A stretch of DNA of 41,599 nucleotides from Nocardioidaceae bacterium (lineage in GTDB: Bacteria > Actinomycetota > Actinomycetes > Propionibacteriales > Nocardioidaceae), in assembly GCA_025927955.1 (NCBI GenBank), contig JAICKK010000010.1, positions 1 through 41,599 of the forward strand. Direction: 5' to 3'. Each line of letters opens with the position of its first letter. The first letter of the stretch is position 1. The position numbers and the translations under genes were made by a program. This document shows, in pieces, positions 1 to 41,599 of this stretch. The notes under the pieces are model-generated. The model worked only from the letters and a program-made list of their open reading frames with translations, did not search any database and was not told the DNA's origin.

Positions 1-340
1 AGACCGGGTGGCGTTGGGCGCCGGACCTGCCCGTGGTTTCGAGGCTCGCCTAGCGGCTCGCACCTCAACCAGCGGTGGCGGGGTCGAGACCGGGTGGCAT
101 TGGGCGCCGGACCTGCCCGTGGTTTCGAGGCTCGCCTAGCGGCTCGCACCTCAACCAGCGGTGGGGGTCGAGACCGGGTGGCGTTGGGCGCCGGACCTGC
201 CCGTGGTTTCGAGGCTCGCCTAGCGGCTCGCACCTCAACCAGCGGTGGCGGGGTCGAGACCGGGTGGCCTTCGGCGCCGGACCTGCCGGTGGTTTCGAGG
301 CTCGCCTGACGGCTCGCACCTCGACCAGCGGTGGGGGCCG
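1..340. repeat. Four tandem copies of an ~86-bp hairpin-containing repeat
   Basis: Units start at 1, 87, 171 and 257 (lengths 86, 84, 86 and 84), each beginning AGACCGGGTGGC. A decayed start of a fifth unit follows at 341. Inside each unit GGTTTCGAGG pairs imperfectly with CCTCAACC across a core GCC-TAGC-GGC, giving a stem-loop. Copies differ by a few substitutions; the fourth is most diverged (CTCGACC, GCCTGACGG). No credible protein is encoded; the reading frames through it are only repeats of themselves. The core resembles the dispersed REP-like elements I associate with Nocardioides-type genomes (recollection, not checked). The array may continue to the left of the window. Confidence 0.85.
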
Positions 341-367
341 AGGCCGGGCGGCGCCGCGGGCGTCGAT

Positions 368-414
368 TAGGGTGGGTCCGGTCCGTCCCCAGGCGAACCG
401 GAGGGTGTCAGGTG
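368..414 (+). promoter_or_regulatory. Possible -10 element and ribosome binding site of the first glycosyltransferase
   Basis: TAGGGT at 368-373 fits an actinobacterial -10 box, with no clear -35. GGAGGG at about 400-405 lies 7 bases before the GTG at 412 and decides that start over an in-frame ATG at 331, which lies inside the repeat array. Confidence 0.35.
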
Positions 415-1431
415 AGCGAAGCCAGCGCGTGGAGCGTCGGCGCGCAGGAGCAGCCCGTACCCCTCGACGCGGTCCGTGCGCCGGCGGACCGGACCTCGTT
501 CACCTACTCCGTGGTCGTGCCGGTCTTCAACAGCGCCCAGGTCGTCGGCCGCACCATCGACCGCATCGTCGAGGTGTTCGAGACCGCAGGCCTGTCCTTC
601 GAGCTGATCCTGGTCAACGACGGCAGCCGCGACCGGAGCTGGGAGGTGATCTCCGCCAAGGCCCGCGCGCACCCCCACGTCGTCGCGCTCAACCTGCTGC
701 AGAACTACGGCCAGCACCACGCGAACCTGGCCGGCATGCGCGAGGCAGCAGGCGACTACGTCATCACCATGGACGACGACCTGCAGAACCCGCCCGACCA
801 GGCCCTGGTGCTCATCGACGAGGCGATGAACGGCTGGGACGTGGTGTTCGGCCGGTTCGAGCGCAAGCAGGCGGCCGGCTACCGGCGGCTGGGGACCAAG
901 ATGATCAGCGTCCTCAACCGCAGGATCTTCGGGCAGCCGCCGGACCTCACCGTGTCCAACTTCCGCATCCTGCGCCGCGACGTGGTGGACCGCATCTGCG
1001 AGTCGCGCACCGCCCACCCCTACGTCACCGGGCAGGCGCTGATGTACTCCCGCGCCCGCACCGACGTCCTCGTGCGGCACGAGCCGCGCCCGGTCGGCAA
1101 GAGCAACTACGGGCTGACCCGCATCCTGCGGCTGGTCTTCGCGATCCTCTTCTCCTACTCGCTGTTCCCGCTGCGGGCCGCGGCGCTCGCCGGCTTCGCC
1201 ATCGCGCTGGTCAGCTTCCTGCTCGGCGCCTTCTACCTGGTCAGGTCGTTCTTCGTCGACACCCCGGTGGCCGGGTGGACGACGATCGCGGTGCTGCTCT
1301 CGGTCTTCAACGGCGTCATCATCGCGCTGCTGTCGATGCTGGGCGAGTACGTCGTGCGCACCCTCAACGCGGTGAGCGCCACGGAGAGCTACCACGTCGT
1401 GGAGCGGGTGGCCCGAGGCAGCGACCGGTGA
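412..1431 (+). CDS. Polyprenyl-phosphate family-2 glycosyltransferase (ArnC/GtrB/DPM1-like)
   Basis: A 339-residue membrane-anchored glycosyltransferase that should move a sugar from a nucleotide donor to undecaprenyl phosphate at the inner face of the membrane. The N-terminal GT-A domain has VVVPVFNSAQVVGRTI, then LILVNDGSRD and the metal-binding ITMDDDLQNPPD, the family signature with acidic DDD. Two membrane segments follow near the C-terminus (around residues 240-265 and 280-310), as in ArnC/GtrB. The GTG start at 412 has a good ribosome binding site. The gene ends inside a triplicated 11-bp repeat that runs into the next gene. In this context it probably primes or supplies lipid-linked sugars for the surface polymer. 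The transferred sugar cannot be told from sequence. Confidence 0.85.
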   Translation: MSEASAWSVGAQEQPVPLDAVRAPADRTSFTYSVVVPVFNSAQVVGRTIDRIVEVFETAGLSFELILVNDGSRDRSWEVISAKARAHPHVVALNLLQNYGQHHANLAGMREAAGDYVITMDDDLQNPPDQALVLIDEAMNGWDVVFGRFERKQAAGYRRLGTKMISVLNRRIFGQPPDLTVSNFRILRRDVVDRICESRTAHPYVTGQALMYSRARTDVLVRHEPRPVGKSNYGLTRILRLVFAILFSYSLFPLRAAALAGFAIALVSFLLGAFYLVRSFFVDTPVAGWTTIAVLLSVFNGVIIALLSMLGEYVVRTLNAVSATESYHVVERVARGSDR

Positions 1432-1453
1432 GCGACCGGTGAGCGACCGGTGA
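1421..1453 (+). repeat. Three tandem 11-bp repeats across a stop/start junction
   Basis: GCGACCGGTGA occurs three times without gaps (1421-1431, 1432-1442, 1443-1453). Each copy contains a GTG overlapping a TGA. The first TGA ends the glycosyltransferase; the GTG of the third copy (1450) opens the sulfotransferase. The GTGs of the first two copies lie in other frames. One copy alone would have given the usual GTGA overlap. Confidence 0.9.
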
Positions 1454-2220
1454 CCCGGCACCTGCTCGTCGTGGGCGCCCAGCGCTGCGGCACGACGTAC
1501 CTGCACTCCCTGCTCGACGCGCACCCCGAGGTCGCGATGGCCCGCCCGTCCCGCCCCGAGCCCAAGGTGTTCCTCTCCGACGACGTCGTGACACGGGGCC
1601 TGCGGTGGTACCACGAGGCCTTCTTCGCGCACGCCACCTCCGAGGCGCTGCTCGGCGAGAAGAGCACGAGCTACCTGGACCACCCGGCGGCCGCGGCGCG
1701 TGCGGCGCGGGTCCTCGGCGAGGCCGAGATCGTGGCGCTGCTGCGGGACCCGGTGGAGCGGGCGGTCTCGAACTGGCGGTTCAGCACCGACCACGGGCTC
1801 GAGACCAGGCCCCTGGAGACCGCGCTGCGCGAGACGCTGGCCGCGCCGACGCCCTGGGACCCGGCGAGCACGTCGGTCTCGCCGTTCGCCTACCTCGAGC
1901 GCGGTCGCTACGCCGACGCGCTCGAGCCGTGGCTCGCCGCGTTCCCGGCGACCACGCACGTGGTGCTCCTCCACGACCTGCTCGACGACGACGGGGCCGT
2001 CGGCGGTCTCTACGCCGACCTGGGTCTCGACGCGTCGTACCGTCCCCCCGACCGTGACCGACCCGTCAACCAGAGCAGGCAGCCGCGCCCGGACCTGCCC
2101 GACGACCTGCTGCACGTCCTGCGGGAGTACTTCCGCGACAGCGACGAGGCCCTGGCCCGCATGCTGGGCCGCGACCTGCCGTGGCCGTCCCCCGCGACCC
2201 GAGGAGGCACCCATGCCTGA
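1450..2220 (+). CDS. Sulfotransferase family protein
   Basis: A 256-residue cytosolic sulfotransferase, expected to move sulfate from PAPS to a sugar or other acceptor. The PAPS 5'-phosphosulfate loop is at the very N-terminus (VVGAQRCGTTYLHSLL, residues ~6-21), followed by HPEVAMARPSRPEPKVFL. The 3'-phosphate motif is LLRDPVERAVSNWRF near residue 100. Length and motifs suit the bacterial Sulfotransfer_1/3 group. The start is the GTG in the third 11-bp repeat. The 3' end overlaps the aminotransferase by 8 bases (ATG at 2213), so the genes are coupled. It is one of four sulfotransferase-like genes in the window. The acceptor is unknown; neighbours point to a surface glycan. Confidence 0.8.
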   Translation: MTRHLLVVGAQRCGTTYLHSLLDAHPEVAMARPSRPEPKVFLSDDVVTRGLRWYHEAFFAHATSEALLGEKSTSYLDHPAAAARAARVLGEAEIVALLRDPVERAVSNWRFSTDHGLETRPLETALRETLAAPTPWDPASTSVSPFAYLERGRYADALEPWLAAFPATTHVVLLHDLLDDDGAVGGLYADLGLDASYRPPDRDRPVNQSRQPRPDLPDDLLHVLREYFRDSDEALARMLGRDLPWPSPATRGGTHA

Positions 2221-3391
2221 GCCCGACACCCATCCGGACCTGCCGCGGATCCCGTTCAACAAGACGGCGACGGTGGGCCGCGAGATGGAGTACGTCCAGG
2301 AGGCGATCACCGGCGGCCATCCCGCCTCGGGCGGGGCGTTCACCGCCCGTGCCTGCGCGGTGCTGGCCGAGGCGGTCGGGGCCCCGGAGGTGCTGCTGAC
2401 CACGTCGTGCACCGCCGCGCTGGAGCTGTCGGCGATGCTGCTCGACCTCGAGCCGGGTGACACCGTCATCGTGCCGTCCTTCACGTTCACCAGCACCGCC
2501 CTGGCGTTCGCCCGCCAGGGGGCCCGGCTGGTCTTCTGCGACATCGAGCCGGTCACCTTGGGCCTCGACCCCGAGCACCTGGCCACGCTGCTCGACGACA
2601 GCGTGCGGGCGGTCGTGGTGGTGCACTACGCCGGTGTGGCCTGTGACGTTGCGGGCGTACGACGGGTGCTCGCGGACCGGCCCGACGTCACGGTGGTCGA
2701 GGACAACGCGCACGGGCTGTTCGGGTCCTGGCGCGGCGAGCCGCTCGGCAGCCTGGGGCGGTTCTCGGCGCAGAGCTTCCACGAGACCAAGAACTTCGTC
2801 TGCGGCGAGGGCGGCGCGATCGTGCTCAACGACGAGGCCGACGTCGACCGCGCCCGGGTGCTCTACGACAAGGGCACGAACCGCCGGGCGTTCCTGCTGG
2901 GCCAGGTCGACAAGTACTCCTGGAAGGACACCGGCTCGTCGTTCGGGATCGCCGACGTCCTCGCCGCCTACCTGCTGGCCCAGCTCGAGCAGCGGAGCAC
3001 CGTGCAGGGCAAGCGCCGGGCGGTGCACGAGCGCTACGAGGCCGCCCTGGCGCCGCACGCCGACGAGCTCGGCTTCGCGCTGCCGGTGCTGCCGCCGGAC
3101 CGCGAGTCGGCCTACCACATGTTCTACGTGCTGCTGCGCGACCGAGAGCAGCGCAACAGCGTGCTGGAGTCGATGAGGGCGGCCGGCGTCCAGCCGACCT
3201 TCCACTACGTGCCCCTGCACAGCTCCGACGCCGGGCGGAGGTTCGCCGCGCGCCCCACGGACTGCCCGGTCTCCGACGACGTCAGCGGACGCCTGCTGCG
3301 GCTGCCGTTCTACAACGAGCTGACGCCGGCGGAGACCGACCGGGTGGTGGCCACCTTCGTGGAGTCGGTCGGCTCGGCCGCACGCGTGTGA
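2213..3391 (+). CDS. wecE: dTDP-4-amino-4,6-dideoxygalactose transaminase (WecE/RffA type)
   Basis: A 392-residue PLP-dependent sugar aminotransferase of the DegT/DnrJ/EryC1 class. WecE converts dTDP-4-keto-6-deoxyglucose to dTDP-4-amino-4,6-dideoxygalactose (dTDP-Fuc4N). The N-terminus RIPFNKTATVGREMEYV and the PLP lysine motif SFHETKNF (Lys193) are typical of WecE rather than the wider family, as are VPSFTFTST near residue 85 and VVEDNAHGLFGS near 163. The start ATG at 2213 follows GAGGAGGC. It overlaps the sulfotransferase before it by 8 bases and the methyltransferase after it by 4. No RmlA or RmlB for the dTDP-keto-sugar precursor lies in the window, so the substrate must come from elsewhere. 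Family assignment is firm; the exact sugar is inferred. Confidence 0.85.
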   Translation: MPEPDTHPDLPRIPFNKTATVGREMEYVQEAITGGHPASGGAFTARACAVLAEAVGAPEVLLTTSCTAALELSAMLLDLEPGDTVIVPSFTFTSTALAFARQGARLVFCDIEPVTLGLDPEHLATLLDDSVRAVVVVHYAGVACDVAGVRRVLADRPDVTVVEDNAHGLFGSWRGEPLGSLGRFSAQSFHETKNFVCGEGGAIVLNDEADVDRARVLYDKGTNRRAFLLGQVDKYSWKDTGSSFGIADVLAAYLLAQLEQRSTVQGKRRAVHERYEAALAPHADELGFALPVLPPDRESAYHMFYVLLRDREQRNSVLESMRAAGVQPTFHYVPLHSSDAGRRFAARPTDCPVSDDVSGRLLRLPFYNELTPAETDRVVATFVESVGSAARV

Positions 3392-4146
3392 GCGGTCCGG
3401 GCGCGGGGGCGCGGCAGCAGCCCGGGTCCTCCTCGCTGCGCGAGCCGGACTACTGGTGGTACGGCGCCCGCGCGAGGCTGCTCGAGGAGGTGCTCGGGCC
3501 CTACCTCGGCACCCCGGCGCTGACCCTCGACGTGGGCAGCGCCGACGGGCCCAGCGTCGGGTGGATGCGGCGCGGCGGCCACCGCCGGGTCATGCTCGAC
3601 ATCCTGCCGGGCGGTCTGGTGCCCGGCGAGGGGGTGTGCGCCTCGGCCACCCGGCTGCCCTTCGCCGACGAGGTGTTCGACGTGGTCGCCGCCTTCGACG
3701 TGGTGGAGCACTGCGACGACGACCGACGCGCGGTGGCCGAGCTGGCCAGGGTCCTGGTGCCGGGCGGGCGGCTGCTGCTGTCCGTGCCCGCCTACGCGTG
3801 GGCCTGGTCCGACCACGACGTCCGCGCGGGGCACTACCGGCGCTACACCCGCCCGGAGCTGGTCGGGCTGGTCGCGTCCGCCGGGCTGCGCGTCGAGCGG
3901 TCGACGTACGCCTTCGGTGCGGTGTTCCCGCTGTTCGTCGCCGAGCGGATGGCCCGCCGGCTCCGGCAGCGGGCCGGCCGCCCCGCCCGGCCCGGCCTGA
4001 CCCCGGTGCCGGGGCGGACCGACCGGGTCCTCACCGCGCTGACGGGCCTCGACCGGCGGGTGCTGCGCCGCCGGGACCTGCCGTTCGGGTCCTCGGTGTT
4101 CCTCGCGGCGACGAAGGGTGCCGCCGACCCGCGAGGCCCAGGGTGA
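3388..4146 (+). CDS. Class I SAM-dependent methyltransferase (Methyltransf_11 type)
   Basis: 252 residues. Motif I LDVGSADGPSVGWM (around residue 47), FDVVAAFDVVEHCDDD and the post-motif LVPGGRLLLSVPAYAWAWSDHD with HYRRYTRPEL match bacterial methyltransferases that act in lipopolysaccharide and polyprenol-linked glycan loci. The GTG start (3388) overlaps the wecE stop as GTGA, so translation is coupled. The substrate could be the amino sugar made by the preceding gene (an N- or O-methyl group) or another part of the glycan; the sequence does not decide. The last 116 bases overlap the convergent flippase gene. Confidence 0.75.
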   Translation: MSGPGAGARQQPGSSSLREPDYWWYGARARLLEEVLGPYLGTPALTLDVGSADGPSVGWMRRGGHRRVMLDILPGGLVPGEGVCASATRLPFADEVFDVVAAFDVVEHCDDDRRAVAELARVLVPGGRLLLSVPAYAWAWSDHDVRAGHYRRYTRPELVGLVASAGLRVERSTYAFGAVFPLFVAERMARRLRQRAGRPARPGLTPVPGRTDRVLTALTGLDRRVLRRRDLPFGSSVFLAATKGAADPRGPG

Positions 4147-5332
4147 GGAACGCCACGACCTCGGCCACGAGCAGGCACGCGGTCACCCGCACCGGGGCGG
4201 AGACACCCAGGAGCGCCGGGTAGGCCACCGCGGCGGCGGCCAGCGCGGCCAGCCAGGAGCGGGCCGCGCTCCCGGCCCGGTCGTAGGCGAGGGCGAGCAC
4301 CACCAGCACCAGGTTGCCGATGGCCAGGGTGCAGCTCGACGCCGCGAGCGCGCCCTGGTCGCGAGCCAGCACCACGTCCGGGCCGAACACCACCCGCAGC
4401 AGCTCCGGCCCGGGCCAGGCGCCGGCGGCGGCAGCGAGGGCGGAGGCCGTGGCGATGGCCGGCAGCAGCACCCCGCGCAGCGAGCCGACCCTGCGCTCCT
4501 GCCCGGTGGCGACGAGCGCCGCGACCCGTGCGGTCAGGGCCGACACCAGGCCCAGGGCGAGCATGTACGGCGCGCGGAACAGCGCGAGCGCCGCGAAGAG
4601 CGTGGTCACCTGTCCCTGCCCGCCGCCGACCAGCGCGAGCACGACCGGCCCGCCGGTGAGGACGGTCTGCGCCACCAGCTGCGCGGCGCCGGCCCCGGCC
4701 AGGAACGCCATCGGCCCGGACGTCGCGGCCGAGCCGCGCACCCGGGCGTAGCGCATCGAGGAGGGCCACAGCACCACCACGAGGTGGCCGGCGACCAGGC
4801 ACAGGCCGAAGGCGGCGGGGGCCCGGACCCCGGACAGGAGCAGGCCGCCGACCGCCAGGCAGCGCAGCGCGTTCTCCGCCACCAGGGAGGTGCCGAGCGC
4901 GACCAGCCGGCCGCGGGCGGCCAGCCCGCCGCGGACGACGCCGACCAGGGCCGAGCCGAGGGTCACCAGCCCCACCATCAGCGGGAACCACGGGTCGCCG
5001 CGGCCGAACAGCGGCTCGCGGACCGCCCAGGCCAGCGCGGTCAGCACCGCGGCCGCGGACCCTGTCACGACCGCCAGGCCCCTGGCCGCGGACCGGACGG
5101 CGCCCTCGCCGTCCGCGGTCACCGTCCGCGCGATCCAGTGCTGCACGGGGAAGGTGAACGCCGCACCGGCGAACGTCCAGTAGCTCCACAGCACCGAGAC
5201 CGGCCCGGCGGCCTCGGCGCCGAGGGCCCGGGTGGTCGCGGCGAAGAACACGTAGGCGAGCAGGCCGCTGAGCGCCGAGCCGGCGGCCAGCGCGGTGGCG
5301 TCCCGGGTGCGCCGGCTGCGGACGGTGCTCAT
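4031..5332 (-). CDS. Wzx-like polysaccharide flippase (MATE/MurJ superfamily)
   Basis: 433 residues, almost entirely hydrophobic, with about 12 predicted membrane segments starting at ATALAAGSALSGLLAYVFFA. The length and the pattern of small and hydrophobic helices match O-antigen/teichoic-acid flippases (polysaccharide biosynthesis protein family), which move lipid-linked glycans across the membrane. The ATG at 5332 overlaps the stop of the upstream membrane protein (ATGA), so it is the last gene of a minus-strand operon. The final ~38 residues (GRRHPSSPRGTP...) are a low-complexity Arg/Pro/Gly tail read antisense to the 3' end of the methyltransferase gene. This suggests that an earlier stop was lost. 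No ABC exporter genes are present, so this is the only visible export candidate. Confidence 0.7.
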   Translation of the reverse strand: MSTVRSRRTRDATALAAGSALSGLLAYVFFAATTRALGAEAAGPVSVLWSYWTFAGAAFTFPVQHWIARTVTADGEGAVRSAARGLAVVTGSAAAVLTALAWAVREPLFGRGDPWFPLMVGLVTLGSALVGVVRGGLAARGRLVALGTSLVAENALRCLAVGGLLLSGVRAPAAFGLCLVAGHLVVVLWPSSMRYARVRGSAATSGPMAFLAGAGAAQLVAQTVLTGGPVVLALVGGGQGQVTTLFAALALFRAPYMLALGLVSALTARVAALVATGQERRVGSLRGVLLPAIATASALAAAAGAWPGPELLRVVFGPDVVLARDQGALAASSCTLAIGNLVLVVLALAYDRAGSAARSWLAALAAAAVAYPALLGVSAPVRVTACLLVAEVVAFLTLGLAGRRHPSSPRGTPRTRTAGPGGAAPAGRGPSAR

Positions 5333-6858
5333 GCCGGACCCGCCAGGTGCGGGGTCCGGGCGGCGCGCAGCAGCTGGAGGGTGCGGTGGCCGAGGTCACG
5401 GTCGGCGTACCACACCCACCCGGGCGCCGAGCCGACCCGGCGGTAGTCCGCGCGCAGCGCCTCGGACAGCCATTGCCGCCTCGGCTCGCCCACGGCCACG
5501 AGGCTCGGCGCCCGGCGCACGATCCACCGGCCGAAGCCCTGCAGCCCACCCGGCCACGTGGCGTCGACGTACTCGTCGAGGCCGCTGGCGAACATCAGGT
5601 AGCGGGTTGGGCTCGTCCTCCCCGACAGCACCAGCGGCTGGGGTGCGTTGACCGTCATCATGGTGGCGCCGGGAGGCAGCACGGAGAGCTTGGCCGCCAC
5701 CGACCTGCGCTGCAGCAGCAGCGTGTCGCTGCGCTGCGTCACCGAGAACGTGAGCCCCAGGCCGGCCGCCACGAGGACCCACGCCACAGCCAGGGCGACC
5801 GCCGGCCCCACGCGGAGGCGACGGGACGCCCACCGCCACGTGGCGGCGACACCGAGCGCGGACAGCGGGAGCAGCGTGAACACGTCGGGCCAGGAGTCGA
5901 AGTCGTGCAGGGTCCACGCGATCCCCACGACCGCGGCGACGCCGAGGGCGGCGACGGTGACGGCCTCCGGCTCGTGCGCGCGTACGACGGGCCGCGACGC
6001 CCGCACGGACAGCACCAGCAGCGCGACGAGACCGGCGACGAGCACCCACAAGGTCGCGCCGTAGCCCTCCCGCAGCAGCGCCCAGTCGGCTCGCAGGTGC
6101 GCGGTCATCGGGTCCGCGGAGGTGTACTGCACGTTGATGACCACGAACGCCTCGAGGGCCTGCGAGAGGGCGCCGACCACCGCGAAGTACGCGAGCGCCG
6201 CCGCCACGGGCAGCGCGCCGCCGAGCACGACCAGCCCGAGCGCGCGGAGCCGCCGCCCTCGCGGGTCGGCCAGCGCGCAGACGAGCACTGCCGGTGCGCC
6301 CACGATGAAGCCGAGCTGGAGCACGAGGGTGGCCAGGCCGAGCGAGAGGCCGGCCGCGAGCCACCGCCGCCGGGTCAGCGCCCACACCGTGCAGACCACG
6401 AAGAGCACCATCGGCGTCTTCTCCCGCGGGCCGTCGGCGGCGTACTCCACGAAGCCGTGGAAGCTCAGCAGGGTGGCGGCCGCCACCAGCCCGGCGGTCC
6501 GGGTGCCGAGCAGGTCGCGCCCGGCCAGGTACATCACCCACACGCAGGCGACGGCGATGAGCAGGTAGAACACCCGGGCGCCGAGCAGGTCGGGGCGTCC
6601 GAGGGCCCGGGCGCCGGCGATGCCGACGGCGGGCAGCAGGTGCGCCAGGGGACCGGCCCGGTTGAGGATGCCGACGTACGGCGGCACGCCGTCGAGCACC
6701 TGCTGCCCCGCGTACGTGTAGACCGACAGGTCGCGGGAGAGGTAGGAGTCGAACCCGTGCAGGACGTAGACCACGAACGAGACCAGGGCCGCGACGGGCC
6801 CCAGCGGGTCGACGCGGGCGGGAAGGAGCCGGCGGGCCGGCGCGGGGCCGCTGGTCAG
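5329..6858 (-). CDS. Polytopic membrane protein, probable GT-C glycosyltransferase
   Basis: About 509 residues with roughly ten membrane segments followed by a soluble C-terminal part of ~130 residues (TVNAPQPLVLSGRTSP, then GWVWYADRDLG). The first outside loop (HGFDSYLSRDLSVYTYAGQ, then LDGVPPYVGILNRAGPL) carries acidic residues and the P-P-Y/N-R-A-G pattern I associate with GT-C enzymes of the GT39/GT87 kind, which use polyprenyl-phosphate sugars. A polymerase role cannot be excluded. The start is uncertain. No ATG or GTG lies in frame near the expected N-terminus, and a CTG at 6858 overlapping the previous TGA (CTGA) is the best fit to the local coupling pattern. The frame is open further upstream, but that part is antisense-like shadow of the preceding gene. 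Confidence 0.6.
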   Translation of the reverse strand: MTSGPAPARRLLPARVDPLGPVAALVSFVVYVLHGFDSYLSRDLSVYTYAGQQVLDGVPPYVGILNRAGPLAHLLPAVGIAGARALGRPDLLGARVFYLLIAVACVWVMYLAGRDLLGTRTAGLVAAATLLSFHGFVEYAADGPREKTPMVLFVVCTVWALTRRRWLAAGLSLGLATLVLQLGFIVGAPAVLVCALADPRGRRLRALGLVVLGGALPVAAALAYFAVVGALSQALEAFVVINVQYTSADPMTAHLRADWALLREGYGATLWVLVAGLVALLVLSVRASRPVVRAHEPEAVTVAALGVAAVVGIAWTLHDFDSWPDVFTLLPLSALGVAATWRWASRRLRVGPAVALAVAWVLVAAGLGLTFSVTQRSDTLLLQRRSVAAKLSVLPPGATMMTVNAPQPLVLSGRTSPTRYLMFASGLDEYVDATWPGGLQGFGRWIVRRAPSLVAVGEPRRQWLSEALRADYRRVGSAPGWVWYADRDLGHRTLQLLRAARTPHLAGPA

Positions 6859-9530
6859 CTGCGTGCTCCGATGGCGGCGTAGAACTGCTCCATCGCCCGG
6901 CGGTTGTACTCCTCGGCGTCGAGCCGGCTGGCCGGCACCTTCCCGGCCAGGAAGCGCCGCATCCCGCCGGCCACCCCCTCCACCGAGAGGGGCACGACCA
7001 CGCCCGCGTCCTCGGGCACCGAGTCGCGCACCGACGAGAAGGAGGTGGTGACGATCGGCAGGCCGAGCGTGCGCGCCTCCAGGATGACCATCGGCTGGCC
7101 CTCGTAGTCGCTGGAGAGCACGAAGCAGTCCGCCTCGCGCATGATGGCGTACGGGTTGTCGACCTGGCCGGCGAGCGTCACCGCGTCGGAGAGCCCCAGG
7201 CTGAGCACGAGGCCCTGCAGGTGCGGCTCGAGGTCCCCGCCGCCGAGGATGACCAGCCGGGTGCTCGGCCGCTTCTCGTGCACCTTGGCGAACGCCTTGA
7301 TGAGCCGGGCGTGGTTCTTCTCCGGGGACAGGCGCCCCACGGAGACGAAGGTGATCGTGTCCGCCGACGTCTGGACCCGGTTGAGCCGGGCACGGCTGCG
7401 GGCCTCCCGGATCAGGTCGCGGGCGGTGTAGTGCTCGAGCAGCGCGGACATCGCAGCCGCGATGTTGTCGGTCGGCACGGTGATCCGGGACGGCGCACCG
7501 CTCGCACCCGCGCGCTCGGCCGGGTCGTCCGCCCCCAGGAGCCCGGCCATCCGCAGCACCCGGTCGGTGTCCATGGTGTTGAGCGCGTAGGTGAACTGCT
7601 CTGGCCGGGCATAGGCGGCCAGCTTGAGCTTGTTGACCCGGTTGAGCTCGCGGGAGACCGACACGAGGCTGTCGAACTTGTCGTACGTCGAGAACACGGC
7701 GCCCAGCCGGTCCTCGAGGTGACGGCCCACGGTCTCCCTCCTCATGTCGGCGTCCATGTCGTTGTGCAGCCAGATCGACTTGTGGTGCGCGTCCACGACG
7801 GAGTACAGGAAGGGCGCGTAGCAGCCGTAGCCGCTGAAGTCGACGAGGTGGTCGAAGCGCGTCTGCCCGAACATGCGCTGCCACTCGGTCGACCAGTAGT
7901 CGATGTGCTCGGGCGGGAACACGTCGGGGAGGCCGTTCACCATCAGGTTCTTGGTCTCGACCCGGCGGCGGCGGCGGGTGGCGGCGAAGACGGGGATGCG
8001 AGGCACGACCCGCACCCGCGGGTCGACGAGCTGCATGTTGCGCCAACGGTCCCGGCCACGGCTGAACGGGTAGAACGCGGTGACGTCGAACCGGTCGTAG
8101 TCGAGGTGGCGCAGCAGGTTGAGCGCGGAGGTGGTGATGCCCTGGGACTTCATGCTGCCGAGGTAGACCAGCAGCTTCTCCTTCTCGGTCCCGAAGTCGC
8201 GCAGCACGCGGTAGTCGGCCTCCGGCCGGCCGCGCATGACGACGTCGACGACCCGCTCGCAGACGCCGCCGTCCTGCGGGGACACGAAGGCCGGGTGGAG
8301 CCCGGCGTCACCGTCGTCCGCGCAGGCGCCCGACCCGAAGCCGAAGTCGCCGGCCAGCGCGGAGTCGACCAGCTTGAGCAGGTCGGGGGTCGTCGAGCAC
8401 ACCGGACCGGGCAGCTCCTCGTGGTGGACGTAGAGCCCTCGCGTCGAGGAGTACTCCTCGAGGTCGGGGACGTAGTGCACGACCGGCCTGCCGGTGGGGC
8501 CGAAGTCGCAGAAGATGCTGGAGTAGTCGGTGACCAGCACGTCGGTGGTGGCCAGCACGTCGCTGGTGGGCAGGCTGTTGGGCACCAGGAAGCCTCGATG
8601 ACCGGAGTCGCCGGTGCGCTCGCGGACCACGTCGTAGATCACCTGGTGCACCTTGAGCAGGACCGCGACCTCCTCGCCGTCCACGGACGCCTCGAGCTCG
8701 CGCACGGTCGCCAGCAGCTGCGCGGCGTTGACCCAGGGGGTGCCGAACGACTCGCCACGCCAGGTGGGGGCGTACAGCACGACCCGCCGGTCGCCGACGT
8801 CCACTCCGTGCTCACGCAGCCGGCGCCGGGTGGCCTCGGGATCGGCGAGCGCCTGCACCAGCCGGTCGACGCGGGGGGCGCCCTCCTCGATGACCGCGCC
8901 CGCGAAGACGCCCTGCAGCCGGTAGGCGCTGCGGTACATCGTGTCGGTCATGTAGGGGTTCGCGGAGAGCAGGTAGTCGGCCTGCAGGAAGTTGCGGGTG
9001 ACGTTGCGCGACTCCAGCCCGCCGTCGGGCATGTCGACGCCCATGTGCTTGACGGGGACGCCGTGCCAGGTGTTGACGTAGACCTGCCCGTCGCGCTTGG
9101 CGAACCGTGGCTGCCAGGTGGCGTTGTTCACGAGGTACTTCGCCGTCGCCAGTGCCTTGAAGTAGCCCATCGACCCGGTGGCCACGAAGCGCACCCGGGG
9201 GTGCTCGGCGAACTCGGTGGTGACCTCCGGGTAGGCGGTGGGGTCCGAGAGCGCCCACACGTGCTCGAGGTCGGCCATGTCGGGCTGGGTCAGCAGGTAG
9301 CGGAAGAGCGCCTCGGGGCTGTCGAGGACCCCCCTGCCCCCGAACGACTCGTACAGGACCGTCCGCTCCCACAGCGGCGCGGAGCGCCACACGGCGTAGC
9401 GGTCGGTGACCAGCTCCTCCCACGCGGTGCGGGCGCGGCTGCGGACGGCCAGCCTCTTGCGGGCCCGGCCCACGGTCTCTGCAGCCCACACGGCGTCTCG
9501 CACTCCTCGTCGTCGGTCGGAGCCCGGCAC
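6855..9530 (-). CDS. Fusion of a CDP-glycerol glycerophosphotransferase (TagF/TagB-like) domain with a GT4 glycosyltransferase
   Basis: 891 residues from a GTG start. Residues ~50-400 form a teichoic-acid polymerase domain: LVNNATWQPRF, NTWHGVPVKHMG (near 155), VVLYAPTWRGESF, LLKVHQ and LVTDYSSIFCDF (near 335). These carry the conserved His and Asp residues that bind CDP-polyol phosphate in TagF. Residues ~430-885 form a family-4 glycosyltransferase: LLVYLGSMKSQGITTSALNL, then FVSVGRLSPEKNHARLI (near 730), SDYEGQPMVILEA and LPIVTT. One protein could therefore add both polyol phosphate and a sugar to a wall polymer. It sits between the membrane protein and a family-2 transferase on the minus strand, and its stop overlaps the next gene. 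CDP-ribitol as donor cannot be excluded. Confidence 0.85.
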   Translation of the reverse strand: MPGSDRRRGVRDAVWAAETVGRARKRLAVRSRARTAWEELVTDRYAVWRSAPLWERTVLYESFGGRGVLDSPEALFRYLLTQPDMADLEHVWALSDPTAYPEVTTEFAEHPRVRFVATGSMGYFKALATAKYLVNNATWQPRFAKRDGQVYVNTWHGVPVKHMGVDMPDGGLESRNVTRNFLQADYLLSANPYMTDTMYRSAYRLQGVFAGAVIEEGAPRVDRLVQALADPEATRRRLREHGVDVGDRRVVLYAPTWRGESFGTPWVNAAQLLATVRELEASVDGEEVAVLLKVHQVIYDVVRERTGDSGHRGFLVPNSLPTSDVLATTDVLVTDYSSIFCDFGPTGRPVVHYVPDLEEYSSTRGLYVHHEELPGPVCSTTPDLLKLVDSALAGDFGFGSGACADDGDAGLHPAFVSPQDGGVCERVVDVVMRGRPEADYRVLRDFGTEKEKLLVYLGSMKSQGITTSALNLLRHLDYDRFDVTAFYPFSRGRDRWRNMQLVDPRVRVVPRIPVFAATRRRRRVETKNLMVNGLPDVFPPEHIDYWSTEWQRMFGQTRFDHLVDFSGYGCYAPFLYSVVDAHHKSIWLHNDMDADMRRETVGRHLEDRLGAVFSTYDKFDSLVSVSRELNRVNKLKLAAYARPEQFTYALNTMDTDRVLRMAGLLGADDPAERAGASGAPSRITVPTDNIAAAMSALLEHYTARDLIREARSRARLNRVQTSADTITFVSVGRLSPEKNHARLIKAFAKVHEKRPSTRLVILGGGDLEPHLQGLVLSLGLSDAVTLAGQVDNPYAIMREADCFVLSSDYEGQPMVILEARTLGLPIVTTSFSSVRDSVPEDAGVVVPLSVEGVAGGMRRFLAGKVPASRLDAEEYNRRAMEQFYAAIGARS

Positions 9531-9580
9531 GGGTCGGTGCGGGCGCCCGGCACGGCAGGATACCGCGCCGGCGGGGCGGG

Positions 9581-11485
9581 TCAGCGGCGCAGCCGGCGTC
9601 GCAGGACCCCGGCCAGGCCGACCGCCCCGGCGCGGGTCCGGGTGAGCGCCGTCCGCGCCGCGGCCGCCCGCCCGGCCGCACCCCGGGTCTCCGGGCCGAC
9701 GGTCGTCAGCGGGCGGCCGCGCCGGCCCTGGAGGGTCAGCCGGAGCGGCCCGGCCCCGGAAAGCCGGCCGCGGGACTCCACCCAGGCACGCCCCTGGCGC
9801 CCGACGAGGCGGGCCGGCTGCTCGTCGGGTCCGATCGCGAGCACGGCGGGCAGCGTGCTGTCGCCGGCGACGTGCACCGCCGGCAGGTCGAGCCGCACCC
9901 CGCTGGGCCCTCGGTGCAGGCAGCCGTCCGTGACGCCCGCGAGCGCCGCGAGGCTGCGGACCCGGCCGGACAGGTCCAGCGCGAGGTTGCCGCCGTGGGT
10001 GTCGAAGACGACCACGGGCCGGCCCTCCACGAGAGCGGCGGAGCGGTGGGCGGCCCCACCGGGAACCCGTCTGGTCGGCGTGTAGCCCAGGCCGCTGAGC
10101 CGGGCGAACACGTCGTAGGTCTCCTCGGCCAGCGGCCCCCCGCAGGCGGCCGACCCCGGGTCCAGGTCGGTGGCCAGCGAGACCTCCAGCCGCAGCGACC
10201 CGTCCGTCCCGCCGACCCGGACCTCGGTGTCGGTGGGCAGCAGCCAGTCGACAGCCGTCTCCCGGGAGCGGACCACGACCTCGCCGACCGCGCGGGGGAG
10301 GTCGTCGGTCAGGTCCCAGGTCGCCGGGTGGGTCGCGGCCCGCAGCCGGTCCGGCACCCGTCGTACGACGCGCCCGTCGACCCGGTCCAGGGGCAGGGGC
10401 GCGCCGTCACGGTCGACGACGACGGCCTCGACCTCGATGCGGAGGCTGCCTTCCTGCCACGACGTGCGCGTCGCGCCGATGTCGAGGTGGTGGCCGTGGT
10501 CGAGGTCGGCGAGGGCCAGGAGGAGGTCGCGGTCACCGGTCCGCAGCAGCGTGGACCGGGCGCGGTCCGCCGGCGTGAGCAGCGCGTCGAGGTGCGGCGG
10601 GAAGTGCTCCAGCAGCTCGGTGAAGGTGGCGAGCAGCCGGGTGGCGTGCTCGGGGTCGTAGCCGTCCAGGGCCGCGACCCGTTCGAGCACCCGGCTGCGG
10701 TACCAGCGCACGAGCAGCTGGTCCTTCTTGGCGCCGTCCGGCATCGCCAGCAGGGGGCGCAGCGAGGCGCGGAACGACGTCCAGTAGACGTCGTAGTCGT
10801 AGGACGCCTTGTGGCTGTTGTCCTCGTGGATGATCCACTGGTAGCAGGGGTAGTCGGCCAGGACGCCGATGGCGTCGGTGCTCGACCAGGCCAGGCCGTT
10901 GATGGCGAAGTCCTCCAGCCGCACCCGCCCCTCGGGGAAGCGGATGTCGTTCTCGAGGAGGAACGAGCGCCGGTAGAGCTTGTGCGGGGTGATGCACTGC
11001 AGCACGTTCTGGTCGAGGCGGTCCACGCGCGGCAGGTGGTGGCGGAAGGCGGTCCAGCCGGGCCGGTTCCAGCCCTTCACGACCTCCTTGGGGTGTACGA
11101 CGTCGAGGTGGTGGTGCGCCGCGAAGCGGTACATCCGCTCGAGCGCCTCGGGGAAGAGGTAGTCGTCGTGGTCGGCGTAGAAGACGTACTCGCCGCTGGC
11201 CATCGCGGTGCCCACGTTGCGCGGGCGGCCGGGCCACCCGGAGCTCGGGATCCGGTCCACGCGCATGGTGGGCCGGGTGGCGGCCAGGCGCTGCAGGCGC
11301 TCGAACGTGTCGTCGCTGGACCCGTCGTCGACGAACACCGTCTCGTACTCGTCGGTGGGCAGGCTCTGGTCGTCGAGGGACGCCACCAGGCCGTCGAGCC
11401 CCGGAGGGGAGTTGTAGGTCGCGACCACGACGCTCACCTTCGGGCTGGCCATGGGTCTGGCCCGGGGGCCGGCGGTCGGGGACAT
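9581..11485 (-). CDS. Family-2 glycosyltransferase with a long C-terminal extension
   Basis: 634 residues. The GT-A domain covers residues ~16-230: KVSVVVATYNSPPGLDGL, VFVDDGSSDDTFERL, SGWPGRPRNVG and the DXD-like FYADHDDYLFPEAL. WPGRPRN and HDD are typical of transferases found in teichoic-acid and capsule loci, and a catalytic-region RLEDFAING follows near 195. The remaining ~400 residues look beta-rich with acidic and small residues, resemble nothing I can name, and end in a basic tail (GVLRRRLRR). The ATG at 11485 has a GGTGAG upstream; a second in-frame ATG at 11452 directly before ASPKVSVVV is an alternative. A 50-base gap separates it from the TagF-GT4 gene downstream. Confidence 0.8.
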   Translation of the reverse strand: MSPTAGPRARPMASPKVSVVVATYNSPPGLDGLVASLDDQSLPTDEYETVFVDDGSSDDTFERLQRLAATRPTMRVDRIPSSGWPGRPRNVGTAMASGEYVFYADHDDYLFPEALERMYRFAAHHHLDVVHPKEVVKGWNRPGWTAFRHHLPRVDRLDQNVLQCITPHKLYRRSFLLENDIRFPEGRVRLEDFAINGLAWSSTDAIGVLADYPCYQWIIHEDNSHKASYDYDVYWTSFRASLRPLLAMPDGAKKDQLLVRWYRSRVLERVAALDGYDPEHATRLLATFTELLEHFPPHLDALLTPADRARSTLLRTGDRDLLLALADLDHGHHLDIGATRTSWQEGSLRIEVEAVVVDRDGAPLPLDRVDGRVVRRVPDRLRAATHPATWDLTDDLPRAVGEVVVRSRETAVDWLLPTDTEVRVGGTDGSLRLEVSLATDLDPGSAACGGPLAEETYDVFARLSGLGYTPTRRVPGGAAHRSAALVEGRPVVVFDTHGGNLALDLSGRVRSLAALAGVTDGCLHRGPSGVRLDLPAVHVAGDSTLPAVLAIGPDEQPARLVGRQGRAWVESRGRLSGAGPLRLTLQGRRGRPLTTVGPETRGAAGRAAAARTALTRTRAGAVGLAGVLRRRLRR

Positions 11486-11533
11486 GTGCTCACCGTACCG
11501 ACCCGCGAGCCGCCGACCGGCGGCCCGCGGCGG

Positions 11534-11539
11534 TAGGGT
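11534..11539 (+). promoter_or_regulatory. Possible -10 box for the sulfotransferase at 11596
   Basis: TAGGGT stands in the 110-base gap between the divergent glycosyltransferase and sulfotransferase. No convincing -35 is visible. The same hexamer occurs before the first glycosyltransferase and clpC. Confidence 0.3.
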
Positions 11540-11595
11540 CCAGCGACGTGTCGGGTGGCTCGAGGGGCGCTCGAGGATGCGAGAGGGGCAGCGGC

Positions 11596-12216
11596 ATGCC
11601 GGTTCTGCGGCACGAGGGACGCAGCGTCCTGTTCGTCCACGTCCCGAAGGCCGGCGGCTCGGCGATCGAGCGGGTCTTCGGGCAGAGCGGCTGGAAGGTG
11701 CTCTACCGCGACCCCAAGGAGGGGCCCGACACGATGAACCGGCTGCGCCGGTGCTCCCCCCAGCACATGCACCGCAGCATGCTCGAGACGATCTTCGAGA
11801 TGGACCGCTTCGACGGCATCTTCATGACCGTCCGGGAGCCGCTCGCGCGGTTCCGCTCGGAGTACGCCATGCGCAACCAGAGCGCGGTCACCGGGGATCC
11901 CGAGCATGTCGACGAGTGGGCGGAGCGGGCGTTCCTGCGCTATGCCGAGAACCCCTTCGTCTTCGACAACCACCTGCGTCCGCAGTCGGAGTTCTACGTG
12001 CCGGGCTGCCGGGTCTACCGCCTCGAGGACGGGCTCGAGGGCGTGGTCCGCGACCTGAACGCCCGGTGGGACCTCGGCCTGGTCGAGGAGGTGCCGCGGG
12101 TGATGGACCGGCAGGTCGCCAGCGGCAGCGCGAGCAGCGAGGTCCGCGTGAGCGCCACGCTCGAGGCCAGGCTCCGCGCGTGCTACAGCGAGGACCTCAG
12201 CCGGTTCGGCTACTGA
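11596..12216 (+). CDS. Sulfotransferase family protein (Sulfotransfer_2 type)
   Basis: 206 residues from the ATG at 11596, chosen because GAGAGGGG lies 7-14 bases upstream; the frame is open further back to 11548 but without support. The PAPS-binding loop is SVLFVHVPKAGGSAIERVFG (residues ~11-30) and the 3'-phosphate motif is FMTVREPLARFRSEY (near 77). HVPKAGGS is the typical start of Golgi-type and bacterial carbohydrate sulfotransferases. The protein is short for the family but both nucleotide motifs are intact. It is followed after 91 bases by the P-loop/methyltransferase fusion gene and likely belongs with it. The acceptor is presumably a sugar of the local glycan. Confidence 0.75.
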   Translation: MPVLRHEGRSVLFVHVPKAGGSAIERVFGQSGWKVLYRDPKEGPDTMNRLRRCSPQHMHRSMLETIFEMDRFDGIFMTVREPLARFRSEYAMRNQSAVTGDPEHVDEWAERAFLRYAENPFVFDNHLRPQSEFYVPGCRVYRLEDGLEGVVRDLNARWDLGLVEEVPRVMDRQVASGSASSEVRVSATLEARLRACYSEDLSRFGY

Positions 12217-12295
12217 GCGGCAGCCCCTCGGAGCCCGTGCCACGGCGCGGCGTCCGTCGGCCGCCCGCCAGCCGCCCGGGAGCCTGCGGGGGCGG

Positions 12296-12301
12296 TACTG
12301 T
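12296..12301 (+). promoter_or_regulatory. Possible -10 box giving a leaderless transcript
   Basis: TACTGT ends 6 bases before the ATG at 12308. There is no ribosome binding site in front of that ATG, so transcription would start on or next to the start codon. No -35 is evident. Confidence 0.3.
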
Positions 12302-12307
12302 CTGCCC

Positions 12308-13777
12308 ATGCGTCTGATCATCGGGCCGACGTGCGGCGGGAAGTCGACGTACATCTCCACCGCGCTGGCGCACCTGGAGTCCGCGAGCCCCCTCGTGCAC
12401 TTCGGGTTCTCCTTCCTCGAGGACGAGACGACGACCATCCCCAGCGGTCCCCGGGACGTCGTCCACTACAACCTGCTGCACACGTTCCGCCGAGCGTCGC
12501 GCGCCCAGGCGAGCCTTGCCGGCGACACCCTGCTCAAGGACCTGCTCGACGCCGCGGCCGAGGTGGTCGTGGTGAGCGCGCCCCGGTCGGTGCTGCTGCG
12601 CCGCGCCGAGCAGCGCACGCATGCGGAGCCCGGGCACGAGGAGTTCGACGACCGGCTGTACTACCACGAGGACTGGCTGCCGGCGCTCTCCATCCCTGAC
12701 CTCGCCCAGGTCTACGAGCACCTCGCGCTCATGCTCGACGAGGCGGGCGTCCCGGCGCAGTACTTCTGCTCGCACGCCGACGTGCACGGTGGTCTCCAGC
12801 AGGTCTCCCGCTGGGAGCTGCCCAGGCTCGCCGGCGGCGACGCCGAGGAGCGGTGCCGCCACGGGCACGTGCTGCCGGACGCGCCGGCGCTGTCGGGGCA
12901 GCAGCGCTCCTACCAGGCCGACCATCGCATCGGCGCGGTGTCGGCGACGATCAGCCGGGCGCTGAGGATGCCGCTGGCCGGCCGCAGCCTGCTCGACATC
13001 GGCTGCGCCGAGGGCGAGGTGGCGCTGAGCGCCGCGCGGATGGGGGCCCGCGTGACCGGCATCGAGCCGCGCCCCCGCCGGCTCGCGCAGGCTCGGCTCA
13101 CCGCCGAGACGCTCGGCCTCGACGTCGACCTGCGCCGGCTGGCCCTCGACGACCTCCTCGACCGTCCCCGGACCTACGACGTGGTGGTGGCCCTCAACGT
13201 GGCCCACCACGTCCGTAACCCCTTCGGGTTCCTGGACCGGGCCGGCCACCTCAGCTGCTCGCACCTGGTGCTGGAGTACCCGGGACTGGCGGACGAGAAG
13301 TTCCGCGCGACCCTGCCGGACGGGCAGAAGGTGGACGACGACCAGCCGCTGGTGGGGGTCAGCCTGCGCGAGCAGGACCAGACGTTCGTGTTCACTCCGG
13401 CGGCGCTGGAGAGGTACTTCCTCGACACGGTCGGGCTCTTCCGCCACCACCGGCTCGTGGAGTCGCCGATGCCTCACCGGTGGATCTCGGTGTTCTCCGG
13501 TCGCCGGACTCCCGACGTCCACCCGGCGCCGACCGTCGCGCAGCTGCGGGCGAAGGTGGACAGTCGCGAGCGCAAGCTCGAGAAGCGCGAGCGGCAGCTG
13601 GCGAAGCGCTCCCGCCAGCTCGAGCGCCGCAACGAGCAGCTGAGGAGCCGCGAGCGCGACCTCGTCGCGCTCCGCCAGCGCCTCGCCGAGATCGAGAGCA
13701 GCCGGTCGTGGCGGCTGACCGCCCCCCTGCGTGGCGTCTCCAGGCGCGCGGCCGGCCTCGGGCGGCCGGCCCGGTGA
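12308..13777 (+). CDS. P-loop kinase-like domain fused to a SAM methyltransferase and a coiled coil
   Basis: 489 residues with an unusual order. The N-terminus MRLIIGPTCGGKSTYIS has a Walker A loop (GPTCGGKS, residues 6-13); residues 1-170 look like a small nucleotide-dependent kinase or NTPase, with EVVVVSAPRSVLLRR as a possible following strand. Residues ~225-375 form a class I methyltransferase: LLDIGCAEGEVALSAARMG, VTGIEPRPRRLAQAR, then YDVVVALNVAHHVRNP. Residues ~410-455 are a charged coiled coil (RERKLEKRERQLAKRSRQLE). The end has SRSWRLTAPLRG, a motif common at the C-terminus of actinobacterial and proteobacterial glycan enzymes. The reaction is unknown. It is translationally coupled (GTGA) to a sulfotransferase that also ends in a coiled coil. 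Confidence 0.75.
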   Translation: MRLIIGPTCGGKSTYISTALAHLESASPLVHFGFSFLEDETTTIPSGPRDVVHYNLLHTFRRASRAQASLAGDTLLKDLLDAAAEVVVVSAPRSVLLRRAEQRTHAEPGHEEFDDRLYYHEDWLPALSIPDLAQVYEHLALMLDEAGVPAQYFCSHADVHGGLQQVSRWELPRLAGGDAEERCRHGHVLPDAPALSGQQRSYQADHRIGAVSATISRALRMPLAGRSLLDIGCAEGEVALSAARMGARVTGIEPRPRRLAQARLTAETLGLDVDLRRLALDDLLDRPRTYDVVVALNVAHHVRNPFGFLDRAGHLSCSHLVLEYPGLADEKFRATLPDGQKVDDDQPLVGVSLREQDQTFVFTPAALERYFLDTVGLFRHHRLVESPMPHRWISVFSGRRTPDVHPAPTVAQLRAKVDSRERKLEKRERQLAKRSRQLERRNEQLRSRERDLVALRQRLAEIESSRSWRLTAPLRGVSRRAAGLGRPAR

Positions 13778-14865
13778 CGACCTCCGGAACGTTCCCGGGA
13801 GCCCGCGCGGCCCCCCGCCCGCACGGGCTCGTCGTCGACGGCGGCCTCCCGCCGGCCAACTCGTTCGCCCTCCCCGAGCACAAGGTCGTCTACATCTCGG
13901 TGACCAAGGTCGCGTGCACCAGCCTGCGGTGGATGCTCGCGGACCTCGCCGGTGAGGACCCCGAGACCTTCTTCGCCGTGAACGGCCACCACCTCACCAG
14001 GCTGATGACCGTGCACGACTCGCGCGCTTCCTGGCAGCGTGTTCGCCGGCTCAGCCACATGTCCCCCGAGGAGGTCGGGCAGGTCTCGGTCGACAACGGC
14101 TGGTTCATCTTCGCCATGGTTCGCGACCCGTGGAGCCGGCTCTGGTCGGCCTGGCAGTCCAAGCTCCTCACCCGGCACCCCGCCTTCGTGCACAGGTACG
14201 CCGACCGGCGCTGGTTCCCGCGCGTCCCGACGAAGCCCGAGGATGTCGTCGAGGACTTCCGTAGGTTCGTCGAGGCCCACCCGTGGACCACCAACCGCGA
14301 GCTGCGCAAGGACTCCCACTTCTGGAACCAGGTCCGTTCCGTGCGCCCCGACGGGCTCGCCTACTCCGGCATCTACGACATCTCCGCGATGCCGCGGCTC
14401 GTCGCGGACCTGCACGCCCACCTCGCCGGGCTGGGCCTGGACACGCCGGAGCTGTACATGCCGCGCGCCAACGAGACTCCGCTCGCGCTGACCGCCGACG
14501 TGCTGGCCGACGGGGTGGCCGAGCGGATCGAGGAGCTGTACGCGCCGGACTTCGAGAGGTTCGGCGAGCGGTGGAGCCGGGAGGGCCTGAGGCTGGCTCC
14601 GTCGTGGTCCGCGGACGCGATCCGCGCGGTCGGCTTCCAGGCGCAGGTCAACGAGCGCCTCGGCGACCTGGCTGCACATGCGCGGGCCATGAACCGGGAG
14701 ATCGACAGGTCGCGGAACGCCCTGGCGAGGACCCGTCGCCGCCTCGAGGAGAGCGAGGCGGCCCGCACGCGGCTGGAGAGGACCCTCCCGGTCCGGGCCC
14801 GCCGACGCCTCGGTGGCCTGCGCCGGCGACTGCGCCGGCTGGCTGGGAGGGCCGGGCGCGGCTGA
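13774..14865 (+). CDS. Carbohydrate sulfotransferase-like protein with C-terminal coiled coil
   Basis: 363 residues from the GTG at 13774, which overlaps the previous stop. VVYISVTKVACTSLRWML (residues ~34-51) contains the K-V-A-C-T core seen in HNK-1/chondroitin-type carbohydrate sulfotransferases, where it binds the PAPS 5'-phosphosulfate. FIFAMVRDPWSRLWSAW (near 110-126) is the 3'-phosphate site with the conserved R-D-P. After about residue 300 comes a heptad-like, strongly basic segment (NREIDRSRNALARTRRRLEE, then RARRRLGGLRRRLRR) that could tether the enzyme to partners or the membrane surface. The gene converges on nuoD with a 10-base gap. Confidence 0.8.
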   Translation: MTTSGTFPGARAAPRPHGLVVDGGLPPANSFALPEHKVVYISVTKVACTSLRWMLADLAGEDPETFFAVNGHHLTRLMTVHDSRASWQRVRRLSHMSPEEVGQVSVDNGWFIFAMVRDPWSRLWSAWQSKLLTRHPAFVHRYADRRWFPRVPTKPEDVVEDFRRFVEAHPWTTNRELRKDSHFWNQVRSVRPDGLAYSGIYDISAMPRLVADLHAHLAGLGLDTPELYMPRANETPLALTADVLADGVAERIEELYAPDFERFGERWSREGLRLAPSWSADAIRAVGFQAQVNERLGDLAAHARAMNREIDRSRNALARTRRRLEESEAARTRLERTLPVRARRRLGGLRRRLRRLAGRAGRG

Positions 14866-14875
14866 CCGGCCGTGG

Positions 14876-16015
14876 TCAGCGGTCGATGTCGCCGACCACG
14901 TAGAACATGGACCCCAGCACCGCGACGAGGTCGGCGACCCGGCATCCGGGGAGCAGGTCGGTGAGCACCGCGACGTTGTTGAACGAGGCGCTGCGCAGCT
15001 TCAGCCGCCACGGCGTCCTCTCCCCCCGGGAGACCAGGTAGTAGCCGTTGATCCCGAGCGGGTTCTCCGTCCACGCGTACGTCGAGCCCTCCGGCGGCCG
15101 CACGATCTTGGGGAGCCGGACGTTCACCGGCCCGGGCGGCAGCGCGCCGAGCCGCTCGACGCAGGCGTCGGCGAGGTCGAGGGCGACCACGGCCTGCTCG
15201 AGCAGCACCTCGAAGCGGGCCAGGCAGTCGCCCTCGCGGCGCGTCGGCACGCGCAGCAGCCCCCCGCCGAGCAGCTCGCCGTAGGCCAGGTAGGGCTCGT
15301 CGCGGCGCAGGTCGAGGTCGACCCCGGACGCGCGCGCCACGGGTCCGCTCACGCCGTACGCGTCGACGAGCGCGGCCGGGAGCACCCCGACGCCGCGGGT
15401 GCGTGAGCAGAACACCTCGTCGCCGAGGAGCCCGGCGCCCAGCGTGTCGAGCCGTCCGCGCACCTCGGTGACCGCGGCCGAGACGCGCCCGAGCCAGCCG
15501 TGAGGAAGGTCGTCTCGCAGGCCGCCCACCCGGTTGAACATGTAGTGCACCCGCCCTCCGGACGCCTCCTCCATCACCGCCTGCACCCGCTCGCGCGCCG
15601 AGAGGGCGTCCCGGACCACCGCGGCCGTCGTCGCCGAGCCCAGCTCGGCCGGGTGGCCGCCGAGGAACATCAGGTGGTTGAGGACCCGGTTGAGCTCGGC
15701 GAGCAGCGTGCGCGTCCAGGTGGCGCGGGCGGGCACCTCCATGCCCAGCATCCGTTCCACGGCGAGGACCACGCCCAGCTCGGAGGAGAACGCGGAGAGC
15801 CAGTCGTGCCGGTTCGCGAGCACCAGGATCTGCCGGTAGTCCCGGACCTCGAAGAGCTTCTCGGCGCCCCGGTGGAGGTAGCCGACCAGCGGCTCGGCCT
15901 CGACGATGCGCTCGCCCTCCAGGCGCAGGCGCAGGCGCAGGGCGCCGTGCATGGACGGGTGGTGCGGCCCCAGGTCGAGCACCAGGTCGTCGGCGCCGTC
16001 GGTGGGCGGGCGCAT
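14876..16015 (-). CDS. nuoD: Stand-alone NADH-quinone oxidoreductase subunit D-like protein
   Basis: 379 residues, all collinear with NuoD (49-kDa subunit of complex I), which forms the quinone site next to cluster N2. [15 protein letters not shown] keeps the two quinone-site histidines (His19, His23). [12 protein letters not shown] keeps the arginine (Arg49) that NDUFAF7 methylates in eukaryotic NDUFS2. [13 protein letters not shown] and [15 protein letters not shown] are family motifs. In the segment NRHDWLSAF (68-76) the tyrosine that binds the quinone head group in canonical subunits (D-R-L-D-Y) is Trp72. No other nuo gene is nearby. The ATG lies only 5 bases after the stop of a glycosyltransferase, so it appears to be the last gene of that operon. 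It may be a specialised paralogue rather than a complex I component. Confidence 0.85.
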
Positions 16016-16020
16016 CCGGC

Positions 16021-17703
16021 TCAGGCCCCGTCGCGCCCGCGCCGCCAGCCGCGGCGCCGGCGCGGCGGCTCGCGCGTGGCCGGTCCGGCGACCTCCGCGG
16101 CGCCCGGTGGGCCGGTCGGCTCCTCCTGCAGGTCCGCTCGGCGAGCGGCGCCCCGGCCCGGGCGACCGGGTCTCGGGCGCGCCGGTGCCGCGGGCGCGGT
16201 GCCACCGGCCTGCTCGCCTGCCGGCGGGGCCTGCGGGGCGGCCGGCCGGACGAAGCCCTCCTCGGCACCCTCGAACCACCAGGATCCGGAGACCTGGTCG
16301 ACGAGGTCGTCGACGGACTCCGGCCCCGTGCCGCCGGTGGTGGGGCCCCGGGCGGGGCGCTCGGGCACGCGGAGCAGGGTGAGTGCCCGGTTGACCGCGG
16401 AGGTGCGCTCCAGCCTGGCCACGCACCCGTCCGGGAGCAGCAGCGAGACCAGGCCGAGGTCGCGGCGGGTCATCTCGAGCGCGAGCCGGCGCAGGGAGTC
16501 GGGCCCCGGGGCCCAGCCGGTGGGCAGGCGCAGTCGGAAGGTGGCGGGGAAGGCGGTGTCCGGTACGTCCTCGACGAACCGGACCCGGGGCTCGCCCCGG
16601 AACTCGGCTCGCAGCAGGCGCAGGTCGCCGTCGGGGTCCGTGAGCGGTGAGCGCCGCTCTCCCGTCAGGCGCGACCAGGGCCCGACCACGAGGACCTCGA
16701 CGTCCGCGACGCTGCCGGTCAGCGCGCCCTCGACGGACGCGCGGGCCTCGGCGAAGGGGTGCCCGTCGGCCTCGACCACGGCCTGGACCCAGGGCACGGT
16801 GTAGGAGCGCCGCTTGGCCCGCCAGTGCCGCAGGTCCGGCATCCGGTCGGTGACGAAGGGCCGGTTGTAGCGGTTCACCGTCTCCTGGCGCTGCATCAGC
16901 GTGGACCTGCCGAGGTGCCAGGAGCAGGCGTCGCGGTCGGGGACGAACACGGCGCCGCGCTGGGCGAGCCGGTAGCCGAGCTCGACGTCCTCGCCCAGCT
17001 TCAGCTCGTCGTCCAGCCCTCCGGCGCGGAGGTAGAGGGCCCGGCCGACGGACGCGCACGCGCCCGTGTGCACGAGGTAGCTCTTGGTCGGGTTGCGGGT
17101 GAGCTGCTCGGTGCTCGCGAGGTAGTCCTCGACCCACTCGTGCGGGGCGGTCCAGCGCCCGGGGAACAGGTCGGCGGGCCGCCCCTCGGCGACCAGCCGG
17201 GCCACCTCGGCCGGGTCGGGCAGTCCGTCGGCCGCGTCGACGAAGGTCTTGGTGCCCAGCACCACGGCGTGGTCGAGGACGTGGTGCCAGCGCAGCTGCG
17301 CCTCCACCTGGTCGCGGTGCAGCACCATGTCGGCGTCCAGCCAGTGCAGCACCTCGCCCTCGGCCGCGAGCGCCCCGACGTGACACGCGTGCCCGCGCCC
17401 CCACGAGCCGGTGGTGGGCACGAGCCGGGTGCGCGCCGGCCGCAGCTCCGGCAGCGAGACCGGGGGGCTGCTCGCGTCGTCGACGACCACGACCTCGAGG
17501 AGGTCCTCGGGATAGGTCTGCACCGCCAGCGACGCGAGCGTCAGCGGGAGGGTGGCCGCGGCCTGGTGGGCCGGGACCACCACGGTCACGCTGAGGGTGG
17601 GGCGCCAGCCGCCGAGCGGTGGCGGGCCCAGCGAGGGCCAGTCGTTGCCCCGCACGCGAGGCTGTCCTCCGGGCTGGCCGCCGGTCGGGTGCTCGAGGGT
17701 CAC
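16021..17703 (-). CDS. Family-2 glycosyltransferase with a low-complexity basic tail
   Basis: 560 residues from a GTG that overlaps the previous stop as GTGA. The frame is open further upstream, but that part is only Pro/Arg-rich. GT-A domain at residues ~38-270: [50 protein letters not shown] (DXD) and [16 protein letters not shown], the ED motif of mycofactocin-type and related inverting transferases. The second half up to ~470 has no recognised fold. The last ~90 residues are Pro/Ala/Gly/Arg-rich and end [13 protein letters not shown], probably disordered. It lies between another family-2 transferase and nuoD in one tightly coupled operon. Confidence 0.8.
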
Positions 17704-19691
17704 GGGCGGGCTCCTGAGGCCGGTCGGGCCACGGGCGGGACGTCGAGGGCGTCCGCCTCGAGGAGGGGGCTGGGGTGGAAGCCGCGCCACTGTGCCGAGG
17801 TGCGGCGCCGGCTGACGAAGTATCCCAGGCCCGGGTCCCAGGTGTGGCCCTGGGCGCCCCGACGCAGCACGTAGCCGTGCCCGTGCGTCGCGTAGACCGA
17901 GCCGCCGGCGTCGGTGACGGCGCGCAGCAGGCCCGCGTCGACGTACCGCCGCATCCGCCGGAAGCCGCCCACGGCGTGGAACGCGTGCCGGGAGACCATC
18001 ATCGTCCCGCCGGCCACGACCGGACGGTGGCGCTCGGTGGCCTCCTTGCGCCGGACCGTCACGGCCAGCGGCTCGACGTAGACGAACTCGGGCGGGCAGC
18101 CGACGACGTCGGCACCGCTGTAGGCGCGGGCCAGCAGCAGGTCGGCGACGAAGTCGGGGCCGTACCAGTCGTCGTCGTCGACCTTGAGCAGCACCTCGCC
18201 GTGCGCGTGGTCCGCGGCGTCGTTGAGGAGCGCCCCGAACGAGCGCGCCGCGGGCACGCTGAGCGTGGTGAGCGGCAGCGTCGAGGTGGCCGCCAGCTCG
18301 GCCAGCGGCCCGGGGTCGGGCTCGTGCCCGTGGGCAGCCAGCACCAGCTCGAGGTCGACGCCTCGCTGCCGGGCCACCTGGCGCAGCGCGAACCCGAGCA
18401 TCTCGGGGCGGCGCGTCGGCAGCAGGACGCTGACCAGCGGCCGGCGCGGGTGCTGGAGCCCGGTCCGGGCGGCGGCCCCGGCCCGCCAGGCGACCGCCCC
18501 GTGGTGGGTCAGCGCCGCTCGTCGCTGCCGGATGCTCCTCAGCTCACGGGCCATCGGGTCGGTCGCGACCGGGCCCTCCAGGGTCTCGACCAGCGCGGGG
18601 TGCAGCAGCGCGCGGGCCCAGGAGGGGACCGGGTCCGCCTCGAGGGGCACGCCCGCCATGGCCAGCGCGGCCACGGTCCGGCAGTAGTCGCGGGGACCGG
18701 TCGCGCCCCGCCAGGGGACCTGGACGGCGCGCAGCGGGCGCAGCCGGGTGACGTCGCCCTCGCCGGGCCCCCGGCGGGTGTCCAGCGTGACCGGGCCGTC
18801 GGGGGTCTCCACGCGGCACAGCCAGGACGGCTCCCCGACCAGGGGGGTCAGGGCGGCCGCGGGCGCCGCCGCCGCGCGGACGAACCCCGCGGGGTTGAGC
18901 ACCTGCACGTCCAGCCCGCCCAGGCCGAGGCCGCCGTCGGCGGCCAGCCGTCGGTCCGCGGCCTCCGGTCCGAGCGCGTCGTACTCCGCCCACGTCATGG
19001 CCGAGGCCAGCCTGAGCTCGTCGGCGAGCGTGCCGAGCACGTGGTGCTCCACCTGCGCCCGCGGCGACCGCCTCCGGGCGGTCGGTGCCGCCGCGGCGTC
19101 GGCGTCGATGACGACGAGGTCCGGCGGGTAGTCGCCGCTGACGTCGGCGAGCCGGGAGGGCGGGCCGACCAGCCCGCCCGCGTCGCCCGGCGCCCACAGG
19201 GCCGGCGCCGACTGCTCGGTGGCCACCACGGGCCAGCCGGGCGCCATCAGGTGCGCGGAGCCGGTACGGCGGGCGAGGTCGGCCACGAAGCGGCCGGCGG
19301 GGAGCGGCGCGGCGAGCTCGGCCAGCGTGAAGCACAGCGGCGTGGAGGCCGCCGTGAGCGAGACCACCCGTGGCCACGCGGGACGGCCGGACGTCAGGGG
19401 TGGCCGGTCACCGTCGAGGAGCACGCAGCCGACCCGGGTGCTGGCCGGAAGGTCCCGGCAGGCGGCCACGACCTGGCGCAGCTCCGCGCGGTCCCTGACG
19501 ACGAGCAGCACCGCGTCCGGGCCGGGGTCGGCCGGCGACCCGTCCGGCGGCGGGTCCTCGCGCAGCGACAGCTGCCGGGTCGCGGCGCCGACCAGGGCGG
19601 CGGCCTCGTCCCGCCCGACCCAGGGCCCCCGGACGACGAGGACGTCGTCGAGGCCCTCGAGCAGGCCGGCCGGCAGGGAGCCCGAGGTCAC
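17700..19691 (-). CDS. Family-2 glycosyltransferase with a large unassigned N-terminal region
   Basis: 663 residues. The GTG at 19691 overlaps the stop of the GH16 gene. Residues 1-~410 are not recognised: an Ala/Pro-rich region beginning [16 protein letters not shown], with [17 protein letters not shown] and [18 protein letters not shown], hinting at a nucleotide-binding or degenerate transferase fold. Residues ~418-620 are a GT-A domain: [54 protein letters not shown] and [17 protein letters not shown], clearly family 2. The operon runs GH16 lipoprotein, this gene, the 560-residue transferase, then nuoD. It probably extends the same glycan as its neighbours. Confidence 0.75.
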
Positions 19692-21094
19692 GATGCCGGC
19701 TGCCACACCTTCGCCCAGTCGACCTTCATCGTCGTGGGGAGCGTCGAGCGGTCCAGGTGACCCAGCTCCCAGTCGGAGGTGAGCAGGCTGAGGATGAGGT
19801 ACTCGCTGCGGTCGGACACCGCGCGCGTCGAGGTGGCCAGCACCCGGCCGTCGACGTAGAAGGTGTAGCCCTGCGGCGTCCACCGCACCGAGAAGACGTG
19901 GTAGCTGTTCCACCACGAGTCCGAGGAGGGGACCAGGCTGCTCGCGGACGGCCGCACGTCACCGAGCTTGACGTTGTTGCCCTTGGCGTCGGTGTAGTAG
20001 AGGAAGTTCGCGAGGCCCCCGCCGGGGTAGTCCTTGCCGAAGAACTCCACCGCGTCGATCTCGGCACCGCTGCGGCCGGGGTCGCCCGGGTAGTGGCCGT
20101 AGGCCGGGGACTGCAGCCAGAACGAGCCGTGCTGGCCGCGGCCGCGCGGGAACCGGATGCGGGCCGAGGCCATCCCGTAGGTGAAGTCGAACGTCCCCTC
20201 GGTGGAGATCTGGGCGTTGAGGTACTTGGTGGCGAGGGCGGAGGGGTCCTTGCGCACGTGCAGGTTCAGCGTGCCGCCACCCACGTCGACGGCCCGCCGG
20301 TCGTTCTTCGAGTGCTGCCGCGAGGAGGCCGCACCGACGCGGTAGGACCACTTGGCGGGGTCGAGGGAGGTGCCGGTGAACTGGTCACCGAACGCGGGGA
20401 CCCAGGTGTCGCTCGCCACGGCCGAGTACCGCGTCGCGGCACCGGCCCGGCCCACGGTCCTGGCCTTGAACGGCCCCCACGACCCGCTCGACGCGGCGCC
20501 CGTGAGGTAGGCGCGTCCGTCGCCGCCCTGGTGGGCGGTGCCCGCCGTGGTCCAGGAGCCGTCGGCGAGCTGCCGGTAGAAGACCACGCCGCGACCGGGG
20601 CGAGCCGGGGTGAACCGGGCCACGACCACGTTGCGGGCGGCGCCGTTGGACGCGGGCGCGGTCCCGCGCTGCGCGATGGCGGGCAGCACGCTCAGCGCCG
20701 CCTCCTGGTGGACGGGCCGGGCCTGCTTGGTCCCCGTCGTGACGGCCCGGTAGACACGACCGGCGTGGCGGACGGCGGGGACGCTCACCGAGTAGGTGTG
20801 CGGGACGGTCGCCGACAGCCCCGTGAACCGGTAGCGGCCGGCGGGGCCGGTCGTGCTCCGCTGGAGCACCGTCCAGGCGGCACCGTGACGCACCCGCAGG
20901 GTCACCGGCCGCCGAAAGCGCGTGGACACGGTGCCGGACGCGGAGAAGTGCTCGTGCATGATGGGCCGGTTCTGCGACAGCGACAGCGACGCGGTGGTCC
21001 CGGTCGCGGCCTCCGAGCTCCCGGTCGTCTCGCACCCGGTGGCCACCAGGAGTGCGGTGACGGCGACCAGCATGGCCGCGCGGGTGCGTTTCAT
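19688..21094 (-). CDS. GH16 family glycoside hydrolase lipoprotein
   Basis: 468 residues. The signal sequence MKRTRAAMLVAVTALLVATG ends in a lipobox with Cys21, so the mature protein should be lipid-anchored outside the membrane. Residues ~35-110 and 115-215 look like two beta-sandwich modules. The C-terminal ~240 residues are a GH16 (laminarinase/glucanase-like) domain: FGDQFTGTSLDPAKWSYR, GMASARIRFPRGRGQHGSFW and the catalytic E-I-D-A-V-E with nucleophile Glu345 and acid/base Glu350. GH16 enzymes cut or transglycosylate beta-1,3/1,4-glucans and galactans. It heads a minus-strand operon of glycosyltransferases and may trim or release the polymer they make. A GTG at 21100 is an alternative start. 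Confidence 0.85.
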   Translation of the reverse strand: MKRTRAAMLVAVTALLVATGCETTGSSEAATGTTASLSLSQNRPIMHEHFSASGTVSTRFRRPVTLRVRHGAAWTVLQRSTTGPAGRYRFTGLSATVPHTYSVSVPAVRHAGRVYRAVTTGTKQARPVHQEAALSVLPAIAQRGTAPASNGAARNVVVARFTPARPGRGVVFYRQLADGSWTTAGTAHQGGDGRAYLTGAASSGSWGPFKARTVGRAGAATRYSAVASDTWVPAFGDQFTGTSLDPAKWSYRVGAASSRQHSKNDRRAVDVGGGTLNLHVRKDPSALATKYLNAQISTEGTFDFTYGMASARIRFPRGRGQHGSFWLQSPAYGHYPGDPGRSGAEIDAVEFFGKDYPGGGLANFLYYTDAKGNNVKLGDVRPSASSLVPSSDSWWNSYHVFSVRWTPQGYTFYVDGRVLATSTRAVSDRSEYLILSLLTSDWELGHLDRSTLPTTMKVDWAKVWQPAS

Positions 21095-21231
21095 GGTCAC
21101 GAGGGTAAAGCAGTTGACGGAGCGTCTTTACCAAATGGGACAAGAAGGCTGGTAGAACGGTAGGGGTCGGTCGCGGGCTCCGCCGGGCTCGCGGGCCCCG
21201 CGAGCACCGACGAGAGGAGTGGTCGCCCCGC
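21095..21231. promoter_or_regulatory. Divergent intergenic region between the GH16 operon and the GT2-TagF gene
   Basis: This 137-base stretch is distinctly richer in A and T (for example TAAAG, TTTACCAAATGG) than the coding sequence on both sides and must hold the promoters of two divergent units. TTGACG (21114-21119) and TAGAAC (21153-21158) resemble -35 and -10 elements but are too far apart to pair. No precise promoter can be assigned. GAGAGGAG near 21212-21219 is the ribosome binding site of the plus-strand gene. Confidence 0.4.
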
Positions 21232-24200
21232 ATGCGTCGCGGCACGGAACCGGTCTCGGGGTCGGCAACGGCCGGTTGGCTGCGTACCGCCCGACGGCGG
21301 TGGGCGGCGGCGCGACACGGTCCGCACGACGCCGGGGAGAGTGCCCGGCCGCCGTTGCCGGACACCCCCCTGCTCTCGGTGGTGGTGCCGGTCTACCAGG
21401 TCGAGGACTACCTCGCGTCCTGCCTGGACTCCCTCGTGGACCAGACCTACCGGAGGCTCGAGGTCGTCGTGGTCGACGACGGGTCGACCGACGGCAGTGC
21501 GGCCATCGCCAAGGAGTACGCCGCGCGCGACCCCCGCATCCGGTACCTCCGCCAGCGCAACCGGGGGCTCGGGGCGGCCCGGAACGCGGGCCTGGACGCG
21601 TGCACGGGCGACCTGGTCGCGTTCGCCGACTCCGACGACCAGGTCCCCCCCACCGCCTACCAGCGCATGGTCGCCACCTTGCGGCGGTCCGGGTCCGACT
21701 TCGTGGTCGGCGCCCTGGCCCGCCGGGAGGGTGGCAGGCAGACGATGACCCAGTGGGCGAGGTCGTGCCACGCCCGCCGCCGGCTGGGCGTCACCCTCGA
21801 CGACGTCCCGGACATCCTCGTCAACGTGGTGGCGTGCACGAAGGTCTTCCGGCGCGACTTCCTGCGCGACGTGCGGTTCCGGTTCCCCGAGGAGATCCGC
21901 TACGAGGACCAGGTCCCGATCACCCGGGCCTACCTGGAGGCGCGCGCGTTCGACGTGATCCCCGACGTCGTCTACGAGTGGCGCCGGCGCGAGGACAGGT
22001 CGTCGATCACCCAGCGCAAGGCGGAGATGGCGGACCTGCTCGACCGGTCGACGGCCCAGCGTGAGCTGGCCGAGCTCCTGCACGAGCGGGCCTCCGCGGT
22101 GGTGCTGCGGCGCTGGTACGTCAAGCTGCTGCGCCAGGACTTCTTCATGTACCTGCGGGTGGCGGTCGACGCGGCGGACGAGTACTGGGACGTGCTGCGC
22201 GAGAACATCGTCTCGATCTCCGCGCAGGCGCCGCCGGGCGTCGAGGCCGACGTCGAGCTGCGGATGCGCGTCGCCTTCTGGCTGGGCCGGCACGGCCACC
22301 GCGACGCGCTGCGGAGGTTCCTGTGCGACGACGGCTTCCCGGGGTGCAACTTCGCGGTGGTCAGTGGCGCCGCAGGGCTCCAGGCCGACCTCCCCGGGCT
22401 GCGCGAGGAGGGCGCGGACGTCCCCGACGCGCTGCTGAGGATCCGCGACGTCGACCTCGACCTGCGTCCCCGTCTGGAGTCCCTGCACCTCTCGCCGGAC
22501 GGCCCGATGCGGCTGCGGTGCGTGGCCGCCCTCCGCTTCGTCGACCCGTCGCGGCAGGAGGTCGAGACCCGGCTGCGGCTGGTCGGTCCCGCGGCGACCT
22601 CGCCCGTCGAGGTCGCCACCCGGCCGGCACCGGATCCCGCGGCGAACCTCGCCGCCCGCCGGTTCTTCGAGGACCACGCGAGGTCGTCGGTCGCGGCGAC
22701 GGTCGACCTGGGCCCGGTCGTGGCCGCGAGCAGACCCGTGGCGCCCACCACCTGGGAGGTCCGGGTCGTGGCCGCGGCCGGCGACCTCGCGGGCGAGTCG
22801 CCGCTGAGGAGCCGTCCCGGCCGGGTCGGCGCGGCGCTGGGGCGCCCGGTGGTCGTCGACGGCGCGCTGGTCTCGGCAGCCTGGTCGGAGCGGCGCGGGC
22901 TGCTCCTCGAGGTGCGGCGCCAGTACGTCGTCGTGACCCGGGCCGACTTCCGCGGTGACGTGCTCGAGCTGGACGTCCGCTCACCGGGGCTGGCCGGCGT
23001 CGCCGAGGTGAACATCGGCGGGCAGGGGTGGCCCGTCGTCGCCGAGGCCGCCATGTCCGGGGACGCCGACACCCAGACGGTGCGCGTACCGGCCGAGGCG
23101 CTGGCGGCGACGTCGAGCACCGGAGTACTTCGGATCCGCACCGCGACGTCGACGTGGACGCCGGTCTCGGTGGTGGGGTCGTTCGAGCCGCGATCGGTGA
23201 GCAACGGGTCGAGGGCGTTGACGGTGACCTCGACCGGTGCCCTCGCCGTGGCCCGGGACCGGCCGTGCCTGCTGGTGGACGACGTCACGATGGAGGGCGG
23301 TCGGCTGCTGGTCACCGGCCGCGGCCGGCACGCGGACGGTGCGACCCTCGCCCTGAGCGGTCCCCGGGCGCGGACGCCGGGGCAGCCCCTCTCGCCGTCG
23401 GGAGCCCGGTTCTCCGTCCGGCTCCCCTTGCGTCCCCTGCCTGCCTACCTCTACGGCGAGCTGCCCGCGAACGCGTATGCGCTCGTCGCGGTGCGGGACG
23501 GCGAGCCCGTCCGGGTGCAGGCGGGCGGCGCGCTGCTGGGCGCCGACCGCCGACAGCTGGCTCCCGGGTGGGGCCTCGAGACGGGCGAGGACGGGCGCGT
23601 GCTGGTGCGCCGGAACCGCCTCCCGGACCGGGTCGTCACCAGCGACCTCGAGCAGACCCGGCTGCGCCGCGACCGCTACCGGGCTGCCCGCCGACGCGGC
23701 CCGGCCGACCTGGCGCTGTTCGAGTCCTTCTCCGGGACGGGCACGGGCGACTCGCCGCGCGCCCTGTGCGACGCGCTCCTGCGGCGGGGGAGGGACCTGG
23801 ACCTCGTGTGGAGCGTCGAGGACGCCTCCGTGCCACGCGTCGAGGGCACGCGGTCCGTCGTACGGGGGTCGCCCGAGTGGTACGACGCCCTGGGCTCGGC
23901 GCGCCTGCTGGTCAACAACGGCACCTTCCCCGCCGCGTTCCGGAAGGGTCCGGGACAGGTCTACGTCCAGACCTGGCACGGGACGCCGCTCAAGCGCATC
24001 GGTGCGGACATCGCGGCGCCGCTGATCTCCACCGAGCACTACGTCCGGCTGCTGCTGGACGAGGCGCGGACCTGGGACCACCTGGTGTCCCCGAACGCGT
24101 TCAGCACCGAGGTCTACCGCCGCGCGTTCGGCTACGAGGGCTCGGTGCTCGAGGCCGGCAGGCCGGCCAACGACGTGCTCGTGAGCCCCACGTCCGAACG

Positions 24201-24753
24201 GATGCGCGAGCGGGTCCGCGCGGAGCTCGCCCTCCCCGAGGACCGGACGGTCGTGCTGTACGCGCCCACCTGGCGTGACCACGCGCGGCGCGGCGGGTCG
24301 TGGGAGAAGGTGCTCCACCTCGACCACGAGCTGGTCACCCGGGAGCGCGACGACGTCACCGTGCTGGTCCGCGGGCACGCGAACACCGCCCACCGGCCGC
24401 TGGTGCGCGACGGCGAGCGGGTCCTCGACGTGACGGCGTACCCCGACGTGGGGCGCCTCTACCTGGCCGCGGACGTGCTCGTCACCGACTACTCCGCCGC
24501 GATGTTCGACTTCTCGCTCACCGACCGGCCGGTCATCCTGCTCACGCCCGACCTCGAGCTCTACCGCGACCGGGTGCGCGGGCTCTACCTCGACCTCGAG
24601 GCCGTGGCCCCCGGGCCCGTCGTGCGCACCACCGAGGAGGTGCTCGCCTGCCTCGACGACGACTCGTGGGCCCCCGACCGCAAGCGGGTGCGCGAGGAGT
24701 TCCTCCCCCTCGACGACGGCTCGGTCGCCGACCGCGTGCTGGACGCCCTCTGA
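21232..24753 (+). CDS. Bifunctional family-2 glycosyltransferase / CDP-glycerol glycerophosphotransferase (TagF-like)
   Basis: 1173 residues. Residues ~47-240 form a GT-A domain: LLSVVVPVYQVEDYLASCL, VVVVDDGSTDGSAAIA, RNRGLGAARNAGLDA and ADSDDQVPP. Residues ~430-760 are beta-rich and unassigned (repeated short strands, many Val/Arg). Residues ~790-1170 are a teichoic-acid polymerase domain: LLVNNGTFPAAFRKGPG, QTWHGTPLKRIGADI (near 912), VVLYAPTWRDHARRG, LVRGHANTAHR and LVTDYSAAMFDFSLTDRP (near 1083). The order is the reverse of the 6855-9530 protein, where the TagF-like part comes first. Expected role: cytosolic, membrane-associated assembly of a polyol-phosphate/sugar chain. The ATG follows GAGAGGAG. 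It stands alone with hairpins downstream. Confidence 0.85.
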   Translation: MRRGTEPVSGSATAGWLRTARRRWAAARHGPHDAGESARPPLPDTPLLSVVVPVYQVEDYLASCLDSLVDQTYRRLEVVVVDDGSTDGSAAIAKEYAARDPRIRYLRQRNRGLGAARNAGLDACTGDLVAFADSDDQVPPTAYQRMVATLRRSGSDFVVGALARREGGRQTMTQWARSCHARRRLGVTLDDVPDILVNVVACTKVFRRDFLRDVRFRFPEEIRYEDQVPITRAYLEARAFDVIPDVVYEWRRREDRSSITQRKAEMADLLDRSTAQRELAELLHERASAVVLRRWYVKLLRQDFFMYLRVAVDAADEYWDVLRENIVSISAQAPPGVEADVELRMRVAFWLGRHGHRDALRRFLCDDGFPGCNFAVVSGAAGLQADLPGLREEGADVPDALLRIRDVDLDLRPRLESLHLSPDGPMRLRCVAALRFVDPSRQEVETRLRLVGPAATSPVEVATRPAPDPAANLAARRFFEDHARSSVAATVDLGPVVAASRPVAPTTWEVRVVAAAGDLAGESPLRSRPGRVGAALGRPVVVDGALVSAAWSERRGLLLEVRRQYVVVTRADFRGDVLELDVRSPGLAGVAEVNIGGQGWPVVAEAAMSGDADTQTVRVPAEALAATSSTGVLRIRTATSTWTPVSVVGSFEPRSVSNGSRALTVTSTGALAVARDRPCLLVDDVTMEGGRLLVTGRGRHADGATLALSGPRARTPGQPLSPSGARFSVRLPLRPLPAYLYGELPANAYALVAVRDGEPVRVQAGGALLGADRRQLAPGWGLETGEDGRVLVRRNRLPDRVVTSDLEQTRLRRDRYRAARRRGPADLALFESFSGTGTGDSPRALCDALLRRGRDLDLVWSVEDASVPRVEGTRSVVRGSPEWYDALGSARLLVNNGTFPAAFRKGPGQVYVQTWHGTPLKRIGADIAAPLISTEHYVRLLLDEARTWDHLVSPNAFSTEVYRRAFGYEGSVLEAGRPANDVLVSPTSERMRERVRAELALPEDRTVVLYAPTWRDHARRGGSWEKVLHLDHELVTRERDDVTVLVRGHANTAHRPLVRDGERVLDVTAYPDVGRLYLAADVLVTDYSAAMFDFSLTDRPVILLTPDLELYRDRVRGLYLDLEAVAPGPVVRTTEEVLACLDDDSWAPDRKRVREEFLPLDDGSVADRVLDAL

Positions 24754-24789
24754 CCCGACCCGGCCGCCCCCGTCTGCGGTCTGGACGTG

Positions 24790-24806
24790 CGCGCCCGCAG
24801 GGCGCG
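24790..24806 (+). terminator. Hairpin after the GT2-TagF gene
   Basis: CGCGCCC-GCA-GGGCGCG is a perfect 7-bp stem with a 3-base loop, 36 bases past the stop. There is no T-run, as usual for high-GC terminators. Confidence 0.45.
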
Positions 24807-24838
24807 GTCGCCACCGATGCCCCTCGCGACACCTTCCC

Positions 24839-24862
24839 GGATCCCGGGACGGGCCGGGATCC
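24839..24862 (+). terminator. Second hairpin in the same gap
   Basis: GGATCCCGG and CCGGGATCC form a perfect 9-bp stem around a 6-base loop (GACGGG). It could terminate the upstream gene or act in the leader of the next one. Confidence 0.45.
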
Positions 24863-24996
24863 CGTGTGTAAGGTCTTGACTGGCCGGTTGTCGGCAGTTG
24901 CCTCCGGTACGGCGTGCTGGCGGGCGCGGCGATGCACGCGCGTCGTGGCTCCGGTGGCCGCGACGAGCAAGGTTCGACTCTCGGGAGTAGACAACG

Positions 24997-27453
24997 GTGC
25001 GTCCATGCTTCTCGCTCTGGGCCCGGCGGCGCGTCGGGGGGACCGGTTCGGACGCAGACCGGTTGTCCCCTCCTGCCGCGCCCCACGGCGTCTGGGCGGC
25101 GCCCGCCGTTCTCGCGGCGTCCCCGTTCTTCGACGCTGGCTGGTACGCGGAGACCAGCGGTTGCGATCCTGATCCGGTCGAGGCTGCCCGCCACTACCTG
25201 CGCCATGGTGCGCGGAGCGGCGCCTGGCCTCATCCGCTGTTCTCGCCGGCGTTCGCAGTGCGTCGCCGACCGTCGTTGGCAGAAGGTGCGGACCCGCTGC
25301 TGAGCTACCTGCGCCACCGAGCCTTCGACGTGCCGACGCATCCGCTCTTCAAGCCCGCTGCCTACGTCCGCCAGTACCCGGCCGCGGCGCTGCACCCCTA
25401 CGGCCCGCTCGGGCACTACATCGAGATGGGGGCGGCCGAGGGTCTCGCCCCCAACGGCTGGTACCGGGCGACCGGAAGCGAGCCTCGTGGCCTCGTGGAC
25501 TGGGTCGTTGCCAGACGCCGCGAGTGGGCAGCCAGTCACCTGGCGGACTCAACGACAGTCGACTGGGCCGCACTCGAGGACGCCGAACGCTCCAACGACG
25601 TGGTGACGGTTCTCGTGCGCGGCGGCCGGAGCTGGCGGCGTACGGCTGGCTGTCTGGCAAGCGTGATGAGAGCCGGTGCCCCGCGGGGTCGGGTGCTCGA
25701 CTGTCTTCTGGTCGACGACTCCGCGGACGAGCTGTCGTCCCAGGTGCTGTCCTCACTCGCAGCGCGGTATGCGAACGTCCGCATAGTGCATCAGCGCGCC
25801 GGAATGGGCTTCTGCGCCAGCGTGAACCGGGCCCTGCCCGAGGCCCTGGGGTCGAAGGTCGTCCTCCTGGATGCGGCGGTGGACGTGCGGGACGGGTGGC
25901 TCGACCCTCTCCTGGCCCGGCTCGACCAGCCTGACGTCCTGGCGGCGCAGTCCCTGCTGATCTCCCCGACGGGTACGGTCCATGGCGCCGGCGTCGCCTT
26001 TCCTCGCGACCGAAGGCCTCCCTACAACTTCCTCCACGGCTTCCCGGCCGAGGACGCCGAGGCTCTGACCGACGTCGCCTTCGCGAGCCTGAGCCGATCC
26101 GCCCTGGCAGTGCGGCTTCGTGACCTCGCGGCCGTCCGCGGCTTCGACCCCGGCCTCCGTGAGGGGCTCGAGGACGTCGATCTCTGCCTGCGGCTGGCGC
26201 GGATGCGAAGGGGCCGGTTCGTCTTCGAACCGCACTCGCGCGTCACGTACACGCGAACCGTGACCACGGCCGACCTCGCGGGCCGACCGGCGCTCGACCC
26301 CCTGCTGGCCAGATGGAAGGGACGAGTCCCGCGCGACGAGGAACAGCTGTGGCGCAGCGCGGGGTTCTCGCTGCCTGACGTGCTGGGGGAGGCGTCGCCG
26401 AGCCACGCAGTGAACAGAGCGCCGGTCCACGTCACCGAACATGTGCCGCGCCTCCGCTGGGCACTCAAGGTCGCCGCTCCCGCGGGAGGCCACGGTGAGC
26501 TGTGGGGCGACATGCACTTCGCCCGTCGGCTGGCCGTCGCGCTCCGGGACCTCGGTCAGGCGGTCGTCATCGACCACCCGACGGCGTTCACCCGCCACTC
26601 CGCTCGGCTTGACGATGTGAACCTCAGCCTGCGCGGCCTCGCCTCGTTCCGACCGGTGCCGGGCCCGGTCAACCTGCTCTGGGTCATCTCTCACCCGGAG
26701 CTCCTGACCCGGCGAGAGCTCCTGTCGTACGACCGCGTGCTGGCCGCGAGCGAGTCATGGTCGAAGAAGATGTCCCGGCGATGGCACGTCGCCATCCGCC
26801 CGCTGCTCCAGGCCACTGACCCGGGACTCTTCCATCCCGAGCGCGGGCGGCCGGACTCCGGGGAGCGGCTGCTCTTCGTGGGAGGCTCCCGTCGCCAGTA
26901 CCGAAGGATGGTCAGACACTCCGTGGAGAAGGGCCTTCCTTTGGCCGTCTACGGTTCCGGCTGGGAGGACTTCATCCCCCCACGGCTCATCAAGGCGCAG
27001 TCGGTGCCCAACAGCGACGTTGGCCGCATGTACGCCTCTGCCGGTGTCGTGCTCAATGACCACTGGGACGACATGAGGGCCGAGGGCTTCCTGTCGAACC
27101 GCCTCTTCGACGCGGTCGCCAGCGGAGCGCGGGTGGTGACGGATGACGTCGCGGGGCTCGCGAAGCTGTTCGGTCAGTCGGTGCAGGTGGCCCGGAACGG
27201 TCGGACACTACGTGACCTGGTGCACGGAGATCTGGACGGCACGTTCGGCACCTACGACCAGCGACGGACGGCGGCGGAGCGAGTGCACCGCGAACACTCC
27301 TTCCTCGTGAGAGCACAGTCGCTCCTCGAGGTGGCCCTCGACGTACGTCGACATCGGGAAGCCGAGCATCGGCGCAGCAGCGGCCGGCTCCTCTCCTCGA
27401 TACCGGCTCTCACGGCGCGGGACGAGGAGGGTCCCTCGGCGCGAGCGGGTTGA
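24997..27453 (+). CDS. Multidomain glycosyltransferase: N-terminal repeats, GT2-like domain, CgeB-like GT domain
   Basis: 818 residues from a GTG with GGGAG 9 bases upstream. Residues ~40-155 hold about three imperfect repeats of the type SPFFDAGWYAE / ARHYLRHGARSG / PHPLF, a module I recognise from large glycan-locus transferases. Residues ~200-430 look like a family-2 domain: VVTVLVRGGRSWRRTAGCL, LLVDDSADELSSQ, FCASVNRALPEA and EGLEDVDLCLRLARMRRG. Residues ~480-800 resemble the CgeB/spore-protein group of GT-B transferases: GELWGDMHFARRLAVALRDL, then GVVLNDHWDDMRAEGFLSNR (near 684). The 3' end overlaps the convergent sulfotransferase-like gene by 44 bases. Base composition is lower in GC than upstream genes. 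Confidence 0.75.
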   Translation: MRPCFSLWARRRVGGTGSDADRLSPPAAPHGVWAAPAVLAASPFFDAGWYAETSGCDPDPVEAARHYLRHGARSGAWPHPLFSPAFAVRRRPSLAEGADPLLSYLRHRAFDVPTHPLFKPAAYVRQYPAAALHPYGPLGHYIEMGAAEGLAPNGWYRATGSEPRGLVDWVVARRREWAASHLADSTTVDWAALEDAERSNDVVTVLVRGGRSWRRTAGCLASVMRAGAPRGRVLDCLLVDDSADELSSQVLSSLAARYANVRIVHQRAGMGFCASVNRALPEALGSKVVLLDAAVDVRDGWLDPLLARLDQPDVLAAQSLLISPTGTVHGAGVAFPRDRRPPYNFLHGFPAEDAEALTDVAFASLSRSALAVRLRDLAAVRGFDPGLREGLEDVDLCLRLARMRRGRFVFEPHSRVTYTRTVTTADLAGRPALDPLLARWKGRVPRDEEQLWRSAGFSLPDVLGEASPSHAVNRAPVHVTEHVPRLRWALKVAAPAGGHGELWGDMHFARRLAVALRDLGQAVVIDHPTAFTRHSARLDDVNLSLRGLASFRPVPGPVNLLWVISHPELLTRRELLSYDRVLAASESWSKKMSRRWHVAIRPLLQATDPGLFHPERGRPDSGERLLFVGGSRRQYRRMVRHSVEKGLPLAVYGSGWEDFIPPRLIKAQSVPNSDVGRMYASAGVVLNDHWDDMRAEGFLSNRLFDAVASGARVVTDDVAGLAKLFGQSVQVARNGRTLRDLVHGDLDGTFGTYDQRRTAAERVHREHSFLVRAQSLLEVALDVRRHREAEHRRSSGRLLSSIPALTARDEEGPSARAG

Positions 27454-28447
27454 CGAGGTGGGCGATCAGGTCCACCAGCGACTGCTCGCCGGCCGTCATC
27501 GGGACATCATCCTGGTCGTCGCTGGAGATGCGGACCTCCTCAGCGAGCACTCGCAACGGGCCGCCGACGGTCCCGAGCTCGTTGACCCGACGCACCTCCT
27601 CATCGAAGCGCTCGTGAAGTGCCTTCGAGTCCGCCTCGGAGAGGCGTGGTGCCTCTCCGGTCAGTGGCGTGCATGCGATGAGTGCGTCACTCACGCGGCG
27701 TGCCTCGGACTTCCCGGCGAGCCTGCCGTTGAGCGACCGCATGAGGCGCAGCTCGAGGACCGTCAGGGAGCGGTTCACCTCGACAAGATCGAGGTCCCAG
27801 CTCGAGTTGGGCTCGACCTCCAGTATGCAACCGCACCAGTGCCGGAAGATCGACTCTCGCACGCTGTCGTAGTGGACGACCACGACAGCGTGCCGTCCCA
27901 CCGTATGGACGAGACGCTCGATGGGCCTGGCGAACCCCGGCGAGTAGTCGCCTCGAGACGGGTCGATGAAGGCGGAGAACGTCCCCGTGTAGAGGCCCCG
28001 CTTGACCTGCTGGCCATACATCGACAGAGCGTGCCCGGAGATGTCCCGGACATAGACGACGGCACGGAGGCTGCGACCATGGGCGGCGACGCGTTCGACC
28101 AGCTGCCCCCAACGGTCATCGTCGAAGCGGTAGAGGAACTCCGAGGAGTACAGGACCGAGTCGGCTTCGTCGTCCAGGGTCGCGAGGGCCCGGTCGAGCT
28201 CCGAGGCGACGTCCCGTCCGCGCGGGGCCATGCTGGGGACGAGGAACCACGCAAGGGGCAGACCGTTACCGCTGTCGACCCCACCGGCGAGCACGACCTC
28301 GTCGTTCTCCCAGCGTGGGTAGAGGATCCCCCGAGCAGCCAGCTGCTCCCGGTTCCGGGCGAAGGCCACCTGAAGGGCACTCGAGCCCGTCTTGTGCGCG
28401 CCCATGTGCAGGATGAGATCCCGCGAACGCTGATTCTCCCGAGCCAC
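27410..28447 (-). CDS. Sulfotransferase-like protein
   Basis: 345 residues from a GTG; the only nearby alternative, Met15, would cut into the nucleotide loop. LILHMGAHKTGSSALQVAF (residues ~11-29) fits the PAPS 5' loop with the H-K-T-G-S-S core of bacterial sulfotransferase-like proteins. LRAVVYVRDISGHALSMY (near 130) fits the 3'-phosphate site but reads R-D-I instead of R-D-P. The rest is unremarkable. It is divergent from the double glycosyltransferase across a 146-base gap and convergent with the 818-residue transferase. Acceptor unknown. The related HKTGS proteins of unproven activity are an alternative, so function is less certain than for the other three. Confidence 0.65.
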   Translation of the reverse strand: MARENQRSRDLILHMGAHKTGSSALQVAFARNREQLAARGILYPRWENDEVVLAGGVDSGNGLPLAWFLVPSMAPRGRDVASELDRALATLDDEADSVLYSSEFLYRFDDDRWGQLVERVAAHGRSLRAVVYVRDISGHALSMYGQQVKRGLYTGTFSAFIDPSRGDYSPGFARPIERLVHTVGRHAVVVVHYDSVRESIFRHWCGCILEVEPNSSWDLDLVEVNRSLTVLELRLMRSLNGRLAGKSEARRVSDALIACTPLTGEAPRLSEADSKALHERFDEEVRRVNELGTVGGPLRVLAEEVRISSDDQDDVPMTAGEQSLVDLIAHLVNPLAPRDPPRPAP

Positions 28448-28593
28448 GCAGACCAGCGTCTCACCCAGTGCATCCCAGATGCCAACGAGAGCGCTTGGGG
28501 CGACGCGGACGGGTCCGCACTATTGTTCGCACGACGACTGCCCGAGGCTCAAGGCCGGTTCCGAGCCTATGCATCCGCGACGAGGAGCGCTCG

Positions 28594-31455
28594 ATGAGGT
28601 CACGCTGGCGGAAGGGAGCCCCCCAAGCGCCCGGGGCCGCCGCGGTGGAGGGTCCTGGCCACTCGACCGGTTCCACCGGCGACCTTCCGCCTCCCGTCGT
28701 GTCGCCCGGCGAGGTGGCCAAGGCCCTGCCGTCGACTGAACTGCGCCGAGGAGGCGTGAGCGGCACGATCCGTCGGTCGAGGCGCCTGAAGAGCTCCACC
28801 TCCGGTGTCTGGGGGAGGACGGACAGAGTGCGCCTCGACCAGGTCCGAGGGTGGATGTACGCACCTGCCGGCCACGTGCTTCCGGTCCTCATGGTCGATG
28901 GCAAGCCCGCAGAGCTGGTGGCCTGGCCAGTGCGCCGCGATGACGTCAGCCGGTCGTTGGGCACCTCGGACCACACGGGGTTCCGATTCCGTCTCCACGG
29001 TGCCCGCGAGGGTGCGCTGCTCGAGCTGCTGGCCCTCGTCGGCGAGCACCTCGAAGTGGTTCACGTCTCCCGTCTGCGGCGCGGTTCGTTGACCACCAAC
29101 CCGCTGGAGCAGCTGGAGAGAGCCGCTGAGCTGGCTCGCGACGAGAGGTCTGTCGCCGTCACCTGCTGGGACGGGGGCCACAATCCCATCGGCCGTGCCA
29201 AGGTCCTGTACGACATCGCGTCCCGGACGCGTCCGACTGCTCTCTTCTGCTACCTCTTCGAGGAGTTCGGCACGGGGGTGTGGCCACCCCTGACGGGAAC
29301 TGGCACCGCGGTGGTGGCGATCCCGTGGCATCACAGGCGTCAGTACCACGAGGCCATCCGGGATCTGAGCATCGCCTTCAACACCGTGTGGATGTGCAAG
29401 CCGCGGCTGCCGACCTTTCTGCTGGCCGCCCAGATCGCGAGCGCCGATGCGCGGCTGGTGCTGGACATCGACGACAACGAGGAGCACTTCTCCATGTCGG
29501 AGGGGTCACGCAAGCGCATCTACGGGCTGCCGGGACTGGGCCATGCCCGACTGGTCGCCGGCCAGGTGCCGGCGCGAACCGTGGCGAGCGGCGCGCTGCA
29601 GCTCGACTTCGGCGGGCGCCTGGTGCGACACGCTCGCGACCCGGTCACGTCGCCCCAGCGGCCTCGAGGAGACAAGGCGCCGGCCTCGGGCGAGGTGAAG
29701 CGGGTCGGGTTCATCGGCACGGTGAGACCCCACAAGAACGTGGTGACGCTCGCCAAGAGCATCGGCGCGGTGAGCTGGGCGGCCGATCGGGACATCCGAC
29801 TGCACGTCATGGGCGACGTGGCCCCGCGTCGCCTTCGCGACGACCTGGTCGCCAACGGCGCAGAGGTCAGCGGCCTCGTGCCGATCGAGTCGGTCCCCGA
29901 CCGGTTGGCCACGATGGACTGCGTGGTCACAGGCTTCCCGCCGCAGGACGTCGACGAGGTCATGATCACGCGCTACCAGATCTCCGCGAAGATCGGAGAC
30001 GCGCTCGCTGCGGGCAAGCCGGTGCTCGTGCCCGACAGCCCCAGCGTCCGGGATCTCGACGGAGTCGCCGGGGTCTACCTCTTCGACACCTCGAACTTCG
30101 GGGAACGACTCATCGAGGCCATCGACAGCTCCGAGCCGATCCGCCTGCCCGCCGACTTCACGATCGAGGGCGCCGCGGCGTCGTTCGAGCTGGCGCTGGT
30201 GGACGCAAGCGGTGGCGCACGCGCCGACGAGGTGCTCGGGCCCCTGCGGTGCGACCCTTCGCCGGGAGCGCCTCCGCCCGACACTGTCCTGCTGGTGTGG
30301 AAGCAGCACGACGCCGGACTGTACGGACGGCGAGTGGACCAGGTCGCGAGGTCGTGGAAGCTGGCGAACCCCGACTCGAGAGTCGTCGTTCTCGAGTTCC
30401 TCCACGAACGGGACCGAGGTCGGCTCGAGGAGCTCAGGGGCGATGCCACGACGGACGCTGCGGAGATCCTGGATCTGGCCGCGGCCAAGGCGAGCAGCGG
30501 GTTCGTCGACGCCGACGGCGTCGAGTACCGGACCCTTCCGCTGTCGGGGACAGAGCGGGCCGACGGGGTCCTCGAGCAGTTCCTCGTCGGCCAGAGGATC
30601 TTCCCACGGAACACCAGGGTGGTGCTCTATCCCATCATCGAGCGCTTCTCCGACATCGCGCACGTCCTGCGCCCCTATCGGACCGTGGTGGATGTCGTCG
30701 ACAACCAGTTCGCCTGGGCCACGAGCGCGGAGCGCAGACGCGACATGGCCTGGCAGTACAGCGTCATGGTGCGCAGCTGCGACGCCCTGGTCTTCAACTC
30801 GGAGGCGAACCGCGACTTCTTCACCTCCTCGGGCATCGTGGCCGACGAGCTCGGTGGTCACGTCATCCCGAACTGGTACCAGCTTCCGAGGCTGTCGAGC
30901 AGGCCCCCGGTCACGGCCAGTGCGCGTCGCAGTCTCGTGTACAGCGGCAACATGAACGACCGCGTGGACTGGAAGCTCCTGGGTCGAGTGTGCGACGAGA
31001 TCCCCGAGGCACGACTGGTCCTGATCGGAACCGCGAGTCGGAGTCTCGCGGAGCTGAACGACCTCCTCCGGCGGCCGAACGTGGTCTATCTCGGCGCGCT
31101 GAACGAGAGGGACTGCATCTCGGCGCTCTGTACGGCGCAGGCGGCGGTCGTCCCCCACGTCGTCAACGACGTCTCCTCGTACATGAACCCGTTGAAGCTG
31201 CGAATGTACGAAGCACTGCGGTTGCCTGCCGTGACCTCGCAGCTGCCCGGCGTGGGCCAGGACCACAGTCTCCTCGTCCAGACGACGCCTGACCTGTTCG
31301 TTGACACCGTGCGCCAGGTGCTTGCTCACGACCCTCCGCGAAGGCAAGCCGTGACGACGAGCTGTCAGGAGCTGGCTCCGGAGGCCAGGACCTACCTGGA
31401 CCTTCTCGGCGCCATGAAGCCGGCGGCGGGCGGGATCGAGGTCCAGCGGGTGTGA
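28594..31455 (+). CDS. Double glycosyltransferase (two GT-B domains) with N-terminal accessory domain
   Basis: 953 residues from the ATG at 28594, placed after GAGGAGCG. Residues ~80-140 (RVRLDQVRGWMYAP, LPVLMVDGKPAELV, TSDHTGFRFRLHG) match the small beta domain with a central G-W and a terminal G-F that is often attached to glycan-building enzymes. Residues ~180-560 form a first transferase: VLDIDDNEEHFSM, GFIGTVRPHKNVVTLAKSIG (near 372) and GDALAAGKPVLVPDSPSVRD. Residues ~570-930 form a second: VVDVVDNQFAWATS, ALVFNSEANRDFF, SLVYSGNMNDRVDWKLLG (near 783) and MNPLKLRMYEALRLPAV. Both look like GT4-type. The protein could add two sugars in turn. Its stop overlaps the GTG of the epimerase remnant. 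Confidence 0.75.
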   Translation: MRSRWRKGAPQAPGAAAVEGPGHSTGSTGDLPPPVVSPGEVAKALPSTELRRGGVSGTIRRSRRLKSSTSGVWGRTDRVRLDQVRGWMYAPAGHVLPVLMVDGKPAELVAWPVRRDDVSRSLGTSDHTGFRFRLHGAREGALLELLALVGEHLEVVHVSRLRRGSLTTNPLEQLERAAELARDERSVAVTCWDGGHNPIGRAKVLYDIASRTRPTALFCYLFEEFGTGVWPPLTGTGTAVVAIPWHHRRQYHEAIRDLSIAFNTVWMCKPRLPTFLLAAQIASADARLVLDIDDNEEHFSMSEGSRKRIYGLPGLGHARLVAGQVPARTVASGALQLDFGGRLVRHARDPVTSPQRPRGDKAPASGEVKRVGFIGTVRPHKNVVTLAKSIGAVSWAADRDIRLHVMGDVAPRRLRDDLVANGAEVSGLVPIESVPDRLATMDCVVTGFPPQDVDEVMITRYQISAKIGDALAAGKPVLVPDSPSVRDLDGVAGVYLFDTSNFGERLIEAIDSSEPIRLPADFTIEGAAASFELALVDASGGARADEVLGPLRCDPSPGAPPPDTVLLVWKQHDAGLYGRRVDQVARSWKLANPDSRVVVLEFLHERDRGRLEELRGDATTDAAEILDLAAAKASSGFVDADGVEYRTLPLSGTERADGVLEQFLVGQRIFPRNTRVVLYPIIERFSDIAHVLRPYRTVVDVVDNQFAWATSAERRRDMAWQYSVMVRSCDALVFNSEANRDFFTSSGIVADELGGHVIPNWYQLPRLSSRPPVTASARRSLVYSGNMNDRVDWKLLGRVCDEIPEARLVLIGTASRSLAELNDLLRRPNVVYLGALNERDCISALCTAQAAVVPHVVNDVSSYMNPLKLRMYEALRLPAVTSQLPGVGQDHSLLVQTTPDLFVDTVRQVLAHDPPRRQAVTTSCQELAPEARTYLDLLGAMKPAAGGIEVQRV

Positions 31456-31577
31456 AGGTCCTGCTCGACAAGGCTCGCCGGGTCCTCGGCTGGACCGCAC
31501 GGCTGGGCCTCGACGACGCCGTCCGGTCCGCGCTGCAGTGGGCGCAACGACGGCCCGAGCTGCTGGGGTACGTGTGA
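31452..31577 (+). pseudogene. Truncated C-terminal remnant of an NAD-dependent epimerase/dehydratase
   Basis: A 41-codon frame reads KVLLDKARRVLGWTARLGLD and then DAVRSALQWAQRRPELLGYV. This fits the last ~40 residues of sugar-nucleotide epimerases/dehydratases, where K-A-R-x-x-L-G-W is followed by a helix ending in a Trp. The Rossmann and catalytic parts are missing; upstream the DNA belongs to the double glycosyltransferase in another frame. The GTG at 31452 overlaps that gene's stop, and the remnant's own stop overlaps the GTG of the PH-domain gene (31574). It may still be translated as a bridge. The family call comes from pattern reading of a short piece; a genuine small protein is the alternative. 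Confidence 0.6.
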
Positions 31578-32065
31578 AGGAGCCCTTCGCACCACCGGGT
31601 GAGCGGTGGGAGCCGGTGTCGCCGGCCCTCGCGCGGCTGCGTCACGCGCTCGTCGTCGGCGTCGCCGTGGTGCTGCTGGCCGTCGTCGGGGTCCTCTCGC
31701 TGCTGCTCCCCGTCCCCGCGGCCGCCTGGGTGGGCGCGGTCGTGCTCGTGCTGCTGGCCGCCCCGCTCGCGTGGGTGCTGGTCGGCCGGAACGCACGCTG
31801 GTGGGGGTACGCCGAGCGGGATGCCGACCTCTACATCCGCCACGGCGCCTTCTTCCGCACCCTCGTCGTCGTCCCCTACGGACGGATGCAGTACGTCGAC
31901 GTACAGGCGGGGCCGCTGGAGCAGGCCTTCGGGATCGCGAGCGTGCACCTGCACACCGCCAGCCCCGGAACCAGCGCCCGGATCCCGGGGCTGCCCGCCG
32001 ACGAGGCGGCCCGCCTCCGGGACCGGCTGACGTCGCTGGGGGAGTCGCAGGCGGCGGGTCTGTGA
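31574..32065 (+). CDS. PH domain-containing membrane protein (YdbS-like)
   Basis: 163 residues. Two adjacent membrane helices (ALVVGVAVVLLAVVGVLSLL and AWVGAVVLVLLAAPLAWVLV, residues ~25-70) are followed by one bacterial PH (bPH2) domain: ADLYIRHGAFFRTLVVVPYG, RMQYVDVQAGPLEQAFG and VHLHTASPG. YdbS/YdbT-type proteins are paired membrane proteins of unclear role, linked in Bacillus to resistance against certain antimicrobial compounds. The GTG start overlaps the remnant's TGA. The next gene is also a PH-domain protein with a GTGA overlap, so the pair is surely co-translated. Base composition returns to the high-GC genome norm here. Confidence 0.85.
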   Translation: MKEPFAPPGERWEPVSPALARLRHALVVGVAVVLLAVVGVLSLLLPVPAAAWVGAVVLVLLAAPLAWVLVGRNARWWGYAERDADLYIRHGAFFRTLVVVPYGRMQYVDVQAGPLEQAFGIASVHLHTASPGTSARIPGLPADEAARLRDRLTSLGESQAAGL

Positions 32066-33468
32066 CGCCACCCGAGGACGGGCCCGACCGGCGGCCCTAC
32101 CGGCGCCTGTCGCCGCTGACCCCCCTGGTGCGCGGCTTCATCCTTCTGATCGCCGTGCTGGCCTCCACCTGGGACGACCTGCTGCGCGGCGACCTGGGCC
32201 CGTTCGCGTGGCTGCTGCTCGCGATCCTGGCCGCGGGCGCCGCCTACGGCGCCGCGTCGTGGCTGCGGACGACGTACCGGATCGAGGCCGACGAGCTGCG
32301 CGTCGACACCGGGGTGGTCTCGCGGCAGTCGCGACGGATCCGGGTCGACCGGCTGCAGGGTGTCGACATCGTGCAGCCGTTCGTGGCCAGGATCTTCGGG
32401 CTCGCCGAGCTGCGGATGGATGTCGCGGGTGGCAGCGCCCGGGAGGGCTCCCTGGCGTTCCTGACGCTGCGCGACGCCGAGGCGCTGCGCGAGACGCTGC
32501 TGTCGCGGCGCGACGCGGTCCGGGCCGGCCGGAACGCAGCGGCCGACGGCTCCGCAGCCGCTCCGGAGGGCTCGACCGCCGCAGCGTCGCGGGAGCGGGT
32601 GCTGGCGCGGCTCGACCTGGGCACGCTGCTGGCCAGCCTGCTGCTGTCGGTCGAGACCGTGCTGTTCCTGGTGGCCGCGGCCGTGGTGGCGGCGGCGTTC
32701 GTGGTGTTCGGCCAGCTCGGCGGGGTCGCCGGGGTGGTGCCGGTGGTCGTCGGCTTCGCCCTCACGCAGTTCCGCAAGCTGTCGGCCTACTACGACTTCA
32801 CGCTCAGCACGGTCGGCGCCGCGGCCGGCGACACGGGGTGGCCTGCGGCGGTGAGGGTGCGTCGGGGGATGTTCGAGCGCAGCACCCAGACCATCACGCT
32901 GGCCCGCGTCCAGGGCGTCGTCGTCAGCGAGCCGCTGCTGTGGCGACGGCTGGGCTGGGCCCGCCTGGACGTCGCCGTTGCCGGCTACGCGGGTGGCCAG
33001 GGCCATGACAACGGCCCCTCGGCCTCGACGGTGATGCCGGTCGCCCCGCGGGGAGAGGTGCTCGCGCTGGCCCGCACGCTGCTCACGGGGTCGTTCCCCG
33101 GTGCGCCGCGCACGGAGCCGGGCCCGGACCCGGACGCCGTCCCGCTGAGCCCGGCGCCCGTCCGGGCGCGCTGGACGGCTCCGGTGTCGTGGCGCTTCCT
33201 GGCCGGCGGGCTCGGCGAGGACCTCGCCGTCGCCCGCGAGGGCATCTGGACCCGGCGCACGCACGTGGTGCCGCACGCCCGGGTGCAGTCGCTGCGGCTG
33301 CGCCAGGGGCCCTGGCAGCGCCGGCTCGGCCTGGTCGACCTGCGGGTGGACAGCCCGCCCGGGCCGGTCAGCCTGCGGATGCGTCACCGAGACGCCGGGG
33401 AGGTGCGGGGGCTGCTGGAGCGCGAGGACGCACTGGCCCGCGAGGCACGGCTCAGCTCCGCCGGCTGA
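32062..33468 (+). CDS. PH domain-containing membrane protein (YdbT-like)
   Basis: 468 residues from a GTG overlapping the previous stop. Membrane segments lie at residues ~24-70 and again at ~190-245 (TLLASLLLSVETVLFLVAAA and GVAGVVPVVVGFALTQF). At least three bPH2 modules repeat the pattern R-x-x-R-I/V-Q-x-(V/L)-x-(V/L)-x-Q/E-P-(L/F): RRIRVDRLQGVDIVQPFVAR, TQTITLARVQGVVVSEPLLW and HVVPHARVQSLRLRQGPWQ. This is the normal partner of the small YdbS-like protein. The 3' end overlaps the convergent methyltransferase by 17 bases. Function is unproven for the family; a role at the cell envelope is likely. Confidence 0.85.
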   Translation: MTPPEDGPDRRPYRRLSPLTPLVRGFILLIAVLASTWDDLLRGDLGPFAWLLLAILAAGAAYGAASWLRTTYRIEADELRVDTGVVSRQSRRIRVDRLQGVDIVQPFVARIFGLAELRMDVAGGSAREGSLAFLTLRDAEALRETLLSRRDAVRAGRNAAADGSAAAPEGSTAAASRERVLARLDLGTLLASLLLSVETVLFLVAAAVVAAAFVVFGQLGGVAGVVPVVVGFALTQFRKLSAYYDFTLSTVGAAAGDTGWPAAVRVRRGMFERSTQTITLARVQGVVVSEPLLWRRLGWARLDVAVAGYAGGQGHDNGPSASTVMPVAPRGEVLALARTLLTGSFPGAPRTEPGPDPDAVPLSPAPVRARWTAPVSWRFLAGGLGEDLAVAREGIWTRRTHVVPHARVQSLRLRQGPWQRRLGLVDLRVDSPPGPVSLRMRHRDAGEVRGLLEREDALAREARLSSAG

Positions 33469-34432
33469 CGACCCACCAGAAGTCGCCCAGACCGCCCTCA
33501 GCGGTGAGTCCCGCGGCGCGGGTGGCGGTCGCCAGCGCCGCGGCGTAGGCCCCGGGCTCCGTGCGGGCGAGCGCGGCGTCGGGCCGTGAGCCGGTGACGC
33601 CGTGCTCGCGGAGCACCTGACGCTGGCGGTGGAGCGTCCCGCCGACCCGGTGCGCGAGGGCGTCGACCGCGACGTGCGCGGTGACGTCGCGCGACCCGTC
33701 CGGGAGCACCTCGACCTCGCGGCCGTCCCGGTAGGAGCGCAGCGACCCCAGCAGCGGGCGGGTCTCGCGCGTGTGCCCGTAGTCGACCGCCACCGCGACG
33801 CCTCGGGTGACCCGGCCCACGACGTCGGCCCAGGCGGCGTCCCGGGTGCTGCCCACCTCGGCGCGCGTCCCCGGCGCCGCGCCGTCCAGCGGCCACCACC
33901 GCTCGGCCCACGCGACCAGCGAGCCGGGCACGGAGGGGTGGTCGAGCGGCCGGCCCAGCTCCTCCCGGCCCGAGCGCGCGTCGATGTGGACCACGCGGGG
34001 GGTGCCCTCGCCGTCCACCTCGACGACGTGGCAGGGCAGGTCGTCGAGCCACTCGTTGGCCACCACCAGGCCCTCGACCGACTCCGGCAGCGCGCTCGTC
34101 CAGGCCACGGCCGGGTGCAGGCCGGCCGGGCGCGGGGCCACCTCCACGCCGAGCAGGTCCAGCGCCGGGTCGAGGGCGTGGACCGCGGCCAGCAGCTCGC
34201 CCCGCCCGGCGCCGATGTCGACGAGGGTGTCCAGCCCGGCCTCCCGGGTCATGCCGACCAGGGCGGCCGCGAACAGCGGCGAGACGTGCGCGGACGTGCG
34301 GAAGTGCGCCGCCGGCGCCTGCTGCCGGAAGAACCCGTCCGGTCCGTAGAGCGCCGCGTCCCAGGCCCGCTTCCAGGTGGGCAGGACCGTCGGGGGCGGG
34401 ACCGCGGGGATGCCGAGGGGGGTGCCGGACAT
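33452..34432 (-). CDS. SAM-dependent methyltransferase of the MidA/NDUFAF7 family (COG1565)
   Basis: 326 residues. The N-terminus WDAALYGPDGFFRQQAPAAH with FRTSAHVSPLFAAAL is the family signature (tyrosine-glycine, then F-x-T-S-x-x-V-S-P-x-F). Motif I is LVDIGAGRGELLAAVHAL, followed by VVANEWLDDLPCHVVEV, the E-x-x-D/N-L motif, and GVAVAVDYGHTRETRP. In mitochondria NDUFAF7 dimethylates an arginine of NDUFS2, the NuoD homologue. A NuoD-like protein with that arginine lies 17 kb away on the same strand. It is divergent from the DUF2520 gene and convergent with the PH-domain gene. Actinobacterial members have no proven substrate, so the link is an inference. Confidence 0.8.
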   Translation of the reverse strand: MSGTPLGIPAVPPPTVLPTWKRAWDAALYGPDGFFRQQAPAAHFRTSAHVSPLFAAALVGMTREAGLDTLVDIGAGRGELLAAVHALDPALDLLGVEVAPRPAGLHPAVAWTSALPESVEGLVVANEWLDDLPCHVVEVDGEGTPRVVHIDARSGREELGRPLDHPSVPGSLVAWAERWWPLDGAAPGTRAEVGSTRDAAWADVVGRVTRGVAVAVDYGHTRETRPLLGSLRSYRDGREVEVLPDGSRDVTAHVAVDALAHRVGGTLHRQRQVLREHGVTGSRPDAALARTEPGAYAAALATATRAAGLTAEGGLGDFWWVVSRRS

Positions 34433-34503
34433 CCCGTCAGGCTACGTGCGCACGGCCCGCGGGCGGCCGGGCCGGCCTGTGACCGATCCCACCCGCGGCC
34501 CCC

Positions 34504-34532
34504 TTATCCGCACCTCGGCGCCCACGTACCCT
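34504..34532 (+). promoter_or_regulatory. Candidate promoter for the DUF2520-panC-coaX operon
   Basis: TTATCC (34504-34509), a 17-base spacer and TACCCT (34527-34532) lie in the 156-base divergent gap, about 57 bases before the ATG. This is a moderate match to the housekeeping consensus. Confidence 0.35.
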
Positions 34533-34588
34533 GGGCTGCACGCATCAGCACAACGTCCGGTACCCCTGGTGGACTGGAACGAAAGGCG

Positions 34589-35488
34589 ATGAGCTCCATG
34601 ACCCGTGTCGGGGTGGTGGGCGCCGGTCGTGTCGGCGCCGTCCTCGCGGTGGCCCTGCGCACCGCGGGTCACGAGATCACGGCGGTGGCCGGCGAGTCCG
34701 CCGCGTCGCGGACCCGCATCGAGACGCTGCTCCCCGGCGTCCGGGTCGACAAGCCCACGGCCGTCGCCCGGTCCTGCGACCTGCTGCTGCTGACCGTCCC
34801 CGACGACATGCTCTCCAACGTCGTGTCCATGCTGGTCGCGTCCGGTGCCGTGCGGCCCGGGCAGCGCATCGTGCACACGTCGGGCAAGCACGGGCTCTCG
34901 GTGCTCGAGCCGGCCGCCCGCCGCGGCGCCGAGGTCCTCGCCATGCACCCGGCGATGACGTTCACGGGCACCGACCTGGACCTGGGGCGGCTGCCGGGCT
35001 GCGTGTACGGCGTGACCGCGACCGAGGCGACCCGCTCGCTCGCCGAGAGCCTCGTGAGCGACCTCGGGGGCCGCGCGGTCTGGGTCGAGGAGGACCGCCG
35101 CGCGCTCTACCACGCCGGGCTCGCGCACGGCGCCAACCACCTGGTCACGCTCGTGTCCCAGGCGATGGAGCTGCTCAGGGACTCCGGCGTCACGGACCCC
35201 GCGGGGACGCTGCGGCCGCTGCTGAGCGCCGCCCTGGACAACGCCCTGGCCTACGGGGACGCCGCGCTGACCGGCCCCATCGTCCGGGGGGACGTGGAGA
35301 CGGTCCGGGCGCACCTCGCCGACATCGCCGGGTCGAACCCGGCCTCCCTGGAGACCTACGTCGCGATGGCCCGAGCCACCGCGCACCGTGCCGTCCTCGA
35401 CGGGCGGCTGCTGCCGATCCGCGCGGCCAAGCTGGTCGGCGTCCTCGACGACGCGCTCGCGGGCCGGACCGCCGGACGCGCCGGGTGA
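34589..35488 (+). CDS. Rossmann-like and DUF2520 domain-containing protein
   Basis: 299 residues. The N-terminal Rossmann fold has [20 protein letters not shown] (G-x-G-x-x-G) and [23 protein letters not shown] and [20 protein letters not shown] belong to the C-terminal DUF2520 helical domain, which resembles ketopantoate- or 6-phosphogluconate-type dehydrogenases. The family sits beside panC in many actinobacteria. An NAD(P)-dependent role around pantothenate synthesis has been suggested but not shown. Two ATGs (34589 and 34598) share GAAAGG at 34581; either is possible. The stop overlaps the panC GTG, so the two are coupled. Confidence 0.85.
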
Positions 35489-36378
35489 GCGGCGGCGCCC
35501 CCGCCGTACCCTCCGCGCGCCGACGCCCCCTGGCGGTCGCACGGACCCGGGCCGAGCTCGACGACGTCCTGCGCGGTGCGCGGGCGGCGGGCGGCGACGT
35601 CGGCCTGGTGCCGACGATGGGTGCCCTGCACCGCGGTCACGCGGCGCTCGTGCGCGCGGCCGCCGCCGCGGCGGACACGGTCGTCGTCTCGGTCTTCGTC
35701 AACCCGCTGCAGTTCGGCCCGGGCGAGGACCTGGACCGCTACCCGCGCACCTTCGACGCCGACCTCGAGGTCTGCCGCGCCCAGGGCGCCCACGTCGTGT
35801 TCGCGCCGTCGTCCGAGGAGGTGTACCCGGGCGGCGAGCCGCAGGTGAGCGTCGAGCCCGGTCCGCTCGGCTCGGTGCTGGAGGGCGCCACCAGACCCGG
35901 CCACTACCGCGGGGTGCTCACGGTCGTCGCCAAGCTGCTCGGCCTGACCCATCCCGACCTGGCCTTCTTCGGGGAGAAGGACTACCAGCAGCTGGTGCTG
36001 GTCAGACGGATGGTCGCCGACCTGTGCATGGGAGTGGACGTGGTGGGCGTCGAGACCGTCCGCGACGCCGAGGGCCTCGCGCTGTCCTCGCGCAACGCCT
36101 ACCTCGACGCCGGTCAGCGGCGCGCCGCCCTCGCCCTGTCCGCCGCGCTGCGGGCCGGTGCCGCGGCGGGGCCCGAGGGTGCGCACCGCGTGCTCGCCGA
36201 GGCGGCCGCCCGGCTGGCCTCCGCTCCCGGCGTGGACGTCGACTACCTGGCGCTCACCTCCGCCGACCTCGCCGAGCCCCCGCCACGAGGAGAGGCGCGG
36301 CTGCTGGTGGCCGCCCGCGTGGGCTCCACACGGCTCATCGACAACACCGTCGTGCTGCTCGGGGACGAGCGGTCGTGA
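35485..36378 (+). CDS. panC: Pantoate--beta-alanine ligase
   Basis: 297 residues. PanC joins pantoate and beta-alanine with ATP to give pantothenate, in the cytosol. [19 protein letters not shown] holds the nucleotidyltransferase HIGH-like motif (H-R-G-H). [37 protein letters not shown] and the KMSKS-like LSSRNAYL are all intact, and the length is normal. GTG start with GTGA overlap to the DUF2520 gene; its own stop overlaps the coaX GTG. No panD (aspartate decarboxylase) follows, although panC-panD is a common actinobacterial order. Confidence 0.95.
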
Positions 36379-37154
36379 GCGTGCTCCTGTGCGCCGACAT
36401 CGGCAACAGCCACACGACCCTCGGGCTGCTCGACGACGGCGACGTCGTCGACCACTGGCGGGTGGCCACCGACGAGCGGCGCACCGCCGACGAGTGGGGG
36501 GTGCTGCTGCGCAGCCTGCTGCACGACTCCCCCGTGCCGGGCCCGCTGCGCGGGGTCGCGGTGTGCGCGACGGTCCCCGCGGTGCTCCACGAGTGGCGCG
36601 AGATGCTGCGCACCTTCCACGGCGACGTGCACCGGGTGGTCGTGGAGCCGGGCGTGCGCACGGGCCTGCCGGTGCTCATGGACAACCCGCGGGAGGTGGG
36701 CACGGACCGGATCATGAACGCGCTGGGTGCCGTGCGCCTGTTCGGCGGCCCGGCGATCGTCGTCGACTTCGGCACCGCGACGACCTTCGACGTGGTCAGC
36801 CCGCGCGGGGAGTACGTCGGCGGGGCGATCGCGCCGGGCATCGACATCTCGCTGGAGGCCCTGGGCCGGCGGGGCGCCCAGCTGCGGAAGGTCGAGCTGC
36901 TGCGGCCGCGCAGCGTGGTCGCGAAGAACACCGTCGAGGCGCTCCAGAGCGGCATGCTCTACGGCTACTCGAGCCTGGTCGACGGCATCGTGCGCCGGAT
37001 GGCGGCGGAGACGGGCTACGCCGACCGCGAGCTGACGGTGGTCGCCACCGGTGGTCTGGCCCCGCTGGTCCTCGAGGAGTGCTCGGTGGTCACCGAGCAC
37101 CGGCCCTGGCTCACGCTGCTCGGCCTGGAGCTGGTCTTCGCGCGGAACCCGTGA
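36375..37154 (+). CDS. coaX: Type III pantothenate kinase
   Basis: 259 residues. CoaX phosphorylates pantothenate, the first committed step of coenzyme A synthesis. [18 protein letters not shown] is the ASKHA phosphate-binding loop. Further motifs are [45 protein letters not shown] and [14 protein letters not shown] at 36375 overlaps the panC stop; a second GTG two codons on (36381) is also possible. It ends 37 bases before lysS. Confidence 0.95.
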
Positions 37155-37179
37155 AGGACGGCTCGACGCCGGGCGTCGA

Positions 37180-37185
37180 TATGCT
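37180..37185 (+). promoter_or_regulatory. Possible -10 box for a leaderless lysS transcript
   Basis: TATGCT ends 6 bases before the lysS ATG and no Shine-Dalgarno sequence precedes that ATG. Both facts fit leaderless initiation, common in actinobacteria. The -35 is weak. Confidence 0.35.
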
Positions 37186-37191
37186 GACCCG

Positions 37192-38709
37192 ATGAGCGAC
37201 GAGCCGCCGACCTCGGCGGAGGGTGAGGACCTTCCCGAGCAGATGCGGGTCCGCCGCGAGAAGCGCGCCAGGCTCATCGAGCGCGGCGCCGAGCCCTACC
37301 CCGTGACCGTCGACCGGACCCACACGCTGGCGCAGGTGCGCGCGTCGTACGACGGGCAGGGGCTCGAGCCGGACACCCGCACAGGCGACGAGGTCGCGGT
37401 GGTCGGCCGCGTGGTGTTCCTGCGCAACACCGGGAGGCTGTGCTTCGTGCGGCTGCGCGAGGGCGACGGCACCGAACTGCAGGTGATGGTCTCGCTGGCA
37501 GACGTGGGCGCCGAGTCGCTCGCGGACCTGAAGGCGACGGTCGACCTCGGCGACCTGCTCGCCGTGCGCGGCGAGGTGGTCACCAGCCGGCGGGGCGAGC
37601 TCTCGGTGCAGGCGACGTCCTGGTCGCTGGCCGCCAAGACCCTGCGGCCGCTGCCCAACGAGCACAAGCCGCTCTCGGACGAGGCGCGGATCCGGCTGCG
37701 CTACGTCGACATGATGCTGCGCCCGGAGCCGCGGGAGATGGTGCGCACCAAGGCGGCGGTGCTCAAGAGCCTGCGCAGCACCCTGGACGCGCGCGGGTTC
37801 GTCGAGGTGGAGACGCCGATCCTGCAGCTGACCAACGGGGGCGCGGCGGCCCGGCCGTTCCGCACCCACCTCAACGCCCTCGACCAGGACATGCTGCTGC
37901 GGATCGCGCTGGAGCTGGACCTGAAGAAGGCGATGATCGGGGGGGTCGACCGGGTCTACGAGATCGGCCGCACGTTTCGCAACGAGGGTCTCGACTCCAC
38001 GCACGCGGCCGAGTTCTCGATGCTCGAGGCGTACGAGGCCTACGGCGACCAGTTCACGATGATGGACCTGACCAGGGCGCTCGTGCTCGACGCCGCGCAC
38101 GCCGTGGGCCGCACGGTCGTGCCCGCGCGGGACGGCGGCGAGATCGACCTCGAGGGCGAGTGGCGTCGGGTCCCGATCCTCGGGCTCGTCTCGGACGCGC
38201 TCGGCGAGGAGGTCACCGCCGAGACCGAGGAGCAGACGCTGCGCAAGCACGCCGACCGGCACGGCGTCGCGCTGCAGCCGTCCTGGGGGGCGCCCGAGAT
38301 CGTCGTCGAGCTGTACGAGCAGCTCGTCGAGGGCTCCCTGCTCACGCCGACGTTCGTGATGGACTACCCGTCGTCGGTCAAGCCCCTGGCCAAGCCGCAC
38401 CGTGCCGTGGCGGGGCTGAACGAGGCGTGGGACCTGATCATCAACGGAGTCGAGCTCGCGCCGGCCTACTCCGAGCTCAACGACCCGGTCGTCCAGCGCG
38501 AGCGGCTCACCGCGCAGTCGCTGCTGGCCGCCCAGGGCGACCCCGAGGCGATGGACCTCGACGAGGCGTTCCTGGCGGCCATGGAGTTCGGCATGCCACC
38601 GGCGGGCGGCATGGGCATGGGCGTCGACCGGCTGGTGATGCTGCTGACCGGAGCGGGTATCCGCGAGACCATCCTGTTCCCGCTGCTGCGCCCCGAGCAG
38701 ACGCCGTAG
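37192..38709 (+). CDS. lysS: Lysine--tRNA ligase, class II
   Basis: 505 residues. Residues ~60-150 are the OB-fold anticodon-binding domain (VAVVGRVVFLRNTGRLCF, LSVQATSWSLAAKTLRPLP). The catalytic domain follows: VETPILQLTNGGAAARPF, motif 2 RVYEIGRTFRNEGLDSTH (near 255) and motif 3 GGMGMGVDRLVMLLTG (near 473). Some positions differ from the common LysRS: H-A-A-E-F for H-N-P-E-F and N-E-A-W-D for E-R-F-E. These match my memory of an actinobacterial LysRS group rather than damage. The distance to coaX (37 bases) and the possible leaderless promoter leave its operon status open. Confidence 0.9.
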   Translation: MSDEPPTSAEGEDLPEQMRVRREKRARLIERGAEPYPVTVDRTHTLAQVRASYDGQGLEPDTRTGDEVAVVGRVVFLRNTGRLCFVRLREGDGTELQVMVSLADVGAESLADLKATVDLGDLLAVRGEVVTSRRGELSVQATSWSLAAKTLRPLPNEHKPLSDEARIRLRYVDMMLRPEPREMVRTKAAVLKSLRSTLDARGFVEVETPILQLTNGGAAARPFRTHLNALDQDMLLRIALELDLKKAMIGGVDRVYEIGRTFRNEGLDSTHAAEFSMLEAYEAYGDQFTMMDLTRALVLDAAHAVGRTVVPARDGGEIDLEGEWRRVPILGLVSDALGEEVTAETEEQTLRKHADRHGVALQPSWGAPEIVVELYEQLVEGSLLTPTFVMDYPSSVKPLAKPHRAVAGLNEAWDLIINGVELAPAYSELNDPVVQRERLTAQSLLAAQGDPEAMDLDEAFLAAMEFGMPPAGGMGMGVDRLVMLLTGAGIRETILFPLLRPEQTP

Positions 38710-38726
38710 AACCCTATTTCGGGTTT
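38709..38726 (+). terminator. Weak hairpin directly after lysS
   Basis: GAACCC-TATTTC-GGGTTT can form a 5-6-bp stem starting on the last base of the lysS stop codon. Short and without a long T-run. Confidence 0.3.
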
Positions 38727-38878
38727 GCGTCGGAGATTGCGCCACGGAAACAGTTGCACACGCCACCGAAAGGCTCGCCGGCGACGATAACTCCCCGCGG
38801 TTCGCCCCATTCGCGACCGGCTCCGGGGGCAATTCGGCAAAATCTCCCTTGGGAATTATCGACACGGGACGACGGTGG

Positions 38879-38908
38879 TTGCGCAGCCATATTCGCAGAG
38901 TTTATATT
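38879..38908 (+). promoter_or_regulatory. lsr2 promoter in an AT-rich region
   Basis: TTGCGC (38879-38884), an 18-base spacer and TATATT (38903-38908) form a good housekeeping promoter, putting the start near 38915. The region 38710-38957 is far more AT-rich than the rest of the window (AATTATCG, TTTATATTCG, GGCAAAATC). Lsr2 binds such DNA, so self-repression is likely. Confidence 0.55.
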
Positions 38909-38916
38909 CGACCGCG

Positions 38917-38931
38917 CCCCAGGACCTGGGG
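38917..38931. promoter_or_regulatory. 15-bp palindrome at the expected lsr2 transcription start
   Basis: CCCCAGG-A-CCTGGGG is a perfect 7+7 inverted repeat beginning about 9 bases after the -10 box and ending 26 bases before the lsr2 ATG. It could be an operator. With a single-base centre it is poorly suited to an RNA hairpin. Confidence 0.5.
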
Positions 38932-38957
38932 ACTGGGAGATAGAAAGGCAATTCCTC

Positions 38958-39302
38958 ATGGCACAACGTGTCAACGTGGTCCTCGTCGACGACCTCGACG
39001 GAAGTGACGCCGTCGAGACGGTGAGCTTCGCCCTCGACGGGGTGGACTACGAGATCGACCTCTCCGACCAGCACGCCGCCGAGCTGCGCGACGCGGTGTC
39101 GCTCTACGTCGGCCATGCCCGTCGTACCGGCGGACGGCGCCGGGGCGGGCGGCGCGCGGGCTCGACCGGCGGCTCCTCCGCCTCGGAGGGCGGCGCGTCC
39201 GCGGCCGACATCCGCGCCTGGGCGCGGGAGAACGGCTGGGACGTGCCCGAGCGGGGCCGGGTCAGCGCCGAGGTGCGCGAGGCGTACGCCGCTGCCCACT
39301 GA
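38958..39302 (+). CDS. lsr2: Lsr2 family nucleoid-associated protein
   Basis: 114 residues. Lsr2 is the actinobacterial H-NS analogue; it bridges AT-rich DNA and silences acquired genes. The N-terminal dimerisation domain MAQRVNVVLVDDLDGSDA with VSFALDGVDYEIDLSDQHA is typical. A basic Gly/Arg/Ser linker (residues ~58-80) joins it to the DNA-binding domain DIRAWARENGWDVPERGRVS, where R-G-R enters the minor groove. GAAAGG lies 9 bases before the ATG. It has its own promoter and a palindromic terminator. The lower-GC glycan module 7.5 kb upstream is the kind of DNA Lsr2 tends to cover. Confidence 0.95.
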   Translation: MAQRVNVVLVDDLDGSDAVETVSFALDGVDYEIDLSDQHAAELRDAVSLYVGHARRTGGRRRGGRRAGSTGGSSASEGGASAADIRAWARENGWDVPERGRVSAEVREAYAAAH

Positions 39303-39329
39303 CCACCCCCAGCACGTCGCCGGCAGCGG

Positions 39330-39345
39330 GGGAGCCCGGGCTCCC
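39330..39345. terminator. 16-bp perfect palindrome after lsr2
   Basis: GGGAGCCCGGGCTCCC lies 27 bases past the lsr2 stop. It can fold into a 6-bp stem with a CCGG loop, followed by TG TTC. Likely terminator of lsr2. It directly abuts the ClgR-like site. Confidence 0.5.
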
Positions 39346-39346
39346 T

Positions 39347-39363
39347 GTTCGCTGTCGGCGAAT
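39347..39363. promoter_or_regulatory. ClgR box upstream of clpC
   Basis: GTTCGC-TGTCG-GCGAAT matches the ClgR operator pattern GTTCGC-N5-GCGAAC in all but the last base. ClgR activates clp protease genes, including clpC, in Corynebacterium and Streptomyces. The site lies just before the candidate promoter, the right place for an activator. clgR itself is outside the window. Confidence 0.65.
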
Positions 39364-39365
39364 GC

Positions 39366-39409
39366 TTCAACGAGGCCGCTGAGGAACACGTAGGGTGGTC
39401 ATCGGGGTT
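39366..39409 (+). promoter_or_regulatory. Candidate clpC promoters
   Basis: Two overlapping readings exist. TTCAAC (39366-39371) with TAGGGT (39391-39396) at 19 bases suits the housekeeping sigma factor. GGAAC (39383-39387) with GTT (39407-39409) at 19 bases resembles the SigR/SigH oxidative-stress type. Either leaves a leader of about 130 bases before the ATG. Confidence 0.35.
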
Positions 39410-39541
39410 GACTCCCACGTCCGGTCCATCTCGGCCGGTCAGACGGACGGTGCCGTGCCGAGTGCGGCGCTCACGACCCGGACCCGCCCCGGCCGCACGA
39501 CGTGCGGCGTGGCGGCACGGTAGGCAGGCGAGGAGCAGCAG

Positions 39542-41599
<2,058 letters not shown>

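Follow-up and report, generated by a model that had tools for sequence, protein, structure and literature searches.

P0001, a protein of 489 residues encoded with an ATG start on the forward strand at positions 12308..13777 of the window (the whole stretch of 41,599 nucleotides that was analyzed), joins a P-loop kinase-like domain, a class I methyltransferase, a charged helix, and an SRSWRLTAPLR tail. We tentatively propose, at somewhat under an even chance, that it is a kinase-methyltransferase for a sulfated, teichoic-acid-type surface glycan, which it would phosphorylate and methylate while its tail holds it at the membrane. The evidence favors an enzyme that uses ATP and SAM and is held to a membrane-bound surface glycan.

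Domain architecture and the P0001 family

The gene has a GC content of 0.96 at third and 0.48 at second codon positions, on a contig of 73% GC. The Pfam and NCBIfam libraries offer only generic methyltransferase names for the protein, the top NCBIfam match being TIGR04290 with 61.5 bits against a cutoff of 300, and no family in either library covers the N-terminal domain above its cutoff, in agreement with the original prediction that the architecture lies outside the named families. The structure model of the whole protein is of modest quality (mean pLDDT 69.6, pTM 0.53).

The N-terminal domain spans residues ~1 to 185 (12308..12862, forward strand) and opens with the Walker A motif that had been pointed out at residues 6 to 13 (12323-12346), which is intact, reads G6-P-T-C-G-G11-K12-S13-T14, and follows a predicted strand. 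Of 20,000 composition shuffles, 3 place a GxxxxGK[ST] pattern within residues 1 to 30 and 56 have it at any position; a motif of the GPT[CS][GA]GKST type is kept in all four members of the family. Past the fourth strand, R93, R99, R103, and E107 are equally invariant, the arginines falling within the LID-like stretch APRSVLLRRAEQR at residues 91 to 103.

The AlphaFold model of this domain, based on four sequences (pTM 0.80, mean pLDDT 78), looks P-loop kinase-like, but its Foldseek matches are weak, with nothing in the PDB at E<=0.001, so that the NTP-binding fold called for by the original prediction is weakly supported. The best PDB matches are YorR (3kb2; E 1.3e-3, TM 0.43/0.48) and adenylate kinase (E 2.3e-3), the TM scores of the best matches range from 0.41 to 0.48, and all of the best 50 rows stay below 0.5. 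The list is scattered, with beta-carbonic anhydrases at ranks 3 and 6 and Teg14, a sulfotransferase, at rank 18. The BFVD fold search returned AAA, zeta-toxin, and thymidylate-kinase-like proteins (best E 2.9e-3), with viral sulfotransferases in 42nd and 50th place. Pfam AAA_33 is weakly matched in three of the four members (best E 1.3e-4; 16.7 bits against a cutoff of 27 for the window protein), and when the domain is aligned to five P-loop kinases by local profile comparison, only 21 residues around the P-loop are covered. The domain thus has the Walker A motif, the strand and helix order, and the LID-like arginines of nucleotide-kinase-like proteins such as YorR, adenylate kinase, and AAA_33, but it differs from them in that no catalytic acid could be recognized by eye in the four-member alignment. 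As modeled, it is probably a divergent P-loop kinase-like domain that binds ATP. The possibility that it is an APS kinase supplying PAPS was rejected: P0001 lacks the motifs of that enzyme, and the AAA_33 locus L087 in its own genome resembles one by eye.

The second domain is a class I SAM methyltransferase of residues ~202 to 397 (12911..13498, forward strand), with Y202, H300, H301, and R391 invariant. Pfam places Methyltransf_25 at residues 229 to 305 (E=9.8e-12) and Methyltransf_23 at 206 to 329 (E=1.1e-11), and the modeled fold extends to ~397, leaving the range of ~225 to 375 given earlier right to within a few residues. The best-scoring methyltransferase domains are those of UbiG, EvdMO1, and TIGR04290; against solved structures, the family profile reaches 5.6e-11 for UbiG, 7.9e-8 for EvdMO1, and 8.5e-7 for the O-antigen terminator WbdD. 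As with TIGR04290, the UbiG match is far under its NCBIfam cutoff (49.8 versus 102.95 bits), and we know of no P-loop domain, coil, or tail in these three families.

The Escherichia coli O9 WbdD aligns to the P0001 methyltransferase with 45 bits, and the invariant H300 and H301 fall exactly on WbdD H132 and H133, which together with Y16 and R203 are described as required for phosphate methylation (PMC3482155); all four residues are present at those numbers in the WbdD of E. coli HS. When the profiles are forced into a global alignment, Y202 comes to lie on or near Y16 and SPMPHR391 on SPVPR203, one column off; the local profile alignment reaches neither Y16 nor R203. These residues are compatible, at the level of sequence, with a phosphate substrate.

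The histidine pair is not diagnostic of phosphate methyltransferases, and a specific kinship of the P0001 methyltransferase with that of WbdD was rejected, as many other methyltransferases are no more distant and UbiG and EvdMO1 score higher. At the place of the pair, NodS and RebM are described to have two histidines or two tyrosines (PMC3482155), and of 34 pattern matches 6 carry HH, 4 of them family members. In a Foldseek search, WbdD ranks 33rd. Ranked by profile score together with 68 control methyltransferases, the two O9-type WbdDs come 26th and 28th of 71 and the O8-type last. The controls (71 loci minus three that gave no usable match; 11 being viral contigs) had all been collected through their similarity to P0001, a bias in their favor. 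A rough alignment shows all four of Y, H, H, and R in 3 of the 68 controls (L046, L065, and L049), but it misses R203 in both O9-type WbdDs.

Four members of the family were found: the window protein and its homologues in genome G006 (62%), genome G159 (51%), and Isoptericola cucumis (50%). The domain order, which was to be checked across genomes, is kept in all four as P-loop domain, methyltransferase, helix-like segment, and SRSW[RK][LV]T[AE]PLR. Among the matches listed in a search of 98 relatives, only the G006 protein is a full-length homologue, and the G159 protein was found with the N-terminal domain alone among 391 genomes of the order. A scan of genome contigs gave 32 loci, of which 2 are full-length (L036, taken as G006, and L037, Isoptericola cucumis) and 30 match the methyltransferase region only. 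With the N-terminal profile, 3 of 341 Nocardioidaceae genomes (the window genome, G006, and G159) and 2 of 394 class genomes (the window genome and G159) were matched; the family is rare among Nocardioidaceae. Isoptericola belongs to a different order from the Nocardioidaceae carriers, and the gene has therefore probably moved between lineages.

Some further candidate relatives of the N-terminal domain were dismissed. A match in G119 (L035, E 7e-4) was set aside as spurious because no open reading frame there has, by eye, the P0001 architecture. At E<=0.05 the phylum search matched 32 of 296 genomes, among them that of the window. Six of the other hits were inspected: one is an AAA_33-like kinase (L117), three look by eye like Rho factor (L099, L100, and L103), and two gave no Walker A frame (L101 and L106). 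The domain found no match in plasmids by tblastn and a single match in phages, at E=6, and the viral contigs searched gave no relative.

Gene neighborhood and the link to sulfotransferases

The P0001 cluster is of a teichoic-acid type, holding two glycerophosphotransferases, one TarS-linker GT2, and three sulfotransferases within the window. Immediately upstream, the small Sulfotransfer_2 protein P0003 (11548..12216, forward strand) ends 91 bases before P0001; its true start is perhaps the ATG at residue 17, where the G006 homologue begins. Immediately downstream, the Sulfotransfer_2 protein P0002 (13774..14865, forward strand) would share 4 bases with P0001 if GTG 13774 is its start, and its C terminus appears by eye as a charged, helix-like region followed by a very basic stretch. 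The reverse strand encodes a GT2 glycosyltransferase with a TarS linker domain assigned by Pfam (9581..11485) and a CDP-glycerol glycerophosphotransferase of the TagF type with a GT4-like domain (6855..9530), and the forward strand encodes a fusion of GT2 and CDP-glycerol glycerophosphotransferase (21232..24753). The surroundings of P0001 comprise GT2, sulfotransferase, DegT aminotransferase, methyltransferase, and GH16 genes and further glycosyltransferases.

The triad of P0003, P0001, and P0002 is kept in G006, so that P0001 stands between two sulfotransferases in both genomes in which it is clustered. At P0001 in G159 (6 neighboring open reading frames scanned) and Isoptericola (8 scanned), no glycan-assembly cluster was seen. 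An orthologue of P0003 occurs in all four carriers nonetheless, at 52% in G159, where it sits among three glycerophosphotransferase proteins, and at 50% in Isoptericola. At E<=1e-10, P0003 is present in 23 of 341 genomes of the family, including all 3 carriers of P0001 and 20 genomes without it (hypergeometric 2.7e-4, not corrected for relatedness), and within genus g1 in both carriers versus none of five other genomes (p 0.048, with shared ancestry uncorrected). Because of this co-occurrence across carriers, P0001 is tied to P0003 more firmly than by position alone, and we infer that the polymer of the P0001 pathway is sulfated. The Sulfotransfer_2 family as a whole is present in 4/4 carriers and in 4 of 16 hand-picked other genomes (Fisher 0.014). 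Glycerophosphotransferases give no such signal (3/4 carriers versus 12/16 others), Isoptericola having no match.

Beyond P0001 itself, 6 of the 8 genomes with Sulfotransfer_2, among 20 searched, have such a gene within ~4 kb of a glycerophosphotransferase (G003, G006, G012, G034, G159, and the window genome), which suggests that sulfated teichoic-acid-type polymers recur in Nocardioidaceae. Two further observations concern the window cluster. A NuoD-like gene (NADH-quinone oxidoreductase subunit D; 14876 to ~16087, reverse strand; NCBIfam 328 bits, below the cutoff of 360) lies inside it, and an open reading frame with nearly the same C terminus adjoins the G006 cluster (L068:2695-3870). Of two long reverse-strand open reading frames, the one at 4031-5332 has no Pfam family and the one at 5329-8046 has a weak GT87 match (E 2.9e-4) and no NCBIfam name.

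The C-terminal helix and tail

Residues 410 to 464 (13535..13699, forward strand) form one helix in the whole-protein model, some 10 residues longer than the charged coiled coil proposed at ~410 to 455. The segment has a 7-residue periodicity, with 17 of 51 identities at lag 7, a value reached by 1 of 20,000 shuffles, and is underlain by a 21-bp DNA repeat of 2.9 copies with 74% matches; Pfam RNase_Y_N matches it weakly, below cutoff. It has mostly one leucine per heptad and is strongly basic, and is therefore a probable but weak coiled coil.

The SRSWRLTAPLR motif follows directly at residues 465 to 475 (13700..13732, forward strand). The motif was thus rightly seen, although 14 residues come after it, placing it near the C terminus and not at it. 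Between the methyltransferase and the motif, counted from SVFS to SRSW, the segment has 67 residues in the window protein, 53 in G006, 28 in G159, and 40 in Isoptericola. In WbdD, ~130 residues separate the end of the kinase (residue 459, PMC3482155) from the motif (residue 592).

The combination of a coil and, after it, SxSW[RK]xTxPLR or a near variant is found in proteins of several bacterial groups, namely methyltransferases, a sulfotransferase, and a fusion with a glycosyltransferase (window 13700-13732; L118:5001-5072; L119:6001-6084; L121, WbdD residues 592-602; L097, L098, and L058). In the O9 WbdD of E. coli HS, a protein of 708 residues whose gene lies between the O9 wzt and wbdA and whose annotation says no more than methyltransferase, the coil and SRSWRMT element reads EIEKIHRSRSWRMTKGYR; the pairwise tail score with P0001 is 28 bits for the O9 protein and 35 bits for the O8 type. 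A tblastn search of 72,556 plasmid records with the 38-residue tail (13649-13762) gave, at E<=1, 10 records with weak matches (E 1e-3 to 0.7), six of which have one 24-residue match in common and also match O9 WbdD 557-665 (33.6%, E 5e-9). In the one of these six that was opened (H27), the tail belongs to a methyltransferase flanked by an O8-type wzt and a large glycosyltransferase, where an O8-type O-antigen cluster has its chain terminator. A Marivivens plasmid carries the tail on an FkbM methyltransferase that has an ABC transporter on one side and a glycosyltransferase on the other, and a Sulfitobacter plasmid on a hypothetical protein near glycosyltransferase genes; the Rhizobium and Caballeronia records enter as matches only.

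A tail-like element also ends the Sulfotransfer_2 protein L097 (G036) and the Methyltransf_24 protein L098 (G019) and is internal to L058, which looks by eye like a sulfotransferase-glycosyltransferase fusion. The DNA pattern for SWRxTxPLR has 7 matches in 58 genomes, against 1 for a control with the pattern reversed. Two of the 7 are family members, two are true tails (L097 and L098), and three lie outside such a protein. L097 is also a homologue of P0002 (34%), and its ending, SRSWRVTRPLR, is unlike the basic end of P0002. A literature search on several spellings of the motif found no paper. Because the tail occurs on a sulfotransferase and on other methyltransferases too, the coil and SRSWR-type tail is a portable module that WbdD also has and that is not specific to terminators; its presence on glycan-pathway methyltransferases and sulfotransferases makes it look like a recruitment module.

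Proposed function and comparison with known glycan terminators

In the proposed mechanism, P0001 would be bound peripherally to the membrane, its C-terminal helix and SRSWRLTAPLR motif holding it at the membrane-bound assembly machinery in the manner of the C-terminal part of WbdD. The P-loop domain would phosphorylate the glycan with ATP, probably on a terminal sugar or glycerol, and the methyltransferase would then methylate the product, giving a methyl phosphate or modifying an adjacent hydroxyl. P0001 may work after or beside the small sulfotransferase P0003. By analogy with WbdD, capping by a phosphate and then a methyl group would be the most economical use of the domains. In favor of the proposal are the invariant Walker A motif and arginines, the model of the N-terminal domain, the tail and aligned histidines in common with WbdD, the precedent of another kinase fold in a Klebsiella pneumoniae O7 terminator, the content of the cluster, and the co-occurrence with P0003. 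Weighing against it are the lack of a recognizable catalytic acid, the weak fold matches, a methyltransferase no closer to WbdD than to many others, a histidine pair that is not diagnostic, the missing region after the motif, a tail not confined to terminators, the absence of a glycan-assembly cluster among the scanned neighbors in G159 and Isoptericola, the absence of a glycerophosphotransferase match in Isoptericola, and the 20 family genomes that have P0003 and lack P0001.

Decoration of the repeats is nearly as likely as capping. As a full alternative, which we regard as possible but on the whole unlikely, P0001 would modify side groups, each repeat of the polymer, or a precursor, alongside the flanking sulfotransferases, and the tail would merely recruit it to the membrane-bound glycan. 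Its place between two sulfotransferases wherever it is clustered agrees with this, as do the like tails that end L097 and L098 and the variable length of the stretch ahead of the motif, from 67 to 28 residues, which befits a spacer rather than a ruler; on the other hand, methyl-phosphate terminators are known to pair a kinase with a methyltransferase (PMC3482155, PMC11231755), and P0001 has its tail in common with WbdD. It is rather unlikely, in our view, that the P-loop domain is no kinase of the glycan but merely nucleotide-binding or degenerate (a regulator, or a sulfotransferase-like, PAPS-binding domain) and P0001 an O-methyltransferase: no catalytic acid is evident and the weak, scattered fold matches include Teg14 and viral sulfotransferases, but a canonical GxxxxGKST is invariant in 4/4 members, together with the conserved LID-like arginines, and the PSB loop of sulfotransferases differs from GxxxxGKST.

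The original prediction raised a parallel to the control of chain length by WbdD, whose coil is described as a chain-length ruler (PMC5082667). Such a ruler, with heptad insertions setting the length of the polymer, would be a special case of the kinase-methyltransferase that we prefer, and we consider it very unlikely. The difference of 14 residues between the window and G006 segments corresponds to two heptads, the kind of step expected of a ruler, and the 21-bp repeats under the helix point the same way. The role is doubtful, however, because the segment is so reduced in half of the family, at only 28 and 40 residues, and the coiled coil is weak. Also against it, P0001 has no counterpart of the WbdD region after the motif, Wzt_C (PF14524) was found in none of three genomes searched (completeness 87%, 81%, and 100%; Isoptericola left out), no ABC exporter family appeared among 40 window open reading frames scanned, and two of the four genomes have no glycan-assembly cluster among the scanned neighbors of P0001.

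The boldest form of the proposal, which we think quite unlikely, would make P0001 a third, independently assembled methyl-phosphate terminator, in a Gram-positive bacterium, with a P-loop kinase, rather than a protein-kinase or AmiN-like fold, N-terminal to the methyltransferase, the SRSWR-type tail of WbdD, a sulfated teichoic-acid-type polymer, and a length adjusted by heptads. Kinase-methyltransferase terminators with coiled coils have been worked out in Gram-negative O antigens, and to find one in Gram-positive bacteria, built on an unrelated kinase, would mean that the capping logic was assembled more than once. It would also give a handle on the finishing of teichoic-acid-like or sulfated surface polymers, which is little understood.

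One of the closest known parallels is the O9/O9a WbdD of E. coli, a kinase-methyltransferase that has, like P0001, a class I methyltransferase with the aligned histidine pair and catalytic domains N-terminal to a coil ending in SRSWR(M/L)T, the kinase activity of P0001 being a prediction. The suggested parallel gains a further point in the coil and SRSWR(M/I/L)T tail, common to P0001, O9 WbdD, and the O8-type methyltransferase; the differences in kinase fold and domain order had been noted with it. The kinase-like part of P0001 is a P-loop domain placed first, whereas WbdD has a protein-kinase fold between the methyltransferase and the coil, where P0001 has no Pfam domain of that fold and no room for one. 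The coil of P0001 is also shorter than that of WbdD, and further reduced in two homologues. Ending 14 residues after the motif, P0001 lacks the ~106 residues that follow it in WbdD, whose C-terminal region is described to hold a membrane helix and a polymerase site (PMC3447403, PMC11231755). In its setting, too, an actinobacterial teichoic-type cluster with sulfotransferases and no Wzt_C found, P0001 is unlike WbdD, which lies beside wzm/wzt.

The O8-type WbdD, identified by its place between wzt and a glycosyltransferase in a record that says methyltransferase, is a methyltransferase-only terminator whose coil and SRSWRITQPLR are closer to P0001 than the O9 tail, but it has no kinase and its methyltransferase is barely alignable. 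A terminator with another kinase fold has been described in ORF6 of Klebsiella pneumoniae O7, whose N-terminal part combines a methyltransferase, an AmiN-like kinase, and a coil in a methyl-phosphate terminator (PMC11231755); by that description it is set apart from P0001 by the AmiN-like kinase, its position after the methyltransferase, and the GT2 modules after the coil. A literature search for WbdD-like terminators found no P-loop version in titles and abstract openings. P0001 follows the logic of WbdD but is no WbdD, departing from it in the kinase fold, the order of the domains, the region at the C terminus, and the exporter.
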